Source: a virus. From it: DNA of 64,000 nucleotides. Position numbers and translations under genes: made by a program. Positions 1 through 64,000 of this stretch are shown here, piece by piece; positions within the stretch are counted from its first letter, which is position 1, and every line of letters begins with the position of its first letter. The notes under the pieces are model-generated. The model made no database searches and had not been told where the DNA came from. It saw only the letters and a program-made list of their open reading frames with translations. The stretch spans positions 1-64,000 of IMG/VR virus record IMGVR_UViG_3300042860_004240. One strand, given 5' to 3'.

Positions 1-4
1 GTTT

Positions 5-20
5 CTGCCCTCTTTTTTTT
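5..20 (+). terminator. 3' part of a Rho-independent terminator from an upstream module
   Basis: The window opens with CTGCCCTC followed by a run of T. The same 3' arm and T-run end the terminators at 625-659 and 1378-1411. The 5' arm lies outside the window. This suggests another copy of the tandem gene module lies upstream. Confidence 0.55.
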
Positions 21-170
21 GCAGACCACCCCGGAATGCCGTGTGATCGGATCCACGTTAACTGTCCGTGAACCTACCGTTGGCAACTCGGTAGCAAAAC
101 AAAGGCCACCAAGGCGGTACGTAGCCTCAGGTCATCCCGACCAACGTACACAACCGAAAGGAGAGCCGAA

Positions 171-596
171 ATGAGCTCACCAATCACAACCCCTGGAAAC
201 AGGCTGCATGTCCGGATCGTCACGATGCGGGAGCAGAATGGGCCTAACGGTCCGTTCGTCTCCTTGTCAGTGGCGGACGACTTTGACCCTGGGTTCAACC
301 GCATCAACGCCAACGAAGGTGATCTTGTCTCGTACACGATGACCCCTGAGGTGTGGGTAGAGTTGCTCAAGATCATCGTTGCCAAAACCGGTGCAAAGGC
401 ACAGACCAAGACGAGCAAAGGCAAGCGCCCTGCTCCCTACGTCTGCTTTGACAAAGTAGTCAAGCTCGTTATCGAGCAGACTGCTCCAATCAAGGTGACT
501 CGCAAGAGCCGTGTCGACGCCATCACCATCAGTGGTGACGTCAAGGCCGTGTCTTCACGTGACAAGCGTGCGGGCAACGGCATCAGCCTCGACTAG
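171..596 (+). CDS. Tandem paralogue family protein, copy 1
   Basis: A 141-residue protein of unknown function. It shares a signature with the next two genes: a central FVSL-x-V-A-D stretch followed by a G-[FY]-x-R segment, and a C-terminus containing KRAGN and ending in Asp. The start has a strong ribosome site (AAAGGAG) about 8 bases before the ATG. A leader hairpin (CTACCG/CGGTAG near 72-93) precedes it and a terminator follows, so it forms its own transcription unit. Base and codon use are clearly GC-richer than in genes after 2 kb. No catalytic motif, signal peptide or membrane segment is visible; a small beta-rich nucleic-acid-binding protein is only a guess. Confidence 0.8.
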   Translation: MSSPITTPGNRLHVRIVTMREQNGPNGPFVSLSVADDFDPGFNRINANEGDLVSYTMTPEVWVELLKIIVAKTGAKAQTKTSKGKRPAPYVCFDKVVKLVIEQTAPIKVTRKSRVDAITISGDVKAVSSRDKRAGNGISLD

Positions 597-624
597 CAAT
601 CGAGTTTCCGGGGAAAAGTAAATT

Positions 625-659
625 GAGGGTAGTTCCTAGCAAGGACTGCCCTCTTTTTA
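625..659 (+). terminator. Rho-independent terminator after copy 1
   Basis: GAGGGTAGTTCCT pairs with AGGACTGCCCTC across a short AGCA loop, with a mismatch or wobble, followed by TTTTT. An almost identical terminator lies at 1378-1411. Confidence 0.8.
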
Positions 660-790
660 TTGGAGTCCCACTCCGATGCTGGTCATCCGACTAGCAGGTG
701 GGGAGGCGAACTGTCTCGTAAGAGGCATTGCCCGGTTGGATACCGCTCTATTAGGGTGCTGCAATGCATCCAACCTGAAAGGAGGTTAAA

Positions 791-1204
791 ATGAACAACA
801 TCCCTTCGGGACGTGTACTTGTTCGTGTGAGCGTCGCTTACTCGAGGAAGAACACCGTCACCGGCGAGGTTTTCGTGTCGCTCAACGTAGCTGATTCGAT
901 GACCGCTGGGTACGAGCGTTTGCCACAAGCAGATCTCGTCACCTACGCCGTGGCCAAGGACGTGTGGACCATTCTCGTTCGCGAGATTGCAACACGCGGT
1001 GCCAAGGCTACCAAGGGTATTGACAAGAACAAGGAGTCCTACTCCAAGTTCTCGCCAAAGGTCGTTGAGTTGGTTATCCAGCTCACCGCTCCGATGGTGG
1101 TCAAGAATGTTGGTCGTAAGGGTTCGGCTCTCAGCATCGCTGGGAACGTATCCGCGATCAATGTTCGTGAGCGTCGTGCTGGCAACGGCATCGCTCTCGA
1201 CTAG
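791..1204 (+). CDS. Tandem paralogue family protein, copy 2
   Basis: A 137-residue paralogue of the genes at 171 and 1542. It carries FVSLNVAD, then GYERLP, then a C-terminal RRAGN block ending in Asp. The ribosome site AAAGGAGG sits 6 bases before the ATG. The leader 662-790 contains a strong hairpin (GGTTGGAT with ATCCAACC). Like copy 1 it is GC-rich for this replicon, so these two copies may be a recent acquisition or may keep the codon use of another host. No known domain recognised. Confidence 0.8.
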   Translation: MNNIPSGRVLVRVSVAYSRKNTVTGEVFVSLNVADSMTAGYERLPQADLVTYAVAKDVWTILVREIATRGAKATKGIDKNKESYSKFSPKVVELVIQLTAPMVVKNVGRKGSALSIAGNVSAINVRERRAGNGIALD

Positions 1205-1377
1205 TCGATACACCTCGGTGTGACGGGTCTCGTACTGAACCAGCAGTGAACTGGGAAGCCGATAGCACGGCAAAGGTGGGCTCATGACCTACATGCTATA
1301 CATGGTTGTAAGAACCTAGTCAAGACGACCGATATGCACCGTTGCTGCGAAAGTAGGTCGAAATCAAACTTGATGGA
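1205..1377 (+). other. Non-coding stretch between copy 2 and its terminator
   Basis: About 170 GC-rich bases separate the stop of copy 2 from its terminator. No credible ORF with a ribosome site is visible on either strand. The first copy has only about 28 bases here, so this could be a long 3' UTR or a remnant of a further gene. Confidence 0.4.
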
Positions 1378-1411
1378 GAGGGTAGTCCCTGGCAAGGACT
1401 GCCCTCTTTTT
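1378..1411 (+). terminator. Rho-independent terminator after copy 2
   Basis: GAGGGTAGTCCCT and AGGACTGCCCTC form a stem followed by TTTTT. It is a near-duplicate of the terminator at 625-659, showing that the whole module, not just the coding part, was duplicated. Confidence 0.8.
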
Positions 1412-1476
1412 ATTGCTTAATACCAAAGTCTGCTAGCTTACATAGATTACCGAAATGATATTCTAAACCGGCTAGC

Positions 1477-1491
1477 GCCCCCGTGGGGGGC
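1477..1491 (+). other. GC-rich hairpin in the leader of copy 3
   Basis: GCCCCC-GTG-GGGGGC is a perfect 6-bp hairpin with a 3-base loop, in the spacer where base composition drops from GC-rich to AT-rich. It has no T-run, so it is not a simple terminator. Confidence 0.5.
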
Positions 1492-1518
1492 TGGGGAGAA
1501 ACTCCCTGTATGTCAACT

Positions 1519-1538
1519 ATAAATTACTGGGAGGTAAT
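1519..1538 (+). repeat. Leader repeat carrying a ribosome site, copy A
   Basis: A 20-base sequence including ACTGGGAGGTAAT precedes the gene at 1542. It recurs exactly at 2055-2074 before the unrelated gene at 2079. It contains the GGGAGG ribosome site, so the two genes share a duplicated translation leader. Confidence 0.7.
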
Positions 1539-1541
1539 GAT

Positions 1542-1943
1542 ATGACACAGAAAGTCCAAGTACGGATCTCGACTGTTGCAATACGCGACGGGAAAGACTC
1601 CAAATTCGTAAGCCTCAATATCAGCGATGAGATGTCCCCTGGATATGATCGTCTTCCTGATGCTGAGTTGAAGTCCTACTCGCTCTCATTAGAGTTGTGG
1701 GACAAGTTCAAACTTCACTCTGAGAAATTGGGTGTGAAATGGACTTCGAAGAAGGACAAGAATGGCAAAGCGTATCTAACAAGTTCGCCGAAGGTGGTTA
1801 CATTTGATGTGGCTCTCACTCGGTCCTTGGTAGATTCCGTGAAAGACTTGGATCGTACTACACGTTCCTTGACCTTGAGCGGTACTGCTGGAAACATTCA
1901 AGTGCGTGAACAACGTGCGGGAAATACCGTCAATTTCGATTGA
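1542..1943 (+). CDS. Tandem paralogue family protein, copy 3
   Basis: A 133-residue paralogue of the genes at 171 and 791. It has FVSLNISD, GYDRLPDAEL and a C-terminal REQRAGN block ending in Asp. Unlike its two siblings it has base composition close to the rest of the window, which suggests an older resident copy. The ribosome site is the GGGAGG of the leader repeat. The family has no recognised domain; conservation of the middle and the C-terminal block points to a folded, functional protein. Confidence 0.8.
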   Translation: MTQKVQVRISTVAIRDGKDSKFVSLNISDEMSPGYDRLPDAELKSYSLSLELWDKFKLHSEKLGVKWTSKKDKNGKAYLTSSPKVVTFDVALTRSLVDSVKDLDRTTRSLTLSGTAGNIQVREQRAGNTVNFD

Positions 1944-2054
1944 TTCAAGTATTTCTTTACAAATAGTCGTGAGTGTCAGTATGTCTTCGGATGTGCTGAC
2001 ACTCATTACTCATATTTTTTTGTGTGTAACTCAACTAGATATCCGAAAAATCCA

Positions 2055-2074
2055 ATAAATTACTGGGAGGTAAT
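2055..2074 (+). repeat. Leader repeat carrying a ribosome site, copy B
   Basis: An identical copy of the 20 bases at 1519-1538, placed the same short distance before the ATG at 2079. Confidence 0.7.
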
Positions 2075-2078
2075 TACA

Positions 2079-2531
2079 ATGACAAAAATATCCGCAATTC
2101 ATCCAAACACAATCCTACGTGGAACAAATTCAATTGAGCTATTAACTACATCAACAAATGTAAACTTCGTAAAGAAAACATTTGAGTGCAGATGGGATCT
2201 TGATTCTCTTTGGACTGACCACTTTACCCCTAACGATCAGATTCGTTCAGCATTTGTATACAAGCACGATAAGTTCAAAGATACATACAATGTACTTATT
2301 GTTTTCCTCACTCTTGCGGTTAACAATAGTGGTAAATATATTACAAAAGTTGAACGTAAGAAATATCGAATCAATTTAAATTCTAAAGCTATTTGTGTAG
2401 CATGGGGCAATAGAAAATCTTTTCCATTAGAATATAGTTTCAATGAAATCGATCTAAATGATTTGAAAGCACAACTGTTTGAGATAACATCTGAATCAGC
2501 TGTGTTGTTCAAACAGGTAGTTAACACCTGA
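2079..2531 (+). CDS. Hypothetical protein
   Basis: A 150-residue protein of unknown function. The start at 2079 is chosen over an upstream in-frame ATG at 2022 because it follows the GGGAGG ribosome site of the duplicated leader by a normal distance. It is not a visible paralogue of the preceding trio. It is rich in Lys, Asn, Phe and Trp, with no signal peptide or membrane segment. Confidence 0.7.
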   Translation: MTKISAIHPNTILRGTNSIELLTTSTNVNFVKKTFECRWDLDSLWTDHFTPNDQIRSAFVYKHDKFKDTYNVLIVFLTLAVNNSGKYITKVERKKYRINLNSKAICVAWGNRKSFPLEYSFNEIDLNDLKAQLFEITSESAVLFKQVVNT

Positions 2532-2600
2532 AAACCCCTCGGTCAGTCCTACCGGGATAAAGTTAATAATGGACAACACAAATTCTCTAAGAATAAAGAA

Positions 2601-2613
2601 ACTCATACAAAAG
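2601..2613 (+). promoter_or_regulatory. TCATACAAAG-type intergenic motif
   Basis: ACTCATACAAAAG lies shortly before the gene at 2628. Closely related sequences recur in the same orientation at 4992, 7175, 10460, 11698, 14310 and 25650, all between genes. The role is unknown. Confidence 0.4.
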
Positions 2614-2627
2614 AAAGAAGATAACTT

Positions 2628-2825
2628 ATGTCTGGAATGATATACACAAAAGACGGAAAACTACACGATGTTTACGAGATGACTTTGCCTCAAGCAATTC
2701 AAGAATTCAGCTCAAGAACAATATCACTAACAGAAATTTGCGAAATGCAAGGTGAAATTATCCAGATTCTATCAGATAAAATCATTCACCTAGAAGATCG
2801 CCTAACCGCTCTAGAAAGGAGCTAA
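2628..2825 (+). CDS. Small hypothetical protein with coiled-coil C-terminus
   Basis: A 65-residue protein. The C-terminal half (EICEMQGEIIQILSDKI, then HLEDRLTALER) has heptad-like spacing of Ile and Leu typical of a short coiled coil. The gene at 2828 starts 2 bases after its stop, so the two are co-translated. Function unknown. Confidence 0.7.
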   Translation: MSGMIYTKDGKLHDVYEMTLPQAIQEFSSRTISLTEICEMQGEIIQILSDKIIHLEDRLTALERS

Positions 2826-2827
2826 TA

Positions 2828-3166
2828 ATGACAACTCTAAAAGAGCTCATTAACCATTACTGCGAAGATGAAGACGCAGTAATAATCGAAACACTTACAG
2901 AGGACATAGCAAACTTGTTATGCGATCCCAATGAAGATGATCTAGATGTCTGGAACGAACGAATTACAAAGTTCAGTAAAGATATCATTGAGATTCGTTG
3001 GAGAGGTTTAAGTGTTAGACGTGGAGTTATGTATGTAACCCGTTCCGAAGGTAATTGGATTGGATTTACAACAGCAGGAAATGGTACACCTGCCTACATA
3101 TTCCCAGTCAACGATATTTTCGCGGAAACCATTTATTGGGAAATTCTGTCGAGAACATTGTTGTAA
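2828..3166 (+). CDS. Hypothetical acidic protein
   Basis: A 112-residue protein whose N-terminal half is rich in Asp and Glu. The C-terminal half holds Trp and aromatic residues and an RRGVMYVTRSEGNWIGF-like beta pattern. The ribosome site GAAAGGAG overlaps the end of the upstream gene. No recognised domain. Confidence 0.7.
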   Translation: MTTLKELINHYCEDEDAVIIETLTEDIANLLCDPNEDDLDVWNERITKFSKDIIEIRWRGLSVRRGVMYVTRSEGNWIGFTTAGNGTPAYIFPVNDIFAETIYWEILSRTLL

Positions 3167-3171
3167 AGATC

Positions 3172-3250
3172 CTACTTCCCCCAAGTAGAAGACGGAGTTG
3201 AGAGCCCCGTACTGTCCCCAACAGTAGAAAGCATTCGTTGCTAGCTCTCC
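3172..3250 (+). ncRNA. Candidate structured RNA with C-rich hairpin loops
   Basis: CTACTT (3172-3177) pairs with AAGTAG (3183-3188) around a CCCCC loop. TACTGT (3210-3215) pairs with ACAGTA (3221-3226) around a CCCCA loop. An outer stem GAGAGC (3200-3205) with GCTCTC (3244-3249) encloses the second hairpin. No ORF is visible. It may be a leader, a processed RNA or a 3' UTR. Confidence 0.45.
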
Positions 3251-3394
3251 ATTTCTCTTATTAGGTAATAATAAAAAAAATATTAGAACCTGATATAGAG
3301 TACCACAAATAATATAATAAATCAACATTGATAACACCAAAGTAATAAATCAAATGCAACAATTATCAATCTTTCTATAACAAGGAAATAATTA
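3251..3394 (+). other. AT-rich spacer
   Basis: Very AT-rich, with no credible ORF. Several TATAAT-like strings occur (for example AATATAATAAAT near 3308) but no convincing -35 element, so a promoter is possible but unproven. Confidence 0.3.
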
Positions 3395-3466
3395 ATGTTT
3401 GAAGCATTTATTGAATGGGTATTATCAATCTTTATCGGTCCTGAAGGAGGAAACGATGGATACTAA
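3395..3466 (+). CDS. Tiny hydrophobic protein
   Basis: A 23-residue ORF (begins MFEAFIEWVLSIFIG) with a plausible AAGGAA ribosome site. It is a single hydrophobic helix. Its end overlaps the start of the gene at 3456, so it may serve mainly to couple translation. Too short for homology. Confidence 0.45.
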   Translation: MFEAFIEWVLSIFIGPEGGNDGY

Positions 3467-3647
3467 TAACGAATATGACGAAGAAGAAACAAAAACACCA
3501 ATCGCTGGCAAAGCAGGCAAACTCACTAAAAGGTTTGTTAAGCTTGGATTAGCCGGCGTAAACAAAGCCAAAGAAGTTCCAGGTAAAACTGTAACTGCAA
3601 GCAAAAAGGGTGCTAGTAGCTTTAAAGAAGGCTACAAAAGCGCATAA
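3456..3647 (+). CDS. Small basic protein
   Basis: A 63-residue protein: an acidic N-terminus (NEYDEEE) followed by a Lys/Gly/Ala-rich region like histone-tail or DNA-compacting proteins. The ATG at 3456 follows a strong GGAGG site; an earlier in-frame start lacks one. A nucleoid-associated role is a guess. Confidence 0.6.
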   Translation: MDTNNEYDEEETKTPIAGKAGKLTKRFVKLGLAGVNKAKEVPGKTVTASKKGASSFKEGYKSA

Positions 3648-3661
3648 CACATACAGAAGCG

Positions 3662-3684
3662 TTGATGATTGCAAAATCGTCAAC
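3662..3684 (+). other. Hairpin before the gene at 3735
   Basis: GTTGATGATT pairs with AATCGTCAAC around a 3-base loop, with one wobble. No T-run follows, so it is more likely an mRNA-stabilising or processing hairpin than a terminator. Confidence 0.4.
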
Positions 3685-3734
3685 ACATCAAAAGTAATAA
3701 AACCAATAAATAACCTGAATAGGAGAACAATAAC

Positions 3735-4808
3735 ATGGCATTAGACTATGCTAAATTGGGTTCTACATTCGCCGGCTTGGAAGCATTTGCTGACAATCCA
3801 GAGGCAATGGAGCTCACACGTAATACTATCAACCTTCGGGTTGGTAAACAAACACCATTCAAAGGCACAATCGGCAACGAAAAGCTGAACGCCTTTGTAA
3901 CATTGAAGTCGGCAAAGTTGACTCGTCTCAGCTTGCTACGTCAATCCCGTAAGCAACCATCAACTTCAGGTAGTCCTGACTATTATATCGTAACTGGTGC
4001 ATTTTCGCCAGTCGATCTAGAAGTCATGATTGAATCTGATGGAGAACTCGTACCATTATATGATGTATGGCGCGAAATGACAAATGCTTTGGGTAAGACA
4101 AAATATGATTCAAACGCCTTCTTGGCTCACTTGACTCGTATTGGCCTCAACTATACCAATGGTGGATTCCCTATCTACTTCCAGCAAATGGGAGCAGATC
4201 CGGATAAAATTGAGTACACACTGAACATGTTCCGTGACCTCGGTGGTTATGATGATGTCGCTGCAATGCAGAAGGCAACACGTGACTCATCTAAGCCACA
4301 ACGCATGGAACGTACACTCAAGCATGACACTGGTATTCCAGTAACATTCTTTGAGCTCGGTCAAGTTGATCGTACCAAAGTCACTAGTGGACAAGGTTTC
4401 GTAGACCTTTGTGATTCAATGAGCGGTCAATTCAACCGTGTAACATCACAACGTCACGATGCTAACGTACTTGCTCGTGAATTGGAAACTAATACAAACC
4501 TTTCAGATAAGAGCATTAAGGAAATCAACGCTAAGATTAAATCTTTGCGCGATCAATCCGTACAATACTCAGCTGTATGGTCAGGTTCACAACAAATCAC
4601 TGTAACAAATCCTATCACTAAGGATGTAGAATACAGTGATCGTTTTGCACCAACAAATGCACCTTGTGGTCGCTTTGACCTACTCGTCGATGGAGAAACA
4701 ATCAACATTGACCTGTGGAAAAACAGCGTTCGCAACGATGGTAGTGCACCATCAACATCTGTTCCTGCTCTTAAAACAATTAGTGCAGATTCAAACCCAT
4801 TAGGTTAA
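3735..4808 (+). CDS. Hypothetical protein, 357 aa
   Basis: A soluble protein of unknown function with a good AGGAG ribosome site. The N-terminal half has alternating beta-like segments. Around residues 245-280 there is a polar helical stretch (RELETNTNLSDKSIKEINAK) that could form a coiled coil. The C-terminus is rich in Ser, Thr, Pro and Ala. It stands alone, flanked by structured spacers, and is moderately codon-optimised, suggesting high expression. A virion or DNA-associated protein is possible, but no motif supports either. Confidence 0.75.
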   Translation: MALDYAKLGSTFAGLEAFADNPEAMELTRNTINLRVGKQTPFKGTIGNEKLNAFVTLKSAKLTRLSLLRQSRKQPSTSGSPDYYIVTGAFSPVDLEVMIESDGELVPLYDVWREMTNALGKTKYDSNAFLAHLTRIGLNYTNGGFPIYFQQMGADPDKIEYTLNMFRDLGGYDDVAAMQKATRDSSKPQRMERTLKHDTGIPVTFFELGQVDRTKVTSGQGFVDLCDSMSGQFNRVTSQRHDANVLARELETNTNLSDKSIKEINAKIKSLRDQSVQYSAVWSGSQQITVTNPITKDVEYSDRFAPTNAPCGRFDLLVDGETINIDLWKNSVRNDGSAPSTSVPALKTISADSNPLG

Positions 4809-4831
4809 TTAACTTAATGTAAGAACGTAAG

Positions 4832-4912
4832 CAAGTATTCCTTACACGCCAGACGAGAAGCGCTGGTAGTAAGGGATGCTTGTTTGCAAGTGTCAGGGAG
4901 CTCGTCTGTCCC
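4832..4912 (+). ncRNA. Candidate structured RNA with kissing-loop or pseudoknot pairing
   Basis: CAAGTATTCCTTAC (4832-4845) pairs with GTAAGGGATGCTTG (4869-4882) with wobbles. The apical part holds CAGACGAG (4850-4857). A second small hairpin, GGGA with TCCC, exposes CTCGTCTG (4901-4908), the perfect 8-base complement. The geometry fits two hairpins joined by a loop-loop contact. No ORF crosses the region. Confidence 0.5.
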
Positions 4913-4991
4913 CGTGATTGTAATAGATCAAAAATTGTACGCATTAACAGACCCACTCTCAAATTAAATTAATACACTAAAAAAAAATTAT

Positions 4992-5003
4992 ATTCATACA
5001 TAG
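4992..5003 (+). promoter_or_regulatory. TCATACATAG-type intergenic motif
   Basis: ATTCATACATAG lies 15 bases before the ATG at 5019. It is a member of the repeated intergenic motif described in the findings. Confidence 0.4.
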
Positions 5004-5018
5004 ACCAAAAGGAAACTA

Positions 5019-5264
5019 ATGGAACAATTGAAAGGACCTAACACACCTTGCATGATCTGTGAAAAAGCCATACTTTATCTATGGCCTCAACGTGATGCAA
5101 CTAACTTAAACAGTGCTGTCGATGTATCAATCGCCGGCTATTACGGATCTGACTTTGACACAATGAGATACACAGGTATCATTTGTGACCATTGTCTAGA
5201 TTCACTCATACAAAGAAATAAAATTGAATTCATAAAATCAATTTACCAAAACGAAAAGGATTAG
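5019..5264 (+). CDS. Small zinc-binding-like protein
   Basis: An 81-residue protein with two CxxC pairs (CMIC near residue 11 and CDHC near residue 56), the usual layout of a small treble-clef or zinc-ribbon fold. The ribosome site AAAGGAAA precedes the ATG. The gene at 5269 follows after 4 bases. Target unknown. Confidence 0.65.
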   Translation: MEQLKGPNTPCMICEKAILYLWPQRDATNLNSAVDVSIAGYYGSDFDTMRYTGIICDHCLDSLIQRNKIEFIKSIYQNEKD

Positions 5265-5268
5265 AATA

Positions 5269-5589
5269 ATGAGAAACATTACTTTAATTAAAATGATCCC
5301 AACCACTGAAAATAAAAGTAATGCTTTATTCCGAATCTCTCCAGGTTTTGTAGAAAAGTATTATGCTAATTCAAACAACTTAAAAGCTGTTAATCACATA
5401 CTAGTTATTGTGATGCTCGAACTAAATGCCATACACGCTTATCCTTGCAACGAAAATGCAGAGATTAAAAACGTTGACTGGTATTTCGAAGAACCATATA
5501 CAGATGCAGAAGATTTCTTTAATGCATTCTACGAACTGGTAATCAAAATCAAAAATAAGAAAATTCATACACAACAAAGGAACATATAA
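5269..5589 (+). CDS. Hypothetical protein
   Basis: A 106-residue soluble protein with no recognised domain. It lies in a run of closely spaced small genes (5019-6373). The ribosome site AAAAGGA lies within the end of the previous gene. Confidence 0.65.
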   Translation: MRNITLIKMIPTTENKSNALFRISPGFVEKYYANSNNLKAVNHILVIVMLELNAIHAYPCNENAEIKNVDWYFEEPYTDAEDFFNAFYELVIKIKNKKIHTQQRNI

Positions 5590-5590
5590 T

Positions 5591-5704
5591 ATGAATAAGA
5601 AAATAACAATAGGAACCTTGATCACTATGTTAGCGTTTACGTTTACATGGGTGTTCAAGAAAGACATCAAAATTGGATTCATGAAAGGGTGGAACCGGTC
5701 ATGA
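5591..5704 (+). CDS. Tiny single-span membrane protein
   Basis: A 37-residue ORF with a hydrophobic segment (residues 6-20) after a Lys-rich start and a basic tail. The start follows AAAGGAAC. The stop overlaps the next ATG in an ATGA arrangement, which supports it as a real cistron. Confidence 0.55.
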   Translation: MNKKITIGTLITMLAFTFTWVFKKDIKIGFMKGWNRS

Positions 5705-5922
5705 AAAAGTTCTGGCTATGGAACCTCAAGCTTACACCAGCATACCACTTCTCCAAAGGTAAATACGGCAAAGGACTACTCCTTCTAGCTGTTAACTTTA
5801 CAATTGGAGCTGCTATTGCAATGAAAGCTCAAGAAACAAAAAAGAACCCAATCAAATCAAAAACATCAAAAGAATTTGACGAAATCGTTAAATACTATGA
5901 ACAAAAGGCAAAGGTACAATAA
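5701..5922 (+). CDS. Small membrane-associated protein
   Basis: A 73-residue protein. The start at 5701 is taken from the ATGA overlap rather than the in-frame ATG at 5647, which lies inside the upstream gene. It has a hydrophobic segment (GLLLLAVNFTIGAAIA) and a charged C-terminal tail. Function unknown. Confidence 0.6.
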   Translation: MKKFWLWNLKLTPAYHFSKGKYGKGLLLLAVNFTIGAAIAMKAQETKKNPIKSKTSKEFDEIVKYYEQKAKVQ

Positions 5923-6083
5923 TGGCTAACTTTCTAATAGGGGCTCTATTTACTTATGGCATATTTGCTACTCTAGCATTTATGGACAGTGAAAAAGACC
6001 TTAAAAAGTTAAACAGAACAATCAAAGCAAAAAAGAATCATCCATCATCTGGTGTGATTCCAATGAAAAGGAAAGTAGGTTAA
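5922..6083 (+). CDS. Tiny single-span membrane protein
   Basis: A 53-residue ORF starting in a TAATG overlap with the previous stop. The N-terminus (MANFLIGALFTYGIFATLAF) is a hydrophobic helix followed by a Lys-rich cytoplasmic-type tail. Likely part of the same membrane gene set as 5591 and 5701. Confidence 0.55.
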   Translation: MANFLIGALFTYGIFATLAFMDSEKDLKKLNRTIKAKKNHPSSGVIPMKRKVG

Positions 6084-6085
6084 TA

Positions 6086-6373
6086 ATGTCATTGAACAGT
6101 ATAACCCATATGCAAGCTGCAGAACTCATAGATAGTGCTGCAATGGAGGATCGACTCTATCATTTCAATGGTGGACAATCCTATCTTAGAATCAGCAATG
6201 TATCAAATGTCCTCATGGTCATTGATACGAGCCGAGCAGATAAGGTAGAAGTAAGCCTACATGATGGTACAGAATACTTTAAAACTTACGCACAAAATTG
6301 CTTTTCTTATTCCGAAAGAATGAGAATGAATCCAATGCGTAATTTCTTTAAGCTACCTGTAGAAGCACAATAG
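6086..6373 (+). CDS. Hypothetical protein
   Basis: A 95-residue soluble protein two bases after the previous stop, with an AAAGTAGG ribosome site. No recognised domain. It is the last gene before a terminator. Confidence 0.65.
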   Translation: MSLNSITHMQAAELIDSAAMEDRLYHFNGGQSYLRISNVSNVLMVIDTSRADKVEVSLHDGTEYFKTYAQNCFSYSERMRMNPMRNFFKLPVEAQ

Positions 6374-6391
6374 ATCACCTCCAGTAATAAT

Positions 6392-6459
6392 AATCTCTAG
6401 CACATAGGCATAGTATAGATACTCTCTATATTGTGTCTATGTGTTAGATTTTATTTTTT
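6392..6459 (+). terminator. Rho-independent terminator
   Basis: AATCT plus AGCACATAG pairs with CTATGTGTT plus AGATT, with an inner AT-rich extension, followed by TTTTATTTTTT. It ends the transcript of the 5019-6373 gene run. Confidence 0.7.
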
Positions 6460-6511
6460 ATTCACCACCGGCCGGAACGGCCCAACCCAAAACACTATTT
6501 TTAGCAAGCTT

Positions 6512-6554
6512 CTGGTAGTACTTTAAATTAATACTTTTATTTAAAAATACTACC
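6512..6554 (+). other. Inverted repeat in spacer
   Basis: GGTAGTA and TACTACC flank an AT-rich middle that itself pairs (AAAT with ATTT). It lies just before the promoter at 6585 and could be an operator or a protective 3' hairpin. Confidence 0.4.
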
Positions 6555-6584
6555 TTATTAAAGCGCGCAAAAATACCCTACCAA

Positions 6585-6613
6585 TTGACAAAGGAAACAT
6601 AATGATATATACT
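6585..6613 (+). promoter_or_regulatory. Consensus sigma-70-type promoter
   Basis: TTGACA, 17 bases, then TATACT, placed about 50 bases before the ATG at 6661. This is among the closest matches to a housekeeping promoter in the window. A short ORF with its own ribosome site (6603-6659) overlaps it and would matter only for transcripts from upstream. Confidence 0.65.
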
Positions 6614-6660
6614 AGAAGCAATCCAGAAAATACAACTACATATTCAAGGAGTAACTAACA

Positions 6661-6873
6661 ATGCCTCGGCAGCATCAAAGCTCTAAAATGAAGAGCGTTC
6701 TTAAAGAACTAACACGGTTAGGATTCACCGTAGAACGTAACAAATCAGGTACCTACAAAATTGTGCCCCCTCCCAATATTGAAGGTCCTGTTTACACTAC
6801 GCACGGAACTGAATCAGCGTACCATCCAATGAGACGCGACTTTAAGAGGATGTATAATGTTAACATTGAATAA
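6661..6873 (+). CDS. HicA-like small protein
   Basis: A 70-residue basic protein. The layout (helix, L-x-R-x-G-F-x-V-x-R, strand ending in KIVPP, then THGT and a basic helix) resembles HicA-like double-stranded-RNA-binding-fold proteins often found in phages. The catalytic His of toxic HicA is not clearly present (a Ser/Thr/Tyr stretch lies in its place), and no HicB partner is next to it. It is expressed from the promoter at 6585 with an AAGGAG site. Confidence 0.55.
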   Translation: MPRQHQSSKMKSVLKELTRLGFTVERNKSGTYKIVPPPNIEGPVYTTHGTESAYHPMRRDFKRMYNVNIE

Positions 6874-6974
6874 CACTTGTATTATGTGCGAGAGTGAGAA
6901 CACGTAGTGGTTGCGTGTTCCACTCTTGCGCCTGGTATTCCATTAACATAATTAAATCCAACTATAACTTTAAA

Positions 6975-6990
6975 TGTTCCACGTGAAACA
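6975..6990. promoter_or_regulatory. parS: parS-like centromere site (ParB binding)
   Basis: TGTTCCACGTGAAACA matches the conserved bacterial chromosomal parS consensus (TGTTNCACGTGAAACA) at all 16 positions, with an inner CACGTG. It sits in a non-coding spacer. No parA or parB gene is visible in the window, so the ParB would be encoded elsewhere on the replicon or be the host's. Confidence 0.75.
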
Positions 6991-7025
6991 ATTACAGTAA
7001 TTTTGTTGAACAAATAAAGAAAAGG

Positions 7026-7049
7026 GTCCCTCGCAGGGGTAGACCCAAA
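7026..7049 (+). other. GC-rich imperfect hairpin
   Basis: GGGTC pairs with GACCC around CCCTCGCAGGGGTA, whose ends can extend the stem. It lies 36 bases after the parS-like site and could be part of the same locus or an mRNA leader. Confidence 0.35.
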
Positions 7050-7091
7050 CAAAACTTATCTAAACGTATAACACCACTAAAAGGAAATATT

Positions 7092-7172
7092 ATGAATCTA
7101 TTCATAGGTATCTACCTACTCATGAGTCTTTCGGTTCTTTTGTTCGCTAAGAACGTTAAAAGAAAGAAATAA
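7092..7172 (+). CDS. Tiny single-span membrane protein
   Basis: A 26-residue ORF (begins MNLFIGIYLLMS) with a hydrophobic helix and a basic tail. It has a clear AAAGGAAA ribosome site. Too short to assign. Confidence 0.45.
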   Translation: MNLFIGIYLLMSLSVLLFAKNVKRKK

Positions 7173-7174
7173 GA

Positions 7175-7186
7175 ACTCATACAAAG
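7175..7186 (+). promoter_or_regulatory. TCATACAAAG-type intergenic motif
   Basis: ACTCATACAAAG lies directly before the structured stretch 7186-7304. Confidence 0.4.
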
Positions 7187-7304
7187 ATTATGCCATAGGC
7201 TAACACCACGCTTCAATTAGCCTCTTAGAGGTTATATGATAATATAATGCTTAACACATCTAGGACTATATGAGAAAGCTCACTGTTCGCTCCTAAGCAT
7301 AATC
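7186..7304 (+). ncRNA. Candidate structured RNA
   Basis: GATTATGC (7186-7193) is the perfect complement of GCATAATC (7297-7304). Inside, AGGCTAA (7197-7203) pairs with TTAGCCT (7217-7223). ATGCTTA (7247-7253) pairs with TAAGCAT (7294-7300), which competes with the outer stem. The mutually exclusive pairings could make a switch. No ORF is visible. Confidence 0.4.
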
Positions 7305-7361
7305 CCCTCACCTTGGCTAAATCCAAAATAAAAAAAATCTCGATCAAAAAAGAGGACTATT

Positions 7362-8264
7362 GTGACTAACAATAAAGCCGATCTACCCTTACGGGTTAAA
7401 GAAGCATTAGTACTCTCCCTAGAAATGACTTATAAAGCATTATTACAGGAATACTATACAAAAAATGTTTTTACGGGCCGAACCCATACAGATAATGCGC
7501 AGCCATCTGATACGGCTCAAACATACGACCTTATTATATTAATAGAACATATGATTCAAGCTTTAGCTTACAAACCAAAGGAACAAACCATTATGAAAGC
7601 CACGTACAACAATTCCCAAATTGAAGGTACTCCAGAAGAAATAGCAGCATTCTTTGCTGCCATCTCGACTAAGAAACAAGACACTATTGAAGAAACCAAC
7701 CGGTTAATCAAGAAGACTCAAATCGACAAAACATACCCTCCTACAAAGCGTGATCCTAACTACTACGATAAGATTAAGCCAGCACAGACTTACACTGATA
7801 CCAAATCAAGTGTAAACTTTACTAATCAGCGCAATCTTATCCAAGCAGCTATTAACACGCAACCTCAACCAGAAACATTCTTTACCTATCCAGTAAATCC
7901 TACTACTGAATTCGAAATAGATCCTGCAGCTGAATTATTCCTAAATAATTTATTCTACTACGAGCCATCTAGAACCTCTAGCACTGGCCGAGGAGCATAT
8001 GTAGCTAAGATCCTATTAACCAATAGGGCTTACACAGTAAAAGATCTTAAAAGAATCAGTCTTGCTAAGACTCAATCTGTCCGCAAGACAATAGAAAGAA
8101 TGACACGAGCAGGATGCACATTTGACATTTCAGCTCCTAGAATGGGAGACAAAGTAATAGTAAAAATGACCTCTATGGGTACCATAGAACAAGCTATTGC
8201 AGTCTACCATGCTACAGGCAATAACAATACACCATTGCCTAATCTCTTTCAACAAGAGCAATAA
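7362..8264 (+). CDS. Hypothetical protein, 300 aa, possible replication or DNA-binding role
   Basis: Starts at GTG after AGAGGAC. The N-terminal 60 residues are helical. The middle is polar and linker-like. From about residue 205 a compact C-terminal domain (YVAKILLTNRAYTVKDLKRI, then SVRKTIERM) looks like a winged helix-turn-helix: helix, turn, recognition helix, then a beta hairpin (VIVKMTSMGT). DNA binding is inferred from this pattern only. It is followed by a long structured RNA. Confidence 0.65.
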   Translation: MTNNKADLPLRVKEALVLSLEMTYKALLQEYYTKNVFTGRTHTDNAQPSDTAQTYDLIILIEHMIQALAYKPKEQTIMKATYNNSQIEGTPEEIAAFFAAISTKKQDTIEETNRLIKKTQIDKTYPPTKRDPNYYDKIKPAQTYTDTKSSVNFTNQRNLIQAAINTQPQPETFFTYPVNPTTEFEIDPAAELFLNNLFYYEPSRTSSTGRGAYVAKILLTNRAYTVKDLKRISLAKTQSVRKTIERMTRAGCTFDISAPRMGDKVIVKMTSMGTIEQAIAVYHATGNNNTPLPNLFQQEQ

Positions 8265-8274
8265 TATACATTTT

Positions 8275-8417
8275 AATGTATTGCTGCGAAGTCTACAGGA
8301 GATGCGTCCTTCCTCCTTTGTATAGACGCGTACCTCCCAGTTACATGAGCCCACGTTATTCTATGCCCCCCGTATAGAATGCTCATGGATCTCCTGTAGA
8401 CCTCGTGGCAATACATT
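8275..8417 (+). ncRNA. Candidate multi-helix structured RNA
   Basis: AATGTATTGC (8275-8284) pairs perfectly with GCAATACATT (8408-8417). GTCTACAGGAGAT (8291-8303) pairs perfectly with ATCTCCTGTAGAC (8389-8401). Inside are GCGTC/GACGC, CATGAGC/GCTCATG and ATTCTAT/ATAGAAT hairpins, the last with a C-rich loop. Together they make a closed multi-way junction of about 143 nt that fills the spacer between two genes. No T-run follows, so it is not a plain terminator; a stable ncRNA or 5' regulator of the gene at 8439 is likelier. Confidence 0.65.
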
Positions 8418-8438
8418 ATCCAATAAACAAAGGAACCC

Positions 8439-8855
8439 ATGGCAACTATTAAAGTGTATCACGTACAGGCAATCGATAGACTTTTAGGCAATCTCGAAGC
8501 TTTAAACTCTAGCAGTTTATGCGATAGATTATCCTATTTGCCTACCGTAGAATTTACAAAGATATGCTCGTTTCCTCTCCAATGGAGAATGTCTGATGAA
8601 GACATCTTGGACGAAGCATTCGCTGTAACAAATTCTGCCTCCTCATTTGATCATTTAAATGAGTGGTACAAATCCCTACAAAAAACTCATCAATTTTATT
8701 CTGGTTCTGCCGGCGATATTTACATACTAGAAGAATTAGATTCTCCTCCTCGAGGATACCTCGCATTATTTTCAGGATGGCAATTAATTAACATTAATCC
8801 TATCGAAAAAATGCTATCACAATCCCTCGAATGTGATATACTTCTTCCATTGTAA
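8439..8855 (+). CDS. Hypothetical protein
   Basis: A 138-residue soluble protein with an AAAGGAA ribosome site. No recognised domain. It directly follows the structured RNA at 8275-8417 and may be controlled by it. Confidence 0.65.
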   Translation: MATIKVYHVQAIDRLLGNLEALNSSSLCDRLSYLPTVEFTKICSFPLQWRMSDEDILDEAFAVTNSASSFDHLNEWYKSLQKTHQFYSGSAGDIYILEELDSPPRGYLALFSGWQLININPIEKMLSQSLECDILLPL

Positions 8856-8958
8856 AAACTCAAAAATTGTTGAACTACTTATTTTATATATGTTGCGATA
8901 ATTTTACTCTATTATATATATATGTTTGTAACGCATTATTTCAAAATACACACAAAAC

Positions 8959-8988
8959 TTGAAATAGTGACACAATCCATGCTATAAT
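8959..8988 (+). promoter_or_regulatory. Sigma-70-type promoter
   Basis: TTGAAA, 18 bases, then TATAAT, in an AT-rich spacer before the gene at 9025. Confidence 0.65.
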
Positions 8989-9024
8989 ATATATACCCTT
9001 ATATAAGATAATAGGAGAAATAAA

Positions 9025-9273
9025 ATGGCTAGAACACCAAAAAAAACTCTAGTATTACACGATTATATTAATAATCATACTGGAGATAAAGTTACTGTAA
9101 AACAACTTTCAGAGATTGCAGATTGTACAATACAAAATGTGTACGTATATCTTCGTACAAATCCTGATCGTTTTGAATCAATGGGTAAAGGAATTTACCA
9201 AATATTGGCTTCAACAGATACTACATATAAAGTTAATAATATTGACATTAAAGAAATAGACGGTACTATTTAA
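9025..9273 (+). CDS. Small winged-helix/HTH DNA-binding-like protein
   Basis: An 82-residue protein. Residues 15-55 read as helix-turn-helix (DKVTVKQLSEIADCTIQNVY, then a YLRTNPDRFESMG helix and wing). The same plan, including 'NPDRF...GIYQ', recurs in the C-terminal domain of the protein at 44518 ('RPDLF...GVYL'). It has its own strong promoter and is followed by no close gene, typical of a small regulator. Confidence 0.65.
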   Translation: MARTPKKTLVLHDYINNHTGDKVTVKQLSEIADCTIQNVYVYLRTNPDRFESMGKGIYQILASTDTTYKVNNIDIKEIDGTI

Positions 9274-9310
9274 GGAACCATTTAGGAAATTTGTAATTTA
9301 TAAATGTTAA

Positions 9311-9385
9311 ATGCCTTCATATAAGGCAGGGGTAAAACCTTACTAACAAAGTAAAAAGTGTTATCGACAAAAAAAAAGATAACAC
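9311..9385 (+). other. Two hairpins in the spacer 9274-9521
   Basis: TGCCTT-CATAT-AAGGCA (9312-9328) and GTGTTATC (9358-9365) with GATAACAC (9378-9385). The second has an A-rich loop; read on the opposite strand it would be a stem with an internal T-run. The remaining spacer to 9521 holds no clear gene. Confidence 0.4.
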
Positions 9386-9521
9386 ACTGAAACGTGAAAT
9401 TAGGATAGCAACTGCCAACCAGGCATCTTTGCAATATTCAATTTCGCACACCTGCACAAATGCTAATGACAATGATAGAAAACCATCATCGTCAAAACCG
9501 AGTACAAGGAGCGTAAAAAGA

Positions 9522-10394
9522 ATGATTACAAAATCATACTTAAAATTAATAGGAATAATAATAACGGCTACTTCAATAATACTTCCAACCTCACCAGCTT
9601 CGGCTCGTGAATCGGAGGTTCCTAGACGTAGCTTACCATCTGTTCAATTAACTGAAAGTCCTACTAAATGGACTAAAGTAGAATTTAAGATGGGTCCCTC
9701 TACAAAATATTGGGACAAAGTTGCCAAATGTGAAACTAATTCAGATTGGCAAGATGGTGGTAACTGGGGAGGTGGACTAGGCATAGCCTTATCTACATGG
9801 AAAGGTTATGGCGGTTTGGAGTTTGCTCCTAAACCTGGTCAAGCTACAAAGATTGAACAAATCGTTGTAGCTAACCGAATAGCAGTATTCGGATATCAAA
9901 CTAAAGATACTTATATTACTTTAGAAGATAGATTAGCCAACAAACCATTCTACAGACCACCTGTAAGTTTCTATGGATGGGGTTGTATTAAGAATAATAA
10001 TTATCTTAAACCACCTAAATCCACAACTTACTCAGTTAAACTCCCAGTAGGAGAACAATATTATTGTCCTCAATACGAACCAATATTCCAAAAATATGCT
10101 TTGCCAGCCAAAGTATTTTCCTACATTGCTTGGCGTGAATCTAGGTGTAATCCTGGAGCCGTCAATGCAGTATGGGAAAATGGACAACTCGTTTGGACAC
10201 TTAATAAAAACGGATCATATGATTCAGGTTTACTACAAATTAACTCTTCATGGTTTAAAACATTAAAAGTACAATTAGGACATACACCTGAAGATCTAAT
10301 GAACCCATCAGTTAATGCTTTATTTGCCAGCTGGATCTTACACTTCTCAAGTGGAAGACTATCTAATTGGAGTCTTAAAGCACTCCCTGCATAA
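9522..10394 (+). CDS. Secreted muralytic enzyme: Rpf-like plus lysozyme-like transglycosylase domains
   Basis: Starts at 9522 after AAGGAG; an in-frame earlier start at 9429 lacks one. A signal peptide (about residues 1-29, ending ASA) predicts export. An Rpf-type transglycosylase-like domain follows (WDKVAKCETNSDW, GGGLGIALSTWKGYGG), with Glu in KCE as the expected catalytic acid. The C-terminal half is a second lysozyme-like domain with WRESRCNP and SGLLQINSSW, the SLT/goose-lysozyme signature. Both cut peptidoglycan glycan strands. Rpf domains are typical of actinobacteria. The protein could be an endolysin, a virion lysin or a wall-remodelling factor. It is the last gene before a strong terminator. 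Confidence 0.8.
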   Translation: MITKSYLKLIGIIITATSIILPTSPASARESEVPRRSLPSVQLTESPTKWTKVEFKMGPSTKYWDKVAKCETNSDWQDGGNWGGGLGIALSTWKGYGGLEFAPKPGQATKIEQIVVANRIAVFGYQTKDTYITLEDRLANKPFYRPPVSFYGWGCIKNNNYLKPPKSTTYSVKLPVGEQYYCPQYEPIFQKYALPAKVFSYIAWRESRCNPGAVNAVWENGQLVWTLNKNGSYDSGLLQINSSWFKTLKVQLGHTPEDLMNPSVNALFASWILHFSSGRLSNWSLKALPA

Positions 10395-10414
10395 AAATAA
10401 TTACTTCGCTATCT

Positions 10415-10449
10415 AGCGCGTTAGGACTTCGGTCTTAACGCGCTTTTTA
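10415..10449 (+). terminator. Strong Rho-independent terminator
   Basis: AGCGCGTTAGGAC-TTCG-GTCTTAACGCGCT, a 13-bp stem with one G-U pair and a UUCG tetraloop, followed by TTTT. Confidence 0.9.
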
Positions 10450-10459
10450 GTTTGTATAA

Positions 10460-10471
10460 ACTCATACAAAG
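10460..10471 (+). promoter_or_regulatory. TCATACAAAG-type intergenic motif
   Basis: ACTCATACAAAG sits just after a terminator and 18 bases before the pseudoknot RNA. This is where a promoter or transcript 5' end would be expected. Confidence 0.45.
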
Positions 10472-10488
10472 AACCTAGATCCCAGGGA

Positions 10489-10556
10489 CCCGTTTAATCG
10501 TATACGGGAAAAGAACCGACGCCAGCTCGGCTTCAGAAATACGATAGCTGGCTTTT
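10489..10556 (+). ncRNA. Candidate double-pseudoknot RNA
   Basis: Hairpin 1: CCCGT (10489-10493) with ACGGG (10504-10508). Its loop ATCGTAT (10497-10503) pairs with ATACGAT (10539-10545). Hairpin 2: CCGA (10516-10519) with TCGG (10527-10530). Its loop GCCAGC (10521-10526) pairs with GCTGGC (10547-10552). The two 3' segments are almost adjacent and are followed by TTTT. Pairing of loop 2 with the 3' segment alone would resemble a terminator, so a switch before the gene at 10589 is plausible. Confidence 0.6.
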
Positions 10557-10588
10557 ACAATATTCATATTATAACAAAGGAAAACACA

Positions 10589-11029
10589 ATGCTCTTATCA
10601 ATGATGCTAATTTTAGCAGTCACTTCATGTGCACTAGAACTTATGCTTGCTGCTAAAATTCCAGCATGGCGTAGACTATCAGCCAAATCCCCACTATTCA
10701 ACCTAGTTAACTCTCTTGCCATCTCATTCGTAATGGGTATGGCATTCGGAGCTTCAGGCTTAGTTGCAATGGGTGCAGGCGTTATCTCTACTATCTTGTC
10801 AGTACCAGGCTATCAGTTCCTTAAATGGAACTATGATACACCTAAAGCTATGGCTTTGCCTGAAAAAACTCGCGTCAAACACGAAGCAGTTAAAGTAAAG
10901 AAACTAAGCAGTGATCTTTACACTTTAGGTAAAGGAACTGCTAAAGTAATTACCATACCCGTATGGTTGCCAAGAGATTATATTTATAATCCAAGCAAGA
11001 AAATATACAAAAAATTCAAATCACTATAA
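10589..11029 (+). CDS. Membrane protein, unknown
   Basis: A 146-residue protein with an N-terminal hydrophobic helix, then two further hydrophobic stretches around residues 45-75 (LAISFVMGMAFGAS, MGAGVISTILSVPGY), and a basic C-terminal tail. The ribosome site AAAGGAA precedes the ATG. The next gene (11042) is also membrane-associated, suggesting a small envelope module. Confidence 0.65.
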   Translation: MLLSMMLILAVTSCALELMLAAKIPAWRRLSAKSPLFNLVNSLAISFVMGMAFGASGLVAMGAGVISTILSVPGYQFLKWNYDTPKAMALPEKTRVKHEAVKVKKLSSDLYTLGKGTAKVITIPVWLPRDYIYNPSKKIYKKFKSL

Positions 11030-11041
11030 GGAGAAATTATA

Positions 11042-11296
11042 ATGAACGTTATGTACAATCTAGGAAAAATCACTCGTAAATCCGGCAAGTGGGGACTAAT
11101 GCTTCCAGCAGTAGTACTCACAGGAACAGCTTATGGCATCGCAAGAGGCTCTAAGCGTCTTGTTAAAGGCACTACAGTAGCCAGCACAATCGTAGGTGTT
11201 ACAGCTTATAACTCAGTTAAAGATGTAATTAAAACACCTGTAGATAGTGCTAAGCTATTTATCGAAGATGCTCAAGACAATATCAATCAAGAATAA
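11042..11296 (+). CDS. Small membrane-associated protein
   Basis: An 84-residue protein with AAGGAG 9 bases before the ATG. The hydrophobic segment LMLPAVVLTGTAYGIA is flanked by basic residues. The C-terminus is amphipathic and acidic. Together with the neighbour at 10589 it may act at the membrane. Confidence 0.6.
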   Translation: MNVMYNLGKITRKSGKWGLMLPAVVLTGTAYGIARGSKRLVKGTTVASTIVGVTAYNSVKDVIKTPVDSAKLFIEDAQDNINQE

Positions 11297-11304
11297 TAAA
11301 CATA

Positions 11305-11673
11305 ATGTTTAATAAGATATTACATTTTGTGAAAAAATTCTCTAAAAAATCAAAGTTTGTTAATTTTGACGATTTAGATTATTTCTATTCAATATGTTCT
11401 GAAACTTATTTCGAAAGATGTTTAATAGAAAACAAAAAACCCACAGTTAACCCTGTGCTATTTGAAACCATGGATAAATATGGTAGAACATGGGAAATCA
11501 ATGGCCCTGCCAGTGATGACAATGTCAATGTTTATATGTGGGTAATCTCTCTAAAAGATTACCCATTCCATGAAGATACAAATTCTTATCCACCTAACTT
11601 TATATTCAAAGACAATTTGGCATTACAGCCAAAAGGAACTTGCTTTAAAGTTAAAGTAGATACAATTGTATAG
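11305..11673 (+). CDS. Hypothetical protein
   Basis: A 122-residue soluble protein with a Lys/Phe-rich start and aromatic-rich body. The ribosome site is weak, so it is probably translated by coupling from the gene at 11042. No recognised domain. Confidence 0.6.
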   Translation: MFNKILHFVKKFSKKSKFVNFDDLDYFYSICSETYFERCLIENKKPTVNPVLFETMDKYGRTWEINGPASDDNVNVYMWVISLKDYPFHEDTNSYPPNFIFKDNLALQPKGTCFKVKVDTIV

Positions 11674-11697
11674 TAGTAATCTAATTAATTCTATATA

Positions 11698-11709
11698 ATT
11701 CATACAAAG
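11698..11709 (+). promoter_or_regulatory. TCATACAAAG-type intergenic motif
   Basis: ATTCATACAAAG lies 36 bases before the ATG at 11746. Confidence 0.4.
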
Positions 11710-11745
11710 AAAAAAACTGCATTTACATCCATTAAGGAGGAAGTA

Positions 11746-14301
11746 ATGTTCGATGCATACGCACCCAAAACTCGTATGGTTGCCCATAAAGGGGGACCAC
11801 TACGAAGTGTAGAAAATTACCAATATGGTTTTTACGATATTGGTCCACTACGGGATCTTCTGAACTCAGACGATCCTGAAATTGACGATATTCAAATAGC
11901 GGCAATCCCTGTCCCTATGACTACTCACGAATATAACATAATCGAATCTATCGCACGACATCCACGTATTTCATACGCTGTTGTAGATAAAGATAAGATT
12001 ATGTTTGTTCGAGTTGGCCAGAAACGTGGATGGCTAACAGCCCTTAACGAAGCAGGCTTTAAAGTAAGTGGTGGTTCTAAAACACCTAAACGCGCTAAGC
12101 AGCTTCACCGTCCTACTTTGCTCAATGCTAAGTTTGACAACATTAATGTTTATATTGCCGACTCAACACAATTTAGTGATTATGATTTTGTTAATCCAAA
12201 TGAAGAAGTTCCTTCATGGATGCAAGATCCAGAAATCACATCTAGATTGTTAGATGGTGCCTTTGTTGTATCCTCTCGGTTACATTACAAAGCTATAAAC
12301 AATATACCTGTATATAATCCCAGCAATTCCACTGATCCATTAGACTATTATTATGATGGTCGCGTTCGTTCTGAAATGATCGAAGATCTAAAGAAACAAC
12401 GTGCCTATAATGGTCGTATCATTGGCTCTATCGGCACTATCAAAGGTAATTACTTTGTTGCCGATTTGCCAGAAGGAATTGATGTAATAACATCTAAAGA
12501 AAATATCAAGACAGAATTATCTAATTCTAAATCCTGGTATCTAATCGCAGAACCTCAATGGGCTAAACCCCATGCATCTACAGATATTCAAACTTTAATC
12601 AACTTTCCTAAGTTGTTTAGAAAGTCTGATTTGGAGATGTGGCTTCGAGAAGAATACAAGAAAATATTCAACGACGTTACCAATGGTAAAATCTTATCTG
12701 ATTACAAGCGAATTTACAAACGCTTGTGGCAAGAAGATGAAGAAATTGATGACCAAGAGCTTCATGCTCGTATGACCTATGTAGGTCATCGTTGGGTAAG
12801 TATGGGATTTAGTGTAACTAATTCACCTTGGCTATTTAAAACATTAGCAGTATCACATGCTAAGCCTTTACAGAAACGTATTCCTGTCCCTTGTGCCGTA
12901 TATGAGCAGATTATTTCAGAATCTATTGCTCATATGGCTGGATGGGATGGAACCGTACAACAAGGAACTATCCGTCGTTGCACTAGCCTTGGAGTTCATA
13001 TCGTTAACGACCTTGATTGGTTGGAAATGTATGAATCCCATGGTGGCCACGACGCTGACGATTTCTTCAAACTATATTACCGCGAAGTAGAAAGCGGTGA
13101 TTTAGATGGAGAAAAAGTTGTAATCACAAACCGTTGTCCTAATGGTTATGGTGAGTATTCTATATTTAAATATGTAGACAACGAACCTTATCCTACTTGG
13201 ACAATGGCTGATGGAACTGAAGTTTCATTTCCTAAAATCAATGGACGCAAATGGCCCACTCGTTTGAGTGAAGCTATTCGCGGAAACTACGTAGTATATA
13301 CTGGACTACCTAGCGACAATAAGGAAACTAAAATTGAATATTCAGATGAATATTCTGTTGAAGATTTCCTAATGAACGTTAGAAACACTATGACTACAGG
13401 TAACGTTGGTGGTTATGTTAATGCTGTTATGTTACACAGCTTAACAATAAACCAACATCGTCCTGTCCAAATGTGTAGTCTAGAATCTGCTATTGACGGT
13501 TGCACCCAAACGGATGTGCCGGAAGACCGTAGAGCAATCGATATTGAATCAGAACTAATTGTTAAAGAAGTTCTAGAATCAGGCAAACCGATTGACCAAT
13601 GGTATTGGGAAACTAGAGGCTTTGCTAATCGTTACCGTGATCAAGATGTTACACTCTATGAAGGTAAAACAACTCAAGTAGCTATGCTATGCAAGAAATA
13701 TTTTGCAGAGTATTGCAAGAAAGTTGCAGAATGGGCACAAGAAAATGCTCGTCCTGTTGACGCTGTTGCAGCTATTGGAGAACGTTTAGTACTACATGCA
13801 CAAGCAGACATTCGTCGTTTTCGTAAAGAAATCTATGAAGCAAACACTGCACCAACGTCTAGTACTGGCAATATCCAACGAGAAACTTGGGAAATTCTAT
13901 ATGATAAAATATCATTTCATATAGATTCGTTTGAACGTGATGAAGATAAGCATGATTACATTATTGCTTTACTTCATTCGTCAATCAAATTCCCTACAAC
14001 TGACGGAATTGTTACTGATCAAATTGTAATGAATAGAACTATTTATCCATATTTAGAGCGTGCTCTAATATTCTATGGACTTGGTTCTCTTCTGAAACTC
14101 CACAAATCTCCAACTGGTAAACTAACTGTTGAAGATGTTGCTGTCTCTATGTGGGAACACATAGACGAAGACAATAACATCCATACATTTAATGATCCTT
14201 TAGATTATCAAAAGTTTCATCAACAATTTTCAACAATTCGACACACCGCGCCTCGGTTAGATTCCATCAAATCTGACTTGCGTGTATTAAACATTAAATA
14301 A
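11746..14301 (+). CDS. Large protein of unknown function, possibly a divergent single-chain RNA polymerase
   Basis: An 851-residue soluble protein with an AAGGAGG ribosome site, the longest gene in the window and followed by a strong terminator. Two features recall the two-barrel polymerase families (QDE-1/YonO type): a G-x-x-K-G segment (SIGTIKGNYFVAD, near residue 230), and an acidic cluster after glycines (GGHDADDFF, near residue 432) followed by VVITNRCPNG. The order and spacing differ from known members and the full DxDxD signature is not clean. This is therefore a hypothesis, not an assignment; a structural or other enzymatic protein is equally open. Confidence 0.6.
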   Translation: MFDAYAPKTRMVAHKGGPLRSVENYQYGFYDIGPLRDLLNSDDPEIDDIQIAAIPVPMTTHEYNIIESIARHPRISYAVVDKDKIMFVRVGQKRGWLTALNEAGFKVSGGSKTPKRAKQLHRPTLLNAKFDNINVYIADSTQFSDYDFVNPNEEVPSWMQDPEITSRLLDGAFVVSSRLHYKAINNIPVYNPSNSTDPLDYYYDGRVRSEMIEDLKKQRAYNGRIIGSIGTIKGNYFVADLPEGIDVITSKENIKTELSNSKSWYLIAEPQWAKPHASTDIQTLINFPKLFRKSDLEMWLREEYKKIFNDVTNGKILSDYKRIYKRLWQEDEEIDDQELHARMTYVGHRWVSMGFSVTNSPWLFKTLAVSHAKPLQKRIPVPCAVYEQIISESIAHMAGWDGTVQQGTIRRCTSLGVHIVNDLDWLEMYESHGGHDADDFFKLYYREVESGDLDGEKVVITNRCPNGYGEYSIFKYVDNEPYPTWTMADGTEVSFPKINGRKWPTRLSEAIRGNYVVYTGLPSDNKETKIEYSDEYSVEDFLMNVRNTMTTGNVGGYVNAVMLHSLTINQHRPVQMCSLESAIDGCTQTDVPEDRRAIDIESELIVKEVLESGKPIDQWYWETRGFANRYRDQDVTLYEGKTTQVAMLCKKYFAEYCKKVAEWAQENARPVDAVAAIGERLVLHAQADIRRFRKEIYEANTAPTSSTGNIQRETWEILYDKISFHIDSFERDEDKHDYIIALLHSSIKFPTTDGIVTDQIVMNRTIYPYLERALIFYGLGSLLKLHKSPTGKLTVEDVAVSMWEHIDEDNNIHTFNDPLDYQKFHQQFSTIRHTAPRLDSIKSDLRVLNIK

Positions 14302-14304
14302 ACA

Positions 14305-14373
14305 GACTAATTCATACATAGGGCCTGGTATCTAAGCAATTAGATATCAGGCTTTATGTTAGTCTTTTTTTTT
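14305..14373 (+). terminator. Rho-independent terminator with extended stem
   Basis: GCCTGGTATCTAA (14323-14335) pairs with TTAGATATCAGGC (14340-14352). An outer GACTAA pairs with TTAGTC just before a run of nine or ten T. Confidence 0.85.
14310..14321 (+). promoter_or_regulatory. TCATACATAG-type motif inside a terminator stem region
   Basis: ATTCATACATAG lies between the outer and inner arms of the terminator that follows the 851-residue gene. Confidence 0.35.
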
Positions 14374-14392
14374 ATTAGTTAGGATATATTAG

Positions 14393-14536
14393 ATGACACA
14401 ATTTCTAATTCAATTTTTTATTATTAGCCCACTCTTTGTGCTTGGCGTTATCGCTTTAAGCGGATTAGCTGTTGGCTTATTCGCTGTTAACGCTCAAATG
14501 AGAGAAGAGATTAAAGAAAGTGAAGGCAAAGAGTGA
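14393..14536 (+). CDS. Small single-span membrane protein
   Basis: A 47-residue ORF with a long hydrophobic region (residues 4-33) and a charged tail, preceded by an AGGATAT-type site. Its stop overlaps the GTG of the next gene (GTGA), supporting translation. Confidence 0.6.
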   Translation: MTQFLIQFFIISPLFVLGVIALSGLAVGLFAVNAQMREEIKESEGKE

Positions 14537-14907
14537 ACACAATTATTCTTGAAAAGAATCAATATAGCGTAGAAGAAGCTATTAGATACCTAAATGAAAA
14601 TAATTTAGATGTCTTCGATCTTGCTTATTATCAAAAGTCTTTTACTCAAAAAGCAATCTACAAAACTGGTAAACAATTTAAAACTATTAAGTCTTTTATT
14701 GCTAAACCAGAAGTTAAAGCTACTGTTCTTATAGCTAATTGGTCAGCTTCTGCTGCATTGTTAATTTTAACAATGATATTTACAGCCAGTCCTGCTGTAT
14801 TTGCAGCTGCTTTATTTATTTTTATAGTTGAAACATATGCTGTTCTTGGAACAGCAGAATATGCCATTTCTTATGGCATGGCTTTAAGAATGCAAAAGGG
14901 TATGTAA
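14533..14907 (+). CDS. Membrane protein with two spans
   Basis: A 124-residue protein starting at GTG in a GTGA overlap. The soluble N-terminal half is followed by a hydrophobic pair (around residues 75-112) rich in Ala and Ile. The next gene begins in a TAATG overlap. Function unknown. Confidence 0.6.
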   Translation: MNTIILEKNQYSVEEAIRYLNENNLDVFDLAYYQKSFTQKAIYKTGKQFKTIKSFIAKPEVKATVLIANWSASAALLILTMIFTASPAVFAAALFIFIVETYAVLGTAEYAISYGMALRMQKGM

Positions 14908-15527
14908 TGGCTCTATCTTTAGAAGAAAAAATGAAAAAGATTGTTCCAAATTACAGTAATGAAATTATTTCTATTCAAACTGCTTTTGAAAACTTAATAG
15001 TTAATGATAAAATTGTAAAACCATTTTTACTTATTTATGATGAACAAGACAAAAAGCCTTTAGTATCTTTTACTAGGGCTTGGCTTACAGACAACCCTGC
15101 AGATTATTTTTCTGCTATAGCTGAAATTTTGTTTATCATCCCTGCTATAAACACTAAGTCTTATATGTTAGCTATACATCCTAAGACTAACCCATTCTTT
15201 AACGCTAATAAATCTTATCCATTAATTTACGAAAATTCAATAATTCTATTTTCCATTAGCGAAGATTTTGCAGCTGCCGTAGAAATAGAATATGAACTTA
15301 AAAATAATTCTGTTTCTTGGAAAGAATCTAATTATATTGAAATTGTAGACATTAAAGATATCTTAATAGAAATCTTGTTTGTCTATTCTCACATAGATAA
15401 TCCACCATTTGAATATCTTCAAACTTTAGAATACTTATCTTCTAATGGATTTTCTGTTATGATTAACGATGAAACTTCTAAAGTTAATCTAAAAAACAAT
15501 CTATCAAAAGGAATATTTACACTTTAG
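14907..15527 (+). CDS. Hypothetical protein, 206 aa
   Basis: A soluble, Asn/Ile/Lys-rich protein translationally coupled to the membrane protein upstream. No recognised motif. The mixed alpha/beta pattern (LEEKMKKIVPNYSNEIISI, then VKPFLLIYDEQDKKPLVSF) is consistent with a compact domain. Confidence 0.6.
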   Translation: MALSLEEKMKKIVPNYSNEIISIQTAFENLIVNDKIVKPFLLIYDEQDKKPLVSFTRAWLTDNPADYFSAIAEILFIIPAINTKSYMLAIHPKTNPFFNANKSYPLIYENSIILFSISEDFAAAVEIEYELKNNSVSWKESNYIEIVDIKDILIEILFVYSHIDNPPFEYLQTLEYLSSNGFSVMINDETSKVNLKNNLSKGIFTL

Positions 15528-15540
15528 TAAATTAACAAAC

Positions 15541-15714
15541 ATGAAACTTAAAACTGTTACACAAATTGAAAATAATAAACAACTTAAATCAAATTATTAT
15601 GCTTCTAAACATGGTAACACTATTGTTTATTACAAAAAAATTAAGTTAAAATCTTATGATGAAAGAATAAAAGATTCTATCTTAATTGAGAATACATCTA
15701 CAGAAGAGGTTTAA
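15541..15714 (+). CDS. Small basic hypothetical protein
   Basis: A 57-residue ORF between 14907-15527 and the helicase, with weak ribosome signals. It is Lys/Tyr-rich. Its position, 8 bases before the helicase ATG, suggests coupling. Confidence 0.45.
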   Translation: MKLKTVTQIENNKQLKSNYYASKHGNTIVYYKKIKLKSYDERIKDSILIENTSTEEV

Positions 15715-15722
15715 AGAATATT

Positions 15723-17411
15723 ATGATAGTTTTACGCCCATATCAAACCGAAGCATTAGAAGCAGTATTGTCTTCTGAAGCTAAAGGTATTAACAAGCAA
15801 CTTATTGTCTTGCCAACTGGTGCGGGAAAAACTGTTATCTTTAGCCATCTTCCAATAATTCGCAAAGAATCAACTCCTATGTTAGTGATTGCTCATAGAG
15901 CAGAACTATTACACCAAGCTAAAAACAAAATTCAACAAATGAATCCTAATTTAATTGTTGAAATTGAACAAGCCCAAAACATAGCTGGCAAAGTAGACGT
16001 AGTCGTTGCTTCTGTCCCAACTATGGGTAGAGCAAATTCTGATAGAATTGAGAAGTTTCCTAAAGATTACTTTAAAACTATTATTATTGACGAAGCTCAC
16101 CACGCAGCTGCTCCAACCTATAGAAGAATTGTTGATTATTTTCAACCTAATCTTATCCTTGGTGTTACTGCTACCCCTCAAAGATCTGACTCTACTAGAC
16201 TAATCGATGTCTTCCAAGAAATTGTTTATTATAAAACTATTGAAGACTTGATTAAACAAGGCTGGTTAACTAGACTTGTAGGGTATAGAATTAAAACTGA
16301 AACTGATCTTACAGAAATAGAGGTAAGCGATGGCGACTTTGTTCAATCGCAATTACAAGATGCTGTTAATAATCCTAACCGCAATGCTAGCATTGTGGCT
16401 GCTTATCAGCAAATATGTCAAGAAAGAAAAACCCTTGTCTTCGCTGCCGGCGTACAACACGCCAAAGACTTGGCCTTATCCTTTACGAAGAATTCAATAG
16501 TAACTGAAGTTATATTAGGCGAAACCCCTGATGAAGAACGATCAACTATATTACAAAAATTTCGTAACAATGAAATTAAAGTTCTTATAAATGTTGGAGT
16601 TCTTACTGAAGGCTTTGATGAACCATCTGTTCAAGCAATAATTCTTGCTAGACCAACTAAGTCTACATTGCTTTATACCCAAGTTGTAGGTCGTGGCACA
16701 CGCCTTGACGAAGGTAAAGACAATTGTCTTATTATAGATATATCTGATACTACTAAAGGTAAAAAGCCTATTGGCTTACCTACTCTTTTAGGCCTTCCTC
16801 CTGATTTTGACCTTAATGGTCAAGATCTTGTAGATGTAGCTGAAGAATACAAAGCACTTGAGTACTTGTCTCCTACTAGAGCAATGCAATGTCTTTCTTC
16901 TGAAGATATTAACCTTCAATACAAACAGGTTAATTTATTTATGCCTGTTCCTCCAAACAAAGTTGTACTTCAATATTCTAAACTTATTTGGTCAGAAATT
17001 TCTGATAACTTATATCGTTTAACTATTAACAATCATGAATCATTGTCTATTTATCAAGATACTCTTGGGAGATGGACTGTTGAATATTATGATGTTGATA
17101 AAAAATATAAACAAATATTAGGCTATCAAAATGATATGAGACAAGCCTTTGTATCATCTGATGTTTGGATCCAAGACAACAGATCTTCAGCTTTAGCGTT
17201 ACTTGATTCTAATGCTGCTTGGAGAGCTGATGGCCCCACCCCTGCTCAAACTAAGTTTTTAAAAAGCCGAGGCATTGCTATCACACCAGAAATGACTAAA
17301 GGCTTTGCTTCACAAATAATCTCTAATATCATTGAAAATGATCCTCAAGAAAAAAAGAAAGCCGAACAAAGAGCTTATTGGAAAAATAAAAATTCTAATA
17401 AGCGTTGGTAA
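15723..17411 (+). CDS. Superfamily 2 DEAD/DEAH-box helicase (SSL2/RadD-like)
   Basis: A 562-residue ATP-dependent helicase. Motif I LPTGAGKT (near residue 31), motif II DEAH (IIDEAHHAAAPTYRR), motif III GVTATP and motif VI QVVGRGTR are all intact, so both RecA-like lobes are present. The C-terminal 180 residues are extra and end in a Lys-rich tail. Family members unwind DNA or RNA in repair, recombination or replication; in large phages they often act in replication restart. The first residues (LRPYQTEALEAV) give the Q-motif-like start. Followed after 31 bases by a secreted protease. Confidence 0.88.
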   Translation: MIVLRPYQTEALEAVLSSEAKGINKQLIVLPTGAGKTVIFSHLPIIRKESTPMLVIAHRAELLHQAKNKIQQMNPNLIVEIEQAQNIAGKVDVVVASVPTMGRANSDRIEKFPKDYFKTIIIDEAHHAAAPTYRRIVDYFQPNLILGVTATPQRSDSTRLIDVFQEIVYYKTIEDLIKQGWLTRLVGYRIKTETDLTEIEVSDGDFVQSQLQDAVNNPNRNASIVAAYQQICQERKTLVFAAGVQHAKDLALSFTKNSIVTEVILGETPDEERSTILQKFRNNEIKVLINVGVLTEGFDEPSVQAIILARPTKSTLLYTQVVGRGTRLDEGKDNCLIIDISDTTKGKKPIGLPTLLGLPPDFDLNGQDLVDVAEEYKALEYLSPTRAMQCLSSEDINLQYKQVNLFMPVPPNKVVLQYSKLIWSEISDNLYRLTINNHESLSIYQDTLGRWTVEYYDVDKKYKQILGYQNDMRQAFVSSDVWIQDNRSSALALLDSNAAWRADGPTPAQTKFLKSRGIAITPEMTKGFASQIISNIIENDPQEKKKAEQRAYWKNKNSNKRW

Positions 17412-17442
17412 TAAAATACTATAATATATGATAGGATACATC

Positions 17443-19092
17443 ATGACAACCAAATATAAAACATTTAAACTAGGACTAGCAGCTTCTGTTATTCCTACGT
17501 TTTTAATGTTAACTCCCCTTACTGTGCCTATTTCGTCTGCAGCACAAGACGATGGATCTTCTCAAATTGTTCAATACAATTCCAAAAAAGATTTCAACAA
17601 AAACACTCGTAAACGTTCTAGAACATTTACTTACAATGATGTACAATCAAAACCTGATCCACTAGTTGCTACTGCTACAGAACCTGTAAAGTTTAGCACT
17701 ACTTTAGATGTTTCTACTTCTAAAATATCTGCTAACATTCCTTACGACCTTGGATACCAAGGCGAAGATGTTTACGTTGCCGTCATCGACACAGGCGTTG
17801 AATCTGCTCATCCATTTCTTCAGAACAGAGTTGCTTTAGAAGCTTGCTTTTCTGATCAATGTCCTGATGGAACCGAAGAACAATATGGTCCTGGTTCAGC
17901 TAGACCAGTTCACTGGCATGGTACCCATGTTGCCGGCATTGTTGCTGGTTACAATTCCACATTTCGTGGTGTTGCACCAAAAGTAAAAATCATTGCTATT
18001 AATGTTTTTGATCCTTATGGTGGAGCTTACGATGAAAGCATTATTAAAGCTTTAGAATATGTTTATTCAATAGCTGATACTTATAATATTGCTTCTGTTA
18101 ATATGTCACTTGGCAGTTCAAGAATATTTAAAGCTACTTGCGACGATTATATTCCTGCTATGACTACAGCTATTAAAAACTTAAAATCTAAAAACATTGC
18201 TACTGTTGTAGCTAGTGGTAATTCTTATGCTGTTGGTATGAGCGCTCCTGCTTGTATCAGCGATTCTGTAAGTGTTGCTGCTACTTCAAGCTGGACTGAC
18301 AAAGTTACTGAGTTCTCTAATGTATCTCAGTATACAACTTTGTCTGCCCCAGGATTAACTATCAAATCCTCTAAGCTTATGGGAGCTTATGCCACTGCTT
18401 CTGGGACATCTATGGCTGCTCCACACGTTGCTGGAGCTTACGCCGTATATCGTTCTAAGTTTGGACTTCAAACAGTTTCTAAAGTAACTTCTGATTTCCA
18501 ATCTGCTTCTGTACCAGCACTCGATGAGTACAGCAGTATCATTACTAAAAGAATTGATTTTAAAAAAATATTTGATCCAAATTATGTTGCACCTCCTGTA
18601 ACTACTACAATTCCTCAAACCACTACTACCACTACACCACCTGTTGTTACAACCTCTACGACTGTTGCACCTAGCCCTACAACTACTATTCCATCACAAT
18701 CAACAACTACTACTAGCTTACCTGTAACTAGTACAACATCTCCAGTAGTCACTACAACAACAGTACCATCTCCAACTACTACAGTTGTTACAACCTATAT
18801 CAATCCTCCTTCTATTAATAGAATTGTTCAAATCAATTCTTCTACCTTTGGAATAACTTTAAGATATTATACTTATAATAACGCTAAACCATCATCTATT
18901 AATGTATACTGTTACGCTTACGACGATTCAACTGATATAACTTATCAAGTTTCGTTTCCATATACTTCAGGAAATTTGTTAAACTATCAATTCATTTCTG
19001 ATTCTACTATGGTAAAATATTGTAGAGCAAACGCAGTTTCTTCTAACAATGTCATGAGTAGATATACCCAATATATTGGAGTAACAAAATGA
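17443..19092 (+). CDS. Secreted subtilisin-like serine protease (S8) with Thr/Pro linker and C-terminal domain
   Basis: The start at 17443 is chosen because AGGA lies at a proper distance; another start 15 bases upstream gives the same frame. An N-terminal signal peptide (hydrophobic stretch, then SSAAQ) predicts export. The catalytic triad is intact: Asp in VAVIDTG, His in HGTHVAG, Ser in GTSMAAPH, with Asn of VVASGN as oxyanion hole. A low-complexity Thr/Pro/Val linker of about 70 residues follows, then a C-terminal domain of about 90 residues with two Cys. The linker-plus-domain layout is that of surface or virion-displayed enzymes. The stop overlaps the next ATG. Confidence 0.88.
   Translation: MTTKYKTFKLGLAASVIPTFLMLTPLTVPISSAAQDDGSSQIVQYNSKKDFNKNTRKRSRTFTYNDVQSKPDPLVATATEPVKFSTTLDVSTSKISANIPYDLGYQGEDVYVAVIDTGVESAHPFLQNRVALEACFSDQCPDGTEEQYGPGSARPVHWHGTHVAGIVAGYNSTFRGVAPKVKIIAINVFDPYGGAYDESIIKALEYVYSIADTYNIASVNMSLGSSRIFKATCDDYIPAMTTAIKNLKSKNIATVVASGNSYAVGMSAPACISDSVSVAATSSWTDKVTEFSNVSQYTTLSAPGLTIKSSKLMGAYATASGTSMAAPHVAGAYAVYRSKFGLQTVSKVTSDFQSASVPALDEYSSIITKRIDFKKIFDPNYVAPPVTTTIPQTTTTTTPPVVTTSTTVAPSPTTTIPSQSTTTTSLPVTSTTSPVVTTTTVPSPTTTVVTTYINPPSINRIVQINSSTFGITLRYYTYNNAKPSSINVYCYAYDDSTDITYQVSFPYTSGNLLNYQFISDSTMVKYCRANAVSSNNVMSRYTQYIGVTK
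18595..18800 (+). repeat. Low-complexity Thr/Pro-rich coding repeat
   Basis: Repeated ACT/ACA codons encode runs such as TTTTTTPP within the subtilase gene. The irregular repeat is expected to vary in length by slippage and forms an extended linker. Confidence 0.7.
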
Positions 19093-19539
19093 ATAATATA
19101 GATGTTTCAGATCCTCGATATATGATACATCCAACTTTAACTCCTGATTTATATCGGAACCCTTACAAAAACTAGAACACTGTACATCCCTGCAGGCACT
19201 ACGCCTGAAGTTATGTACAATAGTCCAGATCAACTTATCTCATATGTTTTTAAAGAAGGTCTTTACGAATATATACAATTAGATAAATACGCCCATGCTT
19301 TAGTTGATGCTAAAGCATTTGACAAATCTTTGCCAATAAACTATTTAGCTTCTTATTATTTTAGAAATAATTTTAAAATATATGAAATTAATGCCCGTGT
19401 TCTTGGCCCTGTTTTATTGTTTGGTTCACTTGACCACAATAAAAAAATAGACTATAAACATCATTCAATACCAATTGATTACATCACTTATGTATTGAAA
19501 ATACCATATCTGCCTTATACAAATGCAGAAAAACCATAA
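19089..19539 (+). CDS. Hypothetical protein, reading frame interrupted by +1 shift near 19155
   Basis: An ATG overlaps the subtilase stop (ATGA). Frame 1 gives 28 residues and stops at 19173. If one base is removed at CGGA (19155-19158), the frame continues as YRTLTKTRTLYIPAG into the open frame that ends at 19539, giving about 150 residues. The downstream ORF alone would start at 19213 without a good ribosome site. This is one of several breaks at CGGA sequences in the window. Sequencing error, mutation or programmed frameshifting are all possible. Domain unknown. Confidence 0.6.
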
Positions 19540-19556
19540 CAACGAAAGGTTATACT

Positions 19557-19766
19557 ATGATAGGAATTATCATTGGAGACAAAGTTGAACATACCGTTTA
19601 CTTAAACAATATTCAACGCGCTCTCAAAACTAACAACTTACAAGAAACTAAATTATCAGAACAGGAAATTAGCAGCATGTCTGCTTGGGTTTCTGAAATG
19701 CTAGAAACTATCAATATGATACAATTGAATGATACTGTAAATCATTCAGAAAATGTGGGTGCTTAA
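19557..19766 (+). CDS. Small hypothetical protein
   Basis: A 69-residue acidic, helical protein preceded by GAAAGG. It ends 10 bases before tRNA-Leu. No recognised domain. Confidence 0.6.
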   Translation: MIGIIIGDKVEHTVYLNNIQRALKTNNLQETKLSEQEISSMSAWVSEMLETINMIQLNDTVNHSENVGA

Positions 19767-19776
19767 CTATTCCTAT

Positions 19777-19867
19777 GCCCAAGTGGCGGAATAGGTAGAC
19801 GCAAGGGGCTTAAACCCCCTCGATTAGTCAAACAATCGTACCGGTTCGAGTCCGGTCTTGGGCACCA
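19777..19867 (+). tRNA. trnL-taa: tRNA-Leu (anticodon TAA)
   Basis: The GCCCAAG/CTTGGGC acceptor stem, the AGGGG-CTTAAAC-CCCCT anticodon arm (anticodon at 19811-19813), a long class II variable arm, CCGGTTCGAGTCCGG as T-arm and an encoded CCA are all present. It reads TTA, a frequent codon in this AT-rich sequence. Confidence 0.95.
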
Positions 19868-19927
19868 CATACTATAATATAAATCTAAATTTGTTATTCT
19901 TATATAAAGGAAGATTTATGGATTCAA

Positions 19928-20239
19928 ATGACTATAGATAAAAACCCTGAATTTATGAATTTATCTTGGCAAGATCGAGCAATTTGTAAAAACAAATCTG
20001 ATCTTTTTTTTGGTTCGTACAACGAAAGAACTACTGCTAAAATAAAAAGAGAACAAGAAGCTAAAAAGCTTTGCGATGTTTGCCCTGTCTTAACTCAATG
20101 TAGAACGCATGCTCGTACCCATTCAGAATATGGGTTTTGGGGTGGAGAATCTGAAGAAGAACGATATACTTCTGGATATAAGATATCCAACCCAACAGTC
20201 CGTAGAAGAATCAATAAACTTAATTCATCTAAGGATTAA
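19928..20239 (+). CDS. WhiB-family iron-sulfur transcription regulator
   Basis: A 103-residue protein with the four-Cys Wbl pattern (AIC early, then LCDVC, then QC five residues on), which binds a 4Fe-4S cluster, followed by GFWGG, the family's turn that contacts sigma factor region 4. The C-terminus is basic. Wbl proteins are essentially confined to actinobacteria and their phages, where they redirect host RNA polymerase. An ATG at 19918 with a better ribosome site opens a 7-codon ORF overlapping this start, so translation may be coupled to a minicistron. Confidence 0.93.
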   Translation: MTIDKNPEFMNLSWQDRAICKNKSDLFFGSYNERTTAKIKREQEAKKLCDVCPVLTQCRTHARTHSEYGFWGGESEEERYTSGYKISNPTVRRRINKLNSSKD

Positions 20240-20240
20240 C

Positions 20241-20348
20241 ATGAAAAAGCTTGTCTTATTTCTAATAACTACTGTATCTGCATTTATGCTTTATTTAAAA
20301 TATAAAGCTATATCAGATCACCCTTATGATATAGATATGTACGAATAA
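20241..20348 (+). CDS. Tiny single-span membrane protein
   Basis: A 35-residue ORF with an AAGGA ribosome site directly after the WhiB-like gene. A hydrophobic helix (VLFLITTVSAFMLYL) is followed by an acidic tail. Confidence 0.5.
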   Translation: MKKLVLFLITTVSAFMLYLKYKAISDHPYDIDMYE

Positions 20349-20381
20349 AAACTATCAAAATTTTTTAATGAAAGAAATTCC

Positions 20382-20522
20382 ATGCTCCTTTACGTAATCA
20401 TTTTTATCGGTGCCCTATGGGGTACTTTTACTCTTATCGGAATAAACGAAGAAGATAAAGAAATTCAAGAAATGGTTCAATCTGCTCGCAAAGCAACTAT
20501 GCCATCTCATGGCTCAGAATGA
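20382..20522 (+). CDS. Tiny single-span membrane protein
   Basis: A 46-residue ORF with a hydrophobic N-terminal helix (YVIIFIGALWGTFTLI) and an acidic then polar tail. The ribosome signal is weak (AAAGAAA). Confidence 0.45.
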   Translation: MLLYVIIFIGALWGTFTLIGINEEDKEIQEMVQSARKATMPSHGSE

Positions 20523-20573
20523 TTTAACTCTAATATATAATACAAAAAACAACACAGAAAAGAACAACCAAAC

Positions 20574-20774
20574 ATGAATTATGGTACAGTAAAATTTTTT
20601 AACGACGAAAAAGGCTTTGGCTTTATTGCCGTTGAAAATGGCGAAGATATCTTTGTCCACTTCTCAAATATTGAAGGAACCGGCAGACGCTCACTGGCTG
20701 CTGGTCAAGAAGTAGAATTTGAGATTGGTCAAGGCCAAAAAGGTCTTGAAGCTAAAAACGTTAAACCAGTATAA
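20574..20774 (+). CDS. Cold-shock domain protein (Csp)
   Basis: A 66-residue protein of typical Csp length. RNP1 (KGFGFI) and RNP2 (DIFVHFS) are intact, so it should bind single-stranded RNA or DNA as an OB-fold chaperone. An AT-rich upstream stretch (TAATATATAATAC) can serve as a -10 region. Phage copies probably help translation or counter RNA structure. Confidence 0.93.
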
Positions 20775-20807
20775 GCTTTACTATAAGTACTAAAGGGGAA
20801 TAATAAC

Positions 20808-20969
20808 ATGCAAAAGAATCATTTATCTATAGCTACTTCTTTAGTCGACAAAGCAATTTCTGAAATTTCTTCAAGAAACCTTGTTTCTTCTTCTGAAATG
20901 ACGGATCTATTATTAGATATCCGTTTAGAAATTATGCTATTCCAAGAAACTAATTTATCTAAAGTTTAG
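20808..20969 (+). CDS. Small hypothetical protein
   Basis: A 53-residue helical ORF with AAAGGGG before the ATG. Ser/Leu-rich. No recognised domain. Confidence 0.5.
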   Translation: MQKNHLSIATSLVDKAISEISSRNLVSSSEMTDLLLDIRLEIMLFQETNLSKV

Positions 20970-21035
20970 TTTTTGTCCGATAATGTCATACAGTGATATG
21001 CCTCGGATAGAAACTATTACTAAAAAGGAAACACA

Positions 21036-21236
21036 ATGAAAGTTAAATTTACTATTGAAATCCACGCTGACATTCCAGGTGAATTTCAAAACGATGCTTT
21101 AGCAGTTACTTTACTGCAAGAAGAAATTGATGAATTACTGTCAATTGGTGCTGAATACGAAAAAGAAGATCAACCTTCAGTTATGTTTGAATCAGCTAAG
21201 ATTAAAACTTACTTTCCTGGAGCAGGAAAACTTTAA
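21036..21236 (+). CDS. Small acidic hypothetical protein
   Basis: A 66-residue protein with AAAAAGGAAA before the ATG. Acidic, beta then helix. The neighbouring gene follows after 5 bases. Confidence 0.6.
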   Translation: MKVKFTIEIHADIPGEFQNDALAVTLLQEEIDELLSIGAEYEKEDQPSVMFESAKIKTYFPGAGKL

Positions 21237-21241
21237 CTTTT

Positions 21242-21517
21242 ATGCAACATTTACCTAGTGATTTTACAGCAAACGTATTAATGACTTACGACCAAATGCT
21301 TGAAGTCCACAAAGCAATTAGCGCTAAAATTATGAACATAATTACTACAGGATTTGAAAACGAAATTGATGATCCTTATTCTCAACTTCGCATTAGCACG
21401 TTAATGAATTTTCAAATTAAATTAGATGCTCTTATTACTCAAGCAGTAGATGAGTGGGAACAAAAAGTTGCAAAAGCTGAAATACAAGATCTCAATTATT
21501 TTGATTTTGAAGAATAA
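21242..21517 (+). CDS. Small hypothetical protein
   Basis: A 91-residue mostly helical protein (YDQMLEVHKAISAKIMNII, then LKF-type helices) with an acidic end. It probably forms part of one operon with 21036 and 21542. Confidence 0.6.
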   Translation: MQHLPSDFTANVLMTYDQMLEVHKAISAKIMNIITTGFENEIDDPYSQLRISTLMNFQIKLDALITQAVDEWEQKVAKAEIQDLNYFDFEE

Positions 21518-21541
21518 CTATAAAATTAATTAAGGATTAAG

Positions 21542-22306
21542 ATGAATGAGTTATCAATTCAAATAAAAAACTTAACAAAAAAATTTGCTCCAGGCTATTA
21601 TCAATCTATAGATGTTGATGAAGGCTGGTATCAAATTGTTTTAGATTGTGATAAAGAATTATCATCTATCGATCCAGATTATATTATTCTTCAAGTTAAA
21701 CAAAAGTTTGGTGGATTGCGCTATTATTGTCAATCATCACAACCAGACAACCCTGAATTGTTTGCACAAATTAATTCAGTAATTAAAAAGTATGAAAACA
21801 TTGCAGCAGTTACTTGCGAAGTTACTGGCAATCCTGGTGTCTTAATGAAATCCGAAACTGGATGGCATAAGACGCTTGACCCCTTATGGGCTGAAAGTGC
21901 ATTATTCCATAAGAACTATACTGTAGTTGATAAAACTCCGTTAGCCAATCTTCAGCCAGACTTTGATATTCAAAAATTCAAAAAAATTGCCGATAACTGG
22001 AGAAAAACAGCTATCGCACTTGCTACAGATTTAGGCAACCCCGATATTGCTATAGATCTTTATGAAGATATCCAAAGCGGATTGTATGACACAATTCGCG
22101 AAAGAATGATACCTAATACTAATGTATCAAATGCTTTTGATGGTTTGCATGATTATGCAATGTTATTATCTACAAAAGCAGGCGAAGCTCAAGAACTTAG
22201 AGTAGCAGCAGAAGATTCCAGCGATGCTGAAAACACTTATTATTGGGAAGGCTATGAAGCAGCATTAGACTTTGCTATAGACTCATTGCCCAATTACAAT
22301 AACTAA
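21542..22306 (+). CDS. Conserved hypothetical protein of a phage/bacterial domain family
   Basis: A 254-residue protein. The N-terminal 120 residues follow a widespread uncharacterised pattern: GWYQIVLDCDKEL, then QVKQKFGGLRYY, then a helix and 'TCEVTGNPG' with a final GWHKTL. In relatives the 'C-x-x-C-G' here is usually a zinc pair; one Cys is Thr in this copy. The C-terminal part ends in YYWEGYEAALDFAIDSLP, a short motif echoed by 'YRYWDGYISALKSIVHVLP' in the gene at 24245. Function unknown. Located immediately before tRNA-Met. Confidence 0.7.
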   Translation: MNELSIQIKNLTKKFAPGYYQSIDVDEGWYQIVLDCDKELSSIDPDYIILQVKQKFGGLRYYCQSSQPDNPELFAQINSVIKKYENIAAVTCEVTGNPGVLMKSETGWHKTLDPLWAESALFHKNYTVVDKTPLANLQPDFDIQKFKKIADNWRKTAIALATDLGNPDIAIDLYEDIQSGLYDTIRERMIPNTNVSNAFDGLHDYAMLLSTKAGEAQELRVAAEDSSDAENTYYWEGYEAALDFAIDSLPNYNN

Positions 22307-22311
22307 TCTAA

Positions 22312-22384
22312 GGGCCGGTAGCTCAGTGGTTAGAGCAGGGGACTCATAATCCCTTGGCCGTGGGTTCGATCCCCACTCGGCCCA
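22312..22384 (+). tRNA. trnM-cat: tRNA-Met (anticodon CAT)
   Basis: The GGGCCGG/TCGGCCC acceptor, GCTC/GAGC D-arm, CTCATAA anticodon loop and GTGGGTTCGATCCCCAC T-arm are present. CCA is not encoded. The GGGGACTCATAATCCC arm resembles actinobacterial elongator tRNA-Met; a lysidine-modified tRNA-Ile reading ATA cannot be excluded from sequence alone. Confidence 0.92.
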
Positions 22385-22414
22385 CTACACCTATTGCATA
22401 AAGGAGAAAAAATA

Positions 22415-22603
22415 ATGACTCAACCAAAATGGAACGACAAAGATGAAAATGGTGGTTATACTTATTTTTATATGCACCACGAAGTAAATGATCATGGCGA
22501 AACTGAAGAAGACGCTGTAGCTATTCTTACTAAATACTTTGGTCCTGAACCAACTATAGAAGATTCTGATCTTGAAGATAGATGGTGGCAGGCCATAAGA
22601 TGA
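22415..22603 (+). CDS. Small acidic hypothetical protein
   Basis: A 62-residue protein; the start is set by AAAGGAG. It is acidic with a paired Trp near the end. The next ATG overlaps its stop. Confidence 0.6.
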   Translation: MTQPKWNDKDENGGYTYFYMHHEVNDHGETEEDAVAILTKYFGPEPTIEDSDLEDRWWQAIR

Positions 22604-22773
22604 ACACAGCCCAACCTGAACAACAACCTTATATCAAACAGATGCCTAAAGGGGAATGCACTTATTGTGATTTAGAATACGATAAGCCTACTGGCTTTTT
22701 CCCCTCTCACACAGCTTCCCCTAACTGCCGATCAGGCAATCATAACCATTGCACTTGTGATACTTGCTTTTAA
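22600..22773 (+). CDS. Small Cys/His-rich zinc-binding-like protein
   Basis: A 57-residue protein in ATGA overlap with the previous gene. CTYC near residue 20 and a C-terminal C-x-S-x-N-H-x-H-C-x-C-x-x-C cluster predict one or two zinc sites. Confidence 0.6.
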   Translation: MNTAQPEQQPYIKQMPKGECTYCDLEYDKPTGFFPSHTASPNCRSGNHNHCTCDTCF

Positions 22774-22791
22774 AAACTACTAAAGGAAACC

Positions 22792-23043
22792 ATGAAACTT
22801 CAAACCATAGAACTTCCTCTTAATCCTGAAAACTATTATGGACATTCTATAGCTATAAATAATCTTAAAGTAAACGATGTAATTTATTTAGGTAATAACA
22901 AAAATGCTACTTTGCATTTAGTTACTGATATTACTTGGAATGAATCCGGTTGGTACGAAGTATTAGCAGATCCTAATATTAAAATAATTGCTCCACCTAA
23001 CACTCGTGTTAATTTAGCTAGAAATGTAATTAATGCTCTCTAA
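22792..23043 (+). CDS. Hypothetical protein
   Basis: An 83-residue beta-rich protein preceded by AAAGGAAA. A possible small barrel fold (VNDVIYLGNNKNATLHLVTDI). Unknown function. Confidence 0.6.
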   Translation: MKLQTIELPLNPENYYGHSIAINNLKVNDVIYLGNNKNATLHLVTDITWNESGWYEVLADPNIKIIAPPNTRVNLARNVINAL

Positions 23044-23155
23044 TTATTTTGACTTAATATCTATTGCTCTTAAAGAATCTTATTTTATGAGAATCTTTTT
23101 TGTAGCTATTATTTCTTATTTTTACTTCTCCTTTAAAGGTGCTAAAAAAATATGA
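23033..23155 (+). CDS. Tiny membrane protein
   Basis: A 40-residue ORF overlapping the end of the previous gene by 11 bases and the next start by ATGA. It has a strongly hydrophobic aromatic segment (IFFVAIISYFYFSF). Confidence 0.45.
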   Translation: MLSNYFDLISIALKESYFMRIFFVAIISYFYFSFKGAKKI

Positions 23156-23379
23156 TAACTAAAGTAATATACTTTTTTAAATCTTTATTTAATAAACCTT
23201 CTAACTTGCTTGATTGTTCTAAACAATATTGTGCTGACCCAGATAACCCAGATGCCTTATATTGGGAAGACGAAGATTCTAGAGGTTTAACTTGCGGTCG
23301 TTGTAATCAAATTATTAGTTTTGAAACTTATAATCAAAACGGCTCAACTGAATATTATATGAAAGAATTTAAAAATTAG
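23152..23379 (+). CDS. Small zinc-ribbon-like protein
   Basis: A 75-residue protein with a Cys pair in CSKQYC and CGRC about 30 residues later, the layout of a zinc ribbon. Translation is coupled to the upstream membrane ORF. Confidence 0.6.
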   Translation: MITKVIYFFKSLFNKPSNLLDCSKQYCADPDNPDALYWEDEDSRGLTCGRCNQIISFETYNQNGSTEYYMKEFKN

Positions 23380-23390
23380 GAGATAACATT

Positions 23391-23876
23391 ATGGGTATGG
23401 ACGTATATGGACGTAATCCTGAAAACGAAAAAGGCGAATACTTTAGAAACAATGTTTGGTGGTGGCGACCACTTTGGATGTATGTTGAAGACACTTTCCC
23501 TGAAATAGCTAAACTTGTTCCAAACGCTCATACCAATGATGGCGATGGACTTGGCAAAAAGCATTCTGTTATGTTAGCTAAAAAAATAAAAGCTAATATT
23601 AAATCTGGTCAAGTCAAACAATACGAAAAAGAATACACAGAAGCTATTGAAGCACTCCCTATGGAAGACTGTGAATATTGTTCTACCACTGGTCAAAGAA
23701 CTTGGGAAGCAAACTCCTCTAATAATCCTACTGATGAACCCATTCAAAAAGTATGCAATGCTTGTAATGGTTTAGGTAAGACAAAAACTTGGGCTGCTAA
23801 TTATCCATTTAGCGAAGAAAATGTAATTGAATTTGCAGAGTTTCTATTATACTCTGGCGGTTTTAGAATATGTTAG
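23391..23876 (+). CDS. Conserved phage-type protein with MGMDVYG start and DnaJ-like zinc motif
   Basis: A 161-residue protein. The N-terminus (MGMDVYG, YFRNNVWWWRPLW) matches a widespread uncharacterised phage/bacterial family. Two CxxC motifs (CEYC, CNACNGLG), the latter like DnaJ zinc repeats, sit in the middle. An AGGAG ribosome site precedes the ATG. The role is not known. Confidence 0.75.
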   Translation: MGMDVYGRNPENEKGEYFRNNVWWWRPLWMYVEDTFPEIAKLVPNAHTNDGDGLGKKHSVMLAKKIKANIKSGQVKQYEKEYTEAIEALPMEDCEYCSTTGQRTWEANSSNNPTDEPIQKVCNACNGLGKTKTWAANYPFSEENVIEFAEFLLYSGGFRIC

Positions 23877-23910
23877 TATACTTTTATAATTCAATATAGA
23901 AAGGCTTTTT

Positions 23911-24276
23911 ATGCCACCTCTTAAAAACCAAAACAAAGTAGCGGTTAAAGATAACCGTACACCAGAAGAAATTGCTATTCAATCAGCAATTACTTCTCAT
24001 TACAATATTCTTACTCCTATGTACAAAGCTCAAAACATTCGCATTACTAGTCCTCTAACAAAAAAAGATCATCTTTTCAGCGTTACAGATACAAAGTTTT
24101 TCGAAATGTTTTATGAACTTTCTCAACTAGGTTTAAAAGATAAGCTCTTTGATGAACTTGAAACTTTTATAGTTAAGATAGATCCTGATTGGCAATCAGT
24201 TTATTCTGATATGGTTCAATACTTTGAATCAATGGACGGAACTAATGAAATTGCTCAAGACTCTAGTATATCGTAA
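23911..24276 (+). CDS. Hypothetical protein, possibly N-terminal part of a frame-broken gene
   Basis: A 121-residue protein preceded by GAAAGGC. Near its end is CGGA (24237-24240). If one base is dropped there, the frame runs on as SMDELMKLLKTLVYRN into the ORF at 24245-24406, giving one protein of about 163 residues. Alternatively these are two overlapping genes. No recognised domain. Confidence 0.6.
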   Translation: MPPLKNQNKVAVKDNRTPEEIAIQSAITSHYNILTPMYKAQNIRITSPLTKKDHLFSVTDTKFFEMFYELSQLGLKDKLFDELETFIVKIDPDWQSVYSDMVQYFESMDGTNEIAQDSSIS

Positions 24277-24406
24277 TATAGAACACGCTGAGCAACGTCA
24301 AAAAGAAGTTCCTGAAAATGATGAACATTCCTATAGATATTGGGATGGTTATATCAGCGCTTTAAAATCTATCGTCCATGTTTTACCAGATGATCAGGAT
24401 CTTTAA
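24245..24406 (+). CDS. Small hypothetical protein or C-terminal part of the previous gene
   Basis: A 53-residue frame overlapping the previous ORF by 32 bases. 'YRYWDGYISALKSIVHVLP' echoes the C-terminus of the protein at 21542, which supports it being coding. It may be read separately from the ATG at 24245 or by fusion through the CGGA site. Confidence 0.55.
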   Translation: MKLLKTLVYRNIEHAEQRQKEVPENDEHSYRYWDGYISALKSIVHVLPDDQDL

Positions 24407-24545
24407 TTCTGTCCCAATACATTACAGCGTGCATTTGCTTGTACTCTATATTGTCGTATCCATATTCATATGATTCTACTGCTTTCATCAAGCCCTTGTG
24501 AATCAAAATTATTATTGTTGTTAAAATTATAAGTGCTATTATCAT
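24369..24545 (-). CDS. Lone minus-strand small membrane protein
   Basis: A 58-residue ORF on the opposite strand. The N-terminus MIIALIILTTIIILI is a clean membrane helix, and the tail is polar and aromatic (YEYGYDNIEYKQMHAVMYW). A minus-strand promoter-like pair, TTCACT-16-TACTAT, ends only 6 bases before the ATG, implying a leaderless mRNA, common in actinobacteria. Its 3' end overlaps the convergent gene at 24245. Confidence 0.45.
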   Translation of the reverse strand: MIIALIILTTIIILIHKGLMKAVESYEYGYDNIEYKQMHAVMYWDRIKDPDHLVKHGR

Positions 24546-24551
24546 GCCTGT

Positions 24552-24579
24552 ATAGTATCACACTATCTTATTAAGTGAA
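24552..24579 (-). promoter_or_regulatory. Possible promoter of a leaderless transcript
   Basis: On the minus strand TTCACT, 16 bases, TACTAT, ending just before the ATG at 24545. Fair match only. Confidence 0.35.
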
Positions 24580-24648
24580 CAGCTTAACTACTAGTATCTT
24601 TAAATTAGATACCACCTATCTACAATCCAAATATGGAGTTTAAATCAA

Positions 24649-25101
24649 ATGAAATCTACAAGAAATAAAACTACCAATATAGCATTTCCTTCTAACTGGG
24701 AAAATTCTTATTTAATATTTTACAATTTTAATTCAGAATCTGTAAAGGAAGTTTTATACTTTAAATCAATTACAGAAGCAACAAATAAATCAGGAACTGC
24801 TTTAGGCTTCTATGGTGTCAAAGCTTCCGCATACGGCATCAGGGTGCCCGCTAACGCCACTCATTGGTGTTTAGCTATCTTGGGTGGTTCTGCCCCAATT
24901 ATAATTATGGAGCATCCTATTGCTGACAGTATGACTCAAAATGAATATCCTTTAAATCAAGACGTTTCTGTATTCTTTAATAGGTATTCTAAAAATGTTA
25001 AATTTATGATTGGTTCTAGCAATTATTCTAGATCAAAAACTAAAATACAAAATCTTCCAAATTATGATATAATAAACGATCTTCTTAATCAAGAAAGTTA
25101 A
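24649..25101 (+). CDS. Hypothetical protein
   Basis: A 150-residue soluble protein preceded by ATGGAG. The central region has a beta pattern (YGIRVPANATHWCLAILGGSAPIII). It lies just before the tRNA-like element. Unknown function. Confidence 0.65.
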   Translation: MKSTRNKTTNIAFPSNWENSYLIFYNFNSESVKEVLYFKSITEATNKSGTALGFYGVKASAYGIRVPANATHWCLAILGGSAPIIIMEHPIADSMTQNEYPLNQDVSVFFNRYSKNVKFMIGSSNYSRSKTKIQNLPNYDIINDLLNQES

Positions 25102-25123
25102 CAATCATGTTATTATTTTCCAG

Positions 25124-25234
25124 CCTTTCAACTCGAATACCTACCCTGTAACATACAGGGCGGTATACCCTCACTCTTATAAAGTGTTGAAAGGTTAGTC
25201 GGTCCACGTGGGTTCAATCCCCACCCGCCCTACT
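25124..25234 (+). tRNA. tRNA-like element or degenerate tRNA, possible TAT anticodon
   Basis: AGGGCGG (25157-25163) pairs with CCGCCCT (25225-25231) as an acceptor stem. GTGGG-TTCAATC-CCCAC (25208-25224) is a perfect T-arm. CACT-CTTATAA-AGTG offers an anticodon arm with TAT (Ile, ATA). A normal D-arm is missing, and 21 bases separate the anticodon and T arms. Around it, CCTTTCAAC (25124-25132) pairs with GTTGAAAGG (25186-25194), and CCCTGT with ACAGGG. It may be a decayed tRNA, an attachment site carrying a tRNA 3' end, or a tRNA-like RNA. Confidence 0.45.
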
Positions 25235-25254
25235 AACAAAATTAAGGAGCTTCT

Positions 25255-25605
25255 ATGAAAAATTATAGCCAACTTATTAAACAAATAAATGAGTCTATAA
25301 AAGAAGAAAAAAACAATATAGAATCTACTTCTGAATCTATATCTAGTTTAGTCCAAACTTCTATTAATACTTACGAACAGATTAAACTTCTTCCTAAAAG
25401 TTCTATCTCTGATCTTACTAGTATTTTTGTATTAATTGAATCTTTTTCTCAATCTATAGTTGATATATGCAACAAGTACATTGCTTCCAATGTATCTAAT
25501 CCTGACTTTGTCGATTTATTATTAAAACTTAGGAATCTTCAAAACGATCTTCTTGCTTCTTTGATTATACTAAGAAGCAATTCGGAAGAATTTAATAAGT
25601 TTTAA
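25255..25605 (+). CDS. Coiled-coil hypothetical protein
   Basis: A 116-residue, almost all helical protein rich in Ser, Ile, Leu and Lys, with heptad-like spacing. AAGGAG precedes the ATG. Unknown function. Confidence 0.6.
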   Translation: MKNYSQLIKQINESIKEEKNNIESTSESISSLVQTSINTYEQIKLLPKSSISDLTSIFVLIESFSQSIVDICNKYIASNVSNPDFVDLLLKLRNLQNDLLASLIILRSNSEEFNKF

Positions 25606-25649
25606 CTCTTAAGCTGTTTTTTTTCTAAACTATTAAAAACAAAACCGTA

Positions 25650-25662
25650 AATCATACAAAAG
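25650..25662 (+). promoter_or_regulatory. TCATACAAAG-type intergenic motif
   Basis: AATCATACAAAAG lies 39 bases before the ATG at 25702, at the head of the long gene run that contains the ubiquitin-like cassette. Confidence 0.4.
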
Positions 25663-25701
25663 TTTTGGTCACTTCTATACTAATTTTAAAGGAATATAAA
25701 C

Positions 25702-26385
25702 ATGTCATACGACGATTATCTTTTGAATAATAATGACGATGATATTTTTAATGATGATTCTAACCAATCAGACAACGAGCATATTGCTAACACGTTCACT
25801 AACCATATGCGGAATGAACACAATATAGATCTCGACGCTAAAGATTTTATCACAGATGTTAAAACAGATAATGTAAGAGCTAAGATAGCTATTTCATTGT
25901 TTGAAGCTACCGGTAACTGGTTAGACACTGCTAAGGTTTCAGCTTTTACTAAAGCTACTCATGTTACTCTAGATAAATTAACTGATGGTCTTTATTCTAA
26001 GACTTTCTATTTTTATCAATTAGAGTCTCAACTTTCTCAAAGACACACAATCATCCAAGTTGTAACAGCTATGTCTGACATCGACAACAATGATTTTAAG
26101 GAACTTAGCAAATTTATAAACGTTGAAATTGATACTATGTACATTCATGTTTTCTTTAAGACAATGCTTAATATTTTATTAAACGTTAATGCTAAAGAAC
26201 GACTCGTTTATGCTGCACTAGGGAAAGAAATCAATTTGCCTGTTAATCCTAATTTAATTAATCCAGCACCAGACATGGATGATGATGGTTACATGGGACA
26301 CGAGGACTTTATGCAGGCTCAAATTAAATCTTATGTTACAAGAGATTATGTTAAAAGCATCATATCAAAAAATATTTCAAACTAA
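25702..26385 (+). CDS. Hypothetical protein at head of the Ub-like gene run
   Basis: A 227-residue protein with an Asp/Asn-rich start (DDYLLNNNDDDIFNDD). A helix-turn-helix-like segment (SLFEATGNWLDTAKVSAFTKATHVTL) near residues 60-90, then all-helical sequence. It overlaps the next gene by 38 bases. A regulator or adaptor is possible but unproven. Confidence 0.6.
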   Translation: MSYDDYLLNNNDDDIFNDDSNQSDNEHIANTFTNHMRNEHNIDLDAKDFITDVKTDNVRAKIAISLFEATGNWLDTAKVSAFTKATHVTLDKLTDGLYSKTFYFYQLESQLSQRHTIIQVVTAMSDIDNNDFKELSKFINVEIDTMYIHVFFKTMLNILLNVNAKERLVYAALGKEINLPVNPNLINPAPDMDDDGYMGHEDFMQAQIKSYVTRDYVKSIISKNISN

Positions 26386-26848
26386 AGCTAATGTTTTTAA
26401 TAATTATTTTTTATTAAAGACAGATTCTAGATCACAACTTAATTTAATATACACTATTATCACTGCTGTTGCTGCTGCTCAAGTCAATTATCTTTTCTTT
26501 GGAATAGATATAGTACTTTTAGTTATATTCTCAGTTTTGTCTCATGAGTTTGCCCATTATATATATTCCAAATCTTCTGGAGCAAAAACTTCTTTTCCTT
26601 TATTTATACCACTACCATTCTTTATTATAGGAATGGTAAGATCCCAAAATCTTTCTGATGAATACAGATCTTCTGTTGCTATATCTGGAATGATTGCTGG
26701 TTCTTTTACTTTATTTATAATGTTATTGTTAAATATATATTTTAATTATTTTAATCCATCAACAATAATTTTTATGATTCTTTTTGAGATTCTTATAAAT
26801 TACTTTGGTTCTGATGGCAAAAAATATAGACTGTTTAAGAAAGGTTAA
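26348..26848 (+). CDS. M50-like (site-2 protease) membrane metalloprotease
   Basis: Start at 26348 is preferred, since the longer frame from 26279 lies inside the upstream gene. About 166 residues with several membrane spans. HEFAH inside a hydrophobic stretch is the HExxH zinc site of intramembrane M50 proteases, and NYFGSDGKKYR near the end supplies the second conserved (N/D)-x-x-x-x-D-G-type motif. It is shorter than usual, with no PDZ domain. It would cleave membrane-bound substrates and lies immediately before the Ub-like cassette. Confidence 0.65.
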   Translation: MLKASYQKIFQTKANVFNNYFLLKTDSRSQLNLIYTIITAVAAAQVNYLFFGIDIVLLVIFSVLSHEFAHYIYSKSSGAKTSFPLFIPLPFFIIGMVRSQNLSDEYRSSVAISGMIAGSFTLFIMLLLNIYFNYFNPSTIIFMILFEILINYFGSDGKKYRLFKKG

Positions 26849-26852
26849 CGTA

Positions 26853-27020
26853 ATGCCTTTAATAATATTTTTGTCTGTTTTAGGAATATTCTCTAAAATT
26901 CAATCTTCTAAGTTAAGCAAAATAAACCAAAGCTATGATGAACAAAATAATGTTGATTATATATTTGCTTCTATTGTTAATCAATTAAATTTAGGGGATA
27001 ACATTGAAGAAACAAAATAA
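26853..27020 (+). CDS. Small membrane-anchored protein
   Basis: A 55-residue ORF 4 bases after the M50-like gene. A short hydrophobic N-terminus (LIIFLSVLGIF) precedes a polar tail. Its end overlaps the start of the next gene. Confidence 0.5.
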   Translation: MPLIIFLSVLGIFSKIQSSKLSKINQSYDEQNNVDYIFASIVNQLNLGDNIEETK

Positions 27021-27225
27021 CGACATAAAACAAAAAATTGAACTCTTTATTTCTGAAACACATTTTGATATACATGGCATCTCTGCCACTCCATCATTTG
27101 ATCAATCTTATGTTGTAAAGCTAATCACAAGAATAACAGTTAGCGCAACAACTGCTTTTTGGTCTTTTTTAGAACTAAAAGATTATTTAAACCAATTGAA
27201 AAAAACAAAATCTAGGAGAAATTAA
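27004..27225 (+). CDS. Small hypothetical protein
   Basis: A 73-residue protein starting at TTG after AGGGG. A mid-protein hydrophobic stretch (ITVSATTAFWSFLEL) and a basic tail. Unknown function. Confidence 0.5.
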   Translation: MKKQNNDIKQKIELFISETHFDIHGISATPSFDQSYVVKLITRITVSATTAFWSFLELKDYLNQLKKTKSRRN

Positions 27226-27227
27226 TA

Positions 27228-27596
27228 ATGGCTGACGAATATGATAAAGACATGACGTCTTTTACTTTCTCTTTGAAACTTGCTTTAGAAGCTAAGAAAG
27301 ATATTTCTGAAAAAGTTGATATGTTATCAGAAAGAATTGATCGGATTGTCGAGCACTTTACAATAGAAGACATTCCTATTATCAAACCAATTCTGAACAT
27401 TACTCATTCCCGTAAAGAGTTGAAGAAACTTGCTAAAGCACTAGATAGAGTTGCCGATATTATCGAGCACCACGATGCTTTAACACAAAAGCTTAAAGTT
27501 ATAGAACTTGCTGAGAAAGAACCAAATTGGTTCGCTGCTGCTTTTGGAGATTTTCAAGGCGATATTGATTCTACAATATCAAACTTATTGTCATAG
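27228..27596 (+). CDS. Helical hypothetical protein
   Basis: A 122-residue protein; a charged helical region (LALEAKKDISEKVDML, then RIDRIVEHF) suggests oligomerisation. AGGAG precedes the ATG, and the same AGGAGAAATTAATA leader recurs before the next gene. Possibly a partner of the E2-like protein downstream. Confidence 0.6.
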   Translation: MADEYDKDMTSFTFSLKLALEAKKDISEKVDMLSERIDRIVEHFTIEDIPIIKPILNITHSRKELKKLAKALDRVADIIEHHDALTQKLKVIELAEKEPNWFAAAFGDFQGDIDSTISNLLS

Positions 27597-27608
27597 GAGA
27601 AATTAATA

Positions 27609-29453
27609 ATGATAGAATATTCCTTAATCCAAGATCAAGATAAATATGTTGCAGTTCGCAGCACTGTAAAATCTATGAATCTTGACCATGTTACTGATAA
27701 AGATCTTTCATCTTTTTTCACTAATTTTTCAAAATATGCTCACTTTGATACTGGCTTGTTGCCTCTTGACGGAACTGGCCTTTTGGCTTACCGGCAAGCG
27801 GGTAACCACGCACAAATTGTAGTTCAAACAGCTCCTGCCGTTTCTAGAATCTTATGGGGTGAATCAGAAGGTGGCAGAGTCCAAACATACTTTTTGGCTC
27901 AACCTTACAAGATATATATTGGAGATATACTAGACGGTAACTTTTATGGTGCTAGAATATTTTATTCTTACAATCCTATAACATCTCCTTCTCAAGAACT
28001 TTATCATACTAATCTTCCAAACATGAACTGTAGAGGCTACAGGGGCAACGCAGTTGGCTGGGTGTGCTTGTATCATACTTCTGATTGGAGCAATATTCCT
28101 CTTGGAGAAAAAGTTGCAAGATTAATTGAAAGATGTTCTGGTGATGAAGCTTACAATGATCGCAATATGAGCGAAACAGATGGACCTCGCTTTTATGCTA
28201 TGAATAAAAAGCCTAGCTATTTGTCTAACCCAGTTGAATGGGAACAGAAAACTACTGAAGAAGGATTTTTGTGGACTTTGAATGAAGGAACTTGGATACC
28301 AGTTCTAGTTCAAGATCAAGATCATCAAGATAAACATTACGAAGATGGCATTCCTTTAACTTTGGGAATGGCTTTGACTGGTGACTATCAAGCTTATTAC
28401 ACAGATAACATTAAAACTAAGCCAGTAAACAAAATAGCTCGAAAAGATAAAACATTTGATGAAGATTATGTTTTTACTTTAGTTAAAAAGTCTTATGAAC
28501 TTTCTAGATTAAAAGAACCAAAACCTGATAATCTAGATCCATATACTTATGTCCAAAAAGTTCGTGATACTCATGCTCTTTCATCTAATCCTAATGGTAA
28601 CGGTAACAGCGATAACGAAGAACACGATGAAGATGAGCAATTCTTATGCATCCATTGTGAAGAGTATTTTAGTTACAACGATGATAACCACACCGTTGTT
28701 GATGATGGCGTTCTTTGCCAAGATTGTTATAATGAAGAATATGTTTACTGCGAAAATGTTGGTAAAGATATTTCTATGCAAACAGGGAATGCTGTATATC
28801 TAGAAGAAATAGATATGTGGGTTGATGGTAATGGTCCTAACATAATTCATTGCACAGGATGTGGTCAAGTTCATTACAGCAAAAACGCTACTAATACCTT
28901 TATGGTATTTTTGAATTCTGAAACCCAAGAGTATGATTCTTGTACACAATGCTATGAATATTCTGCACAGCTTATTCAAGCAGATTGTGCAGTTTGCACT
29001 AAACCACTTCCAATGGGAAGCCAATATAGCTCTTATGTAAACTCTATATCTTTTATTGATCAAGACACTTCTCAAGTCAAAACAGCTCACATGCACAACG
29101 ATTGCTCTGTTAAAGCAGCTTCAATTGTTTGTCCTTGTGGAAAATTAAGACATGGTGAACCTTTTGGTTATGAACAAATTGTTTCTCCTGAATCCATTAA
29201 AGATATAGATTCATTTACAATGATAACTCTTAAAGATCCTTTTGATCCTTTAGCTTTAATTGCAAATTATAATAATGTCGAAAAGACTCTCAATACTGTT
29301 CCATCCTGTCAAAACGTTTGCGCTTCGTGCGTATGCTTTGATCAAGAATCTATGTCTTACAATTATGATCCTAGTAAGTTTGATTTTCAACATTATGAAT
29401 CTCTTACTAGTTTAATTTCAAAAGCCCTTAATCAAGAACAAACACAATTATAA
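27609..29453 (+). CDS. E2-like protein fused to multiple zinc fingers (possible E2-E3)
   Basis: A 614-residue protein. Around residue 137 it has 'LPN...C...G...GWVC' (candidate Cys 141 or Cys 153), matching the 'LPN/FPN-x-G-x-C' of the two E2-like proteins at 36844 and 38067. From about residue 345 come many Cys pairs (CIHC, CQDC, CTGC, CTQC, CAVC, CPC), enough for several treble-clef or RING-like zinc sites. In ubiquitin pathways such a layout would join conjugating and target-selecting parts. It directly precedes the JAMM, E1 and Ubl genes. The E2 assignment is by motif and context only. Confidence 0.6.
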   Translation: MIEYSLIQDQDKYVAVRSTVKSMNLDHVTDKDLSSFFTNFSKYAHFDTGLLPLDGTGLLAYRQAGNHAQIVVQTAPAVSRILWGESEGGRVQTYFLAQPYKIYIGDILDGNFYGARIFYSYNPITSPSQELYHTNLPNMNCRGYRGNAVGWVCLYHTSDWSNIPLGEKVARLIERCSGDEAYNDRNMSETDGPRFYAMNKKPSYLSNPVEWEQKTTEEGFLWTLNEGTWIPVLVQDQDHQDKHYEDGIPLTLGMALTGDYQAYYTDNIKTKPVNKIARKDKTFDEDYVFTLVKKSYELSRLKEPKPDNLDPYTYVQKVRDTHALSSNPNGNGNSDNEEHDEDEQFLCIHCEEYFSYNDDNHTVVDDGVLCQDCYNEEYVYCENVGKDISMQTGNAVYLEEIDMWVDGNGPNIIHCTGCGQVHYSKNATNTFMVFLNSETQEYDSCTQCYEYSAQLIQADCAVCTKPLPMGSQYSSYVNSISFIDQDTSQVKTAHMHNDCSVKAASIVCPCGKLRHGEPFGYEQIVSPESIKDIDSFTMITLKDPFDPLALIANYNNVEKTLNTVPSCQNVCASCVCFDQESMSYNYDPSKFDFQHYESLTSLISKALNQEQTQL

Positions 29454-29464
29454 AGAAGGATATT

Positions 29465-31156
29465 ATGTCCAAAAAAAATGAAATAACAGAAGAAAAAGTA
29501 TATACTTTAGAAGATTTAGATTATTTCTGGCTTCCAAATGGTTCTCCTTGTTTCCTTGGGAACAAAGAAAACATTTGTGATATTATAGAAAATTTAGGTA
29601 TTAATATTTATTATTTAATATCTGATAAATCTACTTTTAAAGAATATACTCAAACTAAGCCAGCTACTTGGACCAATGGTACTCAAGTCCCTGCTACAAC
29701 AACTAAATACACTGAAGAATCTCGTGAAGCAGTTATATTTAAAGTTGTTAAAAATATGATCGGAAGAACTATTTCAGTTTCTAAAGATTCATTAGATGGG
29801 ACTTATGTTGGCTTAGAGCCGCAAGCTATATATTCTCTTCCTCCAATTCCTATGAGTATCGTCAACAAACTTGATGAATTCTTTAGATTAGTAGAAGCTC
29901 AGCTCGGCACTGAATCAATTGTCCTTTTGACTTTTGATTCTGCTAATCCAGATTCATCTGATTCTTGGGGTATTTTAGTTCCAGAACAAGAGAATACTTC
30001 AGTTCACTGCAAGTATGACCCAGATTCTATTGTAGCTATAAAGCCATATCATCTTTCTATTGTTGGATCAGTTCATTCTCATCCTGGAATGGCAGCTTAT
30101 GCTTCTGGTACAGACCATGAAGATCAAGCAGACTTTGATGGTATCCATATTACTTATGGATGGCAAAAGAATGTTAATAATGGTGCTACTCAATATTACG
30201 CAGAAATGCAAATGGCAGGAACTGCTTTTGTTCTAGACATTGAAGATGTTTTTGATCTAGATCGAACAGTAAAAGATCCTGATCCTGAAGTAATAGAATG
30301 GGCTCAAAATGTCTCAAAAAAAGCACTGCCCCCGTATTCGGCTACGGGGGTTACCAAGGGACAGCAGTACCAGCCTCTAACTCAGCCAACTATAGCAAGT
30401 TCTCCAACTATGGCGACGACTACAGCTGGTGGGGTAACTAGAAAGATCACAGATCTTGATATCCCCAAAGATGCTGTTCTTGTTGTAGAAGTAGATGATA
30501 AATCTATAGATCCTAAATGTCCACTTTGTGATTGGGAAGTATCAAATGTTGATCTTTCTAATTGCGTTTGCGGGGGATGCAACAATTATATAGCTACTCC
30601 TGGTGACACAGTACAAGAAATTATCGAACTAGTTACCTACGCTTATGAAATAAACAATGAAACTACTTACAAAACCTATGGTGCACGTCCTGCATTTACC
30701 GATATTTATTACATGTGCAAAGATGTTAACATGGAGTTTATGTTTCTTCATATTTATGGAGAAAAAGTTACAGAAGAAAGTATTGCAAAACAAATTACAG
30801 CAAGCGCTTTAAATGATGATTATGATAACCCTTGGAACGCTTATGCTGAATATACTCTTTGTTGCAATACTCATATAGATTCAATAGCTGAAAGTTGCCC
30901 TTGCAATCCGACAGTTACTGTTGACGACATGTATGATTTTGAACTTAAGTTTCCTCAATTATTTGTGTATGACGACAGCTCTAACTGTAGTGCTTGTCAA
31001 AATTATTTACAACCTACATGTACTCCATATAGGAATTTAATAATTGATTGGGCTAAAACTGGAGAAGATCCATCTAGTCCTTTTATTGAAACATGCAAAG
31101 ACTTCGTTGCGTATGATTCTCTTTATGCGTACGATAACGATAGATATCTAGATTAA
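29465..31156 (+). CDS. JAMM/JAB-domain isopeptidase with zinc-binding C-terminus
   Basis: A 563-residue protein. The JAMM zinc motif is intact: His204-x-His206-Pro, then Ser214-x-x-Asp217, with Glu174 a candidate general base. Such enzymes remove or mature ubiquitin-like tails (Rpn11, PRTRC protein A, Cap3, BilC). After a Pro/Thr/Ser linker at about residues 285-330, encoded over a very stable hairpin, come CPLC...CVCGGC and later CPC...CSAC...C motifs. The extra zinc modules are unusual for bacterial JABs and may bind substrate. Lies 11 bases after the E2-like gene and 19 before the E1-like gene. Confidence 0.85.
   Translation: MSKKNEITEEKVYTLEDLDYFWLPNGSPCFLGNKENICDIIENLGINIYYLISDKSTFKEYTQTKPATWTNGTQVPATTTKYTEESREAVIFKVVKNMIGRTISVSKDSLDGTYVGLEPQAIYSLPPIPMSIVNKLDEFFRLVEAQLGTESIVLLTFDSANPDSSDSWGILVPEQENTSVHCKYDPDSIVAIKPYHLSIVGSVHSHPGMAAYASGTDHEDQADFDGIHITYGWQKNVNNGATQYYAEMQMAGTAFVLDIEDVFDLDRTVKDPDPEVIEWAQNVSKKALPPYSATGVTKGQQYQPLTQPTIASSPTMATTTAGGVTRKITDLDIPKDAVLVVEVDDKSIDPKCPLCDWEVSNVDLSNCVCGGCNNYIATPGDTVQEIIELVTYAYEINNETTYKTYGARPAFTDIYYMCKDVNMEFMFLHIYGEKVTEESIAKQITASALNDDYDNPWNAYAEYTLCCNTHIDSIAESCPCNPTVTVDDMYDFELKFPQLFVYDDSSNCSACQNYLQPTCTPYRNLIIDWAKTGEDPSSPFIETCKDFVAYDSLYAYDNDRYLD
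30329..30350 (+). other. Perfect GC-rich hairpin inside the JAMM gene
   Basis: CCCCCGTA-TTCGGC-TACGGGGG, an 8-bp perfect stem in otherwise AT-rich coding sequence, at the domain linker. No T-run follows. It may slow translation between domains or mark an insertion. Confidence 0.6.
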
Positions 31157-31175
31157 ATTAAAAGATTGGAAAAAA

Positions 31176-31943
31176 ATGTCAGATCAAAATGAAACAAAAC
31201 AACATCGGTTTATACTCATCGGTGCTGGTGGAATTGGTACTTGGTTAGCTGCTGGTTTAGTGCGGCTACTAGAGTGGAAGTTCCCCGGCTCTGCATTGAT
31301 TATAGTCGATGGTGACACCTATGAAGAAAAGAACAAAGAACGTCAAGACTTTACAAAAATTGGCAATAAAGCCAGTGTTAAAGCATATGAGCTTTCTGTT
31401 CAATTTAACAACACCACTATTATCCCTGTACCAAAGTGGATAGTAGGCGAAAACTATGAAGGCGTTGCAGATAGCGATTCTCCTAAAATTAAAGCTTCAG
31501 ATTTAATTGCTGAAGGAGACGTTGTTTTTGCTGTAGTAGATAACTTTGCTGCTAGGAAAATTATTTTTGACGCAGCAACTTCTATAGCAAACATAGACAT
31601 TTTTACTGGCGGAAACGATGATGATTTGTTTGGCAGCATTTATCATTATCAGCGTAGGAATGGAGAAGACGTTACTGAACATCCAGTTAACTTCCATCCT
31701 GAATACGAAAATCCACCAGATAAAAACCCAGGAGAATTATCCTGTCAAGAAAGATCAGAGATAGAAGGAGGAACGCAATTGCTTGCAACAAACATGGCAG
31801 TTGCTTCGTTCTTGCTCGGTCGTGTACAGAAAACGATAGTTAATTCAGAAAGCCCTACAGAAGCAGAGATATACTTTGACTTAGGTGTAGGTAAAGCTGA
31901 ACCATATGATCGTTCACCTGTAAAAGTTAATGCCAATATATAA
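31176..31943 (+). CDS. ThiF/E1-like ubiquitin-activating enzyme
   Basis: A 255-residue enzyme with the E1 adenylation domain: GAGGIG nucleotide loop (residues 16-21), VDGDTYEEKNKERQ (acidic residue then Asn/Arg finger), Lys in GNKASVKA, and VVDNFAARK. Cys190 in ELSCQERSEI is the candidate thioester Cys. This is the short single-domain type found in PRTRC and related bacterial Ubl systems rather than a full eukaryotic E1. It would adenylate the C-terminal Gly of the Ubl encoded 24 bases downstream and pass it to the E2-like proteins. Confidence 0.88.
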   Translation: MSDQNETKQHRFILIGAGGIGTWLAAGLVRLLEWKFPGSALIIVDGDTYEEKNKERQDFTKIGNKASVKAYELSVQFNNTTIIPVPKWIVGENYEGVADSDSPKIKASDLIAEGDVVFAVVDNFAARKIIFDAATSIANIDIFTGGNDDDLFGSIYHYQRRNGEDVTEHPVNFHPEYENPPDKNPGELSCQERSEIEGGTQLLATNMAVASFLLGRVQKTIVNSESPTEAEIYFDLGVGKAEPYDRSPVKVNANI

Positions 31944-31967
31944 ATAATCCCAACAAGGAGAATAACA

Positions 31968-32222
31968 ATGCAAATTAATAGCAACAACAATGAAAACGCA
32001 TCAGGGGGTGTAGCAAACGTCCGTTTTGGCGTTTACTCACAAGCTAGCCCTGTTGCTGGAAAGAGCATCAAAGAAATTCGTGAACAGTTTTCTAAACTGT
32101 GGGGAATTCCTTCTGACGCTACAGCTTACAAGGGTAAGGACAAGATGGACGAAGACTACGTTGTCCAGCAGAATGACAACCTTGAGTTCCACCGCCGTGC
32201 TGGTGAAAAAGGTAGTCTCTAA
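31968..32222 (+). CDS. Ubiquitin-like modifier (PRTRC-C-like)
   Basis: An 84-residue protein. After a polar Asn-rich start, residues 17-78 follow the beta-grasp order: VRFGVYS strand, helix KSIKEIREQF, ATAYKGKDKM, DYVVQQNDNLEFHRR. The end is AGEKG-SL, so a Gly (82) is followed by two residues. PRTRC protein C typically ends in a single Gly after similar sequence, so trimming by the JAMM protein would expose Gly82. It has AAGGAG and is placed between the E1-like and AAA+ genes. Confidence 0.8.
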   Translation: MQINSNNNENASGGVANVRFGVYSQASPVAGKSIKEIREQFSKLWGIPSDATAYKGKDKMDEDYVVQQNDNLEFHRRAGEKGSL

Positions 32223-32234
32223 ATTTAAAAGATC

Positions 32235-32290
32235 GTGGGGGGATTTTAAAGATAACAATGCTTTATTAAATCCTCTGGATGTCCCCCCAC
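32235..32290 (+). other. Long-range inverted repeat between Ubl and AAA+ genes
   Basis: GTGGGGGGA (32235-32243) and TCCCCCCAC (32282-32290) are perfect complements with a 38-base loop. They could form a terminator-like or mRNA-processing hairpin that sets the ratio of modifier to ATPase. Confidence 0.55.
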
Positions 32291-32314
32291 TTATACCCTT
32301 TATGAATGGAATAT

Positions 32315-33934
32315 ATGATACTCGAACAAATTAAATTAGGAACTCCACTATTGTGGATTAAAACAGAAGATATTGACAGGATTAATGACTTTGTAATTAA
32401 TTCTAAAATTAGAGATTTTTATAGCATTATTCCAAATTTAGGTTTTTCCAAATTAGTAGATAAAACCTGGAAACCAGTATTAGTAGATTTTCCTAATCCA
32501 GACGATGGAAGCATTACTCAAGACACAACATACGATTTTGTTGTTGCTTACCAGCACTTGAAGAAGACCAACGAAAGTATGTCTTCAATTGCTTTTATTC
32601 ATAGCTTTTATACTGATCCAAAAAGCTTTCTTGAAGCATACGGCCCAGTTATGTCTTCATTCAACCACTTTTATAGGAACTCTTTCTTTGCAGATGATGT
32701 AACCCTTCTGCCAATGCAAAATATATTTATTTCAAGTTTTGATTGCCCGGAAGAGTATGCTTCTATTTTTAGTATCAATAATTCTGAGCCTTTATCTATA
32801 GGAGAAATGCTTGAAATTTTGAACCACTTTGCTACCATAAGCGACAATTTGTTTGTAGAAGATGGTACCGCACAAGATATTGCTCGCAGTGCATTAGGTT
32901 TATCTGAGTCTGTTTTTATTAATCTTTGTTTACTTTCTATTATTAAAAACAAAGTAATATCTTCTAAGTATATTTATGACACTAAAATGTCTAAAATAAA
33001 ACAGAGTGGAATTTTAGAAATCATTAAACCTAAAATGACATTTGATAATATCGGTGGATTAGATAATGCTAAAGATATTATCAAGAAGAATGTATGGTTG
33101 TGGAATAACCCAGAAGAAGCTAAGAAATTTGGTGTTCAGCCTATTAGAAGAATACTAATGGTTGGAGTTCCAGGTACTGGCAAGTCTGCTATTTGTGAAG
33201 CTACTGCTCATGAATTAGGTCTTGATTTGGCTAGAACTGGAGTCAGCCAAGTTATGAATTCTTTTGTTGGTCAATCAGAAGCCAACATGAGAGCTGTCTT
33301 TAACCAGATTAAAGTTATGGCTCCTTTGTGTGTTTGGATCGATGAGTTTGGTCGTGATATGTCAGGCGGTCAAAGTTCTTCCCATGTAGATGGTGGTACT
33401 ACCGACAGAGTTCACGGTGAATTTCTAACTGGTCTTCAAGAACTTCCTGAAAATGTTTTTCTTATTTGTGCAGCAAACCAGATTGAAAATCTAAAACCAG
33501 AAATGCTTAGAGCAGAACGTTTTGACAAGATTATATTTGTTGGTTTACCTTCACAATCAGAGCGTAAAGAAATAATTAAAATACATCTTTCTAATATTCA
33601 AACTGATCACAATTGGGATCTTGACGCTCTTGCTGAATCTACTACTGGATTTACCGGTGCAGAAATAAAGTCTTTAATTAAAGAAACTAACTTCTATGTT
33701 GTTTCTTCTGAATTGCGAACTTTAAATACTAATGATATACTTATAAAAGCACCAAAGATGCGTAATATACTTTGGAATAAGAATAGAGATTCTATTATAG
33801 GATTGTACAAGTCCGCTATTGAACAATGGGACTTTGCTTCATCTTCTCAACTAGAAGATGCCTCTAAAGTTATTTCTGGTAATTACACTTCTAGAGGTAC
33901 AGCTAAACCTACGCCTCAAAAATCTAGTTGGTAA
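32315..33934 (+). CDS. Ycf46-type AAA+ ATPase
   Basis: About 540 residues; the start at 32315 follows GGAA, with a start 9 bases upstream also possible. The N-terminal 200 residues and the linker 'ALGLSESVF...KIKQSGILEII' followed by DNIGGLDNAKD match the Ycf46 family of plastids, cyanobacteria and some phages. Walker A GVPGTGKS, Walker B VWIDEF, sensor CAANQIE and the arginine region RAERFDK are intact, with a C-terminal lid (FTGAEIKSLI). As a hexameric unfoldase it could extract or unfold conjugated targets. The C-terminus lacks the HbYX tail that docks proteasomal ATPases on 20S rings, so direct pairing with the Ntn hydrolase at 43833 is not assured. Confidence 0.85.
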   Translation: MILEQIKLGTPLLWIKTEDIDRINDFVINSKIRDFYSIIPNLGFSKLVDKTWKPVLVDFPNPDDGSITQDTTYDFVVAYQHLKKTNESMSSIAFIHSFYTDPKSFLEAYGPVMSSFNHFYRNSFFADDVTLLPMQNIFISSFDCPEEYASIFSINNSEPLSIGEMLEILNHFATISDNLFVEDGTAQDIARSALGLSESVFINLCLLSIIKNKVISSKYIYDTKMSKIKQSGILEIIKPKMTFDNIGGLDNAKDIIKKNVWLWNNPEEAKKFGVQPIRRILMVGVPGTGKSAICEATAHELGLDLARTGVSQVMNSFVGQSEANMRAVFNQIKVMAPLCVWIDEFGRDMSGGQSSSHVDGGTTDRVHGEFLTGLQELPENVFLICAANQIENLKPEMLRAERFDKIIFVGLPSQSERKEIIKIHLSNIQTDHNWDLDALAESTTGFTGAEIKSLIKETNFYVVSSELRTLNTNDILIKAPKMRNILWNKNRDSIIGLYKSAIEQWDFASSSQLEDASKVISGNYTSRGTAKPTPQKSSW

Positions 33935-33946
33935 CAGGAGAAACAA

Positions 33947-34573
33947 ATGTCTAATTTTGATGTAAAAGAATTTTTAAATGGAATTGATCAAGAAGGTTCA
34001 GATGAACTTAATCCAATTCCACCAAAGCAGTTTACCACTGAACTCTACAAAAAATGGTTTCGTTCAAAAACGAGCAGTGGCTTCTTAGCTATTAAGCCTT
34101 GGTTTGAAGGAATGAAATTTAAAATTGATATTGGTAAAACTGCTCCAGAAGGCAAGTTAATTAGTTCTACTAATGTTTATCTTGACGCTTTTGATTTTGC
34201 AGCTTATCTAAAGTCAATAGCAAACGGAACTGCAATTACCAATTATCCAGCCAATGAAAGAACTGGTATTCCTTCTCCTGAAGGATTCTCTTCTTACGGT
34301 GGTTCTGAGATTAATGGTAAGCCTGTTAGTAGAATCTTTAAGTCCCACTATTGGCAAAATGGTGATTCTTTTGATCCTAACGCTTTTGCTTGGAAGTGTG
34401 GCCATTTTGCAGCACGCAAGTCTGAAAGTGGAGCTTTCATACCAGATTTAAAATCACCTATATCTGTTGATTTTATTAAAGTTACAAGACAAGATATATG
34501 TTCTATATCATATCTTTTAGATTTATCTTTAGCAGCTTACGTAGCAAACAACTCAGATTGGTATGAACAATGA
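33947..34573 (+). CDS. Hypothetical protein in the Ub-like operon
   Basis: A 208-residue soluble protein with AGGAG 12 bases after the AAA+ gene. The body is beta-rich (GFLAIKPWFEGMKFKIDIG, STNVYLDAFDFAAYL), possibly an OB-like or substrate protein. The GSEINGKPVSRIFKSHYW part is distinctive. Not recognised. It overlaps the next gene by ATGA. Confidence 0.6.
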   Translation: MSNFDVKEFLNGIDQEGSDELNPIPPKQFTTELYKKWFRSKTSSGFLAIKPWFEGMKFKIDIGKTAPEGKLISSTNVYLDAFDFAAYLKSIANGTAITNYPANERTGIPSPEGFSSYGGSEINGKPVSRIFKSHYWQNGDSFDPNAFAWKCGHFAARKSESGAFIPDLKSPISVDFIKVTRQDICSISYLLDLSLAAYVANNSDWYEQ

Positions 34574-34989
34574 CCGAATACGAAGAACTAGGCGATGCCT
34601 ACTCTCTTGACGAAGACTTGCTTAACAAGCACATTCAAGACATTGATTACAAAGACCAAGTAGAACAGGTTTTGATGACTTTGGCTTCTACTTTAGAAGG
34701 TAGATTGCAAGAGTTTGAAAAGTACTTGGAAAATTTTGAAAAACAAATTGCTACTCTTGTAATTGGTTTTGGCGAACAAGCTGTTTTTATGGATGCATTG
34801 ATAGCGCAAATGGCTTTTTCTTCTGAAGAATCTAAGAAGGCATTTCACGATACTATAAACAAGTCTCGCAAACAAATGCTAGAGATAATGAAAGAAGGAG
34901 CTAATGACCTCTTGGGCTCAAGTGATCCAGGAATTTCGTCAGCCATTGAGAGCTTGGCTAGCGAACAGCTATCTAACTTTACCGAATAA
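34570..34989 (+). CDS. Acidic coiled-coil protein
   Basis: A 139-residue helical acidic protein (RLQEFEKYLENFEKQIATLV). It starts in an ATGA overlap. It may be an adaptor or scaffold in the cassette. No domain recognised. Confidence 0.6.
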   Translation: MTEYEELGDAYSLDEDLLNKHIQDIDYKDQVEQVLMTLASTLEGRLQEFEKYLENFEKQIATLVIGFGEQAVFMDALIAQMAFSSEESKKAFHDTINKSRKQMLEIMKEGANDLLGSSDPGISSAIESLASEQLSNFTE

Positions 34990-35194
34990 TGGTATATCGA
35001 TATTGTTTTTAAATGACAACAGTCATAAAATGATATCTAATAATTTGTATTATATTAATCAAATATACCCTTTAGTCCAAAAAGTTAGTCCAGATATATT
35101 TTCTTTGTTTTTTATTTCTGATGATTCTTTAATAAACCATTTAAAAAATGATGCTATTTCTTTTAGCCATTTTGAAAAACAATCTTTAAGTTAG
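34904..35194 (+). CDS. Hypothetical protein overlapping its neighbour
   Basis: A 96-residue frame with a strong AAGGAG five bases before the ATG, overlapping the upstream gene by 86 bases. It is hydrophobic-aromatic in the second half. The good ribosome site and the otherwise empty space to 35201 support it. Confidence 0.55.
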   Translation: MTSWAQVIQEFRQPLRAWLANSYLTLPNNGISILFLNDNSHKMISNNLYYINQIYPLVQKVSPDIFSLFFISDDSLINHLKNDAISFSHFEKQSLS

Positions 35195-35200
35195 GAACAC

Positions 35201-35890
35201 ATGTCTTCTCAAGTTATATTACCTTTAAGTAAATTTAATAAAAAACATATTGACACAATAGTAAATCATAATCAACTTGTAAAGATTAATCAATCTACTT
35301 TTGATTCTTTAAAGTTAAATGATTTTGATTCTCTTAAGTCAATATATTTATCGCCAAATATACAACAAAATAATATTACTGTAGGTTATTATTTCAGCGA
35401 TGAACTACGTCAATATTTTCAACAAGTTATCACTGATAATACAACTACTAAAAATAACTTACCAGTTTTATCAACAGATTTAACTAGAACTTACATTTAT
35501 CCTTTTTCTGCTGATGAATATAAAGCTCAACATCTTGCTGGATATTCTCCATATGAACAAGATTTTTTATTTAATATCTTTTTGAATAAAGATGATCTTC
35601 CTATATTTAATAGGATAATAGACTGTAATTCTTATCTGATAATCATGGCTATTCCTTTAACTGTTGAAGAACATAAAATATTTTCCTATCAGTGGAAATC
35701 TGTTTATTCTATTAATGCAATACTCCCTAATCTTGCGACTATTGAAAAAGTTTATAAGTCTTATATAAAAGAATTAGATTATTATTATGGACAAAATGAA
35801 CAACTTTTAGAAGAAAACAACAATTTGAAACAACAACTTAACTTTTTAACTGAAGAGCTTATTAAGAGCAATAAAGTTACTTGGAATTAA
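35201..35890 (+). CDS. Hypothetical protein with C-terminal coiled coil
   Basis: A 229-residue soluble protein. The last 35 residues (QNEQLLEENNNLKQQLNFLTEE) form a clear coiled coil. No known domain. Member of the same dense gene run. Confidence 0.6.
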   Translation: MSSQVILPLSKFNKKHIDTIVNHNQLVKINQSTFDSLKLNDFDSLKSIYLSPNIQQNNITVGYYFSDELRQYFQQVITDNTTTKNNLPVLSTDLTRTYIYPFSADEYKAQHLAGYSPYEQDFLFNIFLNKDDLPIFNRIIDCNSYLIIMAIPLTVEEHKIFSYQWKSVYSINAILPNLATIEKVYKSYIKELDYYYGQNEQLLEENNNLKQQLNFLTEELIKSNKVTWN

Positions 35891-35917
35891 AAATTACAAC
35901 TATTTAAGGACTATTAT

Positions 35918-36829
35918 ATGGATAACAAAATTTCTCTTGATGATTCAACTCAATTTATTCAAAGAGACCGGGTTTTTAACATTTGCGATTACAAACAAGC
36001 AAATAAAAAGAATGGTTCTAATATAGATATCCCTTCTGGGTATTCTTATATTTATTATCATTCCCGTGAAAGCGAAGCTATTGATGTCTTTTATAATAAT
36101 GAAAATTTGAATCAGGATTATTCTTATCAAATTTCTTCAATAAAAGAAGATAATTTTTCTACAATCATGAAAGATATCGTCCAGCATTACGAAAAGGCAT
36201 CCCCTAATTCTTTAACTGCTGAGCAAAAGCAGCGGATTCCTTTTACTTTAAGCGTTTTGAATTTCTTGTATAATGAATACACTAATCAGTATGTTTACAT
36301 TATAGACACTAATTTAATAGCTAGTTTTTCTAAAAAAGTTGCTGTTTATTCTGTTTGTAAGTCTTTTAGCAATCCTCAAAATAAGCAATATTCTGATACT
36401 TATCAATACGCTAACGACACCTACGCTAACAATTGTTCTAATAAAAATGTTGTTAAATTGAGCGTTACTGCTGTCGTTCCTTGCGTTTTTGCTAACCAAA
36501 CACAATGTAATTTTTACGAAAAAAATCTTACAGTATTAAAAACTGAATTAATAATTGACAAAATAAACCAAACAGATTCTATATTGTACACTCTTCAAAA
36601 AGAGTACTTTTCAGATAGATCTTTAGTTTATACTATAAAATCAGAACACTCTACTGCTTTGGTGTTTACCCACGATTCTGTATCAACATCAGATTTTGAG
36701 CTGTACGATCAAGAAGCAATAATTGTATTTGATAATTTTATATCAGAAACTGCAAATGCTATTCTTGAATCTTCTCATCTTGCTAATGCTACCGAAACAA
36801 AAAATAGCTATTTGATGAGCTTAATTTAA
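35918..36829 (+). CDS. Hypothetical protein, 303 aa
   Basis: A soluble Asn/Ser/Tyr-rich protein preceded by AAGGAC. Weak alpha/beta pattern; several Cys in the middle. It precedes the two E2-like genes and might be a further cassette component or target. Not recognised. Confidence 0.6.
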   Translation: MDNKISLDDSTQFIQRDRVFNICDYKQANKKNGSNIDIPSGYSYIYYHSRESEAIDVFYNNENLNQDYSYQISSIKEDNFSTIMKDIVQHYEKASPNSLTAEQKQRIPFTLSVLNFLYNEYTNQYVYIIDTNLIASFSKKVAVYSVCKSFSNPQNKQYSDTYQYANDTYANNCSNKNVVKLSVTAVVPCVFANQTQCNFYEKNLTVLKTELIIDKINQTDSILYTLQKEYFSDRSLVYTIKSEHSTALVFTHDSVSTSDFELYDQEAIIVFDNFISETANAILESSHLANATETKNSYLMSLI

Positions 36830-36843
36830 GGAGCTTTATTAAA

Positions 36844-38070
36844 ATGAACAATAAGATTTATCCAAAAATTCCAGTTAACTTTTATCCTGAAAAAGAAACT
36901 AACGAAGAAAACCCTGCTTATGTGAATTCTACTTTGTTGATTAAAAACAAAGAAGTTCATTTACTAAAAGTTCTTAGCTTTTACAGTAAATCTTCTGACC
37001 AACCTCTTGAATTTGAATATGCTAAGTACGCGCTTGCTGATTTCTTTGAAACTGTTCAACAATCTGAATCTATACAAAAGTCATTAAATAACAATGACCG
37101 GTCAGTTCTAAAGAAAATATTTCCAACAGCTACCAGATTTATTACAGAAGATGGTTCTGTTCTTATAGAGCGTCCTCCTTTTCGCCACACTATAGATTTT
37201 ACACCTGTAAAAGCTTCTAAAGTTAACAGAAAATCATCTAAAAAGATTGAGCCTATTACTGTTTGGGTTCCTTGGACTGTTTATAAAATGAACATTAATA
37301 AACAAGGCCATTTTAATATAACAATTCATTTTAATGATTCTTCTATATCTTCATTAAATGATCATATCTTTCCTTCTCTTTTCCCAAATGTTTTTAGCGG
37401 TGGACTAATATGTTTTGGAAGTGAGTCTTCATACAATAGTGAGTTTGTTCAAAACGCTATTAAAGACGACACTTATTCTTACAAAGAATTATTTAATTAT
37501 TTAATTTCCAATTATTACAATGGTGGCTGGAATACTGACATATTGCCAAGTAGTTCTGACATTCCTATGTTTATGATGTTTCAATCTTATGACCGCATTA
37601 AAGCCTTGAATGATCCTAAAGCTTTAGAAATATATTCTAACGCTATGGCAAAGTGTACCCCAGTCAAGCACAAAGATAGCTATATTGCAATGTATCTTAA
37701 CGCTTTAAATATATGGTCTGTTTACTCATTAGAAGATCTTCTTTATTTATACAAGCATTGTGTTGATGCTCACTCTTTGCGACAAATGGTTTCTTTATCT
37801 TCTTTAGTCACTGTCGATATTAACCCACGTGCTTTCCGTTACAACTCAACCGACCTAGACGAGCATTTGCGCAAAATGATGGTAAAGCCCAACTACCATG
37901 CTTACAAACAAGGCGTTACAATTTTGCGTTATGACAGAGACCCAATAACTGGTGAACAGTATCCTTCTTGTGGCAATATACTTCAAGAAAATATGTATAA
38001 AATGTTAGATAATATAATCACGCATGAAGATTCTAAAAAATCATCTGCTACTTTTGAGGAAAAATTATGA
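36844..38070 (+). CDS. E2-like conjugating protein (PRTRC-B-like), copy 1
   Basis: A 408-residue protein. The E2-like core is at about residues 138-195: VWVPWTVYKM strand, HFNITIHF strand, then LFPNVFSGGLICFG with Cys190 as candidate thioester residue. The 'PN-x-x-x-G-x-[IL]-C' turn is the motif seen in PRTRC protein B (prokaryotic E2 family). N- and C-terminal helical regions are extra. AAGGAG precedes the ATG. The next gene, a paralogue, starts in an ATGA overlap, so the two may form a heterodimer. Confidence 0.65.
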   Translation: MNNKIYPKIPVNFYPEKETNEENPAYVNSTLLIKNKEVHLLKVLSFYSKSSDQPLEFEYAKYALADFFETVQQSESIQKSLNNNDRSVLKKIFPTATRFITEDGSVLIERPPFRHTIDFTPVKASKVNRKSSKKIEPITVWVPWTVYKMNINKQGHFNITIHFNDSSISSLNDHIFPSLFPNVFSGGLICFGSESSYNSEFVQNAIKDDTYSYKELFNYLISNYYNGGWNTDILPSSSDIPMFMMFQSYDRIKALNDPKALEIYSNAMAKCTPVKHKDSYIAMYLNALNIWSVYSLEDLLYLYKHCVDAHSLRQMVSLSSLVTVDINPRAFRYNSTDLDEHLRKMMVKPNYHAYKQGVTILRYDRDPITGEQYPSCGNILQENMYKMLDNIITHEDSKKSSATFEEKL

Positions 38071-39326
38071 CAAACAGTGCTTTTGAAATTATGGCAACTT
38101 GCTTTTCTGGTAATAGTTATTTTGAATATAATCAAGAACAACGAAACCAAATTTTTAATACTTTTGTAGGAAACATGGGTCGTTCTAATTCTTTGGATTG
38201 CATTAGCTTTGCTCAGAATTCTATTTACGGACACGCTCAAACTGAAACATTATATTTTGAATCTAGCGAAAACAAAAAGATAATAAATAGTATTATTGGA
38301 GTTGAATCATACAACTCTAGTGGCCTTATCCCTCCTGGTTTAGTTTCTTTGGGAAAAAATATTGTAATCTTTGAGAATCCTCCAACTAGTAAATTGATTA
38401 GCCACCATCCAACTGACCGTGATTCTATAAGCGATGATGATGAACCTGACAGCTACTATATCCCTGTGCCTTGGCAAGTATATGTTTGTGTATTTAATAA
38501 CGAATATAATTTATTAGATACTTATATGTTTTATACCCGCGATGCCATTTCTAAAACAGGTTTTGATCAACAAGTTTATGCTCCTGTTCTTCCTAACTTC
38601 TTTGGCAATGGTCAATTGTGTAGGCCTTTCTATCCTACCCTTGATGATGTCGATAGGTATTCAAAAGATATTTCTGGGGTAATAGCTTCGGCATATGACT
38701 CTATTTGGAATAGCGGTTGGAACTTAGATTTATACGAAACTTTAAACGAATACTTTATTCTATTTAAAGACACTCGTTTAATAAATACTGATACTGGAAT
38801 TACAGATTCTTTTAAAAGAAATTTAAATCCTATTCTTAAAAATTCTTTAGAACTTTTTGAATCTGAACAACAGCAATCTGTTTATGTAGATATCCATCAA
38901 CAAACAAAAACTTTATTTGCAACTCGAGCTAGAAATAACCTTTTGGATACTTATTGCTCTGTAGTTAAAGACCTTACGCTTAATCAAATTTGTTTAGCTC
39001 CTTTTCCATCTCCTTCTTTTGAAAGATATGCAGACAGTGATTCTTTAGACCGTGATGAGTTGCACGAAGAATACATGAATTCTTGCGATGAAGACGAGTA
39101 TTCAGACCAAGGTTGGGAAGAGTATTATTACGAACACAGAAATGCTATGCGTTTTTCTAATAAGCCTTTTGAAGCAGTGCTCAATAAACTTTTGAGTAAT
39201 CTTGATGGGATACTAGGTAGGCAACGAATAGACAATATGCAGACTATGGTTAAAGAAATTAACAATCAAGATATGCATCGTGTAGAAAATGTTCCTGTAT
39301 CTCAAGTTTCTCAAGATCCTTTTTAA
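38067..39326 (+). CDS. E2-like conjugating protein (PRTRC-B-like), copy 2
   Basis: A 419-residue paralogue of the upstream gene: YIPVPWQVYVCVF (matching VWVPWTVYKM), a YMFYT strand, then VLPNFFGNGQLCRPF with Cys185 in the candidate active-site place. The acidic tail contains DEDEYSDQ. Keeping the Cys in both copies suggests both are charged, or one is regulatory. It is the last gene before the promoter at 39329. Confidence 0.65.
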   Translation: MTNSAFEIMATCFSGNSYFEYNQEQRNQIFNTFVGNMGRSNSLDCISFAQNSIYGHAQTETLYFESSENKKIINSIIGVESYNSSGLIPPGLVSLGKNIVIFENPPTSKLISHHPTDRDSISDDDEPDSYYIPVPWQVYVCVFNNEYNLLDTYMFYTRDAISKTGFDQQVYAPVLPNFFGNGQLCRPFYPTLDDVDRYSKDISGVIASAYDSIWNSGWNLDLYETLNEYFILFKDTRLINTDTGITDSFKRNLNPILKNSLELFESEQQQSVYVDIHQQTKTLFATRARNNLLDTYCSVVKDLTLNQICLAPFPSPSFERYADSDSLDRDELHEEYMNSCDEDEYSDQGWEEYYYEHRNAMRFSNKPFEAVLNKLLSNLDGILGRQRIDNMQTMVKEINNQDMHRVENVPVSQVSQDPF

Positions 39327-39328
39327 AC

Positions 39329-39357
39329 TTGATTTTACTATCTTTTTATGATACTAT
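39329..39357 (+). promoter_or_regulatory. Sigma-70-type promoter
   Basis: TTGATT, 17 bases, TACTAT, starting just after the stop of the second E2-like gene and preceding the MerR-like gene at 39393. Confidence 0.55.
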
Positions 39358-39392
39358 ATATACTTAGATAAAGTTATCAAAAGGTACTTAAA

Positions 39393-39701
39393 ATGGCAAA
39401 GTTTAATAAAATTAATAAACACCCTTCTTTTTCAAGGTTAGACGTATCTAATATTTTAAATGTTTCTACTTTAACAATTGCTAACAGGGAAAAAAATAAA
39501 AAATACCCTCCATCTAAAAGAGATTTAAATAATTATAGAATTTACTCTTTGAATGATGTTTTCAATTTACAGCTGATAACATATAATCACATAGATCCAA
39601 AACCAATAATATCAATTCTTTACGATAAAGGATATAAAGATCCTAAGATTGTATCTGAAATGATAGACCAAGTCTTATCGAGAAGGAATTCTAATGCCTG
39701 A
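39393..39701 (+). CDS. MerR-type winged-helix DNA-binding protein
   Basis: A 102-residue protein. Residues 14-60 (SRLDVSNILNVSTLTIANREK, then YPPSKRDLNNYRIYSLNDVF) follow the MerR/excisionase-like winged-helix plan: helix-turn-helix, then wing with the Tyr/Arg pair, then a second helix. With its own promoter it is a plausible local regulator. No metal or drug site is visible. Confidence 0.7.
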   Translation: MAKFNKINKHPSFSRLDVSNILNVSTLTIANREKNKKYPPSKRDLNNYRIYSLNDVFNLQLITYNHIDPKPIISILYDKGYKDPKIVSEMIDQVLSRRNSNA

Positions 39702-39942
39702 CCAAAACAATCAATATGATGACAGCAACTATGCTGATCTAGTAGACCCAATAAATGAATACGTTCATACGGATTCAGTTACTGATTTAAAGTCAGGTAT
39801 CTTTAATTTGTTTAATAATTTATTTCAAACCTTATCTGTTACTAACGGTCCAGTAAAAGCTTTAGAAATATCTTTGCGATACCTTCAAGATATAATAGAT
39901 CATTTTCAAACCGTTTTAACGGAAAATGATAATAATAAATAA
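39694..39942 (+). CDS. Small acidic hypothetical protein
   Basis: An 82-residue protein overlapping the previous gene by 8 bases. Acidic start, then helical. Precedes the SSB-like gene; may be a partner protein. Confidence 0.55.
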   Translation: MPDQNNQYDDSNYADLVDPINEYVHTDSVTDLKSGIFNLFNNLFQTLSVTNGPVKALEISLRYLQDIIDHFQTVLTENDNNK

Positions 39943-39973
39943 TAACATACCAAACTAACAGGAGACAAATAAA

Positions 39974-40390
39974 ATGATAGATCCAAGAAACGTAGTTTCA
40001 ATCACAGCTGGTGTCGTAGCTGACCCAGAACTAATCAACGATAAAATAGCAAAGCTTCGCGTAGCAATAGATTATGCTGGCTCAGAAAAAGGTGCTAGCG
40101 CTAGCTCTGGCTATTTTGACATAGTTTACTACCTCAAAGATGGAGACAACTTTAGTTCAAAGAATGCTAAGTTTGTTCACACTCAAATAGTAGACAAGAA
40201 GATGAAGAAAGGTTCGCAGATCCAGCTTATTGGCCGTTTGGTCCAAGAACGTTGGCAGCAAGAAGATGTCAATCGTTCACGCGTTGTCATCGTTGCAGAA
40301 TCAGTATCTTATGTAGGTTCAGCTGCCCCTAAAACAGCAGAAAAATCAGATTCTTCTGCAGAATCAAAGTTCATCCCTGATTCGTTTTAA
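39974..40390 (+). CDS. Single-stranded-DNA-binding-like OB-fold protein
   Basis: A 138-residue protein. The strand pattern (VVSITAGVVADPEL, KLRVAIDYA, GYFDIVYYL, MKKGSQIQLIGRLVQERWQQED, RVVIVAESVSYVG) is that of bacterial SSB: 'V-x-G-x-L-x-x-D-P', 'K-G-x-x-I-x-V-x-G-x-L' and 'A-E-x-V' in order. The C-terminal tail is acidic-polar and ends DSF, close to the DxF tip of SSB. Expected to coat ssDNA in replication or repair. Confidence 0.75.
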   Translation: MIDPRNVVSITAGVVADPELINDKIAKLRVAIDYAGSEKGASASSGYFDIVYYLKDGDNFSSKNAKFVHTQIVDKKMKKGSQIQLIGRLVQERWQQEDVNRSRVVIVAESVSYVGSAAPKTAEKSDSSAESKFIPDSF

Positions 40391-40420
40391 CGAACTCTAT
40401 AGTGTAAACTAAGCACTATT

Positions 40421-41164
40421 ATGAACGTTGAAGATTATTCCGAACAAGAAATAACGGATTTAATCGCATCTGCTTTATCACTTGACGGGAGTAATAAACT
40501 ATTCCCGTCAAGTGGAATGCATTTGGGGTTTGCTGAAAGTTCTTTGTTTGAACTTTTGGCTAACAAGCTAGAGAACAAGTTTGCTCACTCTGAGTTAAAT
40601 TCTTTTTTGCAAGAGCTACGAGATGATTTGCTTTCTAACAAAGTTCCTTATGATATTAAGAATTTACATACTCAAGTAATTAATTGCAGAAAATGTAAAA
40701 ACTTTACCCCTAATCCAGTTCTTCCTATGTGGAACAATCAAAATCCAGATATAGTATTTGTATTAGATTACCCTATCTACAACAAAGAAGTTGCCGAGTT
40801 CTTTTTAGATACTTTAAAGTCTTCTAATTTTTCTTCGGAAAAGATTTGCTTAACCTATGTTAATAGGTGTTCTTATCCTAAAAGAAAATTTGAGAGTCAA
40901 GAAATATTTAATTGCTCACCGTATTTACATACTGAAATTCAATTGCTAAATCCAAAAGCTATAGTTTGCCTTGGGTCAGTTGCTGCTTCAGCTGTATTTG
41001 GTTTAGAAGTTACAATTAAAGATTATAGATCAAAACCTAATTGGCTTGGTTCTTGGCCAATTTTTGTTACCTATTCACCACTGCATATATCAAAATCAAG
41101 CTCTCATTTAGAAGACAGCTTTGCATCTGATATGATGTATGTTCATGATTATATTTATAAATAG
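40421..41164 (+). CDS. Uracil-DNA glycosylase superfamily protein (family 4/5-like, Fe-S)
   Basis: A 247-residue protein. CRKCKNF, NRCSYP and FNCSPYLHTEI supply the four Cys that hold a 4Fe-4S cluster in family 4/5 UDGs, and LLNPKAIVCLGSVAASAVFG is the conserved 'PK-x-IV-x-LG-x-x-A' strand. The usual catalytic 'GEAPG' motif reads VLDYPIYNKE, so the active site is altered and true glycosylase activity is uncertain. Next to the SSB-like gene, consistent with DNA metabolism. Confidence 0.7.
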   Translation: MNVEDYSEQEITDLIASALSLDGSNKLFPSSGMHLGFAESSLFELLANKLENKFAHSELNSFLQELRDDLLSNKVPYDIKNLHTQVINCRKCKNFTPNPVLPMWNNQNPDIVFVLDYPIYNKEVAEFFLDTLKSSNFSSEKICLTYVNRCSYPKRKFESQEIFNCSPYLHTEIQLLNPKAIVCLGSVAASAVFGLEVTIKDYRSKPNWLGSWPIFVTYSPLHISKSSSHLEDSFASDMMYVHDYIYK

Positions 41165-41175
41165 AAAAGGACATT

Positions 41176-41565
41176 ATGTCTAACGAAAACTACATTCAAC
41201 AAATTAATGAAAATGATCCTAACTTTGAAGCTTTTAAGCAGATTGTTTTAAAAGACGTTAGAAATGAATCTTCCGAAGAGGAAAAACAGTATCTATCAGA
41301 AAACTTAGACATTTGGTTATACTTTTTGCAAATCACAAAAAAAGATGTTGAATTTCAACTTGCTTCTCAAAAAGCAAAAGATAAGATTTCTTTTAAAGAA
41401 ATTAAATTACACAATCCTGAAGAGTCTGTTATAATAGGACTCATGCAAAAACAAGATAAGTGGAGAATGGGTGCTTTAAGATTCCTCACTGCTATAGAAA
41501 AAAAGATGCTGTTTGTAAAAATGCAGCTCAAGAATATACAACTTTTTGAAAGTGGAGCTGAATAA
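41176..41565 (+). CDS. Helical hypothetical protein
   Basis: A 129-residue, charged, helical protein with AAAGGA ribosome site. No domain recognised. Confidence 0.6.
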   Translation: MSNENYIQQINENDPNFEAFKQIVLKDVRNESSEEEKQYLSENLDIWLYFLQITKKDVEFQLASQKAKDKISFKEIKLHNPEESVIIGLMQKQDKWRMGALRFLTAIEKKMLFVKMQLKNIQLFESGAE

Positions 41566-41570
41566 AGCAA

Positions 41571-42065
41571 ATGTTTGGGTGTACTTCTAAATCAATAACT
41601 GCTTTAAAAACTGAATGGAACGAAGAAAAATCTTATTCTTTTTTAAACTTTTTTATCACTTATCAAAACTGGTGCACTTACTCTACTAAAAAACTTTCTC
41701 ATTCTGAAGTTCTTGTTCTATCTGACTTGTTTTGTTTGTCTCATGGTAAGGTAGCCCCAAAACAAGATTCTGAACTTTCTTTTTGGTCAGTTCATCCTAT
41801 GAATATATTTAGATTTAAACTGTTAGATAACTTAGATTTTTCTGTTCTAAATTATCCAGACCCAGCTTATGACAAGCCCGGCTATATTGTAGAAGGCTGT
41901 TATTGGGTTAATGGTTTTATGTATCAAGTTTTAGAAGAAGACTCTAAAAACATCCTAGAATTAAATTTACTAATTGACAAACCGACTCAACAGATATATG
42001 ATTACCCTAATACCTTTATTTTAATCAACGATTTAATCAACGAATATATTACACTGCCTTCGTAG
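41571..42065 (+). CDS. Hypothetical protein overlapping a tRNA
   Basis: A 164-residue soluble aromatic-rich protein. Its last codons and stop lie within the first 10 bases of tRNA-Arg, so tRNA processing would cut the mRNA end. Function unknown. Confidence 0.6.
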   Translation: MFGCTSKSITALKTEWNEEKSYSFLNFFITYQNWCTYSTKKLSHSEVLVLSDLFCLSHGKVAPKQDSELSFWSVHPMNIFRFKLLDNLDFSVLNYPDPAYDKPGYIVEGCYWVNGFMYQVLEEDSKNILELNLLIDKPTQQIYDYPNTFILINDLINEYITLPS

Positions 42066-42129
42066 CTCAGTTGGATAGAGCAACGGACTTCTAATCCGCA
42101 GGTCGTATGTTCGAATCATACCGAAGGCG
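42056..42129 (+). tRNA. trnR-tct: tRNA-Arg (anticodon TCT)
   Basis: GCCTTCG/CGAAGGC acceptor, GCTC/GAGC D-arm, ACGGA-CTTCTAA-TCCGC anticodon arm, GTATGTTCGAATCATAC T-arm. CCA is not encoded. It reads AGA, frequent in this AT-rich replicon and rare in typical GC-rich actinobacteria. Confidence 0.95.
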
Positions 42130-42131
42130 CT

Positions 42132-42296
42132 ATGAACATAGAAAACATAGAAAATCCAGAAGAAATTCCAGAAACACCAGAACAAACATTTACAGAACGC
42201 CTAGAAGAATCTCTAGACTTTGTAGTAAATATGATGAATTCTGGGCAGCTAAATCCCGAAGATGTTTACCCTCCCGGTAGATACTCTGGGGATTAA
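42132..42296 (+). CDS. Small acidic protein after tRNA-Arg
   Basis: A 54-residue Glu/Pro-rich ORF beginning 2 bases after the tRNA. It has no visible ribosome site other than the tRNA 3' end, so it may be leaderless after tRNA processing. Confidence 0.45.
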   Translation: MNIENIENPEEIPETPEQTFTERLEESLDFVVNMMNSGQLNPEDVYPPGRYSGD

Positions 42297-42321
42297 TTGC
42301 TAGATTTTATTTTAACAAGTT

Positions 42322-42383
42322 TGTCACAAGGGACCAGGTCTTTTTCGGGACTCCTTTCAACTGGTCTCTTGTGACATTTTTTT
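42322..42383 (+). terminator. Rho-independent terminator
   Basis: TGTCACAAGGGACCAG pairs with CTGGTCTCTTGTGACA (one wobble) around a 23-base loop, followed by seven T. Confidence 0.9.
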
Positions 42384-42396
42384 ATAGAAAGATATT

Positions 42397-42543
42397 ATGG
42401 AAAACTCAATAGATCATTTTATATTAATCTTTCTATCGTGCTATATTTTGCTGATAGACAAAACGCCAGTTGCTTACGCAATTGGTTTGCTCGCATTACG
42501 TAGCACTTACATATTGTATCAAGACAGAAAGAAGCAGAAGTGA
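42397..42543 (+). CDS. Small membrane protein
   Basis: A 48-residue ORF with two short hydrophobic stretches and a basic tail. The GTGA overlap with the next gene supports translation. Confidence 0.5.
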   Translation: MENSIDHFILIFLSCYILLIDKTPVAYAIGLLALRSTYILYQDRKKQK

Positions 42544-42863
42544 AAGATAAAATTACAAAAGACAATACAATTACTTATACCTCAGTTGACGCTAGTTCTT
42601 TTATCACGCATGCTACCTATAGCGTCAAAGATTCCATTTTAATAGTTAACTTTAAATCTAATTCTGCTTGGGCTTATGACAAAGTCCCACAATTAGAGTT
42701 TGTAAAAATGGTTGCTGCTAAGTCTGTTGGTTCTTATTTTAATAAGAATATAAGAAACAAATACCATGGTGTCCAATTACTTGCTTCTACAGATGATGGT
42801 TTGGTTGTTAAGTCCGACGCGCACTCTGACTTATTGAAACTTAAAGAAATTAAAGCAACATGA
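42540..42863 (+). CDS. KTSC-domain protein
   Basis: A 107-residue protein starting at GTG. Residues 20-75 carry the KTSC pattern: 'SFITHATYSVKDSILIVNF', then W/Y and P (AYDKVPQLEF), then AKSVGSYFNKNIRNKY. KTSC domains are short, lie beside lysyl-tRNA synthetase-like or phage genes, and are thought to bind nucleic acid. Confidence 0.75.
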   Translation: MKDKITKDNTITYTSVDASSFITHATYSVKDSILIVNFKSNSAWAYDKVPQLEFVKMVAAKSVGSYFNKNIRNKYHGVQLLASTDDGLVVKSDAHSDLLKLKEIKAT

Positions 42864-43024
42864 GTAAAAAGAAAAATAAAAAGAATCGATATAACAACAA
42901 TTACAACTACTACAGTGCCCCTAAAAAAAACACTAGCTTTTCTACTTCTACAGCTAAAGAAGTTAACGATCTTGCTTTAAATGTTTTTGGCTCATTACAA
43001 ATTTCAGCTAAGGAGATATCATGA
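42860..43024 (+). CDS. Small basic protein
   Basis: A 54-residue ORF in an ATGA overlap. The Lys/Asn/Tyr-rich N-terminus (SKKKNKKNRYNNNYNYY) suggests nucleic-acid binding. Confidence 0.5.
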   Translation: MSKKKNKKNRYNNNYNYYSAPKKNTSFSTSTAKEVNDLALNVFGSLQISAKEIS

Positions 43025-43551
43025 ACGATGATGTTGATATTGACATTATAAAATTAATTGACAAAGAAATAGCAAAACTATCTTTAACAGATAAGTACTG
43101 TTACGCACTCGGCGCTGATTTGAACAAGCTAGAAGGTGAAATTCAATCTATCGAATTATATGAGATAGAAAAAAGTGAAGATGTTTATGGTCTTCTAGAA
43201 GGTGCTAAGCTAAGAACTTCTACTGAATTTTACGATGTTATTATTGTCATCACTTCTGGTTGGGCTGCTCCAATAGAAGACGATTCTCTTAGCGAAGACA
43301 ATGTGCCTCCAAGCAAGCATCCTGGTAGAAGACGAGTTGAGCTTCATATAGCTTTAGACAAAAATTCTTCTATGGCTTGTTCTATCCTTTTTATGGAAGA
43401 AGGCAAAGTGGTTAACACTGAGTACGATACTACCGGCACCGGACCTTTAGCCGATGCGGTTAGAAGTATTCACCCCAATAATTTAAAATCTGATAAAACT
43501 TTACTTACCAAAGGGACTGATAAAATTGTTGACTTTAAAGACCCTTTTTAA
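43021..43551 (+). CDS. Hypothetical protein
   Basis: A 176-residue acidic soluble protein in an ATGA overlap. The central region (TSTEFYDVIIVITSGWAAP, PGRRRVELHIALDKNSSMACSILF) resembles alternating strands and helices. Unknown function. Confidence 0.6.
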   Translation: MNDDVDIDIIKLIDKEIAKLSLTDKYCYALGADLNKLEGEIQSIELYEIEKSEDVYGLLEGAKLRTSTEFYDVIIVITSGWAAPIEDDSLSEDNVPPSKHPGRRRVELHIALDKNSSMACSILFMEEGKVVNTEYDTTGTGPLADAVRSIHPNNLKSDKTLLTKGTDKIVDFKDPF

Positions 43552-43765
43552 AAAAAAGAATAAAGTTATAAAAGATGAAAAAAAGCCTGACGTATACTTT
43601 GTTCAATACGCTAGATATGGAGCTCCTAACGTCCAGTGGGGACCCTTTTACGACCTTCAGGACGCTATAGCATGGTGCTCGTATAACCTAGTAGTTCACG
43701 GTATTAACGCAGATATTCTTTTTGCTAAACATCCTGAATCCGACCCAAAGTATTGGTTTATTTAA
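43526..43765 (+). CDS. Small hypothetical protein
   Basis: A 79-residue frame starting at TTG, overlapping the upstream gene by 26 bases. VYFVQYARYGAPNVQWGPFYDLQDAIAWC gives a strand-helix unit. The start is uncertain. Confidence 0.5.
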   Translation: MLTLKTLFKKKNKVIKDEKKPDVYFVQYARYGAPNVQWGPFYDLQDAIAWCSYNLVVHGINADILFAKHPESDPKYWFI

Positions 43766-43776
43766 TATTCTAAAAC

Positions 43777-43806
43777 TTACCTTTTCTAGCTCTAATCTGT
43801 TATAAT
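43777..43806 (+). promoter_or_regulatory. Promoter of the proteasome-like gene
   Basis: TTACCT, 18 bases, TATAAT, with the ATG 27 bases downstream of the -10. The Ntn hydrolase therefore has its own transcription start. Confidence 0.6.
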
Positions 43807-43832
43807 ATTTCTTGGTTCTAAGGAGAAATGTT

Positions 43833-44447
43833 ATGACAACCATAGTTGCAATACAAGGTGACAGTTTTGCTGTAGTAGCAGTTGATTCTAGAATTTCAGC
43901 CATGGAATCAGACGGCTTTGCTACGATATCTACTTTAGGGGAAAACAGCGGTAAAGTAGCTGTAAATGGTAAATACCTTTTAGGTGCAGCTGGGGATGTA
44001 AGAGCTATAAATATTTTACATCATGCTTTTATTCCTCCTACTCCTCCTTCTGGATTAAAGGGTAAAAAGTTAGACCAATTTTTTACTGTTAAATTTATTC
44101 CTGCTTTGCGCGATTGCTTTGAAAAGCAAGGATATGCTTCTCCTGACAATAATGAAGACAAGCAGCACATTGCAGAACAGGCTTCTACTATTTTAGCTGT
44201 TGTATCTGGCACTGTTTACGTAGTCGATTCAGACTATGCTTGGTCTTCTGATAGCAACGGAATATATGCTTTGGGTTCCGGCAGTGCTTATGCCCTTGGT
44301 GCACTTACTGCCTTAACTGCAGGGAAGAAAATACAAACAGTTTCACAAGCTAAGTCTTTGGCTTTGAAAGCTTTGGCTGTGTCTGCTAAATTTGATCCTT
44401 ACACTGGCCCTCCATTTAGGACTCATGTTCAAGATTTTTCTAAGTAA
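43833..44447 (+). CDS. Proteasome beta-subunit/HslV-like Ntn hydrolase
   Basis: A 204-residue protein; the ATG at 43833 follows AAGGAG. After Met removal the N-terminus is Thr-Thr-Ile-Val-Ala-Ile, the mature beginning of HslV and beta subunits, so Thr is the nucleophile without a propeptide. VVAVDSR puts Asp at position 17, the usual place. A Lys in NSGKVAVNG is the candidate for Lys33, shifted by a few residues. GAAGD and DYAWSSDSNGIYALGSGSAYALGAL match conserved strands of the fold (compare YAIGSGS). It probably assembles into a self-compartmentalised protease ring. No alpha-like subunit is seen. It could degrade Ubl-tagged proteins or a phage target. Confidence 0.85.
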   Translation: MTTIVAIQGDSFAVVAVDSRISAMESDGFATISTLGENSGKVAVNGKYLLGAAGDVRAINILHHAFIPPTPPSGLKGKKLDQFFTVKFIPALRDCFEKQGYASPDNNEDKQHIAEQASTILAVVSGTVYVVDSDYAWSSDSNGIYALGSGSAYALGALTALTAGKKIQTVSQAKSLALKALAVSAKFDPYTGPPFRTHVQDFSK

Positions 44448-44517
44448 TCTTTATTTAGACTAAAAAAAATTTTAAAGCTATCAGATAATTTTTATTAACC
44501 ACAAAATTTGGAGAACA

Positions 44518-45087
44518 ATGCGCGCTAAACAAAAGACTACTTATTCTATGAAAAATCCTACGCCTCAATTGTCTGGAGACGTAAACAAATGGTTTAAAGA
44601 AGAATATCAACACCTTGCAGACACTCTTTGTGGTGGAGACAAGTTTGCTGTTACCAAAATAGCTAAAGAAGAACAGCTTTATTTATCAGAATACTTAAGA
44701 GCTATCTATGTTTTACAGACAACTAATAGCTTTGCTGAGTTGTCTAAGTACTCTATAAGTTACAATGTATATAAAGATATTTTGGTAAATTATAAACAAG
44801 TTGATTTATCTTCTTCTACAGAAGAAGATATTGTTTTAAATTTAAAGCCAAAGTTTAAATCTAAGCGCCAAGATAAATACGAAGAAGTTATCCAATGGTG
44901 CAAAGACAACGCAGGTAAGAAAGTTAAAGTAAAAGATGTATCCGATTTAGTAGAATGGTCTTATCCTACTGCTAACACTTTTGTCCAATCACGCCCAGAT
45001 CTTTTCTCAAAGTTTTCTCATGGGGTTTATTTGTTAAAGAACCCAGATGAAGAAAGAATGAAAGAAAAAAAAAGCTTAAAGAATTAG
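44518..45087 (+). CDS. Putative DNA-binding protein with C-terminal HTH domain
   Basis: A 189-residue protein. The C-terminal 60 residues (KKVKVKDVSDLVEWSYPTANTFVQSRPDLFSKFSHGVYLL) share the plan of the small protein at 9025. The N-terminal domain is helical and unrelated. GGAG precedes the ATG. A regulator or replication accessory is likely. Confidence 0.6.
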   Translation: MRAKQKTTYSMKNPTPQLSGDVNKWFKEEYQHLADTLCGGDKFAVTKIAKEEQLYLSEYLRAIYVLQTTNSFAELSKYSISYNVYKDILVNYKQVDLSSSTEEDIVLNLKPKFKSKRQDKYEEVIQWCKDNAGKKVKVKDVSDLVEWSYPTANTFVQSRPDLFSKFSHGVYLLKNPDEERMKEKKSLKN

Positions 45088-45097
45088 GAGATTAAAA

Positions 45098-45541
45098 ATG
45101 ATTTTTGAAAACGAACAAACAACAATTTTTTCTGTTTTGATAGAAAACAATGACCAATATTACGATGTAGCAGACTTAGAAGAAAATCCATATATTTATA
45201 AGATTTTAAGATCTTACGACAATGGATTAACTTGGAGCCATTTAGCTACAATGAAAGCTTCTGATTTAGAAGAAGCTCATGATACTGTCGATTTGCTCAA
45301 CGCTGGAGCACGAAAAAATAATTCTTTTAAAGATAACACTCCAACAAACATTTTTGGCAATGAGGTTAAACAATCAGACAAAAAATATCCCCATAACCAT
45401 AGAACAAGTAATGGTTATGATGTTTTTATAGAAGCAGCACAGAAGTTTAAGAACGATTCTAATTATTATATTAAATATAAGAATGAAATAGATTCTGTTA
45501 TAAACCAATCTATAGACCCTGAAGACGACGACATAAGATGA
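45098..45541 (+). CDS. Hypothetical protein
   Basis: A 147-residue soluble acidic protein with AGGAG. The N-terminal half has a DNGLTWSHLATM-type repeat. Unknown function. Overlaps the next start by ATGA. Confidence 0.6.
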   Translation: MIFENEQTTIFSVLIENNDQYYDVADLEENPYIYKILRSYDNGLTWSHLATMKASDLEEAHDTVDLLNAGARKNNSFKDNTPTNIFGNEVKQSDKKYPHNHRTSNGYDVFIEAAQKFKNDSNYYIKYKNEIDSVINQSIDPEDDDIR

Positions 45542-45621
45542 ACCCAGATAAGTTTTTTTTATATAGTATTTTTGGTTTAATATCTGTTTCTTTTATTTTA
45601 GGAGTTTTGAGTTTATTGTGA
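45538..45621 (+). CDS. Tiny single-span membrane protein
   Basis: A 27-residue ORF that is nearly all hydrophobic (FFLYSIFGLISVSFILGVL). ATGA and GTGA overlaps on both sides make it a convincing coupled cistron. Confidence 0.5.
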   Translation: MNPDKFFLYSIFGLISVSFILGVLSLL

Positions 45622-46388
45622 TAGTTTTAATTGTAGGATTGCCGGGCGCAGGTAAAACATCACTAGCACAAGAGCTAGTTAGTCGCACTGGAGCTATTCA
45701 TTTAAACGCAGATGCTGTACGCGCAGATCTTAACAGTGATCTTGGATTCACAACTACAGACCGTTTGGAGCAAGCCCGCAGAATGGGTTCAATGGCTAGA
45801 CTTTTATCTGCTCAAGGTTTTTTAGTTATAGTTGATTTTGTTTGTCCGACAAAAGAAACTCGTAAAATGTTTGGTAAAGCTGACTTTACTTTTTGGGTGA
45901 GTAGGATTGAAGAAGGTCGTTACGAAAATACAAATCGTATGTGGGAAGATCTTTCTGAAGATGAATACGATTTAAAGATTAATAAAGGTCTTACTGTCAA
46001 GCAAGAGGGCGATGCCTGCTTTGGCAAGATGAAAATACCTTGTTGGAAGACACCAACAACGCTCATGCTTGGCCGTTATCAACCATGGCATTCTGGCCAC
46101 AAAGCTTTATACGAAGAAGCAAAAAAGCGTGGCAATCCTGTTGTTATTGGAGTACGAGATACTGGCGGGATGTCTAATAAAGATCCATTTGAGTACGCTA
46201 CAGTAAAAGAACTAATATTAAAAGATGTGCCAGATGCTTTTGTCACAATGATGCCAAACATAACCAAGATTATTTACGGAAGAGATGTTGGATATAGTAT
46301 CGAAGAAATTGATTTACCTGACCACATAAAAGCTATATCTGCAACCCAGAAACGAAAAGAGCTAGAAGATGAACAACGTAATGCCTGA
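45618..46388 (+). CDS. P-loop kinase fused to a nucleotidyltransferase domain
   Basis: A 256-residue two-domain enzyme starting at GTG. Residues 1-120 are an APS-kinase/polynucleotide-kinase-like P-loop domain: GLPGAGKTS, HLNADAVRADLN. From about residue 145 a cytidylyltransferase/NMNAT-like domain follows: GRYQPWHSGHKAL (the HxGH-type motif) and ISATQKRKEL (ISxTxxR). It would phosphorylate a small substrate and activate or adenylate another, as in NAD salvage or sugar activation. It stands at the entrance of the metabolic region. Confidence 0.75.
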   Translation: MIVLIVGLPGAGKTSLAQELVSRTGAIHLNADAVRADLNSDLGFTTTDRLEQARRMGSMARLLSAQGFLVIVDFVCPTKETRKMFGKADFTFWVSRIEEGRYENTNRMWEDLSEDEYDLKINKGLTVKQEGDACFGKMKIPCWKTPTTLMLGRYQPWHSGHKALYEEAKKRGNPVVIGVRDTGGMSNKDPFEYATVKELILKDVPDAFVTMMPNITKIIYGRDVGYSIEEIDLPDHIKAISATQKRKELEDEQRNA

Positions 46389-46755
46389 TTGGGGCCAAGA
46401 TGATTTATTGCCATCTGATAAAAAAGAAGCTACTAAAGAAAACACTGAAAAAATATTTCCAATAACATTTTCTGATTCTACTTCTTTTATTGATTTTAAA
46501 CAAAACATGGAAAATTTAATTTCCTTTTTTACTAAACATAGCCCACCAAAACTAGGTGGTTTTGATTTAGATGATGCTTATTCTCAAAAAGGCGAGATCC
46601 CATTTCCTAAACAAAAAGACCTTCCTTACGATGAAGTTGTTGGCTTGTGCGGTGAATACGGTATAAACCCTCTTAACGTTACTTCTATCAAAGTTGCTGA
46701 CCATGACACTGACAAATGTTTAAAAGTTATAACAATTGAGAAACTTGTTTTTTAA
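46369..46755 (+). CDS. Hypothetical protein
   Basis: A 128-residue soluble protein overlapping the kinase gene by 20 bases; a start at 46381 is also possible. Unknown function. Confidence 0.55.
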   Translation: MNNVMPDWGQDDLLPSDKKEATKENTEKIFPITFSDSTSFIDFKQNMENLISFFTKHSPPKLGGFDLDDAYSQKGEIPFPKQKDLPYDEVVGLCGEYGINPLNVTSIKVADHDTDKCLKVITIEKLVF

Positions 46756-46757
46756 TT

Positions 46758-46952
46758 ATGTTTACAAAAAAAGTAAAGATAAAATTTGTTTCTTCTAAAA
46801 ACAAAAAAATATGTACTATTAAAATAACAAAAAAAGAATTTGACAACTACGAAAAAATAGCTTATTATTCAGGTCAAACTTTAGAGCAATTTGTTAATAA
46901 AGCTATTATTGATTATTTAAACAAACTAAAAAAGGAAGTTAAAAATGGATAA
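46758..46952 (+). CDS. Ribbon-helix-helix-like small protein
   Basis: A 64-residue basic protein. [19 protein letters not shown], then [19 protein letters not shown], matches the strand-helix-helix plan of RHH regulators. No clear ribosome site. Overlaps the acyl carrier protein start. Confidence 0.5.
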
Positions 46953-47187
46953 CGAAGAAGTTTTTGCAAAATTTAAGACAAGCTTAGCTAAGATTGAACC
47001 TAAGTTTGATGTTGAAACAATTACTTTAAGCTCATCTCTTAAAGATGATTTAGGTCTTGATTCTTTAGACGTTATAGAATTGCTTATGATTCTTGAAGAA
47101 GACTTTCAGTTAGAAATTAATATAGAAGATATAATTGATATTGAAACCGTTAAAGACGCTTGCAATATCCTACAAGATTTGTCGTAG
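46945..47187 (+). CDS. Acyl carrier protein
   Basis: An 80-residue acidic four-helix protein. [11 protein letters not shown] carries the DSL serine that takes 4'-phosphopantetheine. [14 protein letters not shown] and EIN-x-x-DII are typical of ACPs. No phosphopantetheinyl transferase is visible, so host AcpS is presumably used. It lies 1 kb before the oxygenase/ketosynthase operon, its likely partner. Confidence 0.9.
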
Positions 47188-47195
47188 TACTTGAT

Positions 47196-47396
47196 ATGGC
47201 TAAAAAATGTTCTCTTGTTGGTTCTAAAGTACAGCTAATAAGTACAGATGATCCTTATACTAAACTAAAGTCTGGCGATATCGGCGTCATAACTCATATT
47301 GATGACAATGGTACTGTTTTTGCAGATTGGGAAAACGGTTCTTCTTTAGGCCTTATTCCTAACATTGATAATTTTAAAATACTATCAGGGATGTGA
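47196..47396 (+). CDS. DUF4314-like protein
   Basis: A 66-residue protein. GSKVQLISTDDPYTKLKSGDIGVITHIDD, then FADWENGSSLGLIPNIDNF, matches the SH3-like small family DUF4314 of bacteria and phages. Function unknown. Confidence 0.65.
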   Translation: MAKKCSLVGSKVQLISTDDPYTKLKSGDIGVITHIDDNGTVFADWENGSSLGLIPNIDNFKILSGM

Positions 47397-47397
47397 T

Positions 47398-47679
47398 ATG
47401 GGTGATAACCACGAAACTCGCAAAGCAATACTAGCTTCTTTATTTAATAAGATTACTTTTGATGAATGGCTAGAAATAGGTATGAATCAGAACTGGTGCG
47501 GTCCAGCAGTATGCTACACCCATGATAGTTTTCCTATGAACGAAGAAGAAGATAATGAATTTGCTGATGGCAGCGATCCATGCATGCATATGATAAGATT
47601 GTACGAAGATAACGAGCACAAAGAATTAATAGAAGAAGCTCATTCTCCTTCTCAATGGAGAAAGCCATACAAGCAATAG
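47398..47679 (+). CDS. Conserved phage-type hypothetical protein
   Basis: A 93-residue acidic protein. The pattern FDEWLEIGMNQNWCGPAVCYTHDSFPM resembles a family of actinophage hypothetical proteins. It starts 1 base after the previous stop. Confidence 0.6.
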   Translation: MGDNHETRKAILASLFNKITFDEWLEIGMNQNWCGPAVCYTHDSFPMNEEEDNEFADGSDPCMHMIRLYEDNEHKELIEEAHSPSQWRKPYKQ

Positions 47680-47691
47680 TTAGGAAAAACA

Positions 47692-47940
47692 ATGCCCTAT
47701 ATACACAAGTTAGACAGAGAACAAATAGTTAACGGAAGAGACATTGAAACTGCTGGTGAGTTAAACTTTGTTATCTCTACCCTTATCAACCAGTACCTTG
47801 TCAATAAAGGTAAAAACTATAGCAATATCAATGAAGCCATTGGTGTTCTTGAATGCGCTAAACTCGAGCTCTATCGTAGGGTAGCCTTACCATACGAAGA
47901 TATTAAAATTGAAGCTAATGGTGATGTCTACACTATATAA
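47692..47940 (+). CDS. DUF6899-like hypothetical protein
   Basis: An 82-residue protein. MPYI at the start, then GELNFVISTLINQYLV, then YSNINEAIGVLECAKLELYRRVALPYEDIKI-x-x-NGDVY, matches a conserved family seen in phages. Unknown function. Confidence 0.6.
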   Translation: MPYIHKLDREQIVNGRDIETAGELNFVISTLINQYLVNKGKNYSNINEAIGVLECAKLELYRRVALPYEDIKIEANGDVYTI

Positions 47941-48070
47941 TACTCCTCAAGCACTTACTTGCGTGGATTGCAAGACTAAATCTGTACAAGTATCTAAAAA
48001 CAAGAAGTTTAAAGTAAATCTTTGCGTCCCTTGTTTTATAGATAGAATGCTTCAAGAAAGTACTTCATAA
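47924..48070 (+). CDS. Small zinc-ribbon protein
   Basis: A 48-residue ORF overlapping the previous gene. CVDC and CVPC about 20 residues apart form a zinc ribbon. A start two codons upstream (47918) is possible. Confidence 0.5.
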   Translation: MSTLYNTPQALTCVDCKTKSVQVSKNKKFKVNLCVPCFIDRMLQESTS

Positions 48071-48112
48071 TTTTTTTTTTAAACATACGATATTAGATTA
48101 CCGTTTTTTAGC

Positions 48113-48142
48113 TTGCAGTGCTGATTATTTGCATGGTATGAT
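48113..48142 (+). promoter_or_regulatory. Promoter of the oxygenase/ketosynthase operon
   Basis: TTGCAG, 18 bases, TATGAT, followed by a GAGAGGG ribosome site and the GTG at 48173. It follows a poly-T stretch that ends the previous unit. Confidence 0.55.
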
Positions 48143-48172
48143 ATAGGGTGACGCTATAGAGAGGGCACCGCC

Positions 48173-49114
48173 GTGATTACTTTTAATGACCTTGAATTGA
48201 TCCATGAGGAAATATACCCACATATTGTTGTGTATAAAAACTTAATAAGAGATGTTGGTGCAATCAGCGATAGCCTAAAATTTTCTTCTCTTGTTACAGG
48301 GGAAGAAAAGCCTGGCATTTTGCCAATTTGGGGTAGATGGTTTGGTTTTGGAACATATGTTTCGGTGAGCGGCGATGCTTTGTCTCAAGATAGGCAAGCA
48401 GCAGATTTAGACGATGGTAATAGCTTGTATGAAAGAGAAAGAAGAGCTATTCATGCAGCCTACAACGCTAGACTAGCTGCCATTTGCCATTATATGGGCA
48501 AGTACAATATGGGTGGCGGAAAATATCCAGAAGATGTTAAGACTTATATTCAGCCTTCTATTAACTTTGCTAAATACGATCCAGATATTAAAGGTCTTGG
48601 AGCTATGGGCGAAGAAGAGCCGGAACTGACCATGCAATACCACACTGATTTTCATTTAGATAAAATACTTAGACCATGTGAGAACTTTATGCTTACTTGT
48701 AATATCTATTGGAATGACGACTATGACGGTGGAGAAGTAACATTTTTGGTTCATGGTAAAGTTGTTGACTATAAACCTGTTGCAGGGGATGTGGTAGTTT
48801 TCCCTTCCGGTTCGTATCTTTTTCCTGGCGATGAGCCATACTTCCATGGTGTTCGTACTGTAAAGAACGGTAATAAATTTATTTCTAGAAACTATTTAAT
48901 GTATTCTCAGCCAGCTAGCCAAAATTGGATTGACGGAGTAGCAAAATATGGAGAAGAAGAATGGTTGAAAATGGAGAAAGAACGTCAAGCAAAAGATAAG
49001 ATTGCTCCTAACGTTGTTGTGTTAGACTACCATAACCCACCGCCAGGTAAGGATTTCGATTTATTATATAACCCTGTAGTAAAAGAATACTATTGGAAAA
49101 AGGACAAAAAATAA
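48173..49114 (+). CDS. Fe(II)/2-oxoglutarate oxygenase (prolyl-4-hydroxylase-like)
   Basis: A 313-residue enzyme starting at GTG. Double-stranded beta-helix motifs: MQYHTDF (His, Asp), then NIYWNDDYDGGEVTFLV, VAGDVVVFPSG, YFHGVRTV (distal His) and KFISRNYLMY (Arg for 2-oxoglutarate). The full metal triad is intact. It is the first gene of the operon, likely a hydroxylase of a peptide, amino acid or lipid-like substrate. Confidence 0.85.
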   Translation: MITFNDLELIHEEIYPHIVVYKNLIRDVGAISDSLKFSSLVTGEEKPGILPIWGRWFGFGTYVSVSGDALSQDRQAADLDDGNSLYERERRAIHAAYNARLAAICHYMGKYNMGGGKYPEDVKTYIQPSINFAKYDPDIKGLGAMGEEEPELTMQYHTDFHLDKILRPCENFMLTCNIYWNDDYDGGEVTFLVHGKVVDYKPVAGDVVVFPSGSYLFPGDEPYFHGVRTVKNGNKFISRNYLMYSQPASQNWIDGVAKYGEEEWLKMEKERQAKDKIAPNVVVLDYHNPPPGKDFDLLYNPVVKEYYWKKDKK

Positions 49115-49115
49115 T

Positions 49116-49700
49116 ATGTACAAAGGAAATAGCCAACAAGAGAAGTTTGTAGTAGACCTCCTAAAAGGAAAAAGAAATGGGTACTACGTAGAGTTAGGTG
49201 GCTTTAATTCTACTATGGGGAGCAACACGTATCATCTTGAAAATGACTATGATTGGAACGGTGTTTCTTTTGAAATAGTAGATGAACGTAGAGAAGAGTT
49301 TCTTTCTAACAGAAAAAATCCCTGTTTTGGAGATGCGCTAAAGTTTGATTATATCTCATATTTTGAAGCCAACCATTTCCCAAAACAAATAGATTATTTA
49401 CAGGTTGATATAGACGCAGGCTATGACCTATCTTTGAGACCCCTAGGCAATGCCTATACAACCCTACATGGCCTGATAACCGTGCCACTGACCCAGTACA
49501 GATTTTCTGTTATAACTTTTGAGCATGACGCTAATATGTACTTTAGGAATCGTGGTATGCGTGAAGCCCAAAGAGAGATTCTTGATTCATTAGGTTATAC
49601 TTTAGTTGTGAGAGATATCCACGAAGATTGGTGGGTCGATCCTCTAGAAGTTAGCCCTGAAGAATATAGGAAATATTTAAGATGGCAAACCCTAACTTAG
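49116..49700 (+). CDS. FkbM-like SAM-dependent methyltransferase
   Basis: A 194-residue protein one base after the oxygenase. GYYVELGGFNSTMGSNTYHLENDYDWNGVSFEI is the nucleotide-binding loop and second acidic strand of the FkbM family, and DYLQVDIDAG the following strand. O-methylation of a sugar or polyketide hydroxyl is typical of relatives. Confidence 0.75.
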   Translation: MYKGNSQQEKFVVDLLKGKRNGYYVELGGFNSTMGSNTYHLENDYDWNGVSFEIVDERREEFLSNRKNPCFGDALKFDYISYFEANHFPKQIDYLQVDIDAGYDLSLRPLGNAYTTLHGLITVPLTQYRFSVITFEHDANMYFRNRGMREAQREILDSLGYTLVVRDIHEDWWVDPLEVSPEEYRKYLRWQTLT

Positions 49701-49710
49701 GATTTTATTT

Positions 49711-50319
49711 ATGAGCGCATTGTACCCAACTATAATAGTAGAAAAGTTTTTTTCTGATGAAGAATGCAATCTTTTGTTAGACAATATAAAAAATTCAGGT
49801 AAAGAATTTGACGTTATAGACTACGGTGGTGGAGACAAAGGCAAAAGTTACTTTAATGTTTCAGATCTTCCTATGAAAAGTTATTACGACGCTTTAAACA
49901 AGTTCATAGAAAAAAATTACAATTGCTCTATCGTTTCATCACGCGGGAAAAGCGTTGCAAGATACACTAAAGATCAAAACATTAATTTGCATCAGGATTG
50001 GGATCCTAAGTCCCCGGATGTAGTTGAGCACAGCAAGCCCCAGGTGCATATATCTAGTATTACCTATCTTAACGAAGATTTTATTGGTGGAGAAATTGTA
50101 ATTGCAGAAACTAGTAAAAATATAGATAAGTCGAGTGATGAACAAAGACAATTGGTGTTGGAGCAGATTGCAAATAACTCTACCCTAATGACTGTTACGC
50201 CAAAAACTGGTTTAACTATTTTTTTTGATGCGCTGTGCTGGCATATAACTAATCCGATAAGTTCAGGCATAAAATACTGCTATACTGATTTTTACTCAAT
50301 AGAGAAAGTAGAAAGCTAA
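49711..50319 (+). CDS. Fe(II)/2-oxoglutarate oxygenase
   Basis: A 202-residue enzyme. NLHQDWD (His, Asp), SSITYLNEDFIGGEIVI, GLTIFFDALCWHITNPI (distal His) are in order. The expected 2-oxoglutarate-binding Arg is Lys (SGIKYCYTDF), as in its close paralogue at 52419. Stop and next start overlap. Confidence 0.8.
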   Translation: MSALYPTIIVEKFFSDEECNLLLDNIKNSGKEFDVIDYGGGDKGKSYFNVSDLPMKSYYDALNKFIEKNYNCSIVSSRGKSVARYTKDQNINLHQDWDPKSPDVVEHSKPQVHISSITYLNEDFIGGEIVIAETSKNIDKSSDEQRQLVLEQIANNSTLMTVTPKTGLTIFFDALCWHITNPISSGIKYCYTDFYSIEKVES

Positions 50320-51107
50320 TGATAGTTAAGCACTTGGGTGGGGGCATTGTCCTCATAGAAGATCTTCTAAGTAAAGAAGAGCTAGATTCCATTAATCTTG
50401 ATTTAGTTGTAGAGAAGTGCCCAGTCCAAGGATTCAAGGCTGTTGGGGAAAAACTATTCCTAGAAGGGGGTTACGAAATAAAAGACCAACAAGAAGATAT
50501 ACCCAGCTTTGCTAGTAGGTATTCGGAAAATATTGAATCACTTCCCTTTTACCCAACTGTAGATGAAGCTATGTATCGTGGGGTTGTTGAGTATTGTAAA
50601 ATTTTTCCTGTCGCTGTTGAATCTATAACTAATTGCGTTGGTCGTCATTTTATCAAATATGTTTCTGGTAACTTTATGGGCCCACATTCTGATTCCTCAT
50701 TGTCTTACAAGCAAGGGACCGTTGAACCAACCTCCGCTATTGCTCTAGGTAACACTATCACTGTATCAATTATATTAAACGACCAGTTTGAAGGTGGTTC
50801 TATATTATTTAATACATGGGGACTCAAAGTAGAGCCAAAACCTGGTTCAGCCTTATACTATCCCTCTAATTATATTGGGTCTCATGAGGTCAAAGAAGTT
50901 ACCTCTGGAGTTCGTTGGGCTTATCTTGCTTTTTATGCCCACGGTGATAGAACTTTTACTTCTAACGCATCTTTAGAAAAATACCCAGAAAGATACCAAT
51001 GGACAATGAAGTTGAGAGAAGACATAAAAAAAGCCTGCGAAGAAGACGGCTTAATTGGCGAAGATGTTGATATACTTAACTTAAATCGTCTTCAAAGAAA
51101 AGTATAA
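50319..51107 (+). CDS. Fe(II)/2-oxoglutarate oxygenase
   Basis: A 262-residue enzyme. GPHSDSSLSY (His, Asp), VSIILNDQFEGGSILF, SALYYPSNYIGSHEVKEV (distal His) and GVRWAYLAF (Arg). Complete active site. Immediately precedes the cytochrome P450. Confidence 0.8.
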   Translation: MIVKHLGGGIVLIEDLLSKEELDSINLDLVVEKCPVQGFKAVGEKLFLEGGYEIKDQQEDIPSFASRYSENIESLPFYPTVDEAMYRGVVEYCKIFPVAVESITNCVGRHFIKYVSGNFMGPHSDSSLSYKQGTVEPTSAIALGNTITVSIILNDQFEGGSILFNTWGLKVEPKPGSALYYPSNYIGSHEVKEVTSGVRWAYLAFYAHGDRTFTSNASLEKYPERYQWTMKLREDIKKACEEDGLIGEDVDILNLNRLQRKV

Positions 51108-51108
51108 A

Positions 51109-52362
51109 ATGATTGACAATGGACCAAAAAAAGTTACGGATTGGGCAACTGATTTTGATCATGGCTCCCAAGAATGGGCAGATGACCCATATGCTATTAT
51201 AAACGAATTAAAAAACGCTGGTTGCCCAATAGCACACACAGAGCGTTACGGGGGGATGTGGGTTCCTACAACTTATGACATGATTAAGCAAATATTCCTT
51301 GATACAAAGAATTTTAGTAGCGAGGGCACTATTATCCGAGAAGAAAGGCCGTACCAGCAGGCTATTTTTTTAAAAGAAACTGCATCTCCTATAGGCATTA
51401 TGCCTCCAATAACTTCTGACCCGCCATTCCATAAAATAGCTAGGAATTTGTTATCTCCTATTTTTTCTCCAGATGTAATTGCATTGTGGCATGATGAAAT
51501 AGGGACGACGTGTAATAGGCTTATAAGATCAATGGAAAATCAAAAAAGCTCTGAGCTTATGCACTCTTACTGTAATAGAATCCCATCTATAATAATAGCA
51601 AAAATGCTAGGTGTCCCAGAACAGGATATTGATAAATTTGATGATTGGGTAACTTTTTTTATGCACGATATAAATGAGCCACCAAGTAGAGATCGTTTTA
51701 TAAAATACTTAAAATATAAAAAATACATGGAGAATCATGTTGATGATCACATAAAAAATCCAAAAAAAGATATTATTAGTTATTTATTGAGCTGCAATAT
51801 TGAAGATAAAACATTATCAATACCTTACTTAATTGGGATAATTACTTTAATACTAGTGGCAGGGGTGCATACCGTGTCTAGCGTTATGGGTTCATCATTA
51901 TGGCACCTTGCAACCAACCCAGTAGACCGTCGTCGTTTGGTAGAAAACCCAGACATGATTCCTACAGCTGTTGAAGAGTTCCTTCGTGCATATGCGCCTG
52001 TGACTATAGCCCGCCTTTTGAAAGAAGACATAGAATTCCATGGCGTACAGATGAAGAAAGAAGATTGGGTACTTCTCTCTCTTCCCGCAGCTAACCGTGA
52101 CGAAAAGCAATTTGCAAACGCGCATGAGGTTATAATTGACCGTGAAGACAATCGCCATGCTGCCTTTGGCCTTGGGGTCCACAGCTGCCTTGGATCAAGT
52201 CTTGCTCGTCTAGAGCTTAAGGTTGCAATATCAACTTTTCTTGAAAATTTTCCAAATTTTTGGGTTGATCCGCATACTGAAGTTAAGTGGAGTACAGGGC
52301 AAGTTAGGGGTCCGTTAAATTTATCACTTATATTTGGAGACGATAAAAAGCCCGGTAATTAG
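51109..52362 (+). CDS. Cytochrome P450
   Basis: A 417-residue soluble bacterial-type P450 with no membrane anchor. I-helix AGVHTVSS, K-helix EEFLR (ExxR) and heme loop FGLGVHSCLG with the Cys ligand are present. Class I bacterial P450s need a ferredoxin and reductase; neither is seen nearby, so the host's must serve. Located among non-heme oxygenases, it supports multi-step oxidative tailoring. Confidence 0.93.
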   Translation: MIDNGPKKVTDWATDFDHGSQEWADDPYAIINELKNAGCPIAHTERYGGMWVPTTYDMIKQIFLDTKNFSSEGTIIREERPYQQAIFLKETASPIGIMPPITSDPPFHKIARNLLSPIFSPDVIALWHDEIGTTCNRLIRSMENQKSSELMHSYCNRIPSIIIAKMLGVPEQDIDKFDDWVTFFMHDINEPPSRDRFIKYLKYKKYMENHVDDHIKNPKKDIISYLLSCNIEDKTLSIPYLIGIITLILVAGVHTVSSVMGSSLWHLATNPVDRRRLVENPDMIPTAVEEFLRAYAPVTIARLLKEDIEFHGVQMKKEDWVLLSLPAANRDEKQFANAHEVIIDREDNRHAAFGLGVHSCLGSSLARLELKVAISTFLENFPNFWVDPHTEVKWSTGQVRGPLNLSLIFGDDKKPGN

Positions 52363-52418
52363 AGGTTGCTAAATAATTCTTTATATGGTAATCTTAACAA
52401 AAGAATGTGAGGATATAA

Positions 52419-52982
52419 ATGAATTTTCCTACCTTAATAGCAGACAAATTAATCTCCAACGAAGACTGCAACTTTTTATTAGATGGGATTTCTGAATGTA
52501 AGTTTCAGCAGTACAACAACGCTGAGTCCTATAGGCCAGAAGATGATGACGATATGTTTAATGGTAATGTATCTAAATACAATAAATTTAAAGATATTAT
52601 TTTAGGACTATCATCTTTTGTTGAAAAACATTACGCCGTGCGCGTTCTTAATATTTATGGTAATGTTTTTATGAAATATGAAAATACCCAAAACATAAGA
52701 TTACATAAAGATTATGATATGGACGATCCGTATCAAGCTGCTAAAGAACCATTTAATATTAGCAGTGTTTTTTATCTTAACGATGATTACCAAGGTGGAA
52801 AACTTATCTTTCCAAATGAATCTGACAAACCTATTACCGAAAGAGAAAATAGACTTGAGTTTATCCCAAAACAAGGTTCTGTAATATTTTTTGACTCAAT
52901 CTCGATACATTATACTGACCTGGTAACTTACGGTACTAAGTATGTTCTCACTAACTTTTATGACGTGTTAGAAAATAACTAG
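52419..52982 (+). CDS. Fe(II)/2-oxoglutarate oxygenase
   Basis: A 187-residue enzyme closely related in layout to 49711: RLHKDYD (His, Asp), SSVFYLNDDYQGGKLIF, SVIFFDSISIHYTDLV (distal His), GTKYVLTNFY with Lys for Arg. GAGG precedes the ATG after a 56-base spacer that may hold a weak promoter. Confidence 0.8.
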   Translation: MNFPTLIADKLISNEDCNFLLDGISECKFQQYNNAESYRPEDDDDMFNGNVSKYNKFKDIILGLSSFVEKHYAVRVLNIYGNVFMKYENTQNIRLHKDYDMDDPYQAAKEPFNISSVFYLNDDYQGGKLIFPNESDKPITERENRLEFIPKQGSVIFFDSISIHYTDLVTYGTKYVLTNFYDVLENN

Positions 52983-52996
52983 AAAGAAGTCAACAA

Positions 52997-53713
52997 ATGA
53001 AAAATTTTTGGAATGAAGAAGTAATGGATATTCCAATATGTCAAGATTTATGCGAAAACTGGGAAGAGATCAGGGATGAAGCCTTACTTTACTTAGGAAA
53101 GCCGCATCCTTATTCTAGAGATAAATCACCAATACTTAAATACCCGACCTATACCAAACCAAGTATTGATAACCCAGAGGTCAAACAGAGAATATATGAT
53201 GGGGACTGGGGAATAGCACCTTTGGGTATAAAAACCCCAAAAGAAGATAAGAACGACAAAAATTTTGGACATAACCGTTTATTCGGTACGAGCGAAAAAT
53301 TCTTAGAAAAATACACTAAATGGAACACAGGAAAGACCGTTGATGAAAACTTAGAATTTCAATCAACTCAATTTCCCTTTTTCCATAACATATTACAAAA
53401 ACATGACGCAGGGTGTTTAATGAGCGCTGCTCTCAGTTTACTTACCCCAGGTTCGGTAATCAACCCACATACTGGAGGAGAAGGTTTTATCAGATGCCAT
53501 TTATGCTTAGTTAACGATCAAGGTTGTTCAATGACAGTTAACGGCGAAACACAAAAATGGGAAAATGGTAAAATAACAGCTTTTGAAGACAGATTAACGC
53601 ATTCTGTAATTCACGCAGGAACTCAAAATAGATTAGTTTTATTATTTGATATTAGCCTTGAGTATGCAAAAAGATATATTAAAGATGAAGATTTTCAAGG
53701 GCTAGGTAATTAA
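52997..53713 (+). CDS. Aspartyl/asparaginyl beta-hydroxylase-like oxygenase, copy 1
   Basis: A 238-residue protein. GSVINPHTGGEGFIRCHLCLVN and AFEDRLTHSVIHAGTQNRLVLLFDI hold the two His and the Arg of the two-His Asp/Asn hydroxylase family. The paralogue follows 1 base later, sharing the first 25 residues almost word for word. Substrate unknown; a carrier-bound amino acid or peptide is plausible. Confidence 0.8.
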   Translation: MKNFWNEEVMDIPICQDLCENWEEIRDEALLYLGKPHPYSRDKSPILKYPTYTKPSIDNPEVKQRIYDGDWGIAPLGIKTPKEDKNDKNFGHNRLFGTSEKFLEKYTKWNTGKTVDENLEFQSTQFPFFHNILQKHDAGCLMSAALSLLTPGSVINPHTGGEGFIRCHLCLVNDQGCSMTVNGETQKWENGKITAFEDRLTHSVIHAGTQNRLVLLFDISLEYAKRYIKDEDFQGLGN

Positions 53714-53714
53714 T

Positions 53715-54419
53715 ATGGAACAAGCTTTTTGGGATGAAGAAGTAATGGCGATACCAGTTTGTCAAGAAATAGTTAAAAACTGGGAAAAAATTAAAGAAGA
53801 AGCTTTATCTTTTATTAACACAAAAAATCCAAATACAAAAAATAAAAAATCCACAACTTTGCTTACTTCAAAATTTATGAAAATACCTAAAATAAAAAAC
53901 GATAAAATAACAGAAGAATTCGTAACGGTTTCTGACAAAGGTTCTTGGGAAGTAGTATATGTTGGAAAAAATAAAATTAGATCAAACTCAGGTGAATTTA
54001 GTAAATTAAATGATTTTTATCAAAGAATTACATTAAAAAATACTGGAAAAACTATAGAAGAGAATGCAGAATACGCAATCAAGTTTTTTAAGACTTATAA
54101 TGAAATAGTTGAATTTTTTGCTCCAGGCGAATGCTCGGCATCTACCTTAAGTATAGTCTCCCCTGGCACTTCTATATCCCCTCATTTTGGGGCACCGGGG
54201 TTTCTTAGGTGCCACCTATGCCTTGTGAATGATAGTGGTTGCACTATAACAATTGGCGAAGAACAAAGACAATGGCACGAGGGTAAATTGCTAGCTTTTA
54301 AAGATGGTGGCCCATACGCTCACTCAGTAAATCACACTGGCACCAGAGATAGAATTGTGTTAATATTTGATATTAGCCTTGATTACGCAAGAAAATATAT
54401 TAAAAACACGGATTTCTAA
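53715..54419 (+). CDS. Aspartyl/asparaginyl beta-hydroxylase-like oxygenase, copy 2
   Basis: A 234-residue paralogue of 52997: the start FWDEEVMAIPVCQEI matches FWNEEVMDIPICQDL, with SISPHFGAPGFLRCHLCLVND and AHSVNHTGTRDRIVLIFDI preserving the metal His pair and Arg. The middle is diverged and Lys/Asn-rich, suggesting different substrate positions. Confidence 0.8.
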   Translation: MEQAFWDEEVMAIPVCQEIVKNWEKIKEEALSFINTKNPNTKNKKSTTLLTSKFMKIPKIKNDKITEEFVTVSDKGSWEVVYVGKNKIRSNSGEFSKLNDFYQRITLKNTGKTIEENAEYAIKFFKTYNEIVEFFAPGECSASTLSIVSPGTSISPHFGAPGFLRCHLCLVNDSGCTITIGEEQRQWHEGKLLAFKDGGPYAHSVNHTGTRDRIVLIFDISLDYARKYIKNTDF

Positions 54420-54432
54420 AGATTGGAAAAAA

Positions 54433-55614
54433 ATGCAGCCTGTACATGTAGTAGGTTATGGGATAATTGATGGGTTGGGCAATAACCCTAGTGATTGTTT
54501 TTTAAATTCCCTAAATGATAAAGATTTTACTGTTGATCTTGATTTTATGATTCAACAAAAGCTTCAAATCACCAGAGGAATACGTGTCGATGATTCTGGT
54601 ATATCGCTTCCTAAATCATTAGATGAAAAATCATTAAGACACATGACAAGAACACAGAAAATTGCCATACATGCGGTTGAACAAGCAATGAATATGTCCG
54701 GGTTGCCTATGTCCTCTAACGTTGCCGTTATTTATTCTAGCGTGTCTAACGACAGCGAATCTATAGAATATATGTCTGACAAATTCCTAAATAACAAAAG
54801 AGCACATCCGCTCATTGTTCTTAATAGAATACCAGACATAATAGCTTCTCACATATGTGGCCATTACGGATTTATGGGCACTTCTTTTGCCCTCATGGCA
54901 TCGTGCGCAACTGGTTTGCTTTCGATAGACTATGCAATGAGATTATGTGACGAATATGATTATGTTATAGTTGGTGGCAGCGACGCCCCTGTGCATGGCA
55001 TGGCGATGAAGTACTTCAGTGCCCTCGGTGCCTTAGGTAACCGCAATGCTCCATTCGACGATAGTAGAGAAGGGTTTATTATGGCCGATGGTGCTGGAGT
55101 ATTGATACTGCAAAGCTCAGAAAAAGTTAAAGAATTTGGTTCAAGAGATTACGCAAAATTATACCCAGTAGGGTCAGCTTCTGATGCCCTTAGCTTAACA
55201 TCGCCTGCCGAAGATGGCAGAGGGTCAAAAATTGCCATGAAAAAAGCACTGCGATACGTAGAAAATATAGATGTCATTTCTGCTCATGCAACCTCTACAG
55301 TAGTAGGCGATCCTATAGAATATTCAGTAGTTTCAGAAATGCTACCAAACACACCGATATATGCTCCAAAAAGTAAAACTGGTCATACTCTAGCTGCTTC
55401 CGGTATTATAGAAACTATTTACGCAATAGAATCTTCAAAAAACGGAATAATACCGCACTGCCAAAATCTTAAAAATTGTTCATTTGATACTAACAAGACC
55501 CTAACAAGAGAGCCTATTACTATTAATAAAGAAGTAATAAGAACTTTAAACAATTCTTTTGGATTCGGCGGGAAGTCAGCCAGCCAAGTGATAGAGGTAA
55601 CAAAAAATGATTGA
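54433..55614 (+). CDS. Beta-ketoacyl-ACP synthase (FabF-like ketosynthase)
   Basis: A 393-residue enzyme; the start at 54433 is chosen since the longer frame lies inside the upstream gene. The active site is complete: Cys in ASCATGLL, His in SAHATST, His in KTGHTLAASG. It condenses acyl chains with malonyl-ACP. With the ACP at 46945 and the desaturase downstream it can make or lengthen an acyl chain. It overlaps the desaturase start by 8 bases. Confidence 0.9.
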   Translation: MQPVHVVGYGIIDGLGNNPSDCFLNSLNDKDFTVDLDFMIQQKLQITRGIRVDDSGISLPKSLDEKSLRHMTRTQKIAIHAVEQAMNMSGLPMSSNVAVIYSSVSNDSESIEYMSDKFLNNKRAHPLIVLNRIPDIIASHICGHYGFMGTSFALMASCATGLLSIDYAMRLCDEYDYVIVGGSDAPVHGMAMKYFSALGALGNRNAPFDDSREGFIMADGAGVLILQSSEKVKEFGSRDYAKLYPVGSASDALSLTSPAEDGRGSKIAMKKALRYVENIDVISAHATSTVVGDPIEYSVVSEMLPNTPIYAPKSKTGHTLAASGIIETIYAIESSKNGIIPHCQNLKNCSFDTNKTLTREPITINKEVIRTLNNSFGFGGKSASQVIEVTKND

Positions 55615-56539
55615 ATCTGAAAAACAACTAATAAACGAGTTAAACCCAGCTATAGAATTTTTGCTAGACAGGCATATCTCTGCTACAAAAAAATGGAACC
55701 CGCATGAATACATACCATGGGAAAGAGGTTCACGCTTAACCAACGAAGGTTTTCTTTACGGGGAAGATTCAATATCAAATAATCTAAGATCAGCTTTTAT
55801 AGTTACTTTGTTAACTGAAGATAGTCTACCCTGGTACGCTAGAACACTTTCGGAGGTGTTTGGAAGAGAATCTGTTGTAGGGGAATGGATTCATAGATGG
55901 ACAGCAGAAGAAGCAAGGCACTCATACGTTCTTCGTTCTTATATAACTTTGTCTGGGATAATGGACCCAGTAAAATTAGAGCAAGATAGAATTGCATTTG
56001 TTAGTACAGGCAGGGTCCCAGAACTAGGTAGAGATAAAATTACTAATGACTACTTAGACGGTTATGGTGTTTGTCAATCATTTGCTTACACCACTATACA
56101 GGAATTAAGTGCTAGGTCTTCCTATTTTAACATGGCTCAACAGCTTGATGATAAAGCTGGGTATGAGATTTTGAAACGTATTCTAACCGATGAAAATCAC
56201 CACTTTATTTTTTACAGAGACGCAGTAAAAGAAATATTAAAAATTGATCCATCATCCATGATGACAAGTTTATCAAAAGTAATAATGCAGTTTGAAATGC
56301 CGGGAGTTGGTGCCCCAGGATACGCGCAGCACGCGAGAAATATTTCCGATGGTGGTATCTACAGTATAAGGTCGTACTACGAAGATGTGCTAATGCCAAT
56401 ATTGAAGTACTGGAATATTTTTAATATCACCGGACTAAACAGTGCGGCTGAACAATCTAGGGATGACCTTATTAAATTTCTTAGTAGATTAAAAAAGATA
56501 ATTCAAAGAAAATATGGAATAATATATAATGACTTTTAA
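55607..56539 (+). CDS. Acyl-[ACP] desaturase, DesA-like
   Basis: A 310-residue ferritin-like di-iron enzyme. WTAEEARHSYVL and TDENHHFIFYRD supply the two E-x-x-H metal motifs. MQFEMPGVGAPGY matches the mycobacterial DesA family. It inserts a cis double bond into an ACP-bound acyl chain. Its position after the ketosynthase suggests both work on the same ACP-bound substrate. Overlaps the next gene. Confidence 0.88.
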   Translation: MIESEKQLINELNPAIEFLLDRHISATKKWNPHEYIPWERGSRLTNEGFLYGEDSISNNLRSAFIVTLLTEDSLPWYARTLSEVFGRESVVGEWIHRWTAEEARHSYVLRSYITLSGIMDPVKLEQDRIAFVSTGRVPELGRDKITNDYLDGYGVCQSFAYTTIQELSARSSYFNMAQQLDDKAGYEILKRILTDENHHFIFYRDAVKEILKIDPSSMMTSLSKVIMQFEMPGVGAPGYAQHARNISDGGIYSIRSYYEDVLMPILKYWNIFNITGLNSAAEQSRDDLIKFLSRLKKIIQRKYGIIYNDF

Positions 56540-57233
56540 AAAACAATGGCAAGATGAAGGTTACTTTATAGTAGAGAACCTTATACCAGAAGAGTCAATA
56601 GAAGCTTACTCTAAGCTGTGGATAGAAAATCACGGAGAAATTGTAGATGGAAAACTATCTTTAGTTAACCCTAATGGCTGGGAAGGGTATCATACCTATC
56701 TAGAGCATGTTTCTATACTGGAGATTTTTTGTGGATCCGATATTCCAACAATTATCGAAGAAGCTATTGGGTCTCCGGCTGGTCTTCATCTTAATTTTAC
56801 GGGATGGATTTCTACTAGAAAGACATGGCATCAAGATATAACTTACGGTGACAAAGACCATGCCGATAACCACATAGGGGTTTGGGTAGCCTTAGAAGAT
56901 ATCGATTATAGATCTGGTCCATTCCAGCTTATACCAAAATCTCACAAATGGGATATTGATTTTAAAGAAATTTATCCAAATCATTTAAGCGAAAAAGCAT
57001 CCGAGTACTTTGCAGAAAAGCTGCTAGAAGAATCTCCACCAGGCGTCACGTTTACCGCAAAGAAGGGTGACGTTATCTTCTGGCATGGTCACACTGTGCA
57101 TAGAGGCGATATGCCAATAGATGAGTCCATTACTCGCAAGAGTATCATAGGGCACTTTGCTTCTCTAAATGTTGGTATGTTGGCGCAACAAAAAAGCTTG
57201 CCGTATAAAAATGGACATTACTTTAATCTTTAA
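56529..57233 (+). CDS. Phytanoyl-CoA dioxygenase-like Fe(II)/2-oxoglutarate oxygenase
   Basis: A 234-residue PhyH-family protein. KTWHQDITYG (His, Asp), GPFQLIPKSHKW, GDVIFWHGHTVHRGDMP (distal His) and SITRKSIIGHF (Arg). All ligands intact. PhyH enzymes hydroxylate alkyl chains or amino acids; following the desaturase, a fatty-acyl substrate is plausible. It is the last gene of the operon. Confidence 0.85.
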   Translation: MTFKKQWQDEGYFIVENLIPEESIEAYSKLWIENHGEIVDGKLSLVNPNGWEGYHTYLEHVSILEIFCGSDIPTIIEEAIGSPAGLHLNFTGWISTRKTWHQDITYGDKDHADNHIGVWVALEDIDYRSGPFQLIPKSHKWDIDFKEIYPNHLSEKASEYFAEKLLEESPPGVTFTAKKGDVIFWHGHTVHRGDMPIDESITRKSIIGHFASLNVGMLAQQKSLPYKNGHYFNL

Positions 57234-57267
57234 ATTCTTTTAGCTAAAAAAGGGTTACTATATCCTT

Positions 57268-57636
57268 ATGTCATCTAATAGACCAGTAATAGATATACGC
57301 CAAAGTTTTAGCTCTATTTACGATGCATTCTATTTTTCTAACGACCCAGAAAAGATGTTAAGGCCAAAAAGGATCCCGGGCAGCAAACATGGACCTTATC
57401 AAATTGAGTTAAGCGACTTTGGTGCTCAAGCTGGCTCAGTTTCTGGCATGGACTTGTCTCAAGCCCAAAGGATAGCCTTAGAACTAACTGGCGGTCAAGA
57501 CAGGCAGCTTACAACTAGAACTGTGAATAGCTTTCTTACAGAGGCTATGTCTGGCATTGAAAGAGAAACTCAAGGCGGTGCACTATCGGCAATGGTTGGT
57601 TTTCGGACGCGCCAAGGGGCATATAAGCGCCATTGA
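57268..57636 (+). pseudogene. Broken large protein, fragment 1 (N-terminus)
   Basis: First piece of a protein of about 610 residues spread over 57268-59103 in three successive +1 frame changes. This piece is 122 residues. At 57604 the frame should shift near CGGA, changing from MVGF-RTRQ to MVGF-GRAKGHISAIDYSK. The last 11 residues of this ORF are thus out of frame. Function unknown. The break may be a real mutation or a sequencing indel in a T/G run. Confidence 0.6.
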
Positions 57637-58114
57637 TTACAGCAAAAAGACTCGTCCTCTTTCTCTCGTTTTTGGTAATCCTGGTGATGATCCTGGTGGG
57701 AACGCTGGTGGTCACTGGCAATCTGGTAACTTTAAAGTTTGGATAAAAAACCAAAGAGATGCTGCCTACTCAAGGTCTGATCTAGCACGAACTTTAAGAC
57801 ACGAAACAGGACACGTTGTTTCTGACGCTATCGAGCAAAGCGTAAGAACGCTAGAGTCTGAGATAGGTAGAGGAAAAGCTGGCCCAGATTTTACTTTTTT
57901 TGATTCTTCTGGAAAAAAGATTGCACCACCGATTGAAGACGAGACATTAAGATATTTTTGGATGAGACAACAAGTATTGTCAACCTATAGAAGAGAAGCA
58001 ACAATGCCAACGCATATAAGCGAAATGATGCTAAGGGCAATGGAGCAAAATGCTCGGCCTGAGCGACCCGGGAGCTCGACATCTAGCGCAACGATTGCCG
58101 AATCAACACAGTAA
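57557..58114 (+). pseudogene. Broken large protein, fragment 2 (zincin-like)
   Basis: The authentic part begins near 57604. It contains LRHETGHVVSDAI, an HExxH metal-binding helix of a metallopeptidase, preceded by a Gly/Pro-rich region. It ends out of frame near CGGGA at 58069-58073 (or CGG at 58055), after which the frame continues as ARHLAQRLPNQH. A structural protein with a protease domain is possible. Confidence 0.6.
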
Positions 58115-58523
58115 TCTTAGAACTCTAACAGATAATTTATTAGATTTTAAATATTTTGGAGATATAAAAACTTTAAACACTAACCAACAAGCTAACGTGC
58201 AAAATGTTTTTAGAGTTTTAAGCGAAACAGGCGAAGGAAGCAAAGTCGAAGCATTATTGGCGTCTGTAAGGGAAGAGGCTTTTGCAGACGACTTTGCCGT
58301 TATAACCGCTCCTAAAATGGATTTACCATTAGTAGCTAATCAAGCTGGTATGCACCTATCTGGAGAAGTAATAGACGGCCCTAATGGCCCACTGTGGAAC
58401 CCAACTGGAGTAGGAAAATTAGGCAGAAACACCGAAGTAGACAACCTTGCTAGAATGTTTATAAACAGTGAAGTAAGGGGCTACGCTGCTGAAACACGGA
58501 TCGCAATGGCATCATTATGCTAG
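58050..58523 (+). pseudogene. Broken large protein, fragment 3
   Basis: Continuation in the third frame, 157 residues. It ends out of frame after CGGA at 58497-58500; removing one base gives TRSQWHHYARSHLGDQTFDLLGEEHQ in the next frame. No domain recognised. Confidence 0.6.
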
Positions 58524-58551
58524 ATCCCACTTAGGCGACCAAACATTTGAT

Positions 58552-59103
58552 TTGTTAGGAGAAGAACACCAGGCTTCATTAACATCACTTCTAACGGAAC
58601 ACTACCAAAATAATAGAACAACAGCTTTATCTACAAGAACACTAGATGCAGATACCCTGCATCTTCCTTCTGTAAGAAAAATACTACAGGCTCAAGGTTA
58701 TGATTCAACAGAAATAGAAAGAGTTATAGGCGGGATGCGTGATATAGCTACCTTCCACAACCAAGAATTTGATGCCGGAAGAATTCCTGTTGGGACAGGT
58801 AGAAGAATGATTCTTTCTGAAGCTGAAAAAGCTGATACTTTGACAAAAAATCCTATGACAAGATTAGCTGCAGGCATACACAGCAGAGGGGCTGGACAAC
58901 GTCCTATTATTTCTGTAGGTTCATCAGCCAAGCCCTCTGCTATAGTTTCAGAAACCGCTCAGTCTGCAAAGGTTGCAACTAGAGCAATTGGAGATTCAAC
59001 TGCCGGAAGGTCATTTCTTTCTGGAGTAGCTAGCTCGGCAAGTGGTGCAAAAGTTCTACAGCTTGCAAGAAGTGGTAGAAAAATGCTTCAAAGCTTTGCC
59101 TAA
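58552..59103 (+). pseudogene. Broken large protein, fragment 4 (C-terminus)
   Basis: The last 183 residues, in the original frame of fragment 1. It ends with an Ala/Ser/Gly-rich tail. The authentic part begins about 58500. Together the four pieces suggest a single protein of about 610 residues of unknown role, convergent with the minus-strand genes. Confidence 0.6.
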
Positions 59104-59109
59104 ATACTT

Positions 59110-60123
59110 TTAGGGAATCTCTCTCCAAAGCCATTCTGGATTATTCTTTGTCCACTCTACAGTAGACTGAAGAGAAGACTCTAAAGACATTGGTGGCTTC
59201 CAACCTGCTTCTTGCAGTTTACGCCCATCTAATGCGTATCTTGAATCATGGCCTGGTCTTGTTGTATGGAAATCTTCAAACTCAAATTGTAGTTCTTTGC
59301 CCCAATACTTTGCCACCAGCTTTGCCATTTCTAGATTATTAATTTCCTTTTCCCCAACTACATTATACTTATCTGGTCTATCAGAATTAGGATATGGAGT
59401 TGGCTCTAAATAATCGAGTATATAGAGTAGCGCATCTGCTTGGTTTCGTGCATGTAGGTAGAATCTAGATCCAATATTGTCTTCTGTCCCGTGGATTGTC
59501 ATTGGGATATTCTTTTCTAAACAATACATAATCTTTGGAATAAACTTTTCCGGATCTTGTCTTTCCCCAATTATATTCATAGTATTTGTTATAATTACCG
59601 GAACCCCAAATGTTCTCCAGTAAGACACGCACACAGCTTCCTGCGCTGCCTTAGAAGCTGAATATGGGTTTGATGGCAGAATGGTATCCCATTCTTTATG
59701 GGCATAACCCTTTGGAGCCGGCCCGTAAACTTCGTCTGTTGAAACCTGCAAAAATACTGTAGGCTTAAGCTTTCTTGCAAGCTCTAGCATATTAACTATC
59801 AAAGCAACATTATTTGTTATAAATGGAGCTGGGTCAGTGATTGATCTATCAACATGTGAATCTGAAGCCATTGAAATAATATAATCAATATCACCAATCT
59901 CTTTCACCATTACATCTGAAAATGGCACAGTCAAATCATGGGTGATCAACTTTACGCGGTGCTTTTCTGATTCCCAGCATCCTATAGATGTAATTCTATC
60001 AGTTACACCTCTGTGTCTAAAAGAATCGGTTATTACTATTTCCCAATTTGTAAGCTTTAATAAATGTTCTAAAGTGTGGTGGCCAACGAAACCACCAGCA
60101 CCAGTTAATAATACTTTCTTCAT
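59110..60123 (-). CDS. NDP-sugar 4,6-dehydratase/epimerase (RmlB-like SDR)
   Basis: A 337-residue extended short-chain dehydrogenase. TGAGGFVGHH is the NAD-binding loop. DSHVDRS and QVSTDEVYG (with Thr-Asp-Glu) are typical of dTDP-glucose 4,6-dehydratases, and NPYSASKA is the YxxxK catalytic pair. The product would be a 4-keto-6-deoxy sugar or related. It could serve surface glycosylation or the biosynthetic cluster upstream. Convergent with the broken gene; only 6 bases separate the stops. Confidence 0.88.
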   Translation of the reverse strand: MKKVLLTGAGGFVGHHTLEHLLKLTNWEIVITDSFRHRGVTDRITSIGCWESEKHRVKLITHDLTVPFSDVMVKEIGDIDYIISMASDSHVDRSITDPAPFITNNVALIVNMLELARKLKPTVFLQVSTDEVYGPAPKGYAHKEWDTILPSNPYSASKAAQEAVCVSYWRTFGVPVIITNTMNIIGERQDPEKFIPKIMYCLEKNIPMTIHGTEDNIGSRFYLHARNQADALLYILDYLEPTPYPNSDRPDKYNVVGEKEINNLEMAKLVAKYWGKELQFEFEDFHTTRPGHDSRYALDGRKLQEAGWKPPMSLESSLQSTVEWTKNNPEWLWREIP

Positions 60124-60175
60124 TCTTTCCTTTTTTTAAATTCAAAAAATATGCTCTACAACATACCATTTGAGA

Positions 60176-60250
<75 letters not shown>

Positions 60251-60256
60251 AGATTA

Positions 60257-60451
60257 TTAATTTGTGTGAGTTTTTTTGATAAAATCTATAGCAATCTTTG
60301 CTACTTTTTTATCCTTGCCTTCTATTAAAAGAGATAAGTCAACAATTGCATCGGTGATTTTGTTAGATATTCTATGCGCAATTTCGTGCTCAATGCCGTC
60401 TGATTTTACGGCCTTATATATTTCTCTATATGTTTTTGTGTAGTCCATCAA
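60257..60451 (-). CDS. Small helical hypothetical protein
   Basis: A 64-residue protein ending just before tRNA-Gly on the same strand and overlapping the previous gene's end by 26 bases. Helical and charged. Start may be one codon later. Confidence 0.55.
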   Translation of the reverse strand: MMDYTKTYREIYKAVKSDGIEHEIAHRISNKITDAIVDLSLLIEGKDKKVAKIAIDFIKKTHTN

Positions 60452-60830
60452 TTTCCTCTTTAGTCGGACGAATCATCTTCGCCTCCACTAGTATACCATC
60501 AGTGAACTTCAAATCGTATTCTAACCAGATAGTTTTTTGTTTTTCAACATTGTCTTCTAATAGTATTAAATTGTATACTCTTAGATGCCCGTGATAATAC
60601 ATCTTTACTTTTAATGGCTCAACATCGTTAGAGCTTTCCCATATATTGTTGCCGTTTTTGTATAAAAAACCATTATTATCTATAAAATAATTGTCCATCA
60701 GGCACTCTAGGTCTTTGCATTGAAAGCCGTCTGCATAGATAGCTTGTGATACATATGACTTTATCGGATGCTCTATATATAACGCTATCGGTAGTGGAAA
60801 ATCTATTTCTATCGTGTCAAACATTCCCAT
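60426..60830 (-). CDS. Hypothetical protein (MGMFDTI-type)
   Basis: A 134-residue protein beginning MGMFDTIEIDFPLP, a start common in uncharacterised phage proteins. Mostly beta. No clear domain. Confidence 0.6.
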   Translation of the reverse strand: MGMFDTIEIDFPLPIALYIEHPIKSYVSQAIYADGFQCKDLECLMDNYFIDNNGFLYKNGNNIWESSNDVEPLKVKMYYHGHLRVYNLILLEDNVEKQKTIWLEYDLKFTDGILVEAKMIRPTKEEIDGLHKNI

Positions 60831-60860
60831 GCAATACTATATCACATTTCGGGGAAAAGC

Positions 60861-61238
60861 CTAGTATCTTCTTTCTTCTTCTTCTTTCCTGTTAAGACTT
60901 CGCTTACTGATAGCCACAGAAGTAGCTAACCCAATTGCTGCTACTCCAGTAGCTGGATGTCTCATCTTTTTAAGAACACTGTTGCCAGATGCTGCTTTTA
61001 CTCCACTTTTTAAGAAATTTTTTACTGCTGATGATGCGCCAGCAGAAGTCGCTGCACTCGCTGCTGAAGTGGTCGCTGCTGATACAACAGCAGTAGCTAC
61101 GCTAGGTGGAGCTACGCTTAGCGTAGCCGTTGGTAGTGGCCTAAGTGTATTTAGCTTTTTAGTTTCTTCCATAAAACCTATATCTCTACCAAGTGGAGAA
61201 AAAGGTCTAGGACCAACAGGTTTTGGCGGTCCAATCAT
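60861..61238 (-). CDS. Ala/Ser/Val-rich protein, possibly C-terminal part of a frame-broken gene
   Basis: A 125-residue protein with a Pro-rich start, an Ala/Ser/Val-rich middle (SVATAVVSAATTSAASAAT) and a basic end. The region upstream in another frame (61207-61335) fuses to it if one base is removed at CGGA (complement of 61242-61245), giving LARKMIGPPKPVGP. The composition suggests a structural or membrane-associated protein. Confidence 0.55.
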   Translation of the reverse strand: MIGPPKPVGPRPFSPLGRDIGFMEETKKLNTLRPLPTATLSVAPPSVATAVVSAATTSAASAATSAGASSAVKNFLKSGVKAASGNSVLKKMRHPATGVAAIGLATSVAISKRSLNRKEEEERRY

Positions 61239-61335
61239 CTTTCCGCGCTAAAGACCCTGGGCCCTTACGAGGGATGACTCTACCTGCCATCTTTGGCATT
61301 GCAACTGCACCAATTGAACCCGGAGCTTTAGCCAT
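61207..61335 (-). CDS. Probable N-terminal part of the frame-broken gene
   Basis: A 42-residue ORF beginning MAKAPGSIGAVAMPKMAG, Pro/Gly/Ala-rich like the following ORF. After a +1 change at CGGA it continues into 60861-61238 to give about 157 residues. May be a separate small protein otherwise. Confidence 0.45.
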   Translation of the reverse strand: MAKAPGSIGAVAMPKMAGRVIPRKGPGSLARKDDWTAKTCWS

Positions 61336-61353
61336 TTTTTTACCAGACTTTCT

Positions 61354-61845
61354 TTATTTTAAAATACCTGTTATTTCGCAAGATCTATTAAGTATTTTTC
61401 CGTCTGCACTTTCTGGGTCTATACCAGGATAAGGAGATGTATCACCAAGCGATGTGACTTTAATATCTTCAAAAGCTATACCTTTTTCAAGCAAAGAAAA
61501 CTGCAAAGCCTTTGCTCTCTTGCCGGAAAGATCATTTCTATTAACTGTTTTACCATCACTAGAAGACCTACAAACGACGTTAAGAGCTGAATAATAGGCA
61601 CGTGTGTATTTAGTCACGTAAATCTCTACGCATGCCATACCTTCTTCGAAGACTGGTATATCTTTATCTTTTTGGTAGAAAACAAGACATGGTGGATCTG
61701 CGACTATTGGTTGCGCAATTGTCGTAGAAGGGTCTACTGTAATTTCTACTGGTTCTGACTTTGGCCAAAAAATGTAAGCTAGAATCATAGACAATACTAA
61801 ACCTACTGAAGTTCTAACTATTATCTTTTTAAAATCAATTTTCAT
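61354..61845 (-). CDS. Membrane-anchored OmpA-C-like protein
   Basis: A 163-residue protein. An N-terminal membrane helix (VRTSVGLVLSMILAYIFW) is followed by a linker and a domain at about residues 75-163 with NRNDLSGKRAKALQFSLLEKGI and ILNRSCEI. This follows the OmpA/MotB-type peptidoglycan-binding pattern (N-x-x-LS-x-x-RA...NR-x-x-EI), partly degenerate. It may hold an inner complex to the cell wall. Its start overlaps the end of the membrane coiled-coil gene, its likely partner. Confidence 0.65.
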   Translation of the reverse strand: MKIDFKKIIVRTSVGLVLSMILAYIFWPKSEPVEITVDPSTTIAQPIVADPPCLVFYQKDKDIPVFEEGMACVEIYVTKYTRAYYSALNVVCRSSSDGKTVNRNDLSGKRAKALQFSLLEKGIAFEDIKVTSLGDTSPYPGIDPESADGKILNRSCEITGILK

Positions 61846-62716
61846 ATTTGTTTTCCTTAATCTGTTTGTTTAAAATATAAAAGTTTTTTCTTGCCTTATC
61901 TTCTTTTTTCTTTGCTGCCTTAATAAAATGGTCGTAAACATCGGTGTACCAATAGGCTATAGCAGATATAACAAGGCCGATGCTGACAGATGCCAAAGAA
62001 AGAATAAATTTATCAGTCATATCTAGACCTTCTTCAGCATACCTCGCTGAGGTAGACAAGACAGTCAATAGACCAAAAAGGAGTACGTTTATACCTAGGG
62101 AGTTTTTTGCAGTAGATTTGTTGTATATTTCTATTTCTTTTGGATTTGTAGAATTTTTTCGCTTACTGCTTAAAGTCTTGATAGCATAGGATGCCCCCAA
62201 TTGGGCGCAGACAAAGGCATAAGAAAACGAGAGTATTATAGCCGATGCCCTTTCGGCTCTTTCAGCCCAAGAATCAGATCCAAACTTGCCGGCGAAAATA
62301 TCTTTCCATAATAAGAAATCAAAAACAAGTCCAATCACCACTGAAAACCATATTATCTCTGTGCCATATTCTGACATAGAAGAAGATTGCTTGGACAGCT
62401 CTTTTTCTGTTTCTTCACTATCCGCTTGTGCATCGAGATAATCTTTATGAGCTTTGTCGTATTCCGATAAGATCTCTTTTTTTTCGATTAACTCTACGGA
62501 ATTAATTGATTGTATTTGATCTTTTAAAGTCTCGGTATTATTTCTTAAAGCGGCGTTCTGTTGCTCTAAATCAATAATTTTTTTGTCTAGGCCAGCAACT
62601 AGCTTATCAAACCTTTTTTTATTACGCCTCGAAAGAACAACTTCTTCCGTAGGCTCATCATTCGGCATCTGAATCATCATCTGAGCTATCATCTGCCTGT
62701 TTGCCGACGACGCCAT
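61835..62716 (-). CDS. Four-transmembrane coiled-coil protein
   Basis: A 293-residue protein. Residues 30-110 form a long coiled coil (LDKKIIDLEQQNAALRNNTETLKDQI). Four hydrophobic segments follow (IIWFSVVIGLVFDFLL, IILSFSYAFVCAQLG, LGINVLLFGLLTVL, ILSLASVSIGLVISAIAYW). Alternative start at 62668 avoids the overlap with the upstream gene. With the OmpA-C-like gene this recalls MotAB-, TolQR- or Zorya-like motor pairs in layout, though sequence support is weak. Confidence 0.65.
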   Translation of the reverse strand: MASSANRQMIAQMMIQMPNDEPTEEVVLSRRNKKRFDKLVAGLDKKIIDLEQQNAALRNNTETLKDQIQSINSVELIEKKEILSEYDKAHKDYLDAQADSEETEKELSKQSSSMSEYGTEIIWFSVVIGLVFDFLLWKDIFAGKFGSDSWAERAERASAIILSFSYAFVCAQLGASYAIKTLSSKRKNSTNPKEIEIYNKSTAKNSLGINVLLFGLLTVLSTSARYAEEGLDMTDKFILSLASVSIGLVISAIAYWYTDVYDHFIKAAKKKEDKARKNFYILNKQIKENKYEN

Positions 62717-63011
62717 CCGGTATAGCTGCTAATCTGCAGTAACCGCCTGGCTCAATTCTTCTTTTAACAATTTTACAAACGTAGTCTGATTCATGTAGCA
62801 CGCAGTTTTCGCAGCGTACTCCAATCTCATAATTTTCATTTTCTTCTCTTGGGACATAACCAACCCAAATACCATTTTTGTCTTTATCAGCTAATTTTCC
62901 ATATTTTTTGGCGATACCCAAAAGAGCGTCAGCAAAGTCTTTTTCTGCTGGGCTTAAAGCCGGAAGCTTATCTTCCATTTCTGATAAAAATTTATACATC
63001 TGATACTCCAT
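62658..63011 (-). CDS. Four-Cys metal-binding phage-type protein
   Basis: A 117-residue protein. CENC-VLHESDYVC-KIVKRRIEPGGYC follows the 'C-x2-C-x8-C-x-IV-x-G-x-I-x-P-x-G-x-C' pattern found in many phage proteins near virion assembly genes. It binds zinc or Fe-S. The acidic tail is DSSDDDSDAE. Confidence 0.65.
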   Translation of the reverse strand: MEYQMYKFLSEMEDKLPALSPAEKDFADALLGIAKKYGKLADKDKNGIWVGYVPREENENYEIGVRCENCVLHESDYVCKIVKRRIEPGGYCRLAAIPDGVVGKQADDSSDDDSDAE

Positions 63012-63065
63012 TTTGATAGTTTTATTTTGTTTATAGTAACGGGTTTACCGCTATTTTGCGTTGGA

Positions 63066-63860
63066 TTATTGTTCTAAGCCATTAATTGGCTTAGAGTGTC
63101 CAGCTTCTACCTTAGTAAATTTTATTTGCCCAGCATTAAAGCCACCCATTGAGCTATATGCGGTACATCTGTTGTCCCATATCACTAGATCTTTTTGTTC
63201 CCAAGTTAAGCTAAATATATTTAACTTATCCTCAAAAAACGTGTCGCGAAGCTTATATATGTGCTTTTGCCATTTATCGTTATCTTTTCCTAAGGTATTT
63301 AACCCGCCGTAAAATATGCTTGGCTTTCCTGTCTCTGGATGTATTCTCCAAGAAGGGTGGCTATCTTGCTGCCCTATATCTTTTCTTTGAAGTGGGAATT
63401 TTGCAAGTCCTTCATCAAGCCATCTAAACTTGATTTTAAGGATAAAGCTCATATCTTCTTCGCTGATCATATTATATACATTCTCAAGATTGACCCATTT
63501 TGTTTCACTCAACCCAGCTGAGTCACCAACGGAATTCATATAAATGCAGCTAATATTGCTGGGCTCTACATCTGAACAATTGTCCGTTTGCCATCTAACT
63601 AAGTAATCATCTTTTGATGGCAGTTTTCCATTTTTTTCTGTAAAATACTCAAAATTATCATCAAAGTTTTTATCGTATATTTTGACATCTTCTTCTTTTG
63701 AGAATAAAGAGCCAAGAGACTGCGATACAGATTTATCGCCAAAATCAATGTTTTTGAAAACTAGAACTTTATGATTTAAAAGGTCATTATAATAAGAATC
63801 GTATTTTTCTAAAATATCAGAAAAACTTACGTTATTGTATGTCTTGCCAAAACTGTTCAT
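63066..63860 (-). CDS. TauD/TfdA-fold protein with lost metal ligands
   Basis: A 264-residue protein with the TauD fold order: VLVFKNIDF, VRWQTDNCSDVEPSNISCIYMNSV, HPSWRIHPETGKPSIF and DLVIWDNRCTAY. The HxD motif reads Gln-Thr-Asp (WQTD), and the segment that should bear the distal His (QIKFTKVEAG) has none. Two of three iron ligands are therefore missing, and oxygenase activity is doubtful. It may bind a ligand or be a remnant from the oxygenase-rich region. Confidence 0.65.
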   Translation of the reverse strand: MNSFGKTYNNVSFSDILEKYDSYYNDLLNHKVLVFKNIDFGDKSVSQSLGSLFSKEEDVKIYDKNFDDNFEYFTEKNGKLPSKDDYLVRWQTDNCSDVEPSNISCIYMNSVGDSAGLSETKWVNLENVYNMISEEDMSFILKIKFRWLDEGLAKFPLQRKDIGQQDSHPSWRIHPETGKPSIFYGGLNTLGKDNDKWQKHIYKLRDTFFEDKLNIFSLTWEQKDLVIWDNRCTAYSSMGGFNAGQIKFTKVEAGHSKPINGLEQ

Positions 63861-64000
63861 TCTACCAATTCTTTCTGTGCGAAATAATTACTTTAAAACC
63901 TATACAGACAAAAAAAGTGGAAAAAATTTTTTAGCCCAAAAGCAAATTTGAGTAAAACTTAAATTTACGAAATAGTTTTAAGACTTATATTATATCACGA

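Follow-up and report, generated by a model that had tools for sequence, protein, structure and literature searches.

In tmRNA the pseudoknots are serial and not interleaved, and the upstream pseudoknot domain of plant viruses consists of serial simple pseudoknots that lie directly 5′ of a tRNA-like structure at the 3′ ends of the genomic RNA. Phages encode GOLLD and ROOL, structured and pseudoknotted noncoding RNAs of unknown function that are often located near tRNA genes and assemble into cages, many GOLLD RNAs being longer than 800 nt (PMC12286853). HDV-like ribozymes are nested double pseudoknots according to work cited in PMC5640933.

Here, a small double-pseudoknot element was analysed that lies at positions 10489-10552, on the plus strand, of a stretch of 64,000 nucleotides (the window) forming part of the IMG/VR virus record IMGVR_UViG_3300042860_004240, which is 81,065 bases long. 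The relatives of the window are long phage records, some exceeding 200 kb, and the viruses carrying the element are known from metagenomes only. A transglycosylase-like lysin and a WhiB-like neighbour (in L073, judged by eye) suggest that the host is actinobacterial. Like GOLLD and ROOL the element, hereafter type A, is phage-encoded, structured, pseudoknotted and read as noncoding, whereas those RNAs are very much larger, form cages and have neither sequence nor known fold in common with it; their Rfam covariance models gave no match in the window or its relatives. The likeness to tmRNA (RF00023) lies in pseudoknots near a tRNA-like domain, and in the phage G004 type A is followed by a tmRNA-like domain (24.8 bits, E 8e-7, below the curated cut-off of 47). 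In tmRNA, however, the pseudoknots are inside the acceptor helix, whereas here they are 5′ of the tRNA-like domain, the element has no visible tag frame and the tmRNA-like domain is absent in the window. No match to RF00023 above the cut-off was obtained in 13 records, the one in G004 being the best near an element, and the idea that the element is part of a tmRNA was rejected since type A has a tmRNA-like domain beside it only in G004/G005. The plant-virus domain is similar in that pseudoknots directly precede a tRNA-like fold, but the present element is interleaved, occurs in dsDNA phages and is often without a tRNA-like part. As for HDV-like ribozymes, going by the citation above, two pseudoknots within one small RNA are common to both; they are nested there, while here two hairpin loops pair to a tandem 3′ strand, without an Rfam match.

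Searches of Rfam 15 with the whole window returned tRNAs only at gathering scores, and nothing credible was found for 10380-10620 at E up to 10; the elements of the relatives were likewise without a family. There was no convincing match to the element in GenBank phages and nothing convincing in 84,980 species genomes, where presence in cellular genomes was rejected because 13 pattern matches scored as chance. No description of the element was found in the open-licence literature. The best reading of these comparisons is that the element would belong to a family not listed before, of the same kind as structured phage noncoding RNAs like GOLLD and ROOL.

The element is composed of two interleaved H-type pseudoknots in which the loops of hairpins P1 and P2 pair, in order, with tandem 3′ segments. 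P1 is formed by CCCGT (10489-10493) and ACGGG (10504-10508) and holds in its loop the 5′ strand of PK1, ATCGTAT (10497-10503), whereas P2 is formed by CCGA (10516-10519) and TCGG (10527-10530) and holds the 5′ strand of PK2, GCCAGC (10521-10526). The original prediction had proposed that both loops are complementary to nearly adjacent downstream segments, and this was borne out: loop 1 matches ATACGAT at 10539-10545 and loop 2 matches GCTGGC at 10547-10552, with the single A at 10546 between them (ATACGAT-A-GCTGGC). Three nucleotides (TTA) precede PK1 and one (C) precedes PK2, while 0 nt separate each PK strand from the 3′ strand of its own hairpin, as in classical H-type pseudoknots. Each stem is only 0-1 nt away from its pseudoknot helix, which allows P1/PK1 and P2/PK2 to stack, and we infer that they do so, giving two quasi-continuous helices.

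Type A was present in 14 related virus records by pattern scans and model R1, and BLASTN of whole records that carry a homologue of the membrane gene downstream found the element elsewhere in these records, with 84% and 79% identity limited to the element. Among the 8 distinct sequences 98.9% of the cells were paired, the unpaired ones coming from row L136, which has a one-base misalignment in P1. Two-sided changes were seen at 11 of 22 pairs and were distributed across all four helices, at 4 of 5 pairs in P1 (CCCGT/ACGGG, CCGGT/ACCGG, CCTGC/GCAGG and CAGGT/ACCTG), 3 of 7 in PK1 (ATCGTAT/ATACGAT, GTCATAT/ATATGAC and GTTATAT/ATATAAC), 3 of 4 in P2 (CCGA/TCGG and CCAG/CTGG) and one in PK2 (GCCAGC/GCTGGC, and ACCAGC/GCTGGT in G004/G005), both pseudoknot helices being 100% paired. 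None of 500 column shuffles equalled the observed covariation, and when partners were slid by 1-3 columns pairing was only 26-35%. The covariance check proposed along with the predicted fold has thereby been carried out, the pairings being kept and compensated in every helix. Comparative covariation is the decisive evidence, and on these grounds we firmly consider the double-pseudoknot fold to be real. For a conserved 5′ hairpin, P0, the aggregate of 342 lay above the null maximum of 299.5, but the window copy alone gave no support (p 0.3), and the hairpin was set aside.

Whether such a layout arises by chance depends on how strictly it is defined. With loose rules some such topology was present in 16 of 60 shuffled windows. 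A descriptor combining H-type geometry and pair weights, which uses no sequence, scored the site at 57.5, and none of 100 dinucleotide-preserving shuffled windows, scanned on both strands, reached this value (best 51.5). Without loop costs, stacking energies added over all four helices come to about −42 kcal/mol, well beyond the −19.8 of the best nested fold, which is a plausibility check only. Plain MFE folding was discarded as evidence (z −1.1, uninformative), since it cannot represent pseudoknots.

The fold recurs in three sequence types, A, B and D, of which A and D are found in the window, and 25 of 36 searched records, several of these being near-duplicates, carry at least one type. Type B, revealed by a topology scan of the relatives, has the same layout with unrelated helix sequences (CCCGC A TGGTTA GCGGG ... 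CTCA CT GGTATAT TGAG ... TAACCA A ATATACC); its five sequences are 96.3% paired, with two-sided changes at 11 pairs. Model R2 placed it in 10 records, including L203 and L205, which are phages without type A, and G004/G005 carry type B copies in tandem. When 0.93 Mb of relatives were scanned with the descriptor, only type A and B elements were on top (at least 55.5), with L142 tied lowest at 55.5, and this tie led to type D. Model R3, built for type D from five other phages with the window excluded, matched the window at 2513-2576 on the plus strand (68.9 bits, E=3.7e-18), which constitutes a second copy of the fold with P1 at 2514-2518/2526-2530, PK1 at 2520-2525/2562-2567, P2 at 2538-2543/2551-2556 and PK2 at 2546-2549/2571-2574. 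Its PK1, GTTAAC/GTTAAT, displays a compensatory change relative to the sequences of the model. Covariation in type D was seen in P1, PK1 and PK2; its PK2 is shorter (4-6 pairs) and it is the least supported type. All three types have P1, P2, PK1 and PK2 in order, tandem 3′ strands and compensatory changes. They also agree in the arrangement and spacing of their parts and in an A-rich linker, GAAAA, behind P1, and all measure about 60-66 nt, which suggests that they are of common descent. That one architecture is kept by several sequence types, two of them in one phage, shows selection on three-dimensional shape.

All 24 copies examined are intergenic, outside ORFs of at least 80 aa, and oriented in the same direction as the neighbouring genes. 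The original prediction had placed type A between a terminator plus repeated motif and a membrane gene, and each of these parts was located in the window. An intrinsic terminator of the upstream transglycosylase gene (10415-10449, the hairpin 10415-10444 plus Ts) divides that gene from the element, the CTCATACAAAG box follows at 10461-10471, and a gene for a 146-aa membrane protein (10589-11029) lies downstream, all on the plus strand. The box has 6 matches at no more than one mismatch in the window, where 1.8 would be expected, and stands upstream of genes at 2602, 7176, 10461 and 11699, one copy preceding a gene for an 851-aa protein; in relatives it occurs as TTCATACAAAG after AT-rich stretches, and it is possibly a phage promoter or leader motif.

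The genes behind type A vary between the 146-aa membrane gene, a WhiB-like gene, a 78-aa orphan and the 851-aa orphan, and a tmRNA-like domain may take their place. Type A immediately precedes the 851-aa gene in L101, L102 and L104-L106 and immediately follows it in L020 and L025; at a greater distance it lies about 1.2 kb on the 5′ side (window, L136) or about 4 kb on the 3′ side (L022). A tRNA-like domain is missing behind most type A copies. Type B is often 3′ of a gene resembling a single-strand-binding protein and is followed by a tRNA/tmRNA-like domain in L123, L134, L138 and L139 (both by eye), and in L203 its place is a slot among small genes, the boundaries of which bear a repeated motif.

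Several further features of these genomes were observed. In the tmRNA-like domains directly 3′ of elements (L134:9670-9768 in G004, and after type B in L123, L138 and L139) a tag frame is not visible. The small-gene series of L203 (4300-6169), in which each gene is closed by a TAGGAATCGTGACC-like boundary motif, contains two noncoding units. Located 3′ of type B, at about 1000-1250 in L134 and 3930-4150 in L138, is a noncoding block that has been conserved (GCGGGCTGCACGTGTCCGAAACA...GAATGCATCGTAGTAAGTGAA) and is perhaps a further structured RNA. In the window, the noncoding segment 4809-5020, after the gene 3735-4808, has the complementary segments CAAGTATTCC/GGGATGCTTG and CAGACGAG/CTCGTCTG and is possibly another double-pseudoknot-like RNA. 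A tRNA-like sequence of about 79 nt at 25157-25235, with an unusual D-arm region and similar in many relatives, matches RF00023 weakly and was called neither by ARAGORN nor at Rfam gathering scores. The 851-aa orphan (11746-14301) is conserved in 32 IMG/VR loci, with 43-69% identity in divergent relatives, and its HGGHDxDDxFK motif is invariant among aligned members. The GHDADD motif raised the idea of an RNA polymerase, which is not claimed, the protein being without a match in Pfam, PHROGs or PDB; its structure model was weak (pLDDT 62.7) and without a fold match.

The most plausible explanation, to which we assign a probability of about one half, is that the element is a stand-alone or processed phage noncoding RNA of two interleaved H-type pseudoknots, acting via protein binding or nuclease resistance. 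This reading is based on the lack of a common downstream gene, the position of all examined copies outside ORFs and the usual number of a single copy per type and genome, and also on the tandem type B elements, the gene slot in L203 and the 3′ tRNA/tmRNA-like domains. The RNA would be made within, or just after, a phage transcript and would persist as a noncoding RNA or an RNA domain that is compact and withstands nucleases, and which may act by binding a phage or host protein. In some genomes the tRNA/tmRNA-like domain directly 3′ could offer an RNase P cleavage site, freeing the 3′ end of the element.

In several phages the element lies 9-24 nt past a stop codon, as expected for a cis-acting 3′UTR element, which speaks against a stand-alone RNA. 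One may consider, as the foremost alternative and with a likelihood clearly lower, that the element governs stability or processing of the mRNA in cis, the knot blocking RNase J from the 5′ side and PNPase/RNase R from the 3′ side and setting different half-lives within one transcript. The intergenic, co-directional copies agree with this, the type D copy of the window runs across the stop codon (2529-2531) that ends ORF 2022-2531, and varied downstream genes are compatible with a generic stabiliser. On the other hand, a general stabiliser would be expected in more than one copy of a type per genome, the terminator in the window intervenes between type A and the upstream gene, and a mechanical block would not call for the degree of conservation seen in the pseudoknot sequences of type A. 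Stop-codon readthrough was rejected, as the next in-frame stop follows within a few codons in L101, L025 and L104 (by eye).

The original prediction also viewed the element as a compact regulatory or ligand-binding RNA. Covariation upholds the compact double pseudoknot, but the regulatory part, as a riboswitch or protein-binding attenuator in the 5′ leader of the next gene, appears improbable. In its favour, the element in the window follows a promoter-like box and is separated by 36 nt from the next start codon, a leader position that also counts against a stand-alone RNA, and GCCAGCT/AGCTGGC together with the predicted TTTT, present at 10553-10556, could make a terminator-like hairpin. Among the distinct type A sequences, however, only those of the window and L022 are followed by TTTT, so that it is not a conserved attenuator and a terminator reading was abandoned. 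Start codons are 28-330 nt distant, so that no conserved expression platform is evident, and type A has no constant position before functionally related genes; the link to the membrane gene is inconsistent, the element being absent upstream of 10 of 11 homologous genes. Conservation is mainly in the helices, and types A, B and D have few unpaired bases in common, whereas an aptamer core would typically retain them. Taken together, the changing downstream genes and the absence of both a conserved terminator and a conserved unpaired core make a riboswitch unlikely.

Somewhat less probable still is that the fold belongs, as a structural domain, to larger noncoding RNAs of the GOLLD or ROOL sort, of which the window copies would be reduced versions. 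Types B and D do occur within several hundred nt of conserved noncoding sequence that also holds tRNA-like and other structured parts, but type A is closely flanked by genes that leave little room, and the Rfam match to either RNA is lacking. That the element works as DNA, in the form of an origin, packaging or recombination signal, is very improbable in spite of its low copy number and its location in the early/replication gene region, since the G-U pairs and the fixed strand relative to the genes point to RNA, H-type geometry is typical of RNA and several genomes carry two sequence types.

Returning to a stand-alone or processed noncoding RNA, a bolder reading, less likely than not, is that the elements form a new superfamily of small phage RNAs, characterised by two interleaved H-type pseudoknots with a single tandem 3′ strand and by no more than two types per genome, and act in trans against the host or on the expression of phage genes, e.g. 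as decoys of host proteins that bind RNA or serve in defence, each type being tuned to a different target. The covariation-supported fold is new to the searched Rfam library and joins the few structured noncoding RNAs of large phages. At about 62 nt it is suited to crystallography, scaffold-assisted cryo-EM, mutate-and-map and pull-downs, and the question of what these phages use small knotted RNAs for is directly testable.
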